Shown: positions 1 through 41,076, numbered from the stretch's first letter. The stretch: DNA of 41,076 nucleotides from a virus (IMGVR_UViG_3300048838_000785:1-41076); one strand, 5' to 3'. Notes: generated by a model from the sequence alone, not told the origin. Made by a program: numbers and translations.

Positions 1-127
1 CTTGCTGCGCTGCGGCGTCTCGGGCTGCGTCGATCTGCGCTTGCATCTCGCGTTGAAAACTCTGTGTACCGAGCTGCGCGAAATAGTCGGTCACGGTGAC
101 AAAGTTCTGCATCTTCTGCGCTGCCAG
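1..127. repeat. Terminal direct repeat, left copy (circular assembly overlap)
   Basis: These 127 bases are identical to the last 127 bases of the window. The tape-measure reading frame continues through the join without a stop, which shows that the contig is circular. An overlap of exactly 127 is a typical assembler k-mer length, so I read it as an assembly overlap and not as a biological terminal redundancy. The unique genome is 40949 bp. Confidence 0.95.
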
Positions 128-2248
128 CTCTACCTGCTGACCGATGAGGGCGGCGATTTTTCCGGCGTAATCCGCGACAGTGTCGAGTGCTTTTTGACCG
201 GCTTCGCGCCACGTCATTGTGTCGTTTTTGTTTTTTTCGACTGATGAATCAATAGACGTTAAGCGGTCTTTCGTCTGATCGAGCGCAGCGTTGAGACCGT
301 TACGTACGGCGTCCTCTGTGATCCCAAAAGTCTTTGCAATCTCTTTAACTGATATTTCAATTGTGTCGAGCGAGACGCCCGCCCCGTTTAGCTCGTCTTT
401 AACTCTTCGCGTTGACCCGGCGACGTCTGACTCTATCGTTTTTGCGATAGCTTCGGAAGCGGTAAGGAATTCTTTTTCCGAGACCTCCGCAAGATCCTTG
501 ATTTCATCGGCTGCCACGCCAAGCGTTCCTGCAAGGTTCTGGATGAAAGTGTTGGCGTCGAGAACCTCAAGCTTAACCTGAATATCTTCGCCTACCGAAA
601 GCGCTTTGTCAATATGCTGAAGCATTCGGTCCAGCTCTTGCTGGTAGCGAAACGAGATTTTAACCTGACTCCCACCTCCCCCACCCCCTGCTGTGCTTGC
701 GGGTCCGGCTGTGCGCTGCTGGCTCGTATCCATCGATGCGGCCATAAATGCGGTTGTTGCACCCGCCCCGGTTCCGGTAAGATTTACAGCTTGCAATTGT
801 TGAGTTATACTCAATACCTGAGTCAAGTTATCTATAAATCTGGATACCGGAGCCAACCAGGACTCAATACGAGCCCCTATGGCCGTAGCTTTTTCGAGGA
901 TCGGCGTCATATAGCTAAGGGCGGAGTCCATGGCCACGCCGGCATCGACAAACAGAGAGTCGATCCAACCAGTCAATCGGCTCCATTCGTTTGCCAGCAA
1001 ATCGAAGGTTTCTTCCCATGCTGCGCGGATGCTTTCGGTGACTTCCTTGTCGATTGCTTCAGTTTTTAGCAGGGCGTCCCCAATATCGTCGATAAGAGGG
1101 ATTTGCTCTTTCAGAGCAGCCAGCCGGTCTCTGTCTACACTGATCGTCAGGCTCGCTATATCAAGCCACAGTCCTTTCATCCCGACAGCTATGTCAGTAG
1201 CCTTCTCGGACCACGAAGCCATGTCCTTAATCCCGCCGACGATAGATCGTGAAATTATAAAATCGATTAGACTGAACTGGTCTTTTGCCTCTTGAGCCGA
1301 TTCCGTCACGTCATCGGTAGGGCCTGATAAGAAGTCTAAGTTTTTAGACACTCTGTCAACGGTAGCACCTATGTCTTCAAAAGCCGCATCAAGTCGATCA
1401 ACCGACTCGATCAACACGTCGATGACAGTGTGAGTCAGGCCGCCGCCCTCGCCGCCGACTTTCGCGAGAAGCGCTTCAAATTTCCCTTGAAGCGTGGAAA
1501 GTTTCCCCTCCACTGTCCCGCTTTGCTCGGCCATCATGCCGAAGAACTTGCCGCCCTCGCTCGTCATGTCCTTGAACGCGGTTTCAAGATTGGAAAAGCT
1601 GATTTTGCCTTCCGACCCCATTTTTTTAACCTGACTTTCCGTGACTCCTAACTGTTTAGCAAATTCGCCGATTATCGGAATGCCCGCCTCAGTGAGTTGG
1701 TTTATGTCTTCAGCGAAGAGCGTTCCTTGAACGCGAGCCTTACCGTAGATCGTAGCCAGTTGCTCAAAGTCTTTACCGGTCGCGGCACTTACATCGCCAA
1801 TGCGCGTCAAAACAGATTCGACGTTCCCGGCACTTTCGCCGAAAGCCAACAAATTCCGTGCCGCGCCGATAACCTGGCTATTCATGAAAGGCGTACGATT
1901 AGCAAGTTCGTTGAGCGACGAGATCATCTTGTCAGCAGCAGCGGCCCCCGCTTCCCCACCCCCCATGAAAACCTTGAACGATGTTCGAGCCGTTTCGATC
2001 TTAGCAGCAGCCATGACAGCACCTGCGATGCCGGTTGCGAAAACAGCCCCGCTAACACCGCTCAGCTTTTTATTGAGCCCGTCGAGCGCCCCGCCCACCT
2101 TACTGTTTATGTTATTGGTAATCCCGCTTGCAGCTTTTGAGATAGATTGGTCTAAAGAATTTACGGATTTAAGAGCGCCCGAAACACCCGACTTGAAATC
2201 CTTGTCTTTGAGTTCGAGGGTTGCGACAACTGCGCCCGCGTTAAACAC
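1..2248 (-). CDS. Tail tape measure protein, N-terminal part (continues across the circular junction)
   Basis: This is the first 749 codons of a protein that continues at 40950 and ends at 40012, 1061 aa in all. I translated the whole frame and found no stop, and the phase is kept across the join. The N-terminal third matches the tape-measure domain of siphophages: segments such as ANRTPF, LLAFG, GKARVQGTLF, INQLTEAGIPIIGEFAKQLG and FGMMAEQSGT follow in the expected order. A Gly-rich linker and long helical stretches come after. The protein sets tail length and is ejected with the DNA; about 1060 residues would predict a tail of roughly 150-160 nm. The start is a GTG at 2248, overlapping the stop of the upstream chaperone frame, with a GGAGGG-type ribosome site just before it. 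Confidence 0.93.
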   Translation of the reverse strand, partial: MFNAGAVVATLELKDKDFKSGVSGALKSVNSLDQSISKAASGITNNINSKVGGALDGLNKKLSGVSGAVFATGIAGAVMAAAKIETARTSFKVFMGGGEAGAAAADKMISSLNELANRTPFMNSQVIGAARNLLAFGESAGNVESVLTRIGDVSAATGKDFEQLATIYGKARVQGTLFAEDINQLTEAGIPIIGEFAKQLGVTESQVKKMGSEGKISFSNLETAFKDMTSEGGKFFGMMAEQSGTVEGKLSTLQGKFEALLAKVGGEGGGLTHTVIDVLIESVDRLDAAFEDIGATVDRVSKNLDFLSGPTDDVTESAQEAKDQFSLIDFIISRSIVGGIKDMASWSEKATDIAVGMKGLWLDIASLTISVDRDRLAALKEQIPLIDDIGDALLKTEAIDKEVTESIRAAWEETFDLLANEWSRLTGWIDSLFVDAGVAMDSALSYMTPILEKATAIGARIESWLAPVSRFIDNLTQVLSITQQLQAVNLTGTGAGATTAFMAASMDTSQQRTAGPASTAGGGGGGSQVKISFRYQQELDRMLQHIDKALSVGEDIQVKLEVLDANTFIQNLAGTLGVAADEIKDLAEVSEKEFLTASEAIAKTIESDVAGSTRRVKDELNGAGVSLDTIEISVKEIAKTFGITEDAVRNGLNAALDQTKDRLTSIDSSVEKNKNDTMTWREAGQKALDTVADYAGKIAALIGQQVELAAQKMQNFVTVTDYFAQLGTQSFQREMQAQIDAARDAAAQQ

Positions 2249-2603
2249 TGCCCTTCCCTCCCATGATCATCTGCAATGCTTTGCGATTGGCTTCTTGCTG
2301 TTCGGGGGTGGCCGGACGTACCCGTCCCCACACGATCTGCTCTTCCGGGTCGCGCTCGATAAATAGAAGCTCGTTCAAACGATCGATCCAACTCTGCCGC
2401 TCTTCTTTAAGCGACGCCATAGGGTAGTTTCCGGCCCGAGCGTAAAGTATGGAATCTACAAGTTCCATGCGGTTCTTGATGCGTCGAAATTCAATAGCCG
2501 CAAGCCAGTCACGGACAGCGGCTGCCGGCATGGCCTCGATCTCAGGGAGACTGAAGCCAAGCTCAAGCAGTTCTAAGACCTCAATTTTGGCCTTCCTGGC
2601 CTT
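2241..2603 (-). CDS. Tail assembly chaperone, frameshifted C-terminal (GT) extension
   Basis: This frame has no ribosome site of its own and is best read as the T part of a G/GT pair. A -1 shift on the A9 run at 2602-2610 takes ribosomes from the 119-aa upstream chaperone into this frame at codon 2603, giving a fusion of about 230 aa. The extension is about 120 aa, rich in charged helices, with an internal ATG at 2531. Its stop at 2241 overlaps the GTG start of the tape-measure gene, the usual gene order in siphophages. In known systems the fusion binds the tape measure while the short form binds tail tube subunits. Function here is inferred from position and frameshift geometry. Confidence 0.82.
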   Translation of the reverse strand, partial: KARKAKIEVLELLELGFSLPEIEAMPAAAVRDWLAAIEFRRIKNRMELVDSILYARAGNYPMASLKEERQSWIDRLNELLFIERDPEEQIVWGRVRPATPEQQEANRKALQMIMGGKGSV

Positions 2604-2932
2604 TTTTTTTGAGGGGTCGGTATGTCGGAACCCGTCGCTTTCTCGATCATCGCAGAGAACAGCGACAGCACGCCGTCAACGGGCATCCCTGTCAGATGCT
2701 CTTCCTTGAGGCCGGGGCACATTTCACCCATTGCTTCAAGGATCTGTTTCAGGTAGTCCATGACGGCTTTATTATCCGCCCGATCCATTGTCTGTCCCAC
2801 TTCGCGCAAATCGAGAACCTTTAGCTGCGCGACGTAGGACAGCGGCAAAACGTCAACTTCCGCAACCCCTCCATTGAAGAGGCGAAATTTGAGCTTCGCC
2901 GGCTTAGAATACTGAATCTCTAAAACGCCCAC
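2573..2932 (-). CDS. Tail assembly chaperone, short (G-like) form
   Basis: 119-aa protein directly after the tail tube gene and before the tape measure, the canonical place of gpG-like chaperones. The GTG start at 2932 abuts the tail tube stop at 2933. The N-terminal half has a beta-rich start and a VLPLSYVAQLKVLDLRE segment; the C-terminus is basic (PQKKRPGRPKLRS) and is encoded over the A9 slippery run. The zero-frame product ends at 2573; a fraction of ribosomes should shift into the -1 frame. I do not recognise a named family from sequence alone. Confidence 0.82.
   Translation of the reverse strand: MGVLEIQYSKPAKLKFRLFNGGVAEVDVLPLSYVAQLKVLDLREVGQTMDRADNKAVMDYLKQILEAMGEMCPGLKEEHLTGMPVDGVLSLFSAMIEKATGSDIPTPQKKRPGRPKLRS
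2601..2610 (-). promoter_or_regulatory. -1 programmed frameshift site (A9 run)
   Basis: On the minus strand the codons read CAA AAA AAA AGG. Nine consecutive A residues at 2610-2602 followed by G allow tandem slippage by one base. The -1 frame continues AAG GCC AGG AAG GCC and stays open to 2241. Location and effect match the conserved tail-chaperone frameshift of tailed phages. A downstream pseudoknot was not established. Confidence 0.82.
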
Positions 2933-3538
2933 TTAGGGAACAACCACCACATGGCCGTTGTCGATTGCGGCTTTCGAGAACCCGGAACAGGGCTTCCCGC
3001 TGACTGCGGTCAGATACTCCTCGGAGCGGTAGCAGTAGAACGAGCCCGCAAACTGACGCTGCGTCTCCGCATCCCCGGCAGTCTCCGCGCCTTCGACCAT
3101 CGGAGCCGCAAGCGGGAAAAACATAATATCGTTCGGGTCAGTAGAGTCAACGCCACCAATCACTTTAACAGCCTTTAGAACCTTACGGACGTCTGCGTCA
3201 CTCTCGCCAAGCGAGAAAGACAGCGCGAAGCCCTCAGCTCCTGCTGTGCCGTAGATCTCAAAACCCTGCAAGAGAGCGCGAATTCTGACAAGCGTTGCTT
3301 GAGCGAGTGCGAGATTGACCATCACAGAGCGCCCGGTTAAGATGCGGTTCTGCGGATCCGTTCCGCCCTGATCCCACGTAATGTCGGTCTTCGTATCGCT
3401 GATGGCGATAGTCGTTCCTTTCGTTCCGCCTAAATAGGTGTTAGCGCCGGGGTCGCCGGTTAAGATCGGCGCGTCCCAATAAAAATTATAGGGCCCTAAG
3501 TCGCCAAAGGGGTCTCCAAAAAAACTTGATCCAGACAT
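2933..3538 (-). CDS. Major tail (tube) protein
   Basis: 201-aa protein placed between the tail terminator and the chaperone pair, as expected for the tail tube subunit. It is beta-rich. The N-terminus is Gly/Phe/Asp-rich, followed by a segment with GTTIAISDTKTDITWDQGG, typical of tube proteins that begin with a long loop before the first beta strands. The ATG at 3538 has a GGAGG site 7 bases upstream, one of the strongest ribosome sites in the structural region, fitting a highly made virion protein. The call rests on order, size and fold-like pattern rather than a diagnostic motif. Confidence 0.8.
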   Translation of the reverse strand: MSGSSFFGDPFGDLGPYNFYWDAPILTGDPGANTYLGGTKGTTIAISDTKTDITWDQGGTDPQNRILTGRSVMVNLALAQATLVRIRALLQGFEIYGTAGAEGFALSFSLGESDADVRKVLKAVKVIGGVDSTDPNDIMFFPLAAPMVEGAETAGDAETQRQFAGSFYCYRSEEYLTAVSGKPCSGFSKAAIDNGHVVVVP

Positions 3539-3562
3539 AAGCGGACCTCCACAAGTTGATTT

Positions 3563-3994
3563 TTAATCTCCCTGTCCGGGTCCGGGGCCCTGTCCAGCCT
3601 CGAAGAATTGCAATAATAAGTTGAACGAATACCAATGCAAGCCATTTTTTAGGCCGACATAAAACGGCCTCTGGATCGGAACAAGCCGCTTTACGAGCTT
3701 ATCCTCCGCCCCGGTCTGGTCTATGGCCGGGAGGGTCAGGCCGTGTTCTATCCGCCGCAGGAAGTCCCATACGGCAAACGAGGTTACGTTTGCGTCGTAC
3801 TCATGCGTTGCCCGGACTCTGACCTGTATCGTCTCTTCCTGATAGCCAACCGGATAGCCTTCCGATCGGCCACCGGAAGATGAGAGCAAAACAACCGCGT
3901 CCGGGTCATCCACGTCCAGCATCGAGTCAACCACTCGGTAGGGCAGATTGGCTCGCAGGTAGTCGCACAGGTTCGAGACAATCCCGCCTCTCAT
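3563..3994 (-). CDS. Tail terminator / tail completion protein
   Basis: 143 aa. The N-terminal SNLCDYLRANLP helix, a central beta pattern with ETIQVRVRATHEYDANVTSFAVWDFLRRIEHG, and a final LHWYSFNLLLQF strand resemble tail-terminator proteins that cap the tube and contact the neck. The ATG at 3994 overlaps the stop of the upstream 76-aa gene by 4 bases. The C-terminus ends in a short Gly/Pro/Gln repeat (GQGPGPGQGD). Assignment is from order and general pattern; the minor capsid family used by some Gram-positive phages is an alternative. Confidence 0.7.
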   Translation of the reverse strand: MRGGIVSNLCDYLRANLPYRVVDSMLDVDDPDAVVLLSSSGGRSEGYPVGYQEETIQVRVRATHEYDANVTSFAVWDFLRRIEHGLTLPAIDQTGAEDKLVKRLVPIQRPFYVGLKNGLHWYSFNLLLQFFEAGQGPGPGQGD

Positions 3995-4221
3995 GCGTAG
4001 CCCATCCCGCGCAGAATTGCGGCTGAAGCCTCTTTCTCAAAATCCCCGCGCCGCTGCATTTCCTCTTTAACGTCTGCCGGGATTGTGATAGATATCTGGA
4101 TTTTCAGAGGGGCTCCTTTTGCGGTTTTCGCCTGCGCACCTTTTTGCTGCAAAGCAATAATTTCAGCCTCTTTGACTCTGAGCTGACGGGATAGATCGGC
4201 AAGTGCTTCCACGAAATCCAT
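3991..4221 (-). CDS. Small conserved-position protein of unknown function
   Basis: 76 aa between the gp10-like protein and the tail terminator. The first 30 residues form an amphipathic helix (LADLSRQLRVKEAEIIALQQ), then a basic linker, a beta segment (KIQISITI) and a C-terminal helix. Its stop overlaps the next start (ATGA), and it begins only 3 bases after the previous stop, so it is part of the operon. No clear ribosome site, which suggests translational coupling. No family recognised. Confidence 0.7.
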   Translation of the reverse strand: MDFVEALADLSRQLRVKEAEIIALQQKGAQAKTAKGAPLKIQISITIPADVKEEMQRRGDFEKEASAAILRGMGYA

Positions 4222-4224
4222 AAG

Positions 4225-4632
4225 CTATTTTTTAAATACCACCTCTATAAATCTATCGGCCATGATTTTCCCATAGTCTTTCGCAAACCTGACCAATTTA
4301 GTCTCCACGAATTTCGGCCCGATCTTGTCGGAATTGTTACTGTAGACCGCATTCTCAAGCTCATGCTGATATGCGGTGTAAGGTGTATCCATTGCAAAAG
4401 TCGCCACGTCCTCCGGGGCACTGACAGAGCCCTGCCCGCTGACCAGGCGGCTGCCGACAAACACAGACGCGGACCCGCGTAAAAAGCCGGTATCCACGGG
4501 AGGCGTCGGCGCTATGTTCAAAACGTCATCAGCAAGCGCAAGTACCCCGGCAGTCAGAGCCGCTTTCTGCGCCTGCGGGAATCTCTCGCCGAGTTTTTTC
4601 AGGCCATCTGAAAGGGTGTTTTTTACTCTCAC
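4225..4632 (-). CDS. HK97 gp10-like head-tail / tail completion protein
   Basis: 135 aa. The arrangement of an N-terminal helix (SDGLKKLGERFPQAQKAALTAG), the segment LNIAPTPPVDTGFLRGSASV and a later TPYTAYQHE is characteristic of the HK97-gp10 family: the PVDTG-LR-S loop is the family hallmark. These proteins act at the neck or tail end during joining. The GTG start at 4632 overlaps the previous stop (GTGA). It sits between a head-closure candidate and the tail terminator, the standard place. Confidence 0.88.
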   Translation of the reverse strand: MRVKNTLSDGLKKLGERFPQAQKAALTAGVLALADDVLNIAPTPPVDTGFLRGSASVFVGSRLVSGQGSVSAPEDVATFAMDTPYTAYQHELENAVYSNNSDKIGPKFVETKLVRFAKDYGKIMADRFIEVVFKK

Positions 4633-4814
4633 TCTTCGCGGCCCTCATAGTCGTGCATATTGCGCCCCGTCACGAGCCACGCAGTCAGCAACCCCGCACC
4701 GCGCAGCAGAGCAGACCCAATGTAGCCTAAAACGTCACAAGAATCCATAATCCATCGAGCGACAAAATCATCTGTCTCTTCCCGCTCCTGTCTGCCCTCG
4801 ATCCCGTTTTCCAT
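4629..4814 (-). CDS. Small membrane-associated protein, unknown
   Basis: 61 aa from the ATG at 4814. I chose this start because a GGAGG site lies 6 bases upstream; an in-frame TTG at 4832 would place that site inside the gene. After an acidic N-terminus there is one hydrophobic segment (DVLGYIGSALLRGAGLLTAW) that could be a membrane helix, then a short polar tail. It is wedged between connector genes and overlaps the gp10-like gene by 4 bases. No family recognised. Confidence 0.6.
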   Translation of the reverse strand: MENGIEGRQEREETDDFVARWIMDSCDVLGYIGSALLRGAGLLTAWLVTGRNMHDYEGREE

Positions 4815-4825
4815 AGCCGCCTCCT

Positions 4826-5119
4826 TCAACAAAGTGCCATCTTAAAACGCCGAGAAAAGCCTTTCTCGTCTGCTACCGATTGGACAAGCACAGTTCGCCC
4901 GTCCGCTAAAACGATCCTGTCCCCGGCCCTGATGTCCGCGCTGGCTGCGGCGAAAATCCGCCGGGTCGGGTTGAATTCGATCCCTGCATCTGAAGTAGCA
5001 CTGATTCCGCTTACCTCTTCCACTCGGGCTCTGACTGTGCGCGTGTCCTCTACAGGCCGATTGTATCGGTCAACGACTGCTCGGCTGACGGTGATATTTT
5101 CGGTAAAATATTCCGTCAT
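4826..5119 (-). CDS. Head closure / head-tail joining protein
   Basis: 97-aa beta-rich protein. It begins with the open strand pattern TEYFTENITVSRAVVDRYNRP, and the C-terminal half DIRAGDRIVLADGRTVLVQSV reads as a small barrel typical of stopper/head-closure proteins (a property word pair 'GDRIVL..GRTVLVQSV'). Position before the gp10-like and terminator genes supports this. The ATG overlaps the stop of the NeuB-like gene (ATGA), so the connector genes are coupled to the carbohydrate module. Confidence 0.72.
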   Translation of the reverse strand: MTEYFTENITVSRAVVDRYNRPVEDTRTVRARVEEVSGISATSDAGIEFNPTRRIFAAASADIRAGDRIVLADGRTVLVQSVADEKGFSRRFKMALC

Positions 5120-5976
5120 TTTTGGTTCAGGTGCTCCCGCAGTTTTCGCATCGGCTCGATTTCACATTCAAGGATTTCTTTCGGGCGTGTTGTAACTGCT
5201 TTTTCAGCAAGTCTCATTCTCTTCACTGCAAGCGCGAATTGCTCGAAATTCAAGGACATACTTTGGTCAGACCCGTAGTCGTTTCGATCCTCCGTCACGT
5301 GCCGCTCGACGTACAGAGCGCCGGCCCCGATTGCCACGCAATCAAGAATCCCCGGATCGTCATGGTCGGCCACATGAGACGACCAGCCGTAATAACTGCG
5401 CTGCCATCGTAATCGTCCTAAATTCAAAAGATCAATCGGTGCGGGATATGCGGCGACACAGTGAATAAGGAATACCTCCGGGCGTTCGCTATCCGTAAAA
5501 TCTTTTCGATGCTCTATGTTCGCTAATACGTCAAAATCTGCCTGAGTGCATCCGCCGGTTGCAATATACAGCCTTTTATAGCGGGCTGCGCACAAATCCC
5601 GTAAGCCTCTGTCTATCGCCATGGCCGAGGGTATTTTTACAGAATCGCTCAGCCACCGCATGGTTTCCGCGCTGTTCACATCCCAAACAGAGACCATAAT
5701 CCCAACGCCGCAAGCATCAGCTTCCGCCTTCAACTCCTCGTATTGCTTAACGCTAAATTCCAGCCCTTCTTTCTGCGCCCGCTGTGTTGTGCCCCACGGT
5801 GACTCACGGGGCGAGTCGAGAAATTCTTTCGTATAGCAGAGGTCGATTGTCCGCTTCTGAAATTTTACAACGTCCGCTCCTGCCTCTGCGGACTTCCGAA
5901 TCATCCGCTTTGCTTTTTCAAGATCCCCGTTGTGGTTGATCCCTATTTCAGCTATGATCTTGATCTTGACGCTCAT
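5116..5976 (-). CDS. neuB: NeuB-like nonulosonic (sialic-type) acid synthase, lacking the C-terminal SAF domain
   Basis: 286 aa. Enzymes of this family condense phosphoenolpyruvate with an N-acetyl-hexosamine to give sialic, legionaminic or pseudaminic acid. Visible motifs: AEIGINHNGD at residues 9-18 (Glu10), VVKFQK at 36-41 (Lys38), AAYPAP at 175-180, SSHVADHDD at 199-207 and ERHVTED at 224-230, whose histidines correspond to the metal ligands. It ends soon after the TIM barrel, whereas cellular NeuB proteins are about 340-350 aa with a C-terminal antifreeze-like (SAF) domain. The loop that reads KIGSGE in meningococcal NeuB reads AIDRGL here (120-125), so substrate or mechanism may differ. 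The ATG overlaps the previous stop. Which sugar is made cannot be told from sequence. Confidence 0.88.
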   Translation of the reverse strand: MSVKIKIIAEIGINHNGDLEKAKRMIRKSAEAGADVVKFQKRTIDLCYTKEFLDSPRESPWGTTQRAQKEGLEFSVKQYEELKAEADACGVGIMVSVWDVNSAETMRWLSDSVKIPSAMAIDRGLRDLCAARYKRLYIATGGCTQADFDVLANIEHRKDFTDSERPEVFLIHCVAAYPAPIDLLNLGRLRWQRSYYGWSSHVADHDDPGILDCVAIGAGALYVERHVTEDRNDYGSDQSMSLNFEQFALAVKRMRLAEKAVTTRPKEILECEIEPMRKLREHLNQK

Positions 5977-6170
5977 TCGCTTTCAGCAGATCCCTGCCCA
6001 TCGCGAATTCCCCATTTCTTCCGCTTCTCTTTCTCTTCACGGCGCAGCGGCAGTTCCGGGCTCTGTTTGATCGGCGTGAACAAGGCCGCATACTCCGCTT
6101 CAGGAATGGCAATCATGTTCCCAATCGGCTGAATTCTTACTTTGCGGTGGTTAGATTTTACAGGTTCCAT
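5973..6170 (-). CDS. Small unknown protein between NeuA-like and NeuB-like genes
   Basis: 65 aa, with a GAGGAGAC ribosome site just upstream of the ATG at 6170. The N-terminal half (RKVRIQPIGNMIAIPEAEYAA) is mixed beta/helix; the C-terminal half is strongly charged (LRREEKEKRKKWG). It overlaps the NeuB-like start by 4 bases, so the two are translated together. No family recognised; a role in the sugar pathway is only suggested by position. Confidence 0.7.
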   Translation of the reverse strand: MEPVKSNHRKVRIQPIGNMIAIPEAEYAALFTPIKQSPELPLRREEKEKRKKWGIRDGQGSAESE

Positions 6171-6179
6171 TCTGTCTCC

Positions 6180-6857
6180 TCAGTAATAGCTATTCTGAAC
6201 AAATTCGCGGGCCACCTTAAGGTCATGCAGCCATTGATGCAAATATAGATGGTCCTCTCTAAAGTCAATGTCAAAAAGCACCCGGTTAGGAATTATGAAC
6301 GGGTCAGAGTCTCCAATATTGTGCCGCGCTGTCGGGACTAACGAGCGGTGCATGACGTAGAACGACCCGTCCTCAATCCAGCATTCTTGATTGCCGGACA
6401 CAAACTGCCCCGGAGTTTCCCCGTTTATCCCGACCCCGCCCCGCCACACTCGCCCCCGGTGCAAATAGGCGGTGAAACCGGACTTTTTCTTGCTGGCAAA
6501 AAATTCATTCAGCCCCAGCGTGAAGCACCTCCGCCCCCTAATCGGGCAGGTCGGACTCATCATCCCATACCACTCCGCGTCAACCAGGCTTGCAAAATGC
6601 TGCCATAGTTCAGCCCCGTACGGACGGCTCTCGCATAACTCTACGGGGCGCTTAATCCGCGCCTCTGCCGGAACCTGAGCCAAATAGTCGTCTGAATCGC
6701 TGCTTAAAAATACCCGCCGGGTGTAGGTTTGCGCGAAATGATAGGTCAGACGGATGAGCGACACGCCGTCGAGCGTGGCAAGCCCTTTTGCCGGGAAGCG
6801 TTCACTGCCACCCCGGGCAGGGATAAAAATTGCCAGATTATTCAGCGCTTCGTCCAT
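6180..6857 (-). CDS. neuA: NeuA-like CMP-nonulosonate cytidylyltransferase
   Basis: 225 aa from the ATG at 6857, inside the end of the radical SAM gene. NeuA enzymes join CTP and a nonulosonic acid to give the CMP-sugar donor. Motifs in order: IPARGGSERFP at 12-22 (nucleotide-binding loop; the usual GGSKR is GGSER here), SSDSDD at 52-57, KRPVEL near 69-74, SPTCPIR at 101-107, EDGSFYVM at 162-169 and DIDFREDH at 196-203, the catalytic aspartate region. All are in the expected order and spacing, so the protein looks intact. A longer start at 6908 would overlap the upstream gene by 67 bases and add a sequence unlike the family. A related cytidylyltransferase such as a KDO type is less likely given the adjacent NeuB. 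Confidence 0.88.
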   Translation of the reverse strand: MDEALNNLAIFIPARGGSERFPAKGLATLDGVSLIRLTYHFAQTYTRRVFLSSDSDDYLAQVPAEARIKRPVELCESRPYGAELWQHFASLVDAEWYGMMSPTCPIRGRRCFTLGLNEFFASKKKSGFTAYLHRGRVWRGGVGINGETPGQFVSGNQECWIEDGSFYVMHRSLVPTARHNIGDSDPFIIPNRVLFDIDFREDHLYLHQWLHDLKVAREFVQNSYY

Positions 6858-7576
6858 TCTGGGATGTCCGTCCTCAGCTCGATTTTTTTGTCTGCATTGA
6901 AATTGCATTTCTTGCAGATTTCATAATAATAGCGATTTTTGCGGAGCCCTTTCCGCGCTTTGAAGTATTCCGGCTTTCTCCAGATCTTGTCGATAGACTC
7001 TTTGCCGACATTCCCGAAAAACGTTTTCCCGCTCCAATCGTCGCAACACAGAACCACATCACCCAGGTAGTTGACGTAAGTCGCCTTGCCGTCTGCCGGG
7101 AAGCATTTTTCTGCCGGCTTTGCCGTCTGCTCTGTCTCGATAGATCCTCCCCGATTGTGCAGGACCGCGCCGTCAAATCTCCTGACGGTAAGAATCCCAT
7201 GGCTGATGGAGAACCATCGCGGATTGGGAACGGGGTTATGGTCTGTTACGACAATCTCAGACATTCCTGCGGCCTGCAATTTATCTATGGTCGGCAGGTC
7301 CAGGTAGTCACCGTTAGAGAACATCTTTACCCGCGCACCCATCGCCCCGGCAAGCTCACAAATGACATAGATTCTCTGATCGAGCATCGGCTCGCCGTAC
7401 AGGTTCGGGTGGATAGTCCCGGTAAACTCTGCTCGCCTGAGCTGCTCCATAAGCCCGAACAGAATTTCGTCAGGCATGAATTCCTCAGGCCGAGCCTTTA
7501 ATGACACGGGGCAATAGCTGCAAGACCTGTTGCACTTGCTCGTCGTCTCAATGTCGATTCGCTCAAATAGTTCCAT
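6842..7576 (-). CDS. Radical SAM enzyme with SPASM-like C-terminus
   Basis: 244 aa. The radical SAM motif CNRSCSYC lies at residues 15-22 (CX3CX2C, binding the 4Fe-4S cluster that cleaves SAM). A GEP segment follows at 61-63, as usual after the second strand. The C-terminal third has C158, a NYLGDVVLCCDDW segment with C177/C178, FGNV, a KIW segment, and CKKC at 221-224: a SPASM-like auxiliary cluster pattern. Such enzymes modify peptides, sugars or nucleotides; the substrate is unknown. Placed between GT8 and NeuA genes and overlapping both, it probably serves the same glycan pathway, for example by dehydrogenating or epimerising a sugar. Confidence 0.9.
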   Translation of the reverse strand: MELFERIDIETTSKCNRSCSYCPVSLKARPEEFMPDEILFGLMEQLRRAEFTGTIHPNLYGEPMLDQRIYVICELAGAMGARVKMFSNGDYLDLPTIDKLQAAGMSEIVVTDHNPVPNPRWFSISHGILTVRRFDGAVLHNRGGSIETEQTAKPAEKCFPADGKATYVNYLGDVVLCCDDWSGKTFFGNVGKESIDKIWRKPEYFKARKGLRKNRYYYEICKKCNFNADKKIELRTDIPEWTKR

Positions 7577-8174
7577 AGAACCGCATCCACCTTTCCAGCC
7601 ATAGAGGGCTGCACTTGTCCGGCTCGATCCACGGTTTCGGCCCGACGAAATGAAAAATTTTTATCTTATTTTGTAAAAACGCATGCAGGTTTTTATGTCT
7701 CTCCACCCACGATGCGAGAAAATTCATTTCCGGGCCGAGAATACCGGGCTTGATCCAGCCGTAATAAATCGCATCGTTTATATAGCCCTGATCCCCACCG
7801 TCATAAGTCGAGAAGGTCTGGAACGGAACGCCGGTAAAGCTGCAATTCTCATAGAATACCACCCCCGTATTCAGAAGCGGATATTGATAGCGCAGCGAGT
7901 CCTTCCCCATCGCAAACCCGGGCCATTTAACGGACCCGAGACACAGACAGTCAGCGTCGATAAAGAGCATCTGTTTATGGCCTTTCCAGCCGTGCTTAAA
8001 GAGACTGATTTTTTTCATCGCCACCGAATAGCGGTCAGAGGCTGGAAGGTCGCACTCTATTCGGTCAGCGTGAATCGCCTCAAACTCGATGTCCGGGTTA
8101 TAGCGTCGAAAACTGCGCTCAAGCACTCGCGCCCCGACCTCATAGGCGTCATCGTAAATAGTCAAAGCAATCAT
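7563..8174 (-). CDS. GT8-type glycosyltransferase
   Basis: 203 aa from the ATG at 8174, which overlaps the previous stop (ATGA). GT8 hallmarks are all visible: an N-terminal beta strand (MIALTIYDDAYEVGARVL), a Lys-rich helix before the DxD motif FIDADC at 72-77 (DAD binds the metal and nucleotide sugar), LLNTGVVFYE, the GDQGYIND segment and a late HFVGPKPW. Family members transfer glucose, galactose, GlcNAc and similar sugars from NDP-sugars. It is shorter than many GT8 enzymes but has both halves of the fold. Acceptor unknown; the neighbouring virion-like protein is one candidate. Confidence 0.88.
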   Translation of the reverse strand: MIALTIYDDAYEVGARVLERSFRRYNPDIEFEAIHADRIECDLPASDRYSVAMKKISLFKHGWKGHKQMLFIDADCLCLGSVKWPGFAMGKDSLRYQYPLLNTGVVFYENCSFTGVPFQTFSTYDGGDQGYINDAIYYGWIKPGILGPEMNFLASWVERHKNLHAFLQNKIKIFHFVGPKPWIEPDKCSPLWLERWMRFYGTI

Positions 8175-8686
8175 GCGGCGATCCATCCGTCTATGTTGTG
8201 CGTTCTGCTCGCACCGACTGACAGAACCTGTATGCCGTATTTAGAATTCGGCTTGAGCACCCACCAGGCGATCGGCAAAGACTTGCCGAGTTCAAAGGCG
8301 TAGTCCCCGGAGCGAGCAATAAAAGAGCTGAGTTGAGTTCCGACGTTTGAGACAGTCGGGCGAGTGGTAACTACCGCAGGCGCTAAAATCGCGCTATTGC
8401 GGTTCAGGTTATGCAAAGATTGCGGCGTTCCACCGGTCGAAACGACGTCCTCGAAAAAAAGAATGTCGGCGTTGCCGCTCGATGCCACCCGAAAAGCGAA
8501 CAGCACAGCAGACGCCCCGGTTTCTATCTGCACAATGATGAGCGGCGACCCGGCGGCGTTAAACGTATCGCTAAAAGAGAAATAGAACGCCCGCCCATTG
8601 TCAGCCATTTCATCGGTCAGCGACTCTATAGCTATAGCGTGTCTGCTCGTAATGCGAGCAGCCCCCGCCCACAGTTCGCGGCTCAT
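8171..8686 (-). CDS. Virion structural (decoration/fiber-like) protein inside the sugar module
   Basis: 171 aa, beta-rich. The sequence follows a pattern common to small phage structural proteins: an N-terminal helix, FYFSFSDTF, a SPLIIVQIETG strand, an HNLNRNSAI segment, and a late WWVLKPNSKYGIQVLSVG strand pair. Ser/Thr/Ala-rich stretches (VTTRPTVSNVGTQLSSFIA) could carry sugars. It is flanked on both sides by glycan enzymes and overlaps both. I infer that it is a capsid- or neck-exposed protein and a possible glycan acceptor; the sequence alone does not prove either. Confidence 0.6.
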   Translation of the reverse strand: MSRELWAGAARITSRHAIAIESLTDEMADNGRAFYFSFSDTFNAAGSPLIIVQIETGASAVLFAFRVASSGNADILFFEDVVSTGGTPQSLHNLNRNSAILAPAVVTTRPTVSNVGTQLSSFIARSGDYAFELGKSLPIAWWVLKPNSKYGIQVLSVGASRTHNIDGWIAA

Positions 8687-9360
8687 GCCAGAACCTCACC
8701 CAAGACGCCGTCTGATTTAATGATGCCCGGAAATCGCAGCGACAGAAGCCGCCAATCCGCGATTTGCTTTTCATACCCTTCTGCTTTCTTCTCAGCCATG
8801 TGTTGCTCTTTGCCGCTCCCCCATTTCGGGTGCAGCCCGTCGCCCGTGTAATGATGCGTTTTGCCATCAGCCCCTCCGCAATCGATCCCGAGAAGCTGAA
8901 CGCCAATAGCCCCGGCCATGATTGCAAAATGCGCTGCAAAGGTCGATGACGAAAAGCGAGAAAAGCAGCCTGCCGCGAAGCTATCGTCTATTTTTTTCCA
9001 ATCGCGCAGCCGGGGGAACCGCGTTACATACTCTTCATCTATCACATTAAGAGGCGTTCCGTCAAAGGTGATCGTTCGGCAGGGCAGCACGTTCATCGGG
9101 CGCACTCCTGCATTGTAGATGGTATGCCAATCCCCGAAACACCATACAGACGGGTTCGGTACATAGAGAATTTCATGATTTACGGCTATGGTCTTTTTGT
9201 CTGCAAGCGAGTCATAGTCAAACCCGCCCATTGACGGCCCGGACCCGACGACGTAGACAACGTGATTTTTGAAAAACCCTCGCATCCATGACGGCCCCGC
9301 CTCGATCATTTTCTTCTCTTCGGCCTTGCGGTTTACGATGCGGTGCATATCAACCCGCAT
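8683..9360 (-). CDS. DUF115-type protein with GT42-like GxGPS motif (copy 2)
   Basis: 225 aa. After about 30 residues comes VVYVVGSGPSMGGFDYDSLA (GSGPSM at 39-44), then IAVNHEILYVPNPSVWCFGDW. This resembles the nucleotide-binding start of DUF115 proteins and of GT42 sialyltransferases such as Campylobacter CstII (a strand, G-x-GPS, a short helix, then an N-rich turn). A later GVQLLGIDCGG segment matches the second half of DUF115 proteins. It is a paralogue of the gene at 9976-10686. A CMP-sugar transferase role is inferred from the motif and from the linked NeuA/NeuB. The first ATG (9360) overlaps the previous gene; an in-frame ATG at 9348 is possible. Confidence 0.7.
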   Translation of the reverse strand: MRVDMHRIVNRKAEEKKMIEAGPSWMRGFFKNHVVYVVGSGPSMGGFDYDSLADKKTIAVNHEILYVPNPSVWCFGDWHTIYNAGVRPMNVLPCRTITFDGTPLNVIDEEYVTRFPRLRDWKKIDDSFAAGCFSRFSSSTFAAHFAIMAGAIGVQLLGIDCGGADGKTHHYTGDGLHPKWGSGKEQHMAEKKAEGYEKQIADWRLLSLRFPGIIKSDGVLGEVLA

Positions 9361-9985
9361 AGCCGTCAGCCACGATTGAAATTTTAGGCCGGCTTGTCAG
9401 GTGCGGCAAATCGGTCGGGCGCAAGACCACGCGGAACCCGGCTTCCTGCATGTCCTGCTTTAGCATCGTCTCTGTATAACCCCCGCAGTGATCTATGTAA
9501 GCACCATGCGGCGTCTGATGACTGACGATCCACTCGATCATCTGCTCTGCATTGAGACGCTTTGCAGCGTTAGCCACCGCTTCCCGGCTTACGGACGGGC
9601 CGCCGACATAGCCCTCATGGCTGTATCGCACAACCCACGTCAGAAGTTTTTGCTCTGCGGTCGCGCCCTCAAGCGCAATCTGCAAACCGCGCTGGAAAAA
9701 AAACTGACCACCTTTTTGATATTCGCGAAATGCAAGCCCAAAGTCAGGCACGACAATCCGGCACCGCCCTTTTTCCCACAGCACCCGACGAAAATCTTTC
9801 AGCACTCGCACCGCTGCTCGTCTCGGCATGTGTTCAAGGACATGAGAACAGTAGATAATCTCCGCGCTTCCGTCCTCGTAGGGGAGAGGGTTTTTCAGGT
9901 CATGCACGATCGGCCCGATCTTGTCAATGTTCTGCCACCCCTGCATAAGTTCGCGCCCGCATCCGACGTTTAGCTTTAAGAGCAT
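9350..9985 (-). CDS. Class I SAM-dependent methyltransferase
   Basis: 211 aa. Motif I is LKLNVGCGRELMQGW, followed by an acidic IVHDLKNPLPYEDGS, the IYCSHVLEHMP post-motif and the strand CRIVVPDFGLAFREY. This is the methyltransferase-11-like type often found in polysaccharide clusters. A GGAGGAAATACT ribosome site precedes the ATG at 9985. Lying between two DUF115-type genes, it may methylate a sugar on the glycan; a DNA or protein substrate is less likely but not excluded. Confidence 0.82.
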   Translation of the reverse strand: MLLKLNVGCGRELMQGWQNIDKIGPIVHDLKNPLPYEDGSAEIIYCSHVLEHMPRRAAVRVLKDFRRVLWEKGRCRIVVPDFGLAFREYQKGGQFFFQRGLQIALEGATAEQKLLTWVVRYSHEGYVGGPSVSREAVANAAKRLNAEQMIEWIVSHQTPHGAYIDHCGGYTETMLKQDMQEAGFRVVLRPTDLPHLTSRPKISIVADGYAG

Positions 9986-10686
9986 AGTATTTCCTCCGGG
10001 CGAGCTTTTCTGAAACGCGGAATGACCGACACCGGGGACAGGTTAATGATATTTTCAGGATCGAATTTCTGAAAAGCGTTCCTCCCGGCCCGCTCGTATT
10101 GCTCCATATACCCGTCGCCATGGTGGATCTCTCCGCCCGGTTTGAAAGACGAGCTGTAAAAATGGCAAGTGTCCCGGTCCTTCCCGCCGGCTGCTATGCG
10201 CTCGAAATACTCCCGCGCCTCCGGCAAATACGCATCGCTCGGCTTCATCTGCGCGGCTCTTTCTGCCGTCATTTTGCACTGATCGAGCCCGAGCAGGTAG
10301 ATTTTGCAACCATGCACCTGAGCAAAATTGATTGCGAGCTGCGCGGTCAGGTAGCGGGAGAATAGCCGCCCGCTTCGCAACCATTCTTCCCGACCGACAG
10401 GAGAGCCCTCCGGGCCCGTAGCTATAAACCGCGTGCAGTCGGTCAGATCCTGCAACCCGTCCGCCGTCGTTACAATATGCGCTCCATTTCGGGAGGGCTC
10501 GCATCTTCTGTAAACGTCCTGATCGTAGAAGATCCAGAAAGCCGGATCCGGTACAAACCGAATCGCATCATTGATGCAGACGCAGCACTTGTCTCTGAGC
10601 AGCTCAAAGTTGAAATGCTTGAGAGACGGGCCGCCGCCGACGATAAAGACCTCTTCGGGTAGATCATGTAAAACTCCGTTAAGCAT
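9976..10686 (-). CDS. DUF115-type protein with GT42-like GGGPSL motif (copy 1)
   Basis: 236 aa. The N-terminus reads VFIVGGGPSLKHFNFELLRD (GGGPSL at 17-22), then CVCINDAIRFVPDPAFWIFYD. The arrangement is very like the CMP-sugar-binding start of GT42 sialyltransferases and of DUF115/MptE-like proteins. Later, QLAINFAQVHGCKIYLLGLD matches the second Rossmann half. It is the first gene of the sugar module, overlapping the minor head gene by 8 bases. I favour glycosyltransferase; a pterin-type diphosphokinase, the other activity known in DUF115, is less fitting for the context. Confidence 0.7.
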   Translation of the reverse strand: MLNGVLHDLPEEVFIVGGGPSLKHFNFELLRDKCCVCINDAIRFVPDPAFWIFYDQDVYRRCEPSRNGAHIVTTADGLQDLTDCTRFIATGPEGSPVGREEWLRSGRLFSRYLTAQLAINFAQVHGCKIYLLGLDQCKMTAERAAQMKPSDAYLPEAREYFERIAAGGKDRDTCHFYSSSFKPGGEIHHGDGYMEQYERAGRNAFQKFDPENIINLSPVSVIPRFRKARPEEILCS

Positions 10687-11569
10687 TCAACTCCGCCAGC
10701 TTGCGTTCATTGCGCTCTTCTTGCTCCTGCAAGCTCTCTTGTTGCGCTTCTCTCCGGGCATCGGTCTTAGCCTCAAAGAAAGGCGCTAAAGTATGAAAGC
10801 AATTTGGATGAAAAGGAGGAAGCTGATCAAGCTCATCATACCCGGCAGTTGCACCGGTTAGCGAAAACACAAGCCCCTCATATTCAAGGCAGATTTCGGT
10901 TTCTGTGTCGTGGTCGCTGACTCTTACCAGGTCGTGCCCGAGTTCAAGCAATGAATTCTTCATCGCCATAGATTGTGCTTCCCGGACTCGCGTCCGCGCC
11001 ACCATGTCCGCGTAAGCCTCGGGATGATAGCGGCGAGTTGTCCCGGTTGCGCTATTCACCGTGATGATCTTGCCGTCCTTTCCCACCCGCTCTTCAAGCG
11101 TTTTTAGCAATTCCGATTTCACCGCTCTAGGCGTGTTGTCCGTTTCAAGGCCTGCCTTGAGAGCCTGATTTATTTTCGCTTCCTCAATGTTGTACTGCTG
11201 TGTCAGCCGGAACAACCTCTCTGTGTCGCGGGCCCCTGCATCGAGGGCGGTAAAGGTATCAAGCAAGACCTCCCGAGTAAATAGCTGGATGACCTGCTCC
11301 TGTTTACCGGACGCTCGGAGAGCTGCGGCTACCCGGCTACCGACCGCTTTCTTTGCGGACTTTTCGCCGGCAGTGTATGACTCTCGGATAGCTGCCGTAA
11401 AATACCGCGCCATGATGTCCTTGATCTTGCCGTATTCCTCGTTTACGACTTTAAGCCGGGGCTCAAAGAAGTTGTTTTCAGTCCTGCGGCTTCCGATGAC
11501 GGACTGAATAAGCGAAATGATCGTATCGCTACGGTTCTTCAGATAGCGTAAAAAGGTTTCCCGGCTCAC
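10679..11569 (-). CDS. Minor head protein (Mu gpF / SPP1 gp7-like head morphogenesis)
   Basis: 296 aa. The middle is helical; the C-terminal part has the family pattern ARTRVREAQSMAMKNSL, then TETEICLEYEGLVFSL and LPPFHPNCFHTLAPFF, with the paired Cys/His (ICLEYEG, HPNCFH) seen in phage minor capsid proteins. The end is a Gln/Glu-rich coiled coil. These proteins join the portal inside the prohead. GTG start at 11569 overlaps the previous stop (GTGA). The gene comes after the capsid here, whereas in many phages it follows the portal directly. Confidence 0.85.
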   Translation of the reverse strand: MSRETFLRYLKNRSDTIISLIQSVIGSRRTENNFFEPRLKVVNEEYGKIKDIMARYFTAAIRESYTAGEKSAKKAVGSRVAAALRASGKQEQVIQLFTREVLLDTFTALDAGARDTERLFRLTQQYNIEEAKINQALKAGLETDNTPRAVKSELLKTLEERVGKDGKIITVNSATGTTRRYHPEAYADMVARTRVREAQSMAMKNSLLELGHDLVRVSDHDTETEICLEYEGLVFSLTGATAGYDELDQLPPFHPNCFHTLAPFFEAKTDARREAQQESLQEQEERNERKLAELNA

Positions 11570-12000
11570 GGGTATTCGTTCGTCTGCCTGGTTAGATTTG
11601 TGCCGAAGCTTCGGCGCACTCGGAAGGGATCGATCAGCCGCGAAACAATATCATTATATCCGGTGTTTTTGTAGGCGTCGCGGCGTTCAGGCACGCGAAA
11701 CGATTCAGAGAAATTCCCGATTGTAAATGACTGCACGTTTTGCGCTTGAAGCGCGGCCCGCACTCCGTCGGTCGGGTTGTTAAACAGAGCAAGCGCCTGT
11801 TCCACGTTAGCCGCCATCATGCGGTCTTGCTCATCGGCAGTCCCTGACGTTATAGGATCGGGGAAGCTGTAAAGAGGGTCATAGAATAACTGACGGTAGG
11901 CTTCGGTATAGTATTTCGTTCTATCGGCAGAAGCGGCAAGGGCCCCGCCGTCCGGCTTCGTAGCCAGATAAGCAAGGGCCCATGCATCAGTGATCCACAT
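11566..12000 (-). CDS. Head-tail adaptor candidate
   Basis: 144 aa from the ATG at 12000, 8 bases after the capsid stop. An N-terminal WITDAWALAYLATKPDGG begins a mostly helical protein. Position directly downstream of the major capsid gene is where adaptor (gp15/gp6-like) proteins sit. The sequence also carries TDGVRAALQAQNVQSFTIGNFSESF, an odd beta-like stretch. I do not recognise a family with certainty; adaptor is inferred from order and size. Confidence 0.6.
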   Translation of the reverse strand: MWITDAWALAYLATKPDGGALAASADRTKYYTEAYRQLFYDPLYSFPDPITSGTADEQDRMMAANVEQALALFNNPTDGVRAALQAQNVQSFTIGNFSESFRVPERRDAYKNTGYNDIVSRLIDPFRVRRSFGTNLTRQTNEYP

Positions 12001-12008
12001 TTTTGCAG

Positions 12009-13052
12009 TTAAGCGGAGAAGCGGAGGGTTATGATCTGAGCAGTGTCGAACACGCCCGCGCCGAGCCATGCCCACGCGGTCAGGAAATGCTCGTAAGACC
12101 GTTTGTCAGTCTCCGGCCCCATGATCTCCATACCGCCTTCCTGTGCACGCTGGATTTTCATCCCGGGCGCGACAAGCAGCACGCGGAAAGCGTCACCTGT
12201 AGCGTTAGCCGGCAAGTTAGCATTCCAGCTAAAGATCGGCAGGATGTTATAGCGGAGCGCAGTCGGCGATCCGGCTACGGCTTGCTGCAAGGTTGACAGA
12301 GCGGTAAGCACACGTTCACGAGAACCAGCCGCCATGCTGACATACCCGAGCAGCGGTGCAGTCACCGGCAGGCGGCGAGTATTTTTCAGACCGTTCAGCA
12401 GAGCATACGCGCCCGCGCCGAAAGTCTGAATGTCATTTTGAACCTGAGTATTTCCAGTTGTGGTCTGGTAGGACACAGTGCTTGAGCTCGCTCCTGTCAA
12501 CAGAGCATAATGCCTGTTTGCCTGATCAAGATTGTATTCCTCGACAAACTCTTCCACGGCGTCAATCATCGGGCCGAGCTTGCGATAACGGATCATCTCT
12601 TCAGTCCAGTCGAGTTCTGCGCCGAATTTGTGGATATACCCGACAGCACGTTCAGAAGTGATTTTCTGCGATTTGACTTTAGAGCCTTCAGGAATGATGC
12701 TCCAGATTCGCCCGGAAATAGCCCGAGTGCTGACCTCCCACTGCCCGCGCTCTACGATATTCGAGACGTCCTTAAACGCCTGCATCCAGCCCATGTCATA
12801 ATCGGCACGGTTGGCGAAATCGTCGAATCGCTGGTTTACGAGGTCGGCAAGGTCGCCGGCTCGTGTGGTTGCTGAGATTTTCTCTTTATACTGCCGGGAA
12901 GCAGCGTTTGCATTTGCAGAAATGACTTCCGAAATCATTGCCCGCGCTTGTCGCTGCTCGCCTTCCGTGCCGCCGGAGAAACCAAAGGCTTTCTGAACTG
13001 TATCGAGAAAAGCCGACTTGCTGTTGTGATCGTCTTTAAATAGTTTTACCAT
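12009..13052 (-). CDS. Major capsid protein
   Basis: 347 aa, in the expected slot after a scaffold-like and a decoration-like gene. Features fitting an HK97-fold capsid: a charged N-terminal arm with a helix (EGEQRQARAMISEVISANANAA), a long central segment with an E-loop-like stretch (STRAISGRIWSIIPEGSKVKSQ) and a long helix rich in Glu (MIDAVEEFVEEYNLDQANRHYALL), followed by P- and A-domain strands. The C-terminus ends GVFDTAQIITLRF. A strong AGGGAG ribosome site precedes the ATG at 13052. Sequence divergence is high; the call depends on order, size and fold-like pattern. Confidence 0.85.
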   Translation of the reverse strand: MVKLFKDDHNSKSAFLDTVQKAFGFSGGTEGEQRQARAMISEVISANANAASRQYKEKISATTRAGDLADLVNQRFDDFANRADYDMGWMQAFKDVSNIVERGQWEVSTRAISGRIWSIIPEGSKVKSQKITSERAVGYIHKFGAELDWTEEMIRYRKLGPMIDAVEEFVEEYNLDQANRHYALLTGASSSTVSYQTTTGNTQVQNDIQTFGAGAYALLNGLKNTRRLPVTAPLLGYVSMAAGSRERVLTALSTLQQAVAGSPTALRYNILPIFSWNANLPANATGDAFRVLLVAPGMKIQRAQEGGMEIMGPETDKRSYEHFLTAWAWLGAGVFDTAQIITLRFSA

Positions 13053-13065
13053 TTTCGTTCGCTCC

Positions 13066-13458
13066 CTAGATCAGTTTCAGACTGGAATCGAAATAGATTC
13101 GAGCCGTGGTCTGTCCGTTCGTTTTGGTCTGGATGTAGTAACCGATCAGAGGGTCACCGGTTGCAGGTGTGCTGATGAGTTTCGATGTCGAAACGGACCA
13201 GTAAACCTTGTCACCGATAGATCCGGTTGCTGCGGTTGTGGCGTCATGCTCAAGCTCGTCGCACTGCGTAAGCAGCGAATAGAGATTGTTTGAGCTGCCG
13301 GACTCAAGGCGATTATCGTCAGCCTCTGCCACGGTCGCAAAAACGAACCCGCAAATATCCTCGACTTGTTTAAATTGCCCTGCGGTCACGCCGCCTGTCG
13401 GGACGGGAAGATTTATATGGCGTCGTCTGTGCGACTCCACTTGTACTGTCATAGCCAT
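13066..13458 (-). CDS. DUF2190-like capsid decoration protein
   Basis: 130 aa from the ATG at 13458, which has GGAGG 7 bases upstream; the longer frame to 13530 lacks a ribosome site. The body is a small beta barrel pattern ending GDPLIGYYIQTKTNGQTTARIYFDSS, the signature of DUF2190-type trimeric decoration or head-fiber proteins (an IGDKVYW strand, IGYY, then a closing RIYF strand). It is immediately upstream of the capsid gene, as usual for this family. About 136 bases without a gene lie upstream. Confidence 0.75.
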   Translation of the reverse strand: MAMTVQVESHRRRHINLPVPTGGVTAGQFKQVEDICGFVFATVAEADDNRLESGSSNNLYSLLTQCDELEHDATTAATGSIGDKVYWSVSTSKLISTPATGDPLIGYYIQTKTNGQTTARIYFDSSLKLI

Positions 13459-13594
13459 AAGACAGCCTCCAATTATGATTTTTTGGAGCCTGTCCGGCCT
13501 CTCTCCATGTCCAGGAGCGATACTGTGCAACCTATAAAAGGTCTTTCAGAAATGCAAGCAAAAAAGAATAGAACGTGACTCGAAGAAACGCGGC
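13459..13594 (-). promoter_or_regulatory. Intergenic leader upstream of decoration and capsid genes, possible promoter
   Basis: This is the widest gap in the otherwise packed head operon. It contains a TTGCAT with TATAGG 15 bases downstream (minus strand), and a TTGCTT 19 bases from the same box, neither at ideal spacing. A strong GGAGG lies just before the ATG. A separate promoter for the two most abundant head proteins would be reasonable, but the sequence evidence is weak. Confidence 0.3.
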
Positions 13595-13753
13595 TCAGTC
13601 CGTCTCCGGCTTTTCGGGCTCTTCCGCGTCGCCTGCCAATCGGACGTTCCCAAGGTCGTGCAAGTTCGGCTTCGGTTGCGGTCGCTCGAATAGCGGCTTT
13701 TTGGTGGTCAGCTCCTGTTCGGGCTGCGCTTGCTCAGTAGTTTTCACTTTCAT
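13595..13753 (-). CDS. 52-aa acidic/Pro-rich protein downstream of the scaffold gene
   Basis: A small frame starting at an ATG that overlaps the stop of the scaffold-like gene (ATGA) and ending at a TGA at 13595. The product is polar, with MKVKTTEQAQPEQEL at the start, basic FERPQPKPNL in the middle and a strongly acidic DAEEPEKPETD end. The overlap and codon pattern make it a likely real gene. Function unknown; it could be a separately made capsid-assembly peptide. Confidence 0.6.
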   Translation of the reverse strand: MKVKTTEQAQPEQELTTKKPLFERPQPKPNLHDLGNVRLAGDAEEPEKPETD

Positions 13754-14859
13754 TTCGCACCCCCGCCAAAGTCAGGCATCCAGTCAGCACGACTATCGGT
13801 CTTGCCGCTCCCGCCCGCAGGCAGTCGGGGCCCGGTTGACTCGTCAAAATTCACACCGGGGATTTTAGCGCCGGCAGCAACCAGAGCGTCTGTTTCCGTT
13901 TTTGCCCGGTCGAGCACCACGCGCACCGCATCTTCGATCTTCTGACCCTCTTCAAGGTGCAACGTCTGGATCGAGTCAGCCGCCCGCTTGCGGATAAATT
14001 CGGGCATATCCTTCCCGATCTCTGAGATTTTCTCCCGTGCGTCGATAGCGGTCAGCCGTCCGGAGGCCTCTTTATAGGTTTTGCTCAGATTTTCGTGCTC
14101 GCCTTTGAGCCTCTCCAGCTCGGATGCGGGTACAAAGCTCTTCTCAACGTAAGCCCTGATCTCCGCGTCTCCGGTCAGGATCTCCTCAAGCGGCCATAAT
14201 TGAGTGGGCTTAATTGTGAGGTCGCGGGAAACGTTTTTGAAGAATTTCAAGACCTCATGAAAATTTGTTGGGTCGATACTGACCCGCCGATCGTCGGCCA
14301 TTTTTTGCTCCTCTGCGGCGATTGCCAATAGTTCTGTTGATCCGGGAAAAGCCGGGGCTTTTTGCGTAAGTACAATTCCTGTGATTTCTGAAATATCGAG
14401 CGCTTGGTCCATTTCTGCGCCGGGCTCAACGATCCACTCACCCTCCATGCTGACAGCGCGAATATCCCGCGCTTCGGGGGCTATATGCCCGATAATAACG
14501 GATGAAAGAACGCCATTTATATTCCGCAGAGCCGCCGCTACCACCTCGCCGAGCACTTTACGGCCTTCACGCTGTGATGGATCTGTGTGTCCTCGATCCT
14601 CAAATAATTTCAGGCCAGCCTTGACTTTCTCATGGGCTTTAGCTACCGCATCGCGGGCCCATGCGATCGGGCGGGACAGCCCGGACGTTAAGCGAGAAGG
14701 GTTGGAAACGCCCTCATGAAATAGACGATACGCTTTGAGGATCGGGGCTTTTTCTTTTGCTTTCAGCTCTGCAATTTTTCCCGGGCCTACGATCTCCCGG
14801 ATTTCGGCCTCAGTAAGCGCGGCCTCAGCCGCAGAAATTTCAATTCGTATCGTTTCCAT
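13750..14859 (-). CDS. Scaffold / prohead-protease-like protein
   Basis: 369 aa between portal and capsid. The first half has globular segments (GEVVAAALRNINGVLSSVIIGHIA, then IRAVSMEGEWIVE) that look like a protease-like or prohead core domain. The second half is helical and charged (ASELERLKGEHENLSKTYKEASGRL), typical of scaffolds, and the C-terminus is a Gly-rich acidic tail (RADWMPDFGGGAK). I cannot point to a catalytic triad. Start ATG overlaps the portal end by 20 bases. Confidence 0.65.
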   Translation of the reverse strand: METIRIEISAAEAALTEAEIREIVGPGKIAELKAKEKAPILKAYRLFHEGVSNPSRLTSGLSRPIAWARDAVAKAHEKVKAGLKLFEDRGHTDPSQREGRKVLGEVVAAALRNINGVLSSVIIGHIAPEARDIRAVSMEGEWIVEPGAEMDQALDISEITGIVLTQKAPAFPGSTELLAIAAEEQKMADDRRVSIDPTNFHEVLKFFKNVSRDLTIKPTQLWPLEEILTGDAEIRAYVEKSFVPASELERLKGEHENLSKTYKEASGRLTAIDAREKISEIGKDMPEFIRKRAADSIQTLHLEEGQKIEDAVRVVLDRAKTETDALVAAGAKIPGVNFDESTGPRLPAGGSGKTDSRADWMPDFGGGAK

Positions 14860-16162
14860 CTTCTTCTTGCTCCTGCGGTTCTTCCTGCGGCCTGTTCATC
14901 ATGGCGTCAACTTGCGCTTGAATCTGCGCTTTACGCTCTGCTTCCTGCGCTTCAAGCTCTTTACTCATGCGCGGATCCCATCCGGGGATGCGATCTTGCA
15001 CCATTGATTTCGGAATCATACCGCCATCATAGAGAGGCAGCCATACTTCCACAAGTTCCTTGAGCTGATGACTCGTATTCTGCGCAAGCTGCACGTCCAC
15101 ACGGGATATATCAAGCGTCGGGTCCACCATCGCCATCGATTTCTCAAGAATTTCGTATATTGCGGCAACCCATAAATCGCGGGTTGCGTTTTGAACCGCC
15201 TTCGCCTCCCGCAACTCTTCAGCCGTTGACCGGTTGGACATTTCCGATGCGTAGCCAAGAAGATGAATTCCAATCCCTGTATAACCTGAGATAGCCCGAG
15301 ACAGTGCTGTAATTTCGCGCTCGATCGACTGCTGACCATTGCCAGTGGGCTCCGGGAAATACGCTTTTGCCGCCGCTGCAATTTCTTCACCCGGTTCAAT
15401 CCCTCCCGCTGCTTGTTTTGCGGTGAGCCATTCTATGATTTGCGCTGCGGTGTCCGCGTCGCTCGCTTCAAAGTGCCGCCCGAGTGTGCCCCAAAGGCTG
15501 TTCATTGCTCGCCAATCAGCAAAGGCAATTTCGATTGAAGCGCAGGACGTAAGAACCGGTGCGATCGGCGGAGTGGGGTATTCAGCAAGAGCCTCATGTG
15601 TCCCCGCGCTGCCAATATCTTCGAGCGAGACGTAAATAAAACCGTTCTTGTCAAGCAGCGGCACCGCGCTCTGTGCGCCCCGGACAAAAAATTCGATACG
15701 CTCGATTTCGGTAAAATTATCTTTGTTCAAATAGATCCGGTACCGCCAATCGTGCCACCGCAGATATTGAAGCTTTACAGTATCTGCGCCCTTATACCGG
15801 TGTTTCTTCGGAACGAGCAACACTTGGCCCTCAAGCTCACCGCCCCGGACGATCTTTGTCAGAAACGGCCCGTCAAGCGTGTTGACTTTCAAAAAAGTAT
15901 CAATGAAATCTTGCTCTTTTTTACGATCAGCTCTGATGCTTGCGCCATTCCCGCAAAGCGTTCCGACCTGATGGGCAAGAATGGTCCGCAAGATCAATCC
16001 GCCAAACTGCTCCTGCATTTTGAACATCCGCCATGCGGTGTCGACCTGCCCTTGAAAGTTCGTGTATTGATTGCCTCGATTGCTTATGCGACGGAACCCT
16101 TCCGGCCCGGTGCGGATGTCCTGAGTAGCGGCGATAACCTGTTTTCTCGCTCTACCCGCCAC
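14840..16162 (-). CDS. Portal protein
   Basis: 440 aa, immediately downstream of the large terminase, overlapping it by 11 bases with a GTG start. The pattern fits dodecameric portals: an N-terminal helical arm, a central region with ILRTILAHQVGTLCGNGASI and KKEQDFIDTF, a beta-rich wing (GQVLLVPKKHR), and the long helical clip/crown region with IEREITALSRAISGYTGI and LLGYASEMSNRSTAEELREA. The segment just before the end is Gln/Glu-rich (NRPQEEPQEQEE). Size and order are typical. Confidence 0.85.
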   Translation of the reverse strand: MAGRARKQVIAATQDIRTGPEGFRRISNRGNQYTNFQGQVDTAWRMFKMQEQFGGLILRTILAHQVGTLCGNGASIRADRKKEQDFIDTFLKVNTLDGPFLTKIVRGGELEGQVLLVPKKHRYKGADTVKLQYLRWHDWRYRIYLNKDNFTEIERIEFFVRGAQSAVPLLDKNGFIYVSLEDIGSAGTHEALAEYPTPPIAPVLTSCASIEIAFADWRAMNSLWGTLGRHFEASDADTAAQIIEWLTAKQAAGGIEPGEEIAAAAKAYFPEPTGNGQQSIEREITALSRAISGYTGIGIHLLGYASEMSNRSTAEELREAKAVQNATRDLWVAAIYEILEKSMAMVDPTLDISRVDVQLAQNTSHQLKELVEVWLPLYDGGMIPKSMVQDRIPGWDPRMSKELEAQEAERKAQIQAQVDAMMNRPQEEPQEQEEDGNDTN

Positions 16163-17447
16163 GCTTACCCACCGTTGCCACCGCTCGTTTATTCGCGGTT
16201 ACTCGTTTTGCAAAATATCTCAGGGCGTCCATGCAGTGGTCGTTTTCTTTGACCGGCTTCTCGTCGCGGTCGTCCCCGTGCTTTTCTGCCGGGTAGCGGT
16301 AGCCCATAGCCTCGTTTCGGGTATGCTGACAGGTCGCAAATATGCGTAACTTCGTGCCTCTTTTAGCTCCGATCAAGTCGCGCACCGATTGCACCCCTGA
16401 CTTGATGTCCTTGTCTGCCGCGAGTGTCCGAAGGCCCTGCTGAGCCATAGTTGCCCGGTCGCCCGCATCATGGTCCGCCACGATCCACTCCAGAGCCAGG
16501 CTACCGGAGAGGTACTCAGGTTTTCGTTTCTTGAGTGCCTGGCAATTTTCAAGAGCGGTCCTCCCAACAGATCGATATTCGTCGATCAAATAATACGTCT
16601 CATTGGCCCGGTCAAGCGCAAAAAGTAAAAATACAAAAGGGTTCGTAAACCCAAAGTCGGCCGCCGCGAACAGATCCCATCCGGTGACAGGGAAGGGCTC
16701 AACGACGGCCTGCTCAAAATCAGGATATACGAGCCCCTCAGATCCTACCCATAGCCCTTTGACCAACCGATCATAGGCAACTCCGGTCAACGACTCAAGA
16801 ACCTGACGGCCTCTGTCAGATAGCCGATCGTTGTCAGTCGGGAGCCACGGACCCCGCCGAAACAGAGATTTTGCGTGCTTGACCTGCTCGCCTGATTCCG
16901 GGTCTTCATGCTGCAAAAAATAGCGGTGGATCCAGTGGTATTGATTGGCCGGGTTGCAATCGACTACGATTTTCGGGTCAAGCCGGCCAGCCGCATCGTC
17001 AACCGCCCTCGTTTTTACTGCCTGGTACGTGGCGTAAGGAACCTGTGTGGCCTCGTTGATAAAGACCGTCGAGAATTGCGTGCCCATGATTTTCTCGATT
17101 CGCTCCGGTTGGTCGAGGGCAAGGCCCCATATTTCAGAGCCGCCGATTTCGAGCAGCAGGGGTTTGCGGCTGTGCTTGATTCGCACTCCGGGGCAGTATT
17201 CCCGAATTGCGGGCAGGAGTGTTTGGGACCAGAGCGAATAGGCAAGATGGTTTTCCCGCAGGCGTGTCACCAGGTGTTTAGAACCCGGTGCTTGAATCGC
17301 TCGCTGAATAATAGCCACGACATTGACCCAAGTCTTGCCGGAGCGGGCAGCGCCGTCATGACATATTTCAAAGATCGACGGGTCGCGCCATTCGCCGCGC
17401 AGGGCGTCTTTCTGTTTTGCGTTCAGGTGCGGGGTACTGATTTCTAT
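16152..17447 (-). CDS. terL: Terminase large subunit, non-canonical start
   Basis: The ATPase P-loop GAARSGKT lies at 17354-17331, upstream of the first in-frame GTG (17318), so the protein must begin earlier. The frame opens after a TAA at 17471-17469, and no ATG, GTG or TTG precedes the P-loop. Candidates are ATA at 17447 (431 aa), ATC at 17441 and CTG at 17426; an AAAAGGAT stretch precedes the first two. Other motifs: the Walker B-like FSTVFINEATQ, and nuclease aspartates in AAADFGFTNPF, VADHDAGDRA and ENDHCMDALRYF. The protein cuts and pumps DNA into proheads. The exact start is uncertain. Confidence 0.88.
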   Translation of the reverse strand: MEISTPHLNAKQKDALRGEWRDPSIFEICHDGAARSGKTWVNVVAIIQRAIQAPGSKHLVTRLRENHLAYSLWSQTLLPAIREYCPGVRIKHSRKPLLLEIGGSEIWGLALDQPERIEKIMGTQFSTVFINEATQVPYATYQAVKTRAVDDAAGRLDPKIVVDCNPANQYHWIHRYFLQHEDPESGEQVKHAKSLFRRGPWLPTDNDRLSDRGRQVLESLTGVAYDRLVKGLWVGSEGLVYPDFEQAVVEPFPVTGWDLFAAADFGFTNPFVFLLFALDRANETYYLIDEYRSVGRTALENCQALKKRKPEYLSGSLALEWIVADHDAGDRATMAQQGLRTLAADKDIKSGVQSVRDLIGAKRGTKLRIFATCQHTRNEAMGYRYPAEKHGDDRDEKPVKENDHCMDALRYFAKRVTANKRAVATVGKRGG

Positions 17448-17458
17448 AGATCCTTTTC

Positions 17459-17851
17459 TTACGAGTCCTTAACCATCCCCGGAATCAGGAACATGGTAGG
17501 CTCATCAGATGTCGTCTCGACTCGCTGAGTGGGCCGGCCAAGAAGCCGATCATAGAAACGGTGCAGCTCTGAGAGGTCGCCGCTCTTGATGCCCTTGATT
17601 ATCGCGCTGGCCATCATAACCTTGACTGCCGGTTGTCCGGGTGACTGCATGTAACTCTGTAGAGCGGGCAAATCGAGCGACTTGATTTCTTCCCACGTTT
17701 CCGCAATCTCCCGTCGCGAGGCCTCACGAGCTTTTCTTTCGATTTCGCTCAGCGGATTTCTGCCGGGGCCCGGGACCATAACACGAGTTCCGCCATTGCC
17801 CGCAACCGATGCAGGACGCTGCTTTTTCTTAACGACTTTCTCTTTTTTCAT
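17459..17851 (-). CDS. terS: Terminase small subunit (probable)
   Basis: 130 aa from the ATG at 17851, overlapping the previous stop (ATGA). A basic Lys-rich N-terminus (MKKEKVVKKKQRP) and the GRNPLSEIERKAREASRREIAE helix are followed by a helical core (AVKVMMASAIIKGIKSGDLSELHRFYDRLLGRPTQ) typical of DNA-recognition subunits, including the conserved DRLLGRP ending. It directly precedes the large subunit. Assignment is by order and core pattern. Confidence 0.78.
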   Translation of the reverse strand: MKKEKVVKKKQRPASVAGNGGTRVMVPGPGRNPLSEIERKAREASRREIAETWEEIKSLDLPALQSYMQSPGQPAVKVMMASAIIKGIKSGDLSELHRFYDRLLGRPTQRVETTSDEPTMFLIPGMVKDS

Positions 17852-19161
17852 TGCGGGAACTCCTTTCCGGTCTGTGCGTGCTTCGCACGTTTTCCGGTGA
17901 ATTGCTGCCACCGTTTTATTATAACGTCACAGTAAGCAGGGCTTATCTCAATGGCACGCGCTTTCCGACCTGTCTGTTCAGCGGCGATAATACAAGTGCC
18001 CGAGCCCGCGAATGGATCGAGCACAATATCGCCGGCCTCAGAGCTGTTCAAAAACGCGTTCTCGTAGAGCGCCACGGGTTTCATGGTCGGGTGCTCTGGC
18101 GACGCCTGCGGCTTGTTGACCGGCCACACAGAAGTCTGGAAGGCCCCTGCTCGGATGCGCTTGTGTGTCTTGACCCAGGTGAACAAGATCGGTTCGTGCT
18201 GGTAGTCATAGTCGAGGCGGCCCATTGAGAACGTCGGTGATGACTTAACCCAGATAAGAACGTGCCGCACCGGAAGACCGGCGTCCCGCATCATCATCGT
18301 CATCATCATTCCGAGTTCGCCGCCTTGCGGGGCCGTCAGGTAAACCGCGCAATCGTTTGCCATCCCAATCTCCCGAGCATTTATAAACGCGGCCCGCAGG
18401 ATAAGTTCCAGATCCTCAGGAGCCAGATCATCGGACTCTATATCGGTTAAATTCCGTCCAGAAGGCTGGACGGAATTTAGCATCCTGTTCTTCGCGCCTA
18501 CAGAAACTCCGTAGGGCGGATCGGTAAAAACGCATGTAGCCCGCTCCCCGCCCATCAGAGTCTCGAAACTCTCTGGCTTTGTCGAATCGCCGCACAAAAG
18601 GCGGTGCTCGCCTAAAAGCCACACGTCGCCCGGTTTGGTGACCGGCTTTTTCGGAGGTTCCGGAACGCTTTCTTCAACTACATCTACGTTCTCACCCGCC
18701 GCGCTGCTATGGGCGGGCGGCGAGCCTGCGCCAATCTCCCCTAAATCGAAAGTCGGAATATCGATCTCAAGTCGAAAATCCGCGAGGGGGATCTTCATAT
18801 CCTCAAGATAGTTTAACAGGTTACCGGGCTGAATATCGGCGTATTGCGACATGAACACGACCGACAGCCGCACAGCCTCTTTCTTACTTTTCGCGTTCAC
18901 CCAGACAGCGGGTAATTCGTCAGGAACCGGGTGCCCCTCAGCTTTCAACTCGCGCAATACGTCTTCGCGGTGGCATCCGTCAAGCAGCCAATCCGTTTTC
19001 CCATCGTTCCATACATGAAATGGCGACGCGAAACCGTTTTTCAGAAGCGACCGTTTCAATTTCTGCCGTTGTTCCGGGCTCTGCGCTTTTAGATCGCGGG
19101 GCTGGAGCCATCTACATTGCGTCCAGTCAATCAAGCCCTGTTTTAATATCCGGGTATCCAC
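17848..19161 (-). CDS. ParB-like domain fused to a beta-class DNA methyltransferase
   Basis: 437 aa. The N-terminal 150 residues are a ParB/Srx-like domain (SLLKNGFASPFHVW, then LLDGCHREDVLREL). The C-terminal part is an N6-adenine or N4-cytosine methyltransferase of circularly permuted (beta) order: DPPYG near residue 212 first and DPFAGSGT near 380 last. Such fusions are common upstream of phage terminases and probably methylate phage DNA to block host restriction or mark packaging sites. GTG start overlaps the previous stop by one base (TAGTG). Confidence 0.9.
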   Translation of the reverse strand: MDTRILKQGLIDWTQCRWLQPRDLKAQSPEQRQKLKRSLLKNGFASPFHVWNDGKTDWLLDGCHREDVLRELKAEGHPVPDELPAVWVNAKSKKEAVRLSVVFMSQYADIQPGNLLNYLEDMKIPLADFRLEIDIPTFDLGEIGAGSPPAHSSAAGENVDVVEESVPEPPKKPVTKPGDVWLLGEHRLLCGDSTKPESFETLMGGERATCVFTDPPYGVSVGAKNRMLNSVQPSGRNLTDIESDDLAPEDLELILRAAFINAREIGMANDCAVYLTAPQGGELGMMMTMMMRDAGLPVRHVLIWVKSSPTFSMGRLDYDYQHEPILFTWVKTHKRIRAGAFQTSVWPVNKPQASPEHPTMKPVALYENAFLNSSEAGDIVLDPFAGSGTCIIAAEQTGRKARAIEISPAYCDVIIKRWQQFTGKRAKHAQTGKEFPQ

Positions 19162-19739
19162 TATTCCACCAACCGCATCCCTGAAACATACACTCCGAGG
19201 CCGTCATTCTCGCCTACCAGAGCTAAGCCAAGTTTATCGAGCACTTCGGCATTTGTCCAGTCATGTTTATGCGCTTCGTGCGGGTTGGCCGCCTCAAAAT
19301 CGGGGTTCTGATGGTAGTGCTTACCGCCTCCCGACTCGTTCGGGATTGAGGCAATGACTGTCTTATACTCCCGCCGTAAATTACCGATCAAACGAATTGC
19401 TTGCTCCTGCTCTAAATGTTCGAGAACATCGATAAAAAGAAAAGCGTCTGCAAATATATACTGCTTCTCAATATCCGCACACGTTTTGATCTCATAAGTC
19501 CCGCCGCAATCATTGAGGTATTCAATATGCACGTCCACACCGATCAAGAACAGATCCGGGCGAACAGTGCGAATCAGACGGCCAAAAGTCCCGCGCCCGC
19601 AACCCATATCGGCCACGTGGGATCTGTGGGGTATCTCCATGATAAGCGGGCGGATCAGAGGCCATGATTTGTCGGGCCTGCTGCGCCCTCCCTGTAGCGT
19701 AAGGGCCTGCTCTATTATTTTTCGTTCGGTCTCAGTCAT
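19161..19739 (-). CDS. Class I SAM-dependent methyltransferase
   Basis: 192 aa. Motif I VADMGCGRGTFGRLI, then LFLIGVDVHIEYLND, FADAFLFIDVLEHLEQEQA (motif for a carboxylate plus DVLEHL) and a final strand KTVIASIPNESGGG. The fold is complete. It has no DPPY motif, so small-molecule, sugar or protein methylation is more likely than DNA. It overlaps neighbours by 1-4 bases and lies beside the ParB-methyltransferase. Substrate unknown. Confidence 0.82.
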   Translation of the reverse strand: MTETERKIIEQALTLQGGRSRPDKSWPLIRPLIMEIPHRSHVADMGCGRGTFGRLIRTVRPDLFLIGVDVHIEYLNDCGGTYEIKTCADIEKQYIFADAFLFIDVLEHLEQEQAIRLIGNLRREYKTVIASIPNESGGGKHYHQNPDFEAANPHEAHKHDWTNAEVLDKLGLALVGENDGLGVYVSGMRLVE

Positions 19740-19942
19740 TCTCTTTTCTTCCCGTCCAGTTCCACAGCAAATTCATTTACCCACTCGGTAGCCTCTCCGA
19801 CAAGGCCTCGATCTTCAAGCATAGTCGCCACAGCCGCCGCATACCGAACCACTCGTTTCAGCCCTTCCGGCTCAAGCAGCATGAGCGAGAAAGCCGCGAC
19901 GTTCTGCTGAAAAAGCTGTTCTTTAGTCCTTTCTTTATTCAT
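19736..19942 (-). CDS. Small helical protein, unknown
   Basis: 68 aa from the ATG at 19942, coupled to the upstream nuclease gene (ATGA). A mainly helical product with LFQQNVAAFSLMLLEPEGLKR and RYAAAVATMLEDRG. No family recognised. Its start was chosen because it overlaps the upstream stop and avoids a longer Gly-rich extension. Confidence 0.65.
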   Translation of the reverse strand: MNKERTKEQLFQQNVAAFSLMLLEPEGLKRVVRYAAAVATMLEDRGLVGEATEWVNEFAVELDGKKRE

Positions 19943-20238
19943 TCCAATCCCTCCACCAATCCGCGCCAATCGTTATCCACCCGGACAATCAAATAAGATC
20001 CGGCGAGCCCGCGCTGCTCGAATTCCGCCGCCATGCGCTCCTGTGATTTGGTAACCCGGCCTTCTGCTGTTTTCAACTCAAAACCGAAAAACCGCCCGCC
20101 GGGTGAGCAGGCGATTATGTCCGGCGTACCCGGTATATACCGCGATCCGGGGGCTACGTTTGAGTTCTGCGGAAACGATAGCCATCCCCGCTCGATAAGA
20201 AGCGCGTGAAAGACTTTCAGGAATTTAGTTTCGTTCAT
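19939..20238 (-). CDS. VRR-NUC family nuclease
   Basis: 99 aa. The VRR-NUC (PD-(D/E)XK) signature is complete: SRYIPGTPDIIAC with the catalytic Asp, then GFELKTAEGRVTKSQ with E-x-K and a basic helix, followed by AEFEQRG and a YLIVR strand. Related phage proteins act on branched DNA, possibly resolving junctions before packaging. It ends by overlapping the small helical gene and starts next to the stop of the upstream gene. Confidence 0.88.
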   Translation of the reverse strand: MNETKFLKVFHALLIERGWLSFPQNSNVAPGSRYIPGTPDIIACSPGGRFFGFELKTAEGRVTKSQERMAAEFEQRGLAGSYLIVRVDNDWRGLVEGLE

Positions 20239-20462
20239 TGCTGCTGTTCCAGACTCTGCGGGTTTTCATTTCCCGTCCCCGAAGGCCAACTGAATTGAAG
20301 ATGCGTCCGATCTACGATTTCACCTTTTCGCAGTAGAGCTATGTTTATATTGCCTGCAAACATCCCGAGTGACCACCCTCCGTCGTTCATGAGTAGTTGC
20401 GCCTGCACAAAATTGCCTGCTTTCATTAAAGAATCGTAGTCACTGAACTTTTCTGGCTCCAT
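20235..20462 (-). CDS. Small protein of unknown function
   Basis: 75 aa from the ATG at 20462. The product has SLMKAGNFVQAQLLMNDGG and a beta segment with NINIALLRKGEIVDRTHLQF. A much longer upstream extension (to 20621) would overlap the HTH gene by 140 bases and reads as basic low-complexity, so I took the shorter start. It overlaps the VRR-NUC start. No family recognised and the ribosome site is weak. Confidence 0.6.
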   Translation of the reverse strand: MEPEKFSDYDSLMKAGNFVQAQLLMNDGGWSLGMFAGNINIALLRKGEIVDRTHLQFSWPSGTGNENPQSLEQQQ

Positions 20463-20478
20463 GTATCGCCTGAGCGCG

Positions 20479-20772
20479 TCATGAATCCACGCTGCTCGCT
20501 TTCCCCGCGCTTTTCTTTTTTCTGACCGGGTTCTTAACCGGAGTCGTTCGGGGCCGGCCCTGCCGTGCTTTGTCCGGTATTTTTGACCAATCGACACGCA
20601 GCAACCGCCGCAGGCTGACAATTGATAGATTCCCGCCCTCAGTTAACCACCGCCACACAGCCGGCTGGCCAATCCCTGTTTGTCGGGATGCCTCCGCTGC
20701 CCCTACCCGCTCAAGCTGCTTGCGCAGGCCGGTTATCAGGCTGTTTAAAGTCTCTTCTGCTGTTTTTGCCAT
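20479..20772 (-). CDS. Cro/CI-like helix-turn-helix regulator
   Basis: 97 aa from the ATG at 20772. GAAEASRQTGIGQPAVWRWL at about 25-44 is a clear helix-turn-helix, with LSIVSLRRLLRVD after it and a basic tail (RQGRPRTTPVKNPVRKKK). A phage regulator controlling the control region just upstream, or its own late-type operon, is likely. No Shine-Dalgarno sequence precedes the ATG; a promoter sits so that transcription should start at the ATG. An in-frame TTG at 20805 lies inside the -35 box and is unlikely. Confidence 0.75.
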   Translation of the reverse strand: MAKTAEETLNSLITGLRKQLERVGAAEASRQTGIGQPAVWRWLTEGGNLSIVSLRRLLRVDWSKIPDKARQGRPRTTPVKNPVRKKKSAGKASSVDS

Positions 20773-20778
20773 GCGGCC

Positions 20779-20805
20779 ATTATTCCAGACCGCGAGAACT
20801 GTCAA
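20779..20805 (-). promoter_or_regulatory. Sigma70-like promoter for the HTH gene (leaderless candidate)
   Basis: On the minus strand a perfect TTGACA (20805-20800) is followed after 15 bases by AATAAT (20784-20779). The ATG begins 7 bases past the -10 box, exactly where transcription should start. There is no ribosome-binding site. The spacer is a little short, so the -10 assignment is tentative. Confidence 0.5.
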
Positions 20806-20901
20806 TAGGAAAAAAATAATTCAGAGCATATTTCAGAAAAACCGCAAAACTCTTAAGTAGTGCTTTTCCGCTCACTATAGAAGAAACCGCTTTTTTGCCG
20901 T

Positions 20902-21035
20902 TATTAAGTATTACCTGAGACACCTTGTGACAGCACTAAACGCTTGATAGCTGGAGCATGGATTTTGCGCAGGTTTGGCGATTCCAGGCCTTCTAAAACT
21001 AAAATTTCTTAACTTGTGACACCCTGTGCCAGCAC
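20902..21035 (-). repeat. Left arm of inverted repeat family (two units)
   Basis: Two units in minus orientation. Unit 1 at 20902-20936 carries GGTGTCTCAGGTAATACTTA when read on the minus strand; unit 2 at 21013-21035 reads GTGCTGGCACAGGGTGTCAC. Both match the plus-oriented units of the right arm. Together with the right arm they form a nested inverted array. Confidence 0.8.
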
Positions 21036-21220
21036 TATACGGATGTTTTTTCGCCGAATCTCCCGCACAGGATGGCCAGAATCCCGAAAACGCGGTCTTA
21101 CGTAGGTATAAAGTAGCAAAAATCATTTTTAGGAAATCAGATGTCTAACACTGTTTACCAGAATTTGCTAAAACTTACAAGATAGTATATATTTAATTCA
21201 GTTTCCGGTATGAGAATGGG

Positions 21221-21458
21221 GGTGGCACAGTAGGTGTCACAAAACAGAGGTTCTGGAACCTGCGGTAATTTCTCCGGGGAAACGATGCAAAACAGGTGGC
21301 ACAGGGTGTCTCAGGTAGTACTTAATATCGCTGATCGGTGGTTTACGCTGTCAATCGGGCGATTCTAAGGCCTCCAGAAAATTTTTAAACTCACAATTCA
21401 GGTGGCACAGAGGTGGCACAGAGGTGGCACAGGGTGTCTCAGGTATTACTTAATATCG
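21221..21458 (+). repeat. Right arm of inverted repeat family, with tandem GGTGGCACAG iterons
   Basis: Units at 21221-21243, 21295-21330 and 21401-21458. The second and third share a 36-base block with one mismatch, built from GGTGGCACAG, GGTGTCTCAGGTA and ACTTAATATCG. Before the last block, GGTGGCACAG occurs three times at 11-bp spacing (21401, 21412, 21423). The spacing of one helical turn suggests cooperative protein binding. Confidence 0.85.
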
Positions 21459-21638
21459 GCTATTCCGCATTCCAGCCGGGCCTACAGGCTGTTTCTATGC
21501 ATTTTAGCAACTGCACCAAAATGAGTCACTTCCTTAAACTTGTTAAACTAAAAAATCGGGCTTTCGCACGTATTTTACAACTAATCGGCCTAAAATGCGT
21601 AGAAATGGCGATTAGCCGGCAAGTAAAGCCCCACGCTG

Positions 21639-21666
21639 ACACCGTGTCATTAAGTAATCACGGTGT
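21639..21666. repeat. Perfect inverted repeat ACACCGTG...CACGGTGT
   Basis: Eight-base perfect arms at 21639-21646 and 21659-21666 around a 12-base loop that contains TTAAGTAAT, the same core found in the large repeat family. It could be a protein site or a hairpin; there is no T-tract next to it that would make it a terminator. Confidence 0.6.
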
Positions 21667-21704
21667 TAGTTGGGAAACTGTAAAAATTCGCATAGCGTCA
21701 AGCG

Positions 21705-21743
21705 TTTTTTACGCCTTTTTTACGCCTTTTTTACGCCTTTTTT
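21705..21743. repeat. Phased T6 tracts (11-bp tandem repeat ACGCCTTTTTT)
   Basis: T6 tracts at 21705, 21716, 21727 and 21738, with three full copies of ACGCCTTTTTT. Runs of A/T repeated each helical turn bend DNA strongly, a common feature of origins and upstream promoter regions. Confidence 0.8.
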
Positions 21744-21864
21744 ACGGGATTTTGGGAAAAAATTCGATGAAATCCAGCGCCTGTTTCCGTCGTCTGAGGA
21801 GGGCGAGGCCGGATGCGCTGGCCCATTCCGGCAATCAAAGATTGCACGGCCCTCCTTGCTGTCA

Positions 21865-22095
21865 TTAGTCCCGTTCCCGGGGTGGAGTGAACGCTCGCAG
21901 ATGGTTTCTAATGGCTGCTCGCACAGCCGGGAAGTCGACCTCGACTCCGTTACTGTCCAGAATGGTCTCATCCCCATCTCCGAGCCACGCGTATTCCTCT
22001 GTGTTGCCGCTATCGTAGGTCACCTCATACCAATCTCTACGCACTCCATCGGGAGTGTCGGTTTCGATGTATTTTACAGTTTCGATCGTTTCCAT
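21865..22095 (-). CDS. Small acidic protein, unknown
   Basis: 76 aa from the ATG at 22095, with GAGGAGGG about 9 bases upstream. It begins METIETVKYIETDTPDGVRR and contains WYEVTYDSGNTEEYAWLGDGDE, a small beta-sheet-like acidic pattern, ending in a basic helix. It is the last gene before the control region. No family recognised. A possible weak promoter (TTGACT, 19 bases, TATTAG at 22157-22127) lies upstream. Confidence 0.7.
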   Translation of the reverse strand: METIETVKYIETDTPDGVRRDWYEVTYDSGNTEEYAWLGDGDETILDSNGVEVDFPAVRAAIRNHLRAFTPPRERD

Positions 22096-22126
22096 TTTTT
22101 TTGCCCTCCTCAGAGCTTTTATACTT

Positions 22127-22157
22127 CTAATATCGGCACCCCGGCCCAAAAAGTCAA
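22127..22157 (-). promoter_or_regulatory. Possible promoter upstream of the small acidic gene
   Basis: Minus-strand TTGACT (22157-22152) and TATTAG (22132-22127) are separated by 19 bases, longer than ideal. The 99-base gap after the primase-helicase gene is AT-rich and otherwise unexplained. Weak evidence. Confidence 0.3.
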
Positions 22158-22194
22158 GCAAAAAAAAATACGCTTTTAGATTTTTTTTTCCGGC

Positions 22195-24282
22195 TCAAAA
22201 CCCGGCCCCGTCAGCCATTACCCCGGCCAGGTGCTCTGCAATAGCCCCGGCTCCTGCCGTTCTCCAGTAAGACTGTTTGCGGACCGCCCACAGCCGGACC
22301 TGTTTGCCATCCGGCCCCCGGACCCGCCCGAGCTGCTCGGCCCCGATCCGCCGTAAATAGCGCCCGAGGTCGTTAGATAGTCTCGGGATCTTACGTATAG
22401 ACTCGGGCAGTAAATCGTTTTCTACAATATCGACCAGAGACACCAGGTCACGTTCAAACGGCGCTGTCCGGTTCTCGATATGCTCTTTAAGCCACGATTC
22501 CACGACAGACCGGCTCGACTCGATCATCAAATTTTTTGCGTGGGTTGCCGGGGCTCGGCCCTGCGGCTCAAACTCCTCTGAGAATTGGTGCTCGTTTATT
22601 AGATAGAAGGCAAGATTTGCGGCTTTGATTTCGATTTCAGAGAACAGGCCCTTATAGTATTTCGCGGTTTTCGGGCGAGCCGGGGAGAACACGACAAAAA
22701 ATCGTCTATCGTGTTCGTCTATTTTTAGGGCGTCCCGGTAATTCGTTAAACAGAACAGATTGAATTTATTTTCCATCAACACCACATTCCGACCCTTGTC
22801 CTCGATCATTATGCGGTCCTCCGTGATCCACTGTTTCAGCCTGTTGACCGCGCTCGCCCCGTCAGATCCGGCGAGCATCAGTTCTTCAATACAGATGAGC
22901 TGGCCACGTTTTAGAAATCCGTTAAACCGGCTTTTGAGATTGTCGCCGTGGGGTTCGATGACGTTTGTCGGGCCGAGCATCGCCCGGAAAAGATGCTTAA
23001 AATAGCTCTTACCTACGCCCTGCAAACCTTGCAGCACAAGAGCGAAATGGATCTTACGACCCGGGTTCTGTACGGCATACGCCATCCAGTCAATAAACAG
23101 GGCCCGCTCGCGCTCTTCCGGTATCAGATATTCCATGTGCTCGAAGAACCACGTCAGCTCACCCTTTACGGGCTGTACGTCCGGCGGAACATAGAGATTG
23201 AGACGCTTCCACCGCTTACCATTTATTTTCTGGTCCTGCCCCGGAGCGTAGACAATGGTTTCGAATTTCTCGATCTGATTTGTTTTGAGCAGTATATCTG
23301 ATGGCTTGCCCTTGCCGTCGAACCGATCAAGATGCAAGGCATTGAATTGTTCGGACGAGTAATCGTCCATAGATTGCAGGTCGAAAAAGCTGTGCGTCGC
23401 CGCCACATAAGCCCACCCTCGCCAGTAATCAGCGTCGGCCTCAAGATCATCCACGACACTTGACGGGGGCTCGGGGGCATCGGTGAACAGGGGCTTTGTC
23501 GGTTCAAGCTGTGCGTATTTTTCCGCATTGCGGGCTATGTTCTCGACCTCCTGTGCGTCAAGCGACGGCCCGATCTTGCGCAAATTGTAATTGTTCAGGA
23601 GGGCGATCCGGTCGGTTGCATCTATGCCGAGGTTCACGGCCTGCGCAGCGATTTTAAAAAGCGTCTGGTTCCGCTCTCCCGGTCCGGGGGCTGGCAGACT
23701 TGCGGCGAAATTAGAAAATTCCAGATATTTCGGGCTTGCTATCTCTTCGATAGAGAAGCGTTGATCCGAGCAATAGACCAGGGAGTGTAAGACACGCTGA
23801 CCGCCTTTGAGATTGTACGTTCCGGGTAAGCGAACCACTCGCGGCAGGTCACACACTGATGGATCGGAGCCGTAGATTTCGGCGAGAAACTTCTGACAGT
23901 GTTTAAACCGATCAAGCGGGATAGGCTCTTCCGGCAAAAAGAAAAAGTGACGCCTGCCGGGTCGCCCGGCTTCGATGGCAAAACGTAACGGTTGCTCGCC
24001 CTTCCAATCGTCGCAATCTATGAACAGGGCTCTTATTTTTGTTATATTCTCGGTCTTGCGTCCCTGACCGTCCGTCTCGTTGAGCGTGAGAAAAATCCCG
24101 GTCCCTTCCGCTTGCAGTTCTGCAAAGCGGGGCCATGCGTCCAAAAGCGTCGCGTGAAACGGCATGTATTTACGCGCCTTGCGCCCCTTCGGAGCATGAT
24201 CCGCAATCGGCTGCCAGCAGAGAACCGGGTCAGCTTCGCCCGTCAGAGCGCGAATGAATTTCTTCGCCTGTGTTTTATCCAT
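22195..24282 (-). CDS. Primase-helicase (RepB-type AEP primase plus SF3-like DUF5906 helicase)
   Basis: 695 aa. The N-terminal part is an archaeo-eukaryotic-type primase: IRALFIDCDDW (Asp89, Asp91 as metal ligands), GRRHFFFLPEEPIPLDRF and the VCDLPRVVRLPGTYNLKGG signature of RepB-like primases. The C-terminal part is a helicase with Walker A LQGLQGVGKSYF near residues 418-429, a Walker B-like GQLICIEELM and a following MIEDKGRN-NKFNLFCLTNY segment. The layout is like NrS-1 phage primase-helicases. It would open and prime the origin, fitting the nearby repeat region. ATG at 24282 begins 6 bases after the membrane peptide stop. Confidence 0.9.
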   Translation of the reverse strand: MDKTQAKKFIRALTGEADPVLCWQPIADHAPKGRKARKYMPFHATLLDAWPRFAELQAEGTGIFLTLNETDGQGRKTENITKIRALFIDCDDWKGEQPLRFAIEAGRPGRRHFFFLPEEPIPLDRFKHCQKFLAEIYGSDPSVCDLPRVVRLPGTYNLKGGQRVLHSLVYCSDQRFSIEEIASPKYLEFSNFAASLPAPGPGERNQTLFKIAAQAVNLGIDATDRIALLNNYNLRKIGPSLDAQEVENIARNAEKYAQLEPTKPLFTDAPEPPSSVVDDLEADADYWRGWAYVAATHSFFDLQSMDDYSSEQFNALHLDRFDGKGKPSDILLKTNQIEKFETIVYAPGQDQKINGKRWKRLNLYVPPDVQPVKGELTWFFEHMEYLIPEERERALFIDWMAYAVQNPGRKIHFALVLQGLQGVGKSYFKHLFRAMLGPTNVIEPHGDNLKSRFNGFLKRGQLICIEELMLAGSDGASAVNRLKQWITEDRIMIEDKGRNVVLMENKFNLFCLTNYRDALKIDEHDRRFFVVFSPARPKTAKYYKGLFSEIEIKAANLAFYLINEHQFSEEFEPQGRAPATHAKNLMIESSRSVVESWLKEHIENRTAPFERDLVSLVDIVENDLLPESIRKIPRLSNDLGRYLRRIGAEQLGRVRGPDGKQVRLWAVRKQSYWRTAGAGAIAEHLAGVMADGAGF

Positions 24283-24288
24283 GGAGTG

Positions 24289-24486
24289 TTACTTCCGCAC
24301 CTCCACTACAACCGATCCAGATTTAATCGCCCACCGCACACCTGCGAAAATCGCAGTCCAGCTCATCCAGAGCAGAAGATCCAGACGCGGGTAAAGGAAT
24401 CCGTGGATCGCATAATACAACCACCCCGTCAGTATGTAGAGCGTGATGGTCATGGATAGAATGAGTAGCGCGGTCAGAATTTTCAT
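24289..24486 (-). CDS. Small two-helix membrane protein
   Basis: 65 aa from the ATG at 24486, overlapping the previous stop (ATGA) with GGGAGG 5 bases upstream. Two hydrophobic segments (ILTALLILSMTITLYILTGW and LLLWMSWTAIFAGVRWAI) with a short loop; the C-terminus is basic. In the early region, far from the lysis genes, so a membrane-anchored early function is more likely than holin. No family recognised. Confidence 0.68.
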   Translation of the reverse strand: MKILTALLILSMTITLYILTGWLYYAIHGFLYPRLDLLLWMSWTAIFAGVRWAIKSGSVVVEVRK

Positions 24487-24794
24487 ACAGCCTCCCTTAT
24501 TTTTTTCGCTATTCGTTCGGGGGTCATATTGCGCACGTTCCAGACCTCGGGCCGCCACGTTGGATTCAGAGCGTCAAAATACCCGCCAACGTAAGCCTGG
24601 TGGACCGTCTCGACGCACAGGATCAATTTAGGATAAACCGGGAGCCATTCCGATACGTGCATTGTTTTCCGCTTCCGAGTGTGATACCGAGATATTCCAC
24701 AGGGTTTGAATTCAAAATTTGGCAGTAGCTCCCGTAGTTGCTTTGCCAGAGCTACCGACCGGTCGGCCCCTGCTGTGCATACCACGAGTATCAT
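24483..24794 (-). CDS. CX5R phosphatase-like protein
   Basis: 103 aa from the ATG at 24794, coupled to the upstream methyltransferase (ATGA). MILVVCTAGADRSVALAKQL has the C-X5-R-S phosphate loop of protein tyrosine phosphatases (Cys6, Arg12). The following YHTRKRK and the CTAGADRSVALA pattern also recall the C-terminal domain of RapZ (CTGGxHRSV), an RNA-binding/PTP-like fold. So it may be a phosphatase, an RNA-binding mimic, or a nucleotide enzyme. No Asp general acid could be assigned. A longer start to 24830 overlaps the methyltransferase and is unlikely. Confidence 0.6.
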   Translation of the reverse strand: MILVVCTAGADRSVALAKQLRELLPNFEFKPCGISRYHTRKRKTMHVSEWLPVYPKLILCVETVHQAYVGGYFDALNPTWRPEVWNVRNMTPERIAKKIREAV

Positions 24795-25624
24795 GCCGCC
24801 TCCATTGCGCGCGGATTCAGCCACAGGCATTCTGTGCGTTCCCGCCGTTTGTTGTCTCTGGTCTGTTTCTCGATCCGCTTCCAGCCGCGCAGAGTCTGGT
24901 CGTAGAGGTCGCTCTGGTAACCGGACAGGATGACGGACCCTTTCAGATCCTGAATTTGCTCCAGGAGGGATTTGTGCCCCCCGCCAAAGAGTCCATCTGA
25001 TTCGAGCAACTCATGTTTGTACAGGGCGCTTTGGTCTGCTCGCGTCTCTGCCAGATACGGCGGGTCCATGTAGTGTAGGGTAGATGGCGAGTCCACCATT
25101 CGGGCCACGTCCATGGCGTCTCTGTTCTCAATGTGTACTCCGCGCAGCCTTTGGGATGCGATGACAACCCGGCGGAGCTGCCCGGCGTAGAGGGCCGCAG
25201 CGTTGTGCCCGCCGGATCCATCCAGATTGCCGTGCGCTCGCCAGCCGGATCCTTGCCGGGCCCTGTTGAGTCCTACACCCTGCCAGCAGCGCAGATGAAA
25301 GGCCCAGGCCCTGCGCACAGGATCGGTTGTGTTGCCCTCTCTCGCACATTCATCGTGAAACGTCTCCCGGCTATACGGTGTGCGTTTAAGAAGATGCAGG
25401 AATGCAGGTAGCTGGTCCCGAAGCACCAGGAAAAAATTCGTCACCTCTCCATCCAGGTCGTTGTAGTATTCGATCTTTGCGCGTGGCTTATTAAGCAAGA
25501 TCGCAGCAGATCCGCCAAACGGCTCACAGTAGCATTCGTGCTCGGGGAATTGATCTATGATCCAATCCCGCAGCAGGAATTTTGCTCCAAAGTATTTCAG
25601 GACTGGCTTGACGGTCTCGATCAT
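24791..25624 (-). CDS. D12-class DNA adenine methyltransferase
   Basis: 277 aa. The N-terminal LKYFGAKFLLRDWI and CEPFGGSAAILL (motif I) and later HYMDPPYLAETR (motif IV, DPPY near residue 186) are the D12/Dam-class signature, in the alpha-like order. It methylates N6 of adenine in a short target, probably GATC-like. It probably protects phage DNA from restriction or marks replication state. Start ATG at 25624, 17 bases after the helicase stop. Confidence 0.92.
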   Translation of the reverse strand: MIETVKPVLKYFGAKFLLRDWIIDQFPEHECYCEPFGGSAAILLNKPRAKIEYYNDLDGEVTNFFLVLRDQLPAFLHLLKRTPYSRETFHDECAREGNTTDPVRRAWAFHLRCWQGVGLNRARQGSGWRAHGNLDGSGGHNAAALYAGQLRRVVIASQRLRGVHIENRDAMDVARMVDSPSTLHYMDPPYLAETRADQSALYKHELLESDGLFGGGHKSLLEQIQDLKGSVILSGYQSDLYDQTLRGWKRIEKQTRDNKRRERTECLWLNPRAMEAA

Positions 25625-25641
25625 TTAACGCCCCTTTCTCG

Positions 25642-26988
25642 CTAACCGTAAATTCTATCTAACGTTTCTACTTTCCGCAGAGCCGTTTTTATAATCTCTT
25701 CATCCAATGAGTTCTCCACAATCAAGAACCGGGCGAGCACCGCCGATTTTTGGCCGATCCGATGAAACCTGTCCACCGCCTGGTCTATATCCCCGGGCAC
25801 ATACCAGGGCTCAACAAATAAAGCGTGGCTTGCGGACGTAAGCGTAATACCCACCCCGGACGCCTTGATTTGCCCGATAAACACCCGGCAAGAAGATTCG
25901 TTCTGGAACGCCTGCACTCGCTCCTGTCGGATTTTATGCGGCACCCCGCCATGAACCAGAGCAGGGTTGTATTCTGCAAGTGCGGTGTTTAGCTCTTCAG
26001 CGACTGCACGGTGCCAACAAAAGACGCCGATCTTCTCGATGGATTCTAAATCGTTTTTAATAATCGACAGCGCATGCGGAACTTTTGCAAGCCCGAATTC
26101 ATGGCGCAGACGTGCAAGCGGCGTCAGGTCGAAGGGCCCGCGCTCCAGCAGATCTTGCAAATCAAGCGAGAAATTCTCAGCGGGCATTGCCTGCATTACA
26201 TCTTCTATCGAATAGCCCTGTTCTTCTTTGATCAGCTTTTTAAGTCGAGCGTCCGGGCCTATGTGCAGAATTTGATAGTTCTTTTCGGGCAGTTCCGGCA
26301 GCACGTCTTTTTTTAATCTACGTAACATGAACTTAGATAGAATTGCTTTCAGCTCCTTTTCATTTCTGACGCCTTTCGGCGCAAAGCCGAACTGGTTAAA
26401 TTTGTTTATCGACGGCTTCGTATCATAGCAGAACCGCTGTACCCACGCGGCATAACTTTTTAATCCATCAGGTAAATCTCCGCACCGGGCGGCCATTGTG
26501 TACAGCTCATGCGCTCCATTGGGTGCGGGCGTGCCGGACAGGCAAAGCAGCTTTGACTGCCCCTCTCGATAGATACCTTTTATCTTTCGCGCCCCTAAAA
26601 TTCGCTGCGTTCGTATAGCCGCCGGGCTCTTGAGATAGTGCGCCTCATCTATTATGATCTGCCCCCATCGCCGCGCTGACAGCTTATCGTGCATAGCCGC
26701 TGCAAGTTCAAAAGACACAATAACCCAGTCAGCGACGGGGGCTTGCTTCGCGGAGTCTACGATCTGCAACCAGACGCGGGTAAACCCGCGCCTGTGAATT
26801 TCGTCTCGCCAGTTGAGCTTGAGAAACGCTGGACAGATTATTAAAGTTTTCTCCGCTTCACTTGATATATTGAGCGCCTGGACTGTCTTGCCCAGGCCCA
26901 TTTCATCCGCGAGAAGCGCCCGCCCCGTCGCCGCAAGCTGGATCTTTAGCCAGTCGACGCCCTCGCGCTGGAACGGGTAAAGATTCAT
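25642..26988 (-). CDS. SNF2-family DNA helicase/translocase
   Basis: 448 aa from the ATG at 26988, overlapping the previous stop (ATGA); an in-frame TTG at 26994 is an alternative and has GGAAGGAG 4 bases upstream. Motifs in order: Walker [14 protein letters not shown] near 27-39, DEAH in [21 protein letters not shown] (III), a Q/T-rich central region, then [19 protein letters not shown] and HRIGQKS (V and VI). This is the standard SNF2 set. Such phage proteins are thought to remodel replication or recombination intermediates. It is encoded with other replication genes. Confidence 0.93.
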
Positions 26989-27653
26989 GTCCAAATTACT
27001 CCTTCCAGATTGCAGCCTTGGTTTTCGAGCATCGATCTATGTAATTTGTCCACTTTTGCCCCGAAAAGATTCGCCCCGGAGAGATCCGCCCGGGAGAGAT
27101 TCGCCCCGAAAAGATTCGCCCCGTAGAGATTCGCCCCGAAAAGATCCGCCCCGTAGAGATTCGCCCCGAAAAGATCCGCCCCGTAGAGATTCGCCCGGGA
27201 GAGATTCGCCCCGGAGAGATCCGCCCCGGAGAGATCCGCCCGGGAGAGATTCGCCCCGGAGAGATCCGCCCGGGAGAGATTCGCCCCGAAAAGATTCGCC
27301 CCGGAGAGATCCGCCCGAGAGAGTAAACGCCAGAATGCTTCCGGTCTGACTCGGCGCAGCTGCAATCTTCGCACGCCAAATTTTTCGGATGACTCGCTTA
27401 CAACGTCGTTCTCGGTCCAGCGCGCATACCAGATCCACCAATTACGCGGGGCGTAGCGAGCGTCGATCTTGCGCATGACATGCAGACGCCCCGGCCCGCA
27501 GTCACTCCTGTCTGATGCGATCGGTTTCGGGTGCTCAGTCCATTCGGACCATTTTTGTCCGCGCTGCGGTAGATTATACGCAAACCGATTCCCGGCATAC
27601 TCTGTACAACCGTCAGGCCCGAGGAACTTCCAGCCGTATTGGTAATTTTTCAT
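26985..27653 (-). CDS. Pentapeptide-repeat protein
   Basis: 222 aa. About 110 N-terminal residues form a globular domain ([35 protein letters not shown], mixed beta with conserved W and C), then about 18 tandem A(D/N)LxX repeats ([20 protein letters not shown]...), which fold as a square right-handed beta helix. A short C-terminal tail follows. Family members mimic DNA (gyrase inhibitors), bind proteins or protect DNA. Position among replication genes and beside an SNF2 helicase would suit a DNA-mimic role; no function is proved. The repeats are almost identical at DNA level. ATG overlaps the previous stop. Confidence 0.88.
27059..27330 (-). repeat. 15-bp tandem repeats coding the pentapeptides
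   Basis: About eighteen 15-bp units with a few variants. A 30-bp block at 27121-27150 is repeated exactly at 27151-27180, and the next unit starts the same way. Such high identity points to recent duplication, so repeat number could vary between isolates. Confidence 0.9.
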
Positions 27654-28780
27654 AAAGTCTCAAACCCCAGCCGCTTTGCAGCCTCCGCCCCGGACAGCTC
27701 CGGGCGCTTATCATCTGCCGGAACAAGCACCGGACCGCGTGATGGGCGAGTTGTTAAATCGTCGATCATACCGCGCCCCGTTATTTTCTCAATCTGCGCC
27801 GGGCTCTTGAGCTTCACAGGCTCAAAAATTGCCTTGCCGTATTTCTTAAGCTTCTTTTCCGTTTCCTTCTCGTCGGTCCACTCGCGGTATCCAAAAGCCT
27901 CAACGATTTTATAACCCTTGATTTCTTCGCCGCTCAGCATTCGTTCCCGTGCATCGTCCTCGACGCTTTTCAGGAAGAACTTTATTTGCGGTGCTGCATC
28001 AAGCACCTTTTTAATTTCATCAGTCGTCAGTCGTTTTGCCATGTTTTTCATGCTATCTACCACCTCTAATTGTTTCTGGATTGCAGGACATTCGAGAATC
28101 GCCGGACAGAACCGGCAATGCTCGCCCGTGTTTAGTTCTTTTTTCTTAACGATTTCAGCGACCAGAGAGCCAAACCATTTCAGCGCCTCTGCATCTATCT
28201 GCCATACTCGCCAACCGGGGTCAAAAAGCCCTCGTGGCTGGAAAATATGCAGACAGATTGTCTCCTGCCCATTGTAAGCCCCGAGCGCATAGATCAGCAG
28301 TTGCGGATTATTTTCGGCCTCGACGCGTAGCCCGGCACCAAATTTGAGGTCCAGCACGTGCAGCGTGTTGCCGCTATTTATTATCGCATCTGCGGTGCCC
28401 TCGATGACGATTTTTGATCCGGGCACCCGCCACAGGATCAGCTCTTCAATATGCCGCCGCCCTTTAATCTTCTTTAGATAGGCCTTCCACTCTGTCGCCG
28501 CGCTGACTATTTCTCGCGTCAGTTCTGTCTCGTAGTCGAGTTTTGGCAGGCTCTTATGAGTAAGCGCGTACTCAGCCACCGCATGAGCTACGATCCCCTC
28601 CAGCGCATAGACGCTCATGGGCTGTTCGACTCTTGTTGGTTTGAGCGTCTCACTGCCGGGGCATTTTAGCCACCGATGCGCTGCTGACGGTGCGTATTTT
28701 CTGTCGGTTTTTCGTTCAAGCCGGCTTGCCGCTAATTTAGCAGCAAAAGCCTTGTTCGGGAATATACTGTAGGCGTCCAT
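27650..28780 (-). CDS. DUF2800 (PD-(D/E)XK, Cas4/RecB-like) nuclease
   Basis: 376 aa. [12 protein letters not shown] at the start, then [13 protein letters not shown], a [13 protein letters not shown] / [29 protein letters not shown] pattern with the nuclease D-x-K-x-G motif, and a C-terminal Cys cluster [13 protein letters not shown] for an Fe-S cluster. This is the DUF2800 family that accompanies Enc34-like ssDNA-binding proteins and family A polymerases in many phages. It probably acts as a 5' or single-strand exonuclease in recombination. It overlaps the clamp stop by one base (TGATG). Confidence 0.88.
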
Positions 28781-29802
28781 CAGCCGTCCTCCATTTTGCG
28801 CGGCATGACTACCGCCACGGTATCCCCGGCGCGAAACACCAGCGGGGATGAGCCACTTATAAAGCTCAGCTCTACAGACTCATCGTTCGCAAAGGTCTTG
28901 CAAAGCGCATCCTGTAAGTATTGCAAAACGATTGCAAATTTACAAGACTCCTCCCCCTCAACGCCAAAAGTGATCGCCCACGGTAACGCGCCGTGATCTT
29001 TTTGCTGCTCTTCGGAAGGCTGGAAAGAAAAGCTCGCCGCTCCTTTTGCGAAATCGCAAACGACGTGCTTTTCCACGTTTTTTGGTATTTTCATTTTCGC
29101 CAGTCTCGCCGCTGCTTTCGGTTTGATCTGAAATATCTCACCGGCTCGCGCAGGTATCACCTGCTCAAGGTCTGGAAATTTGCTGTCGATAGTGTTGGCG
29201 GCTATTGATAGGCCGCCCTGTGAATAGCTCACCCAGGTATCAACGGTAGATATCTGCAACACTTCGGACGCATCGAACAGATCCGCGATTAGTTTACAAA
29301 CTTTGATCGGGACGATCGCGTCTCTGTCTAAACTGTCGCATTTAATAGACACGGCCCGTCGGCCATCCGTCGCCTCAAGCGTTCCGCGCTTGCTATTATG
29401 ATAGACCCCGTTGAACATATATCGAGCATCCTCTGTCGCCGCGAATACGATTGCCCGGCTCAGGGCGTTGAGGTATTTGCCACTCAGGATAGTATGAGTT
29501 TCAAAATTCGGACGGTATGCGCTTGCATATTCTTCGAGACTCGCGTCCGGTTTGATCTCAAGATCGCCGATCCAGAGCGAATCGTTTTTGATCTCGATTC
29601 GATCTTTCGCGCTTGCCACCTTCGCAGCCTCTTTGATCTGTCTGGTGTTGTAGTAGAGCGTTCCGCTCACCTGTCCTGCTATCGGCAGACCCGCTATCAA
29701 GCTCCCTGCTGCACGTAGTGTTAGAACGGTTTGACCCTTCCGGCTCTCTACACTCGTCACGCCGTCAATCAACGGCAGTATTTTTTTCAGTTGTTTTATC
29801 AT
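28780..29802 (-). CDS. DnaN-like sliding clamp
   Basis: 340 aa. The pattern of an N-terminal helix, a TVLTLRAAGS strand, SRAIVFAATEDARYMFNGVYH and GTLEATDGRRAVSIK matches the DNA polymerase III beta clamp: the 'R-y-xx-Gv ... l-ATDgrR' core of DnaN. Strands continue to the C-terminus (VMPRKMED). Bacterial DnaN is about 370 aa with three domains; the length here is close. A phage-coded clamp would tether the phage polymerase encoded just across the divergent gap. GGAGGC ribosome site upstream. Confidence 0.78.
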   Translation of the reverse strand: MIKQLKKILPLIDGVTSVESRKGQTVLTLRAAGSLIAGLPIAGQVSGTLYYNTRQIKEAAKVASAKDRIEIKNDSLWIGDLEIKPDASLEEYASAYRPNFETHTILSGKYLNALSRAIVFAATEDARYMFNGVYHNSKRGTLEATDGRRAVSIKCDSLDRDAIVPIKVCKLIADLFDASEVLQISTVDTWVSYSQGGLSIAANTIDSKFPDLEQVIPARAGEIFQIKPKAAARLAKMKIPKNVEKHVVCDFAKGAASFSFQPSEEQQKDHGALPWAITFGVEGEESCKFAIVLQYLQDALCKTFANDESVELSFISGSSPLVFRAGDTVAVVMPRKMEDG

Positions 29803-29875
29803 GGCTTAAAGCCTCCCTTTTCAGACAGGCTAAATTGACGGCTCACTAATTGCAAGCCTTTTTTATTCTTTTGGT

Positions 29876-30067
29876 CTATTTTTTCTTTGCGATCGAGTCT
29901 CTTCTATATAATCGGAGTGCTTCGAATGCCTCAGCTAAAAATTGCTCGAATGCCTGGCGTTTACTGAGTCTCAGTGCCGGGTGTGCTGCTTGAATAGCAG
30001 CGAGTCGTTTATTCAACTCTTCAGCGGTAGCCGGAGAGATTTCCGAAAAAAATGCTTGCTTTTTCAT
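29876..30067 (-). CDS. Small helical/basic protein, first gene of the early operon
   Basis: 63 aa. It contains SEISPATAEELNKRLAAIQA, RLSKRQAFEQFLAEAFEAL and a basic end (IAKKK). The RLSKRQAF segment recalls short DNA-binding helices (ribbon-helix-helix-like), but this is not certain. No ribosome site; the promoter at 30102-30074 should start transcription at its ATG. It lies in the divergent gap, so an early repressor role is possible. Confidence 0.62.
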   Translation of the reverse strand: MKKQAFFSEISPATAEELNKRLAAIQAAHPALRLSKRQAFEQFLAEAFEALRLYRRDSIAKKK

Positions 30068-30073
30068 AGGCGA

Positions 30074-30102
30074 TTCATATTGTCTGACTCGTTGGCTGTC
30101 AA
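30074..30102 (-). promoter_or_regulatory. Sigma70-like promoter for the early minus-strand operon
   Basis: Minus-strand TTGACA (30102-30097), a spacer of exactly 17 bases, and TATGAA (30079-30074, 4 of 6 consensus). The ATG of the first gene begins 7 bases after the -10, at the expected transcription start, so this may give a leaderless message. Confidence 0.6.
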
Positions 30103-30107
30103 GCCAA
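30092..30107. promoter_or_regulatory. Palindromic operator over the -35 box
   Basis: The perfect inverted repeat TTGGCTGTCAAGCCAA (6-base arms, 4-base centre) includes the -35 TTGACA of the minus promoter. A repressor bound here would block the early minus genes and could also act on the plus-strand SSB gene. The binding protein is unknown. Confidence 0.55.
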
Positions 30108-30131
30108 AAAAAACAAGGATAAAGGCGTAAA

Positions 30132-30689
30132 ATGGCGACAAAAACGAAAACGAAACAAGAACCAAAACGAGTGACGACAGGGACGGCAAGGCTCAGCTTT
30201 CCGTTTCTTTTTCAAAAATCGAAAAACCCTGATGGGACAGAAGGCAAATACCGCTGCACTCTGTTGATTCCTAAAAAAGATAAACAGACAATCGCGGCAC
30301 TGGAGAAAATCGCGACCGATGCGGTCAAGAGCTTTGAACGGTGGGACGAGAAACAACAAAAACCGATGCTTGCGAAGGTCCGGGAACTGTTCAAGAATGG
30401 CGATGATTCGGAGTATGACGGTTATGCCGGGCATATAGCTGTTAACGTTTCGAACACTCGCAAACCGACCGTAGTCGGACCCGACCTGCAGCCGATCATG
30501 GATCGGGAGGACGTCTACGCCGGGTGCTATGTTCGCGCAGCCGTTACAGCGTTTGCATACGACAATATCCAGAAGGGCGTCGCTTTCTCGCTGCAAGGAA
30601 TCCAGAAAGTGAAAGATGGCGAACCTTTCGGCAGCAAGTTTAAGGCCGAAGAGGCATTTGACGCGGTGGATGAAGAGGAAGAGTTTTAA
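30132..30689 (+). CDS. Enc34-like (DUF2815) ssDNA-binding protein
   Basis: 185 aa. TTGTARLSFPFLFQKSKN at the start, a KYRCTLLIPKKDKQTIAALE core and YAGCYVRAAVTAFAYDN are the DUF2815 pattern: a single-stranded-DNA-binding OB-like protein. The C-terminus is very acidic (AFDAVDEEEEF), like SSB tails that recruit partners. It is the first gene of the plus-strand block and should coat single strands in replication and recombination. AAAGG lies 6-7 bases before the ATG. Confidence 0.9.
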   Translation: MATKTKTKQEPKRVTTGTARLSFPFLFQKSKNPDGTEGKYRCTLLIPKKDKQTIAALEKIATDAVKSFERWDEKQQKPMLAKVRELFKNGDDSEYDGYAGHIAVNVSNTRKPTVVGPDLQPIMDREDVYAGCYVRAAVTAFAYDNIQKGVAFSLQGIQKVKDGEPFGSKFKAEEAFDAVDEEEEF

Positions 30690-30703
30690 CTCCTGACACT
30701 TAT

Positions 30704-30729
30704 GCCCCGGTATAGCCGGGGCTTTTTTT
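30704..30729 (+). terminator. Rho-independent terminator between SSB and polymerase genes
   Basis: GCCCCGG / CCGGGGC stem (7 bp, loop TATAG at 30711-30715) followed directly by T7 (30723-30729). It lies 14 bases after the SSB stop and just before the polymerase ATG at 30732, so it should make SSB mRNA abundant and let only a part of transcription go on to the polymerase. Confidence 0.88.
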
Positions 30730-30731
30730 CT

Positions 30732-32546
30732 ATGAACATATTCATTGACTTTGAAACCCGCTCCCGCCTGCCAGACGGCGTTAAAGGTGCCGGGGCTGTA
30801 AAGTACAGCAAGAACTGTGAAGTTCTCTGTTGCGCTGTTGCTATCGACGATGCACCGTCTACCATTCTCAATATCGCCGACCTGCCCGCCCTTCTCGGTA
30901 AAGCTGAAAAGATCATAGCTCATAACGTCTTTTTTGAATACTGCATTATTAAAAATACTTTAGGTGTTGACGTACCGATTGAAAAGCTCTATTGCACCGC
31001 CGCTCTTGCGCGGTCTGCCGGTCTGCCCGGCGGGCTTGAAAAATGCGCCACAGCGCTCGGCTTTGAAGCCGGCAAAGATCAGATCGGGCGGGCGGCTATG
31101 CTTAAGCTCTGCAAGCCAACCGGAAAGGCGCAGAAATTCATTGAGCGAGCAGCTCGCCCGGAGCTATACGAGCAGCTCGAAAAATACTGTATGATCGACG
31201 TTGAGTTATCGCGGGAAATATGGAAGCGCCTACAAGAGTTCCTGCCGGCATTCGAGCGCCGATTGTGGGAGATAGACCTTTCCACTAATCTTCGCGGGGT
31301 TGCGGTGGATCGGAAGGCTCTTGCGTATCTGCAAGAACAGAACGCTATATTTAGCAAATATGTGGAAAGCCAGTCGACGCTGAATTTAAGAAGCACAAAG
31401 CAGCTCCGAGAAGCTACGGGATTCGAGACGTTTGCAAAACCCGCGCTTGCCGCATTACTATCAAACGATGACCTGTCACCGGAGACAAGGGCGCTTTTTG
31501 AGCTACGACAGGCGGCGAGTAAATCAAGCACGGCGAAGTTGGAGCGTATCGAGGCCCGGCTTGATAATGACGGTCGGGTGAAAGATAATCTGATTTTCAA
31601 CGGTGCGGGGCCGGGCCGATGGACTGCAACCGGGGTGCAGCTCCAGAACCTACCGCGCCCGGTTTTCGATCATGAAGAAATCGAGGGTGTTTTACAAAGC
31701 CGCCCGGATCTGGCAGAAAAATACGGCCTGAAAACCGGCGACTTTCTCGCCTCTGCTATTCGCTCGTTGTTTGTAGCCGGACTCGGAAAAAACTTGATTG
31801 TCGGTGACTTCGCCTCCATCGAGGCCCGCTTACTGGTCTATCTTGCCGGAGACAGGGCAGCTCTGAAAGAATACAGGGATGGGGTTGACCGTTACGTCCG
31901 CATGGCTGCGGCTATTTTCCGAACCGAACAGATAGACAAAGAGAAAAGGCAGTTAGGAAAGATGGCCGTGCTCGGCTGCGGTTATGGGATGGGCTCGCGA
32001 AAGTTTGCAGATACCTGCCGGAATTCAGGCCTTGCAATCACAGACGCTTTAGCTCAAAAGTCGGTTGAGGCGTATCGTCGAGTAAACAGTAGAACCGTTA
32101 AATTCTGGTATGATTGCGAGAAGGCTTTCCGCTCCGCCATGTTCAACCGGGGATCGGTGCAAAAAGCCGGGCCGATACTTTTCAAAGCCGGTAAAGAGTA
32201 TTTACAGATTAAACTTCTCTCCGGGCGGAAACTTACCTACTGGCATCCCCGCGCCACAAACGACGGGCTGTCATACCGTAACAGTAAAGGTTTCGAAGAT
32301 TGGACGTACGGCGGAAAAATAGTTGAAAACATAGTGCAGGCGACAGCAAGAGACGTCATGGCTGATAGAATGCTTGCCTTGACCGACGCTGGTTTTGAGA
32401 TTGTCTTAACCGTGCATGACGAGGTCTGGTGTGAGGGGCGGCAGGACTTGAAAAAGTTCGACACAATCTTGTCCGGGTTGCCCGCATGGCTGTCGGATTA
32501 CCCGCAAGGGATCGAATCTTACAGAGCGAAGAGGTACAGAAAATGA
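30732..32546 (+). CDS. Family A DNA polymerase with 3'-5' exonuclease
   Basis: 604 aa from the ATG at 30732; the longer frame begins inside the terminator. Exonuclease motifs: IDFET near residues 4-8, IAHNVFFEYCI near 60, YCMIDVELSREIW near 150. Polymerase motifs: A, VGDFASIEARLL near 357; B, KRQLGKMAVLGCGYGMG near 403; C, LTVHDEVW near 559. All catalytic acids are visible. The protein is shorter than Pol I because it lacks the 5' nuclease domain. It replicates the genome, with the DnaN-like clamp as a possible partner. Confidence 0.94.
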   Translation: MNIFIDFETRSRLPDGVKGAGAVKYSKNCEVLCCAVAIDDAPSTILNIADLPALLGKAEKIIAHNVFFEYCIIKNTLGVDVPIEKLYCTAALARSAGLPGGLEKCATALGFEAGKDQIGRAAMLKLCKPTGKAQKFIERAARPELYEQLEKYCMIDVELSREIWKRLQEFLPAFERRLWEIDLSTNLRGVAVDRKALAYLQEQNAIFSKYVESQSTLNLRSTKQLREATGFETFAKPALAALLSNDDLSPETRALFELRQAASKSSTAKLERIEARLDNDGRVKDNLIFNGAGPGRWTATGVQLQNLPRPVFDHEEIEGVLQSRPDLAEKYGLKTGDFLASAIRSLFVAGLGKNLIVGDFASIEARLLVYLAGDRAALKEYRDGVDRYVRMAAAIFRTEQIDKEKRQLGKMAVLGCGYGMGSRKFADTCRNSGLAITDALAQKSVEAYRRVNSRTVKFWYDCEKAFRSAMFNRGSVQKAGPILFKAGKEYLQIKLLSGRKLTYWHPRATNDGLSYRNSKGFEDWTYGGKIVENIVQATARDVMADRMLALTDAGFEIVLTVHDEVWCEGRQDLKKFDTILSGLPAWLSDYPQGIESYRAKRYRK

Positions 32547-32737
32547 TCTACAAATATGGGAACTCTGATGGGGGAAAGTGGTTTTCGGAGATTTACAAAC
32601 CGGAAGAACACGACCCGCAGATTCAGAAGCTGATTGATGCAGGCTGGGAGAAAAACACGACGATTGAAAGCCAGCTTAAGCTACCACCGGGGACTGTTGC
32701 AAACTACAAAAAAAGGATAAGTGTGCTATGGAAATAA
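32543..32737 (+). CDS. Small HTH-like protein
   Basis: 64 aa from the ATG at 32543, overlapping the polymerase stop (ATGA). HDPQIQKLIDAGWEKNTTIES and LKLPPGTVANYKKRISVLW read as a helix-turn-helix near the C-terminus. A GAGG site is upstream. It may regulate the early genes; no family recognised with certainty. Confidence 0.66.
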   Translation: MIYKYGNSDGGKWFSEIYKPEEHDPQIQKLIDAGWEKNTTIESQLKLPPGTVANYKKRISVLWK

Positions 32738-32904
32738 AGAATCTGGATCATTTAGCTTTCGGACGGGATGGCAAGCCGCGCAAGTGGTACGGCTACACCG
32801 CATCATCTGAGAAGAAAGATGAGGTCGTGGCTATCAGTTTTGCAGAGGCCGTCAACCGGGCGGTTGAGCAGAGACGCATGATCGACGCGCTGAATCGCAG
32901 TTAG
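32728..32904 (+). CDS. Small protein at the end of the plus-strand block
   Basis: 58 aa, starting MEIKNLDHLAFGRDGKPRKW within the end of the previous gene and ending at a TAG at 32904, with VVAISFAEAVNRAVEQRRM as a helix. It overlaps by 4 bases with the stop of the convergent SGNH gene. Unknown function; coding support is from continuous overlap with the previous gene and a coherent helix. Confidence 0.6.
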   Translation: MEIKNLDHLAFGRDGKPRKWYGYTASSEKKDEVVAISFAEAVNRAVEQRRMIDALNRS

Positions 32905-33578
32905 TTGAAAATCTTGGTAAAACGCAAATAATCCGCAATCAGGTCCGCGCCCGCGTCTGAATAGTGGATGCCGTCGGTGGTGAGCCCCGGCAGGAACCTA
33001 CCCCCCGGCCCTACAAACGCCGGAGAGGTATCGATGCTCCGACCGCGCCACGCGCTCACAATCAGGTTATTGACTGCTCTGATTTGCGCGGCGATAGTCC
33101 TCTCTGATTTGCCGGTGGCGGCTGCGATCAGGTCGGTATAAACTCCCGGTATTAGGATATTGTAGCTCTCGGGAGTCAGTCCGTGCAATGCCTCCAGATC
33201 GTCTCTAGCTCTGTCCACAGTGCCCTTGAGGACATGATTGCCGCCGATCGACCAGACCATCGTGCAGCCTCGCAGCGAGCGCAGCAGACCCGCACCCGGC
33301 CCGCGAAAATACTCCAGCCAATTGGTAGCGGTGGATCCGCCCTGCCCGAGACAAATTGTCGTCCGGTCGAATAGCGACAGGAGATCTCGCCGGCGGAACA
33401 CCTCGGAATTGCTGTCACCGATCAGCACCTGGCGCAGGCCGAACAATTTTGCCAGTCGGACCATCGCGGAAAAATACAGGTGGGATCGGATTACGTAGTT
33501 CTCCTGCCCCTCCCGCCAAACGTGCCGGGGGATCAAACGGGAGAGCGGGAACCAGATCGATTGGAAGAGGCGGCTCAA
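32901..33578 (-). CDS. SGNH/GDSL-type hydrolase
   Basis: 225 aa from a TTG at 33578, which overlaps the previous stop (TTGA) with AGGGAG 6 bases upstream; a TTG at 33611 would overlap that gene by 37 bases. Block I: VLIGDSNSE with Ser56. Block III: SIGGNH with Asn114. Block V: DGIHYSDAGADL with Asp202 and His205. These are the catalytic set of SGNH esterases. Family members remove acetyl groups from sugars or lipids. Next to lysis genes and in a genome with a sialic-type pathway, an O-acetylesterase for a host glycan or cell wall is reasonable; it is also possible that it trims the phage glycan. Confidence 0.85.
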   Translation of the reverse strand: MSRLFQSIWFPLSRLIPRHVWREGQENYVIRSHLYFSAMVRLAKLFGLRQVLIGDSNSEVFRRRDLLSLFDRTTICLGQGGSTATNWLEYFRGPGAGLLRSLRGCTMVWSIGGNHVLKGTVDRARDDLEALHGLTPESYNILIPGVYTDLIAAATGKSERTIAAQIRAVNNLIVSAWRGRSIDTSPAFVGPGGRFLPGLTTDGIHYSDAGADLIADYLRFTKIFN

Positions 33579-33775
33579 ACAGGACTCCCTAAAAACTTCC
33601 TGAGCTTCCAAACCGTCGCTGCGATCAATGCTGCAGCAATGAGCTGTGCCACGGCTATCACCGGCCCCCGGACAGGGTCAGCAGTCACCAGAGCCTCGAC
33701 TACGTCAGCCGGGGCCGACCGGTGAATAGGGGCAGCGCAAGTAAGGAGCAGGATGAGGAGGAGAGCGAGTCTCAT
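33575..33775 (-). CDS. Membrane protein with signal-like N-terminus (lysis region)
   Basis: 66 aa. MRLALLLILLLTCAAPIHR is a signal-peptide-like segment; the LLTC stretch has a Cys but Thr at -1 is not a typical lipobox. A second hydrophobic helix, GPVIAVAQLIAAALIAATVW, is followed by a basic end. Candidate holin or spanin-like partner. Its ATG overlaps the stop of a tiny Lys-rich frame. Confidence 0.6.
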   Translation of the reverse strand: MRLALLLILLLTCAAPIHRSAPADVVEALVTADPVRGPVIAVAQLIAAALIAATVWKLRKFLGSPV

Positions 33776-33843
33776 TTTTTCTTCGGGGCCTTTTTGGTGG
33801 ATTTCTTTTTCGTCGCAGGTTTTTCCGGCTCAGGTGGAACCAT
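33772..33843 (-). CDS. Lys-rich micro-ORF in the lysis region
   Basis: 23 aa from the ATG at 33843 (33 aa from a TTG at 33873): MVPPEPEKPATKKKSTKKAP and a KKK end. Its stop overlaps the next start (ATGA), which suggests coupling to the membrane gene. Function unknown and coding status uncertain. Confidence 0.4.
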   Translation of the reverse strand: MVPPEPEKPATKKKSTKKAPKKK

Positions 33844-33894
33844 CGGAGACTCTTTGCCGAACAGGTCGCGCAAAAATTCCAGAAATCCGATTTA

Positions 33895-34098
33895 TTATTT
33901 TTTCCATTCTCGATAGCCCTCCAGAATCATCGGCCAGGCAAACGTCGCAAGACCGACCACAAAAAACAGCGTAGGATAGCGGACGCCCATCCAGTCAATT
34001 GCCACCGCGTCCGGCGCGAATAGTCCAAGAGCAGCGGTGAACAGCCCGAGCAATCTCCAGACGTTCGTCTCTCGCAAAAATGGTTTTTTACTTGGCAT
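33895..34098 (-). CDS. Holin-like small membrane protein
   Basis: 67 aa with two hydrophobic helices (WRLLGLFTAALGLFAPDAVA and TLFFVVGLATFAWPMILEG), a charged start (MPSKKPFLRE) and basic end (REWKK). Directly after the endolysin, overlapping it by 11 bases. The layout suits a two-helix holin; no family proof. Confidence 0.62.
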   Translation of the reverse strand: MPSKKPFLRETNVWRLLGLFTAALGLFAPDAVAIDWMGVRYPTLFFVVGLATFAWPMILEGYREWKK

Positions 34099-34666
34099 CG
34101 AGCACCTCCGGCCAGATCATTTTACTAAGCTTCCCCGCGCAAAAATTCTTACTGACTTCTGCTCGCCATCCGTCATGGTTCTTGTACCCGGTGGTTGGAT
34201 TACCGTATGGATCGGACAGGAGCAGAGTTGCGGCGCTGGCTCCAATCACTGTTACAATGTGCCCGCCAGCCCCGGAGAACCGCGTGCCCAGAACAACAGG
34301 CACTTTATGATTCTCTACCACTGCTCGGATAGAGCTAAACGCAGCATTGCCAGACCGAATCTTGACAGGTGCTCCGATATGATCCAGCGCTTTCTGCAAA
34401 AATTTAGTATGATATTCTGAATTGTAGATCGCCCAGTCGAGCCGCTCTTGTTTCAGCCATGCGTTCAATCCGTGGTAGTAGGAGTACGTCCCGGCCTCTG
34501 TCAGAGGGTAGCCAATCAGGCCCTCGAATTTTTGCGCCAGCCACCACCAGAGATTCTGGTAGCTGTTGCCCATGCATTGCTGCCAATCGTGCAGCGGTAT
34601 TATCGGTGTTTTCAGATCTCCGCGCTGTGGGTTGTACTGAGCGAGCTGTGGTTCGATCTCGATCAT
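34088..34666 (-). CDS. C39-like cysteine peptidase endolysin
   Basis: 192 aa. DWQQCMGNSYQNL with Cys31, GGHIVTVIG with His136 and SDPYGNP with Asp152 form the Cys-His-Asp set of peptidase C39-like domains. IPLHDWQQ before the Cys and the AIYNSEYHTKFLQKALDHIG middle also match. In phages such domains often cut peptidoglycan cross-links. There is no signal peptide, so release would depend on a holin. It is in the expected place beside two membrane genes. Confidence 0.82.
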   Translation of the reverse strand: MIEIEPQLAQYNPQRGDLKTPIIPLHDWQQCMGNSYQNLWWWLAQKFEGLIGYPLTEAGTYSYYHGLNAWLKQERLDWAIYNSEYHTKFLQKALDHIGAPVKIRSGNAAFSSIRAVVENHKVPVVLGTRFSGAGGHIVTVIGASAATLLLSDPYGNPTTGYKNHDGWRAEVSKNFCAGKLSKMIWPEVLDAK

Positions 34667-34920
34667 CTCCGCCCCGCCATTATGATGCCTTTCAGCTCCG
34701 CAATCCCCTTGTGCACGTCCAGTAATATCGACTCTGTTTGTGACTGCTTCGTTTCAACCCGGTCGGTTCTTTTCTCGACGGCGATCAATCTCTCCTCAAG
34801 GCGAGCAATTGCAATGTTCCCGGTGATATACGCGCTCATCATCCCCACCAATACAGGGGCGAGAAGCGGGCGCAGCCAGAAATTCAGAAATTCGACAGCT
34901 ACCGCTTTGTTTTCTTTCAC
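34663..34920 (-). CDS. Membrane-anchored coiled-coil protein (lysis region)
   Basis: 85 aa. A GTG start overlaps the previous stop (GTGA). One hydrophobic helix, WLRPLLAPVLVGMMSAYITG, is followed by a coiled coil rich in Glu, Arg and Gln (ARLEERLIAVEKRTDRVETK). It resembles holin or Rz-like proteins only in layout. Directly upstream of the endolysin. Confidence 0.62.
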   Translation of the reverse strand: MKENKAVAVEFLNFWLRPLLAPVLVGMMSAYITGNIAIARLEERLIAVEKRTDRVETKQSQTESILLDVHKGIAELKGIIMAGRR

Positions 34921-35318
34921 CGCAATTCCTCCAGAGTTTTTGCGCTATCTACAGCAGCGAGTTCTGCCGCAACGAGCGATTTAGCGGCCTCTCTGATGAT
35001 CGCGTTCCTCTTCAGGTGTTTAGCTATGGCGAGTTCTTGCTGCCGAATAAACTCCAGCACAGCGGCATCATCCCGCGCAACCCTGCGCCAGCCTGTTGCG
35101 GGGGTGTTATTCCGCAGGTCGTATCCGTGCCCCTCCGGCAGGACCGGAGACGGGAACACCTCCACAATCTCCCCTTCTTCCTCGCGCACCCAGACAGAAT
35201 TCTGGTATGCGACCACTCGCGGGTCTGACTCCTGCACCTGCGTCCAGCCCTTGCCCTCTGGTTTGGTTGCTGCGTAGTGTAGTTCTGTGGCTATGCCGTT
35301 TTCAATTTTTGCATACAT
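34917..35318 (-). CDS. Small tail-associated protein, unknown
   Basis: 133 aa from the ATG at 35318, which has GGAGG 7 bases upstream; the longer frame (to 35465) lies over the fiber gene and was rejected. MYAKIENGIATELHYAATKP begins a domain of the type seen at the start of phage tail-fiber-adjacent proteins. The second half is helical (ELAIAKHLKRNAIIREAAKS). It could be a fiber-assembly chaperone. No family recognised. Confidence 0.62.
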   Translation of the reverse strand: MYAKIENGIATELHYAATKPEGKGWTQVQESDPRVVAYQNSVWVREEEGEIVEVFPSPVLPEGHGYDLRNNTPATGWRRVARDDAAVLEFIRQQELAIAKHLKRNAIIREAAKSLVAAELAAVDSAKTLEELR

Positions 35319-35322
35319 TAGG

Positions 35323-36435
35323 TTACCTCCAGGGGGCACGAGTCGCCCAGGCGTAGATTTGCAGATATATCGTAGCTCCGTCTCCGCTTCCATCTGTGGC
35401 ATACTGACGTGAGCTGTCGATGTATATAGAGTAGTTGTTGTAATCCTGAGAGCCTGTCGCACCAATATCGCTCAGAGCCCCGGCTGAATTGGACGGGGCC
35501 TGATCTGCATGCGCCGTAGCCTCAACCTTAATCGAATCGGCGTCGGTCGCTTTTTGTAGCCTCAAATCTGCTACAACCTCTGCCGGAGCGTTTACCGCTG
35601 TCCTTGCGGTCCTGGTTGATCCGGTGGCGAGTGCGTTCAGATCAAGATCCAGAGCGTAGCCCGGAATCATTTTCCCGCGTGCATGCGTCATTACCCGTAG
35701 GTTCGCGCTGGAGTCGGTCAGCCATTCGATCGGCTGAATCGACACAAACGTCCATCCACTGGGTAGAGTTGGCAGTGCCACACTGTTGATTCGACCGATG
35801 TAATCAATATCTGTCCCGTCAGTGATTGCGTAGATCTTAATGTATCCGCTCGTCGGTATGGCGGTTGTATCGTAGATCAGGCTTCCCCCGTCTCCCTGCG
35901 CCCAGGCCGCCGCCGCGTCGCAGCGTTTGGTCAGGCTCTCGGTGGTTCCGTCGGGAAGATGGGCGGTTAAGGTGAGGTCGTGATCCGCATCTACTCCTGA
36001 GTTGGCAACGGAGAATTGCGTAAGCGCGAAATTCAAACGCGGGATGTCTTGCAGGGCTGCATCTACCGCAGCTTCAACCGCAGCTTCGAATGTCGGCGAT
36101 TCGGTAACTATTTCGCCGAGGTTCTCCTCATTGTTTACCCATCCGCCGCCCTCGTAAGTACATGAGAGCGTTTCGGCGTTGTCATCCTCAGAGCACCATA
36201 CCCACCCTGTCCGCGTGCCGTAGCTAACGACAACACGCCCGGCAGAGGGCGAAGCGTTGGACCCGGAAAGAACCGTAAAGCCGGGGATAGAGAGCGAACC
36301 GGGCCGGGGGTATTCTTTCAGGTGGAAACCGTAAAGACCCTTGTCAGTTTGAAGGGCGACTGTATGCTCTTCGTCCTCGATTTCGGTCCAGTTTATGTTA
36401 CCGTTAACGAAATTTTCGCGGTCGTTTTTGGTCAT
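35323..36435 (-). CDS. Tail fiber-like protein 2 (paralogous N-terminus)
   Basis: 370 aa. The N-terminal segment WTEIEDEEHTVALQTDKGLY and a following GFHLKEYPRPGSLSIPG resemble the first 80 residues of the next tail gene upstream (37364-36432), so both may attach at the same site. The body is beta-rich and Ser/Thr/Gly-rich with a long Ala-rich helix before LNFALTQFSVANSGVDADHD. The C-terminal part is a putative receptor-binding region. ATG overlaps the previous stop. Confidence 0.72.
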   Translation of the reverse strand: MTKNDRENFVNGNINWTEIEDEEHTVALQTDKGLYGFHLKEYPRPGSLSIPGFTVLSGSNASPSAGRVVVSYGTRTGWVWCSEDDNAETLSCTYEGGGWVNNEENLGEIVTESPTFEAAVEAAVDAALQDIPRLNFALTQFSVANSGVDADHDLTLTAHLPDGTTESLTKRCDAAAAWAQGDGGSLIYDTTAIPTSGYIKIYAITDGTDIDYIGRINSVALPTLPSGWTFVSIQPIEWLTDSSANLRVMTHARGKMIPGYALDLDLNALATGSTRTARTAVNAPAEVVADLRLQKATDADSIKVEATAHADQAPSNSAGALSDIGATGSQDYNNYSIYIDSSRQYATDGSGDGATIYLQIYAWATRAPWR

Positions 36436-37364
36436 AGCCTCATAACCGCCTTATAGATCTTAACTGTTGACCCGGCCTCAAAAGTCGATGATTGGGTGTT
36501 GATTAGAATATTGTCTATGACGGTGGCGGTGTCGTCCAATACCCCCACAATCTGCCCCCCCTTCATGAGTGAAGCATCAGACCCGTCATAGGAATAAATA
36601 AAATTGGACTTAATTATTCTATTAATACCTGTCTGAATCCTTACCAAGGCGCCGAATTCCGCAAAGCCGTTATCTATTGCGGCTGCCGCATGAAGAGAGC
36701 AGTTTCCAGCGCTACCTGATCCAGAAGCTCCAAACACAACCGACCACATATCAAATGATGTTATTGCCCCATTGTTGAACTGAATGCGGGCCTGAGTGGA
36801 AGTGTAGTCCGTAACGATTACTCTTCCGGTGATGAAATAATATGGATGCGAGCTGTCAATGTCGGCATCTGCAAGCGTGGCAGACGCCGAGCTCAATGTA
36901 TTCTCATATACCAATTCTTCAAACTCGCCGCCGACAATGCTTCCCGAGACAGTCAAATCTCCTGTCACGATGAGGCTTCCAGGTATTGTCCCGCCCGCAA
37001 GCACAGAAAGAGTCAGGTCTCTTATCGTCTGTGCGTTCACCGCACTCCCGAGCCCCCGGTATGTCGCGTAAACTGTTTCTCCGTTGCGGGACGAGTGCAT
37101 ATTGATGCGCGGGAAATACTTGTATTTCGGCGTTGGCGGGCGTCTAAACTCATTCGGCCCAGGCGGCACTGCCGGGCTCACCTCGTCAAGATCGATTGAG
37201 CCATCATTGATCGTGATCGGGAACGCACGATCCGGCACCTCGTTTAGAACGATGCCGTAAAGCCCCGTCTCGAACTGATGCACGACATGCTCCTCATCAG
37301 TGATCGTTTCGGGCGTGAAAGAATCTTCCCACTCGTTCAGTCGTATATTCGCGTCTGTTGCCAA
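36432..37364 (-). CDS. Tail fiber-like protein 1
   Basis: 310 aa from a TTG at 37364, right after the hub stop, with AGGAG 6 bases upstream. The N-terminal DSFTPETITDEEHVVHQFET is the shared attachment-like domain. A Gly/Ser-rich LSVLAGGTIPGSLIVTGDLTV segment begins a shaft-like region, and the C-terminal part is beta-rich. Likely part of the distal tail or fiber; no catalytic motif seen. Confidence 0.72.
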   Translation of the reverse strand: MATDANIRLNEWEDSFTPETITDEEHVVHQFETGLYGIVLNEVPDRAFPITINDGSIDLDEVSPAVPPGPNEFRRPPTPKYKYFPRINMHSSRNGETVYATYRGLGSAVNAQTIRDLTLSVLAGGTIPGSLIVTGDLTVSGSIVGGEFEELVYENTLSSASATLADADIDSSHPYYFITGRVIVTDYTSTQARIQFNNGAITSFDMWSVVFGASGSGSAGNCSLHAAAAIDNGFAEFGALVRIQTGINRIIKSNFIYSYDGSDASLMKGGQIVGVLDDTATVIDNILINTQSSTFEAGSTVKIYKAVMRL

Positions 37365-39170
37365 TTACCGCTCCTCGCTCCTGAATTCGTTCGCCTTGAT
37401 CCTTGCAAAAATAGATTGCATATACTCCCCGAATCCTTTAGGGGGCTTACCAAGTTCCACCTCTGAAACCGGAATGCCGTTAACCCACCTGTCACGGACT
37501 CGCTTAAAACGCAAGTCAAAATGTCGGTTCCCCTCAAGCAACAGAGAAACTCTATCCAGATAGACAATTCCCGCGCTGCCGGACTGGTCTAATATCTGCC
37601 ACCCTATTTTATGCACTCGCTGACCGGGTATGTCTACAATAACCGGGGGCCATGCGTTCGACCGTACAATCGAAAAATCCCGCGTAACGTCGTTCCACCG
37701 GTCCTCGCCCACCCCCACCCTTAGATAACTGCCGAGTCTGTTTGACCGGGGGTAGAAGATCAACTGCTTCACCCCAAACTCTTCCGGCACTTCAAGCGTG
37801 TATTCAAGAACGTCCTGGTATGCGTTGGTGTAGTTGATTCGGATGCTCGATTCCCCGGAATTAAATACGGCGGTATCGACTGCAAAGGTCATGTCTCCCG
37901 TGCCGAGTTTTGCAAACCCGTCCACAGATTCGCACTCAGTGACCGGAACGTCGTATTCCGAAAACTCAGAAACGAACCGATAAAGCCCGGTCCGCAGGAG
38001 CCCCCCGTTCAGGATGATGATCTTTGCTTTGCCGGAGAGAGGTGGGTCTTTCAGCTCTTCAAGCAGCGCATCACCTACAATAACAGCGGTATCGTCGGAA
38101 AAATAGCCGGGAATTTTCTGGTTCTTCTCGCGGAATTTGTAGAGAGCTATAGACTCTGTACTGTTTGCGGTGTATGCGATCGTCCACCCCGATTGCCCGG
38201 ACCCGCTTTGCTGCTGCCGCTGCACGACAATCGAATTGAAAACCTCTTCCGTGTTGCGCTTTGCATCAAACGTAACGATATTGCCGTATCCAACCACAAA
38301 GACGCCCTGCACCTCTGTCGGCGGTTCCCGGAATACGATGTCACCCTCCTCATCGGCAAGCCATTCGTAGCCCGACATATCTTGAATCGATTGCAGAACG
38401 TCGAAAGCCGGGTCTTTGCCGAAATCAAGATCGGAAAATACAGGCGTGCCGCACTCGTTTGCGACCTTTGACGGGTTAAGCTGTATAGAGGTCCGGGGCT
38501 GAATATAGTCGTCGTAAATTTCCTGAAAGATCGAAGCAAGGTCGCGGCCCCCGGTAGGCACCGAAATCGCATTATTCACCGATACAGCTTCAAGCTGTCT
38601 TTGCAGTCCGTCGACCTCAAAGACGTATTTCTCCATCGCGGACCCGCGCTGCGCGTCGGTGGAGAGCGACCCAAAAAAATCGTCTGTTCTTGCCCGGCCA
38701 TACCTGAGGCCTACCAGTGCTTGCGGAATAACTGGGAACGAAGGCCATTCACTGAGTTCAAATTTCATATCAACGGGCCCATGCTCGTCCACAGTTCGCG
38801 TCAGTGTTCGCAGGATCGAGCGCTGACCGTCTGACCTGATGCGCCCGAGCACCGCTCGATCTTGAGAGTAGAACGTTATGACGATCGTATCGTCGGAAAG
38901 AGGGAGTGTGGAAGGCGCGAAAATCTCTTCAGGCCACAGCCACCCCCGCGCAAGAAAGAACCCGAAGCCCCACGCCTGATGATAGAAGGCCTCCGTCTCG
39001 TCGTAAGGTTTGATAAAGTAAATCTCAATCTGATGAACAGTGAAGCCACCAAAAGTTCCGCCGCCGAGTGTCCCGGAACCCACGCCACCCGATGAGATAG
39101 CAAGCCGCCCGGTATTCGGGCCAAGACCAAGTTCCGGCATCGCGATCAGTAGATCGTCTGCAAGACTCAA
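37365..39170 (-). CDS. Tail hub / baseplate protein (Tal-like)
   Basis: 601 aa. It lies after the Dit-like protein, where the hub gene sits in siphophages. VSVNNAISVPTGGRDLASIFQEIY, VANECGTPVFSDLDFGKDPAFDVLQSIQDMSGYEWLADEEGDIVFREPP and VVGYGNIVTFDAKRNTEEVFNSIVVQ follow the pattern of gp27-like hub domains (the 'GYEWxxDEEGxIvFREPP' segment is typical). The C-terminal part has a beta-sandwich-like region. No lytic motif visible. The TTG start overlaps the previous stop (TTGA). Confidence 0.78.
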   Translation of the reverse strand: MSLADDLLIAMPELGLGPNTGRLAISSGGVGSGTLGGGTFGGFTVHQIEIYFIKPYDETEAFYHQAWGFGFFLARGWLWPEEIFAPSTLPLSDDTIVITFYSQDRAVLGRIRSDGQRSILRTLTRTVDEHGPVDMKFELSEWPSFPVIPQALVGLRYGRARTDDFFGSLSTDAQRGSAMEKYVFEVDGLQRQLEAVSVNNAISVPTGGRDLASIFQEIYDDYIQPRTSIQLNPSKVANECGTPVFSDLDFGKDPAFDVLQSIQDMSGYEWLADEEGDIVFREPPTEVQGVFVVGYGNIVTFDAKRNTEEVFNSIVVQRQQQSGSGQSGWTIAYTANSTESIALYKFREKNQKIPGYFSDDTAVIVGDALLEELKDPPLSGKAKIIILNGGLLRTGLYRFVSEFSEYDVPVTECESVDGFAKLGTGDMTFAVDTAVFNSGESSIRINYTNAYQDVLEYTLEVPEEFGVKQLIFYPRSNRLGSYLRVGVGEDRWNDVTRDFSIVRSNAWPPVIVDIPGQRVHKIGWQILDQSGSAGIVYLDRVSLLLEGNRHFDLRFKRVRDRWVNGIPVSEVELGKPPKGFGEYMQSIFARIKANEFRSEER

Positions 39171-40015
39171 TGCAAAAACCGCCTTCTAAATTGCACGCGG
39201 ATCAGAACAGACCCGGCATCGGACTCGTATTGCAAAGTATTCTGCCCGGGCCGCAACCATATCAGCCCGCCCGCTGAAAGGTTCGCAGACGTGTCCACAT
39301 TACCAAATCGGAAATGTCCTTGAGAGCGAGTGCCGTCCATAACAAGGGACTGATTCTCGGCGCCCGGAGCGCCCGCAAAAGACGGGTCTGTATATTCAAA
39401 CCCGCCGTTCAGAGTAGTATTCAAAAGCCTGAAAGACTCTATGACGTTCTGGGGAGTCAGAGTTATGATCGGGAACGCGTCAAACTCGCTGTCGTTATTC
39501 ACCGTCAGCGCGTCACCTGAGTTAAGCTCAATATTTTCGGAGTCATCCGAAGCGCCCGTGCCGCCGTAATTTATGATTTCGAGCGTCTCCCATAGCGGGT
39601 CCGGGCAGAGCAAGTCCATCGTGCCGTTTCCGACTACCCGGCGAAGCTCTGGCTGCTCTGCCCGGACTTGCGAGCGACTCGGCACAACCTCGATGCGAAG
39701 GCCGGCTTGTTTGTCGATCAGGTAGACAGTCTCCCTGCGATAGAAAAACCCTTCCAGAGCGTTCAAGGGGCTGCGCCAGTCGTCGGGCTCGCCGGGCTCT
39801 GCGCTGGGCTTGAACGTAAACCGAACCTGCCGGCCCTCATATCGGCGATCCCCGGAGACAACCCCGCCATCCGCACCCTGCTGCATTTCGAGCTTTGCAC
39901 TGCGGGCAGCGCCCCCGACCTCGACCATGATTTCCCGTGCAAGGTCTAAATAATCTGTGCCGCGTTGTAGTTGCCAGAGGGCGTTAACGATTGGAGTGTT
40001 TATCTGTAAGTTCAT
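39167..40015 (-). CDS. Distal tail protein (Dit-like)
   Basis: 282 aa, ATG overlapping the tape-measure stop (ATGA). The N-terminal half is beta-rich with RRYEGRQVRFTFKP, LEGFFYRRETVYLIDKQAGL and CPDPLWETLEIINYGG (the 'dPlw' segment typical of Dit). A central LNSGDALTVNNDSEFDAFPIITLT and a later GGLIWLRPGQNTLQYESDAG are the galectin-like half. Position after the tape measure supports it. Confidence 0.8.
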   Translation of the reverse strand: MNLQINTPIVNALWQLQRGTDYLDLAREIMVEVGGAARSAKLEMQQGADGGVVSGDRRYEGRQVRFTFKPSAEPGEPDDWRSPLNALEGFFYRRETVYLIDKQAGLRIEVVPSRSQVRAEQPELRRVVGNGTMDLLCPDPLWETLEIINYGGTGASDDSENIELNSGDALTVNNDSEFDAFPIITLTPQNVIESFRLLNTTLNGGFEYTDPSFAGAPGAENQSLVMDGTRSQGHFRFGNVDTSANLSAGGLIWLRPGQNTLQYESDAGSVLIRVQFRRRFLH

Positions 40016-41076
40016 CTGGCTACCGCATACCCTCTAATTTCTTCGCGCAGCATCCCGCGCAGCACTCCGAACAGGTCTTCCACCGCTTGCGTATCGTCCA
40101 GGTCAATTTTCGAGGCTACGACCGCACCGGGGAGCACGTTGACGTTTACGTCCGGCATTCCGCCGAAGGTGCGCGGAGACTCGACTGCATCTAAGATCCG
40201 CTGCGTCTCGTCTTTTGCGATCAGGAGTTCCCCGCCTTCTACGTTTGCGTTGATCCCGCCGCGAGCATGAGAGGGCCCTTTAAACAGACCCCCCGACTCA
40301 CCCATAAGCTCGGGCGGTGGAAGCGGGGGAATAGACGCTGCGATCATAGCTCTTGATTGGTTAGCCGCTGCGCTCACAAGAGCTACGTTTGCTGCGGCAG
40401 CAATCGGGCCGAAGATAGACCCGAGTGACATAGCAGATGAGACAGCGTTTATCGTTCCGATTCCCTGCTGAATACTAACGGCCTGCATCTTTGCGGCCTG
40501 CTCCACTTTCCACTGAGCGAGAGTCATCATATAGCGGAAGGTGGCGATTTCCTTTTCTCGCTTCTTTACTCCGTCCGCCATCTGTTGCTCAAGTGCGGCT
40601 ACCTTTTTGGCATTGTCCGCAGCCTGTGCCTGGCTCGCCTTATCATGCGCTTTCTGCTCTTTTTGTTTCTTCGTATCTGCTTCTTTTAGCGCAGCGTTCA
40701 GCCTCTCTTGATGCTCTTGCTCCCGCTGCTCTTTAAGCAGACGGGCGTCTTCTTCCGTGATTTCTTTCTGCACCGCCTCCTGTTCGTCGCGCAGGGTAGA
40801 ATCTTCGATCTGCTGGAGTTTAAGAGCAAGGGCCTGCTCGTCCTTCTCAAGTTGTATCAGCAATTCCTCTTCAAGCTTGCGTCGGATAGCCTCCATCTCT
40901 TCGTCCATGAGCGAAAGTTTCCGGTTGTGCAGATCAAGGGCGATTTGCTCTTGCTGCGCTGCGGCGTCTCGGGCTGCGTCGATCTGCGCTTGCATCTCGC
41001 GTTGAAAACTCTGTGTACCGAGCTGCGCGAAATAGTCGGTCACGGTGACAAAGTTCTGCATCTTCTGCGCTGCCAG
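40012..41076 (-). CDS. Tail tape measure protein, C-terminal part (joins 1-2248)
   Basis: The last 355 codons of the 1061-aa protein; codons 40950-41076 are the duplicated overlap. Contents: a long charged coiled coil (DEEMEAIRRKLEEELLIQLE and on), a hydrophobic stretch GSIFGPIAAAANVALVSAAA that could insert into a membrane, and a C-terminal GGLFKGPSHARGGINANVEG with GGELLIAKDETQ, a motif common near the end of tape-measure proteins. The Met at 41061 is internal, not the true start. Confidence 0.93.
   Translation of the reverse strand: MAAQKMQNFVTVTDYFAQLGTQSFQREMQAQIDAARDAAAQQEQIALDLHNRKLSLMDEEMEAIRRKLEEELLIQLEKDEQALALKLQQIEDSTLRDEQEAVQKEITEEDARLLKEQREQEHQERLNAALKEADTKKQKEQKAHDKASQAQAADNAKKVAALEQQMADGVKKREKEIATFRYMMTLAQWKVEQAAKMQAVSIQQGIGTINAVSSAMSLGSIFGPIAAAANVALVSAAANQSRAMIAASIPPLPPPELMGESGGLFKGPSHARGGINANVEGGELLIAKDETQRILDAVESPRTFGGMPDVNVNVLPGAVVASKIDLDDTQAVEDLFGVLRGMLREEIRGYAVAR
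40950..41076. repeat. Terminal direct repeat, right copy (circular assembly overlap)
   Basis: Exact second copy of bases 1-127. One copy should be removed when the genome is circularised. Position 40950 is equivalent to position 1. Confidence 0.95.

Follow-up and report, generated by a model that had tools for sequence, protein, structure and literature searches.

Phage virions are usually regarded as bare protein. In mycobacteriophages, transferases are thought to decorate the capsid and tail proteins (Freeman et al. 2023, cited in PMC12619734), and in Acinetobacter, phage-encoded O-acetyltransferases act on the nonulosonic acid (NulO) of the capsule (PMC6586298). The genes neuA and neuB have been listed among virome genes (PMC3877843), and an ORF annotated as NeuB_NnaB lies in the lysis cassette of the Stenotrophomonas phage DLP4 (PMC6469090). 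On the cellular side, leptospires make NulOs, one route of which involves a synthase-phosphatase fusion (PMC3438082). The presence of neuA and neuB in viromes and the glycosylation of virions by phage transferases are already known; what is new here is an ulosonic-acid module in a head operon, for which we found no description in a literature search that covered mainly openly available papers. One large ocean AMG survey discarded candidates whose contigs also bore glycosyltransferases and nucleotide-sugar genes (PMC11360552), and this filter may be one reason why such modules went unnoticed. We propose, with moderate confidence, that the module is expressed late, makes an activated ulosonic acid of the nine-carbon type and attaches it to a component of the virion.

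The locus belongs to the 41,076-base viral record IMGVR_UViG_3300048838_000785, the whole of which was analysed and which we call the window. It carries a 127-base direct terminal repeat, and a second contig, 99.98% identical over about 16 kb, spans the join of its two ends; the 41 kb phage genome is therefore complete. On the minus strand, the genes of the head operon follow in the order terminase, portal (assigned via homology to the portal of a related locus, L009), protease/scaffold-position protein, decoration protein, MCP, adaptor, MuF, module, head closure, neck and tail terminator. In the region 16152-19739, the terminase is 47% identical to those of Leptospira LE1-type phages, and ParB/DNA-methylase genes lie upstream as in those phages, but the LE1-type phages gave no capsid or MuF match to the window proteins, so that the genome looks mosaic by homology. 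This terminase and the existence of leptospiral NulOs are no more than suggestive of a link to a leptospiral host. Elsewhere in the genome, a 15-base tandem repeat occurs about 17 times at positions 26995-27368, mostly within the ORF at 26985-27653.

The module is an unbroken run of nine ORFs, at 5116-10686 on the minus strand, which leads from the MuF-type minor head protein to the head-closure protein. The original prediction had placed it correctly, on the right strand, and every ORF that it named exists; it had missed two, at 8171-8686 and 5973-6170. The features of the module and its flanks, in the direction of reading, are as follows.

10679..11569, minus strand: MuF-type minor head protein, upstream flank (PHROG_4611 minor head, 1.6e-34; Phage_min_cap2, 4.8e-13)
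9976..10686, minus strand: sialyltransferase-like (GT42/DUF115) protein 1, 236 aa (PHROG_4603, 1e-6; 31% identity to protein 2)
9350..9985, minus strand: class I SAM-dependent methyltransferase, 211 aa (Methyltransf_11, 6.8e-7; PHROG_6636, 1.1e-8)
8683..9360, minus strand: sialyltransferase-like (GT42/DUF115) protein 2, 225 aa (PHROG_4603, 1.7e-7; partial AF2 model, pTM 0.59)
8171..8686, minus strand: PHROG_5335 protein, 171 aa (PHROG_5335, unknown function, 1.1e-8)
7563..8186, minus strand: GT8-like glycosyltransferase, 207 aa (Glyco_transf_8, 9.3e-4, below cut-off; 6mw5, 0.0012)
6842..7576, minus strand: radical SAM/SPASM protein, BtrN-like (Radical_SAM, 7.5e-8; SPASM, 8.1e-13; BtrN, 2e-29)
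6180..6908, minus strand: NeuA-like CMP-ulosonate synthetase (CTP_transf_3, 3.6e-7; start likelier about 6857)
5973..6170, minus strand: 65-aa ORF (overlaps the NeuB start by 4 bases; no family match)
5116..5976, minus strand: SAF-less NeuB-family synthase, 286 aa (Pfam NeuB, 1.1e-38)
4826..5119, minus strand: head-closure/head-tail adaptor protein, downstream flank (PHROG_5309, 5e-3, weak)

Ten junctions lead from MuF to closure: eight are overlaps of 4-16 bases, one is a 9-base gap, and one depends on the start of NeuA, which overlaps the radical SAM gene by 67 bases with its longest start and by 16 with an inner ATG. A start near 6857 rather than 6908 seems more likely, because the inner ATG gives the 16-base overlap. 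The short overlaps that had been said to tie the module to its two flanks are indeed there, with 8 bases between MuF and the first transferase and 4 between NeuB and closure. Because of these junctions and of a third-position G+C (GC3) similar to that of the head genes, the module seems well established in the operon rather than recently imported. The closure assignment, for which the profile match is weak, is supported by the position of the gene and by a homologue directly after MuF in module-free relatives. The 65-aa ORF had no match in the family profile searches (Pfam, PHROG, NCBIfam).

The synthase matches PF03102 with 133.5 bits (cut-off 22.1), positions 1-238 of 241 being matched, and we regard its predicted place in the NeuB family as certain at that level. 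Its residues 7-248 align with 22-258 of N. meningitidis NeuB (phmmer), and E10, K38, K114, S117, H205, E224, H226 and D237 align with NeuB/PseI at what we take to be the PEP-, metal- and substrate-binding positions of NeuB enzymes. The catalytic lysine and metal-histidine columns are invariant or nearly so in 13 NeuB sequences, SAF-bearing ones included. The SAF domain (PF08666), which supplies a substrate-binding arginine in textbook NeuB, is absent from the entire window record and from six related records; the window NeuB ends after its barrel domain, and every other head-operon copy is SAF-less as well. The protein also stays below the NeuB_NnaB equivalog cut-off of NCBIfam (142.1 versus 399.65 bits) and below that of PseI. 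As it is SAF-less and so far from the NeuB_NnaB cut-off, its product need not be Neu5Ac. SAF-less NeuBs are frequent in bacteria too, and thus the phages likely acquired theirs from cells. The window has no PF02350 match at E <= 1, as the reported lack of a NeuC-type epimerase had implied, and no NanE-like epimerase either, so that the precursor should come from the host.

The NeuA-like protein matches PF02348 with 30.7 bits (cut-off 22.6) and keeps the nucleotide-binding motif IPARGGS, the SPTCPIR segment and the DID...D metal motif. By itself it matches both NulO and KDO types weakly; its family profile (A10), which comes mostly from other phages, reaches 2e-57 with CMP-NeuAc synthetases versus 1e-16 with CMP-KDO synthetases.

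Both GT42/DUF115 candidates match PHROG_4603, 'alpha-2,3-sialyltransferase'. Against the PDB, their family profile (A8) finds CstII at 5e-16 and MptE at 0.033, and Pfam assigns 32 of the 36 family members to MptE-like and 3 to CST-I; on these profiles, the family of the two paralogues is to be placed between Pfam MptE-like/DUF115 and GT42. The column of the GT42-type catalytic histidine is half filled in this family, and thus not clearly conserved. The AF2 model of the protein at 8683-9360 is partly confident (pLDDT 64), with Z scores of 7.8 for MptE and 6.0 for CstII; its VIA-align matches mix MptE, thiamin pyrophosphokinase and sialyltransferases, and Foldseek gave none below 1e-3. For this protein, sequence profiles are more telling than fold comparison. 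The GT8-like protein scores 19.3 bits against PF01501, short of the cut-off of 24.3; it matches the Skp1 alpha-galactosyltransferase 6mw5 (0.0012), and a DAD motif (LFIDADC) and a C-terminal HFVGPKPW can be seen by eye in its sequence. The radical SAM protein carries CX3CX2C and has as its best match BtrN, an aminocyclitol dehydrogenase, at 2e-29 over residues 2-226, nearly its whole length; a defence-system reading was rejected, the viperin matches being weak and below BtrN. The 171-aa protein has no relatives in viral_contigs beyond the same phage, its single-sequence model is unusable (pLDDT 31.7), and a relative sits between terminase and portal in phage MEP301; it may be a virion protein or an acceptor. 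The announced content of the module is thus borne out by profiles for NeuB, NeuA, the radical SAM protein, the methyltransferase and the two GT42/DUF115 proteins, and weakly, below the cut-off, for the GT8-like one.

The same arrangement recurs in other phages. A search with the two GT42/DUF115 paralogues reached L009. Its homology to the window, at about 26-33% identity, extends over the portal, scaffold, decoration, capsid and MuF proteins, and between MuF and closure it carries a core of three genes, GT42/DUF115, NeuA and SAF-less NeuB. Three more loci, L051, L053 and L057, came from a MuF search, as did L054 and L055, which are cut by contig ends. L009, L051/L053 and L057 carry the transferase-NeuA-NeuB core where the window has it, at the MuF/closure junction, and L054 and L055 carry part of it there. 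The gap between MuF and closure is 2.7 to 5.6 kb in the carriers, and the empty site is seen in at least 11 module-free MuF relatives, in which MuF and closure share 4 bases. The transferase of L057 carries an added GT4-like domain (weak Pfam matches), and a protein of equal length and make-up exists in L051/L053. The carriers L051/L053 and L057 add NanE-like and HAD proteins: in L057, NeuA and NeuB are separated by a KdsC-like HAD phosphatase and NeuB is followed by a NanE-like protein (8.7e-6, below cut-off), and L053 has a NanE match at 1.8e-12 and a HAD protein. This suggests a route through phosphorylated ManNAc rather than the NeuC route. Because distant relatives have the same gene set at the same spot, the module in the head operon is best read as a recurring trait of distant phages and not a chance acquisition.

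The carriers cluster in the MuF tree (2 changes versus 6.5 expected by shuffling). In the NeuB trees, where long branches play a part, the four head-operon NeuBs group together in a quick tree and not in a careful one, and a single-clade constraint is not rejected (AU p 0.22), so neither a single nor a multiple origin can be claimed from the trees. Gaps of 2.5-8.5 kb after MuF in nine further loci (L059, L087, L089, L092, L097, L105, L114, L117 and L121) were set aside as scaffold/capsid genes in another gene order, not cargo. In L055, the MuF protein (7681-9453, 590 aa) has what by eye seems to be a Hint/intein-like insertion after 'HPNC'. GT42/DUF115-like genes also occur between MCP and MuF, without NeuB or NeuA, in L074, L079, L082 and L099, where they perhaps serve virion glycosylation with a host-made sugar.

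A profile from two phage NeuBs found 460 viral loci. In a sample biased by being fetched through NeuB or through operon relatives, 92 distinct NeuBs were compared, almost all of them viral. A NeuA-like neighbour lies no more than 8 kb away from 86 of these, and 50 are also near a GT42/DUF115-like gene. The median NeuB length is near 278 residues, so that most of these proteins should be SAF-less. Radical SAM genes are near 11 of the 91 viral NeuBs, and GT29-like ORFs near 11 of 91. The remaining one of the 92, L007 (FPLJ01000048.1), is from a Moritella viscosa bacterial contig that is filed among phages and resembles a phage NeuB match; H3 of the phage collection is a bacterial contig and was set aside. 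In the 484 kb huge phage LR756508.1 (L049, 9984-12074), tandem GT29 (eukaryotic-type) sialyltransferase genes lie beside a SAF-less NeuB, two identified by Pfam (8e-32, 2e-30) and two more by BLAST. Single-protein scans with the window NeuB, MCP and radical SAM protein matched nearly only the same phage. The claim that synthesis, CMP activation and transfer come together in one module gains from the same genes and junction in other phages and from this viral co-occurrence; it has to be qualified in that the synthase is SAF-less and Neu5Ac is not required as the product.

The pathway that we propose would begin with a six-carbon amino sugar from the host, perhaps phosphorylated ManNAc, which the SAF-less NeuB would condense with phosphoenolpyruvate. 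The resulting ulosonic acid would be activated with CTP by the NeuA-like protein, and the two GT42/DUF115 proteins, with the GT8-like one, would assemble, in the cytoplasm, a short glycan on a phage protein of the head or neck, while the BtrN-like radical SAM protein and the methyltransferase would tailor the sugar. The predicted PEP condensation and CMP activation are strongly supported, because the homology is strong and the catalytic residues are kept. Transfer by the GT42/DUF115 proteins is likely. We infer a C9 acid, made from ManNAc or ManNAc-6-P, and from the head-operon location we presume a virion protein as the acceptor; the tailoring roles are presumptive. Against the proposal stand the missing source of the SAF arginine, the GT42 histidine that is not clearly conserved and the GT8 match below its cut-off. 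A more specific version, to which we hold only tentatively, is that of a small tailed phage lineage with its own ulosonic pathway fixed in head morphogenesis, in which a SAF-less synthase would, as in animals, use a phosphorylated amino sugar and each particle would coat itself with an acidic sugar.

The location in the head operon suggests timing and not target, and the same synthesis and activation could instead serve to add the sugar, late in infection, to the LPS, a glycolipid or a surface protein of the host envelope, where it would block superinfection or the re-adsorption of progeny to debris. The capping of cell surfaces is indeed the usual bacterial use of NulOs, some phages encode enzymes that act on host NulO (PMC6586298), and in large phages (L048, L049) related NeuB-NeuA sets are embedded in long cassettes that resemble surface-glycan loci. 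We nevertheless consider an envelope target rather unlikely, given that several phages have the module at a fixed place in the head operon, that Pfam and PHROG searches found no flippase, polymerase or lipid-carrier gene in the module of the window, and that the lone GT42/DUF115 relatives also lie between MCP and MuF.

The product could also be another CMP-activated ulosonic acid and not a nonulosonic one, KDO-like or heptose-derived, in keeping with the SAF-less subfamily. The absence of SAF in all head-operon copies and the unreached NeuB_NnaB and PseI cut-offs speak for it, as does a Clostridium relative with a HAD-SIS fusion next downstream; more generally, cellular relatives of the SAF-less type can adjoin SIS-domain and HAD genes (L210), neighbours that make another ulosonic acid a possible product. 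Such a product appears improbable in view of the NeuA family profile, far closer to CMP-NeuAc than to CMP-KDO synthetases, of the NanE-like epimerases of L051/L053/L057 and of the sialyltransferase-like partner genes; moreover, a Neu5Ac route of Leptospira, described as animal-like, likewise couples a synthase with a phosphatase (PMC3438082, where SAF status is not stated). That the genes would be chance passengers, not used as a pathway, is hardly credible: the window NeuB and NeuA are divergent, and a single origin of the head-operon NeuBs cannot be demonstrated from the trees, but the same functions occupy the same junction in phages whose head proteins are only about 26-35% identical, the frames are intact, the catalytic residues are kept, the genes are coupled, and the carriers cluster by MuF.

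A sugar-acid pathway at a fixed site of the head operon in distant phages would make virion sialylation directly testable. An acidic glycan could change adsorption, particle stability or receptor use. The pathway would also show a use for SAF-less NeuB proteins, a group that is widespread among bacteria and viruses and poorly assigned.

Compared with the described systems, the window phage shares with the mycobacteriophages transferases that would decorate virion proteins, a putative role here; in the part of that literature covered here, no unusual-sugar synthesis and no NeuB or NeuA is reported for mycobacteriophages, whereas the window phage encodes precursor synthesis and activation. The O-acetyltransferases of the Acinetobacter phages modify a sugar made by the host and do not synthesize NulO (PMC6586298). 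The virome listing of neuA and neuB comes without gene order, head-operon link or mechanism (PMC3877843), and the DLP4 ORF, alike as a phage ORF of NeuB-type annotation, differs by its lysis region and its predicted transmembrane segment, no NeuA partner being mentioned (PMC6469090). The Leptospira pathway is similar in the logic of phosphorylated intermediates that NeuB and HAD suggest in L057, but it is cellular and used on surface lipoproteins, unlike the phage module (PMC3438082). With cellular NulO biosynthesis in general, the locus has in common the PEP-condensing synthase, the CMP activation and the GT42-like transferase; it differs by a synthase that is SAF-less, by dispensing with NeuC and by its place in a phage head operon, where relatives bring a NanE-like epimerase and a HAD phosphatase.
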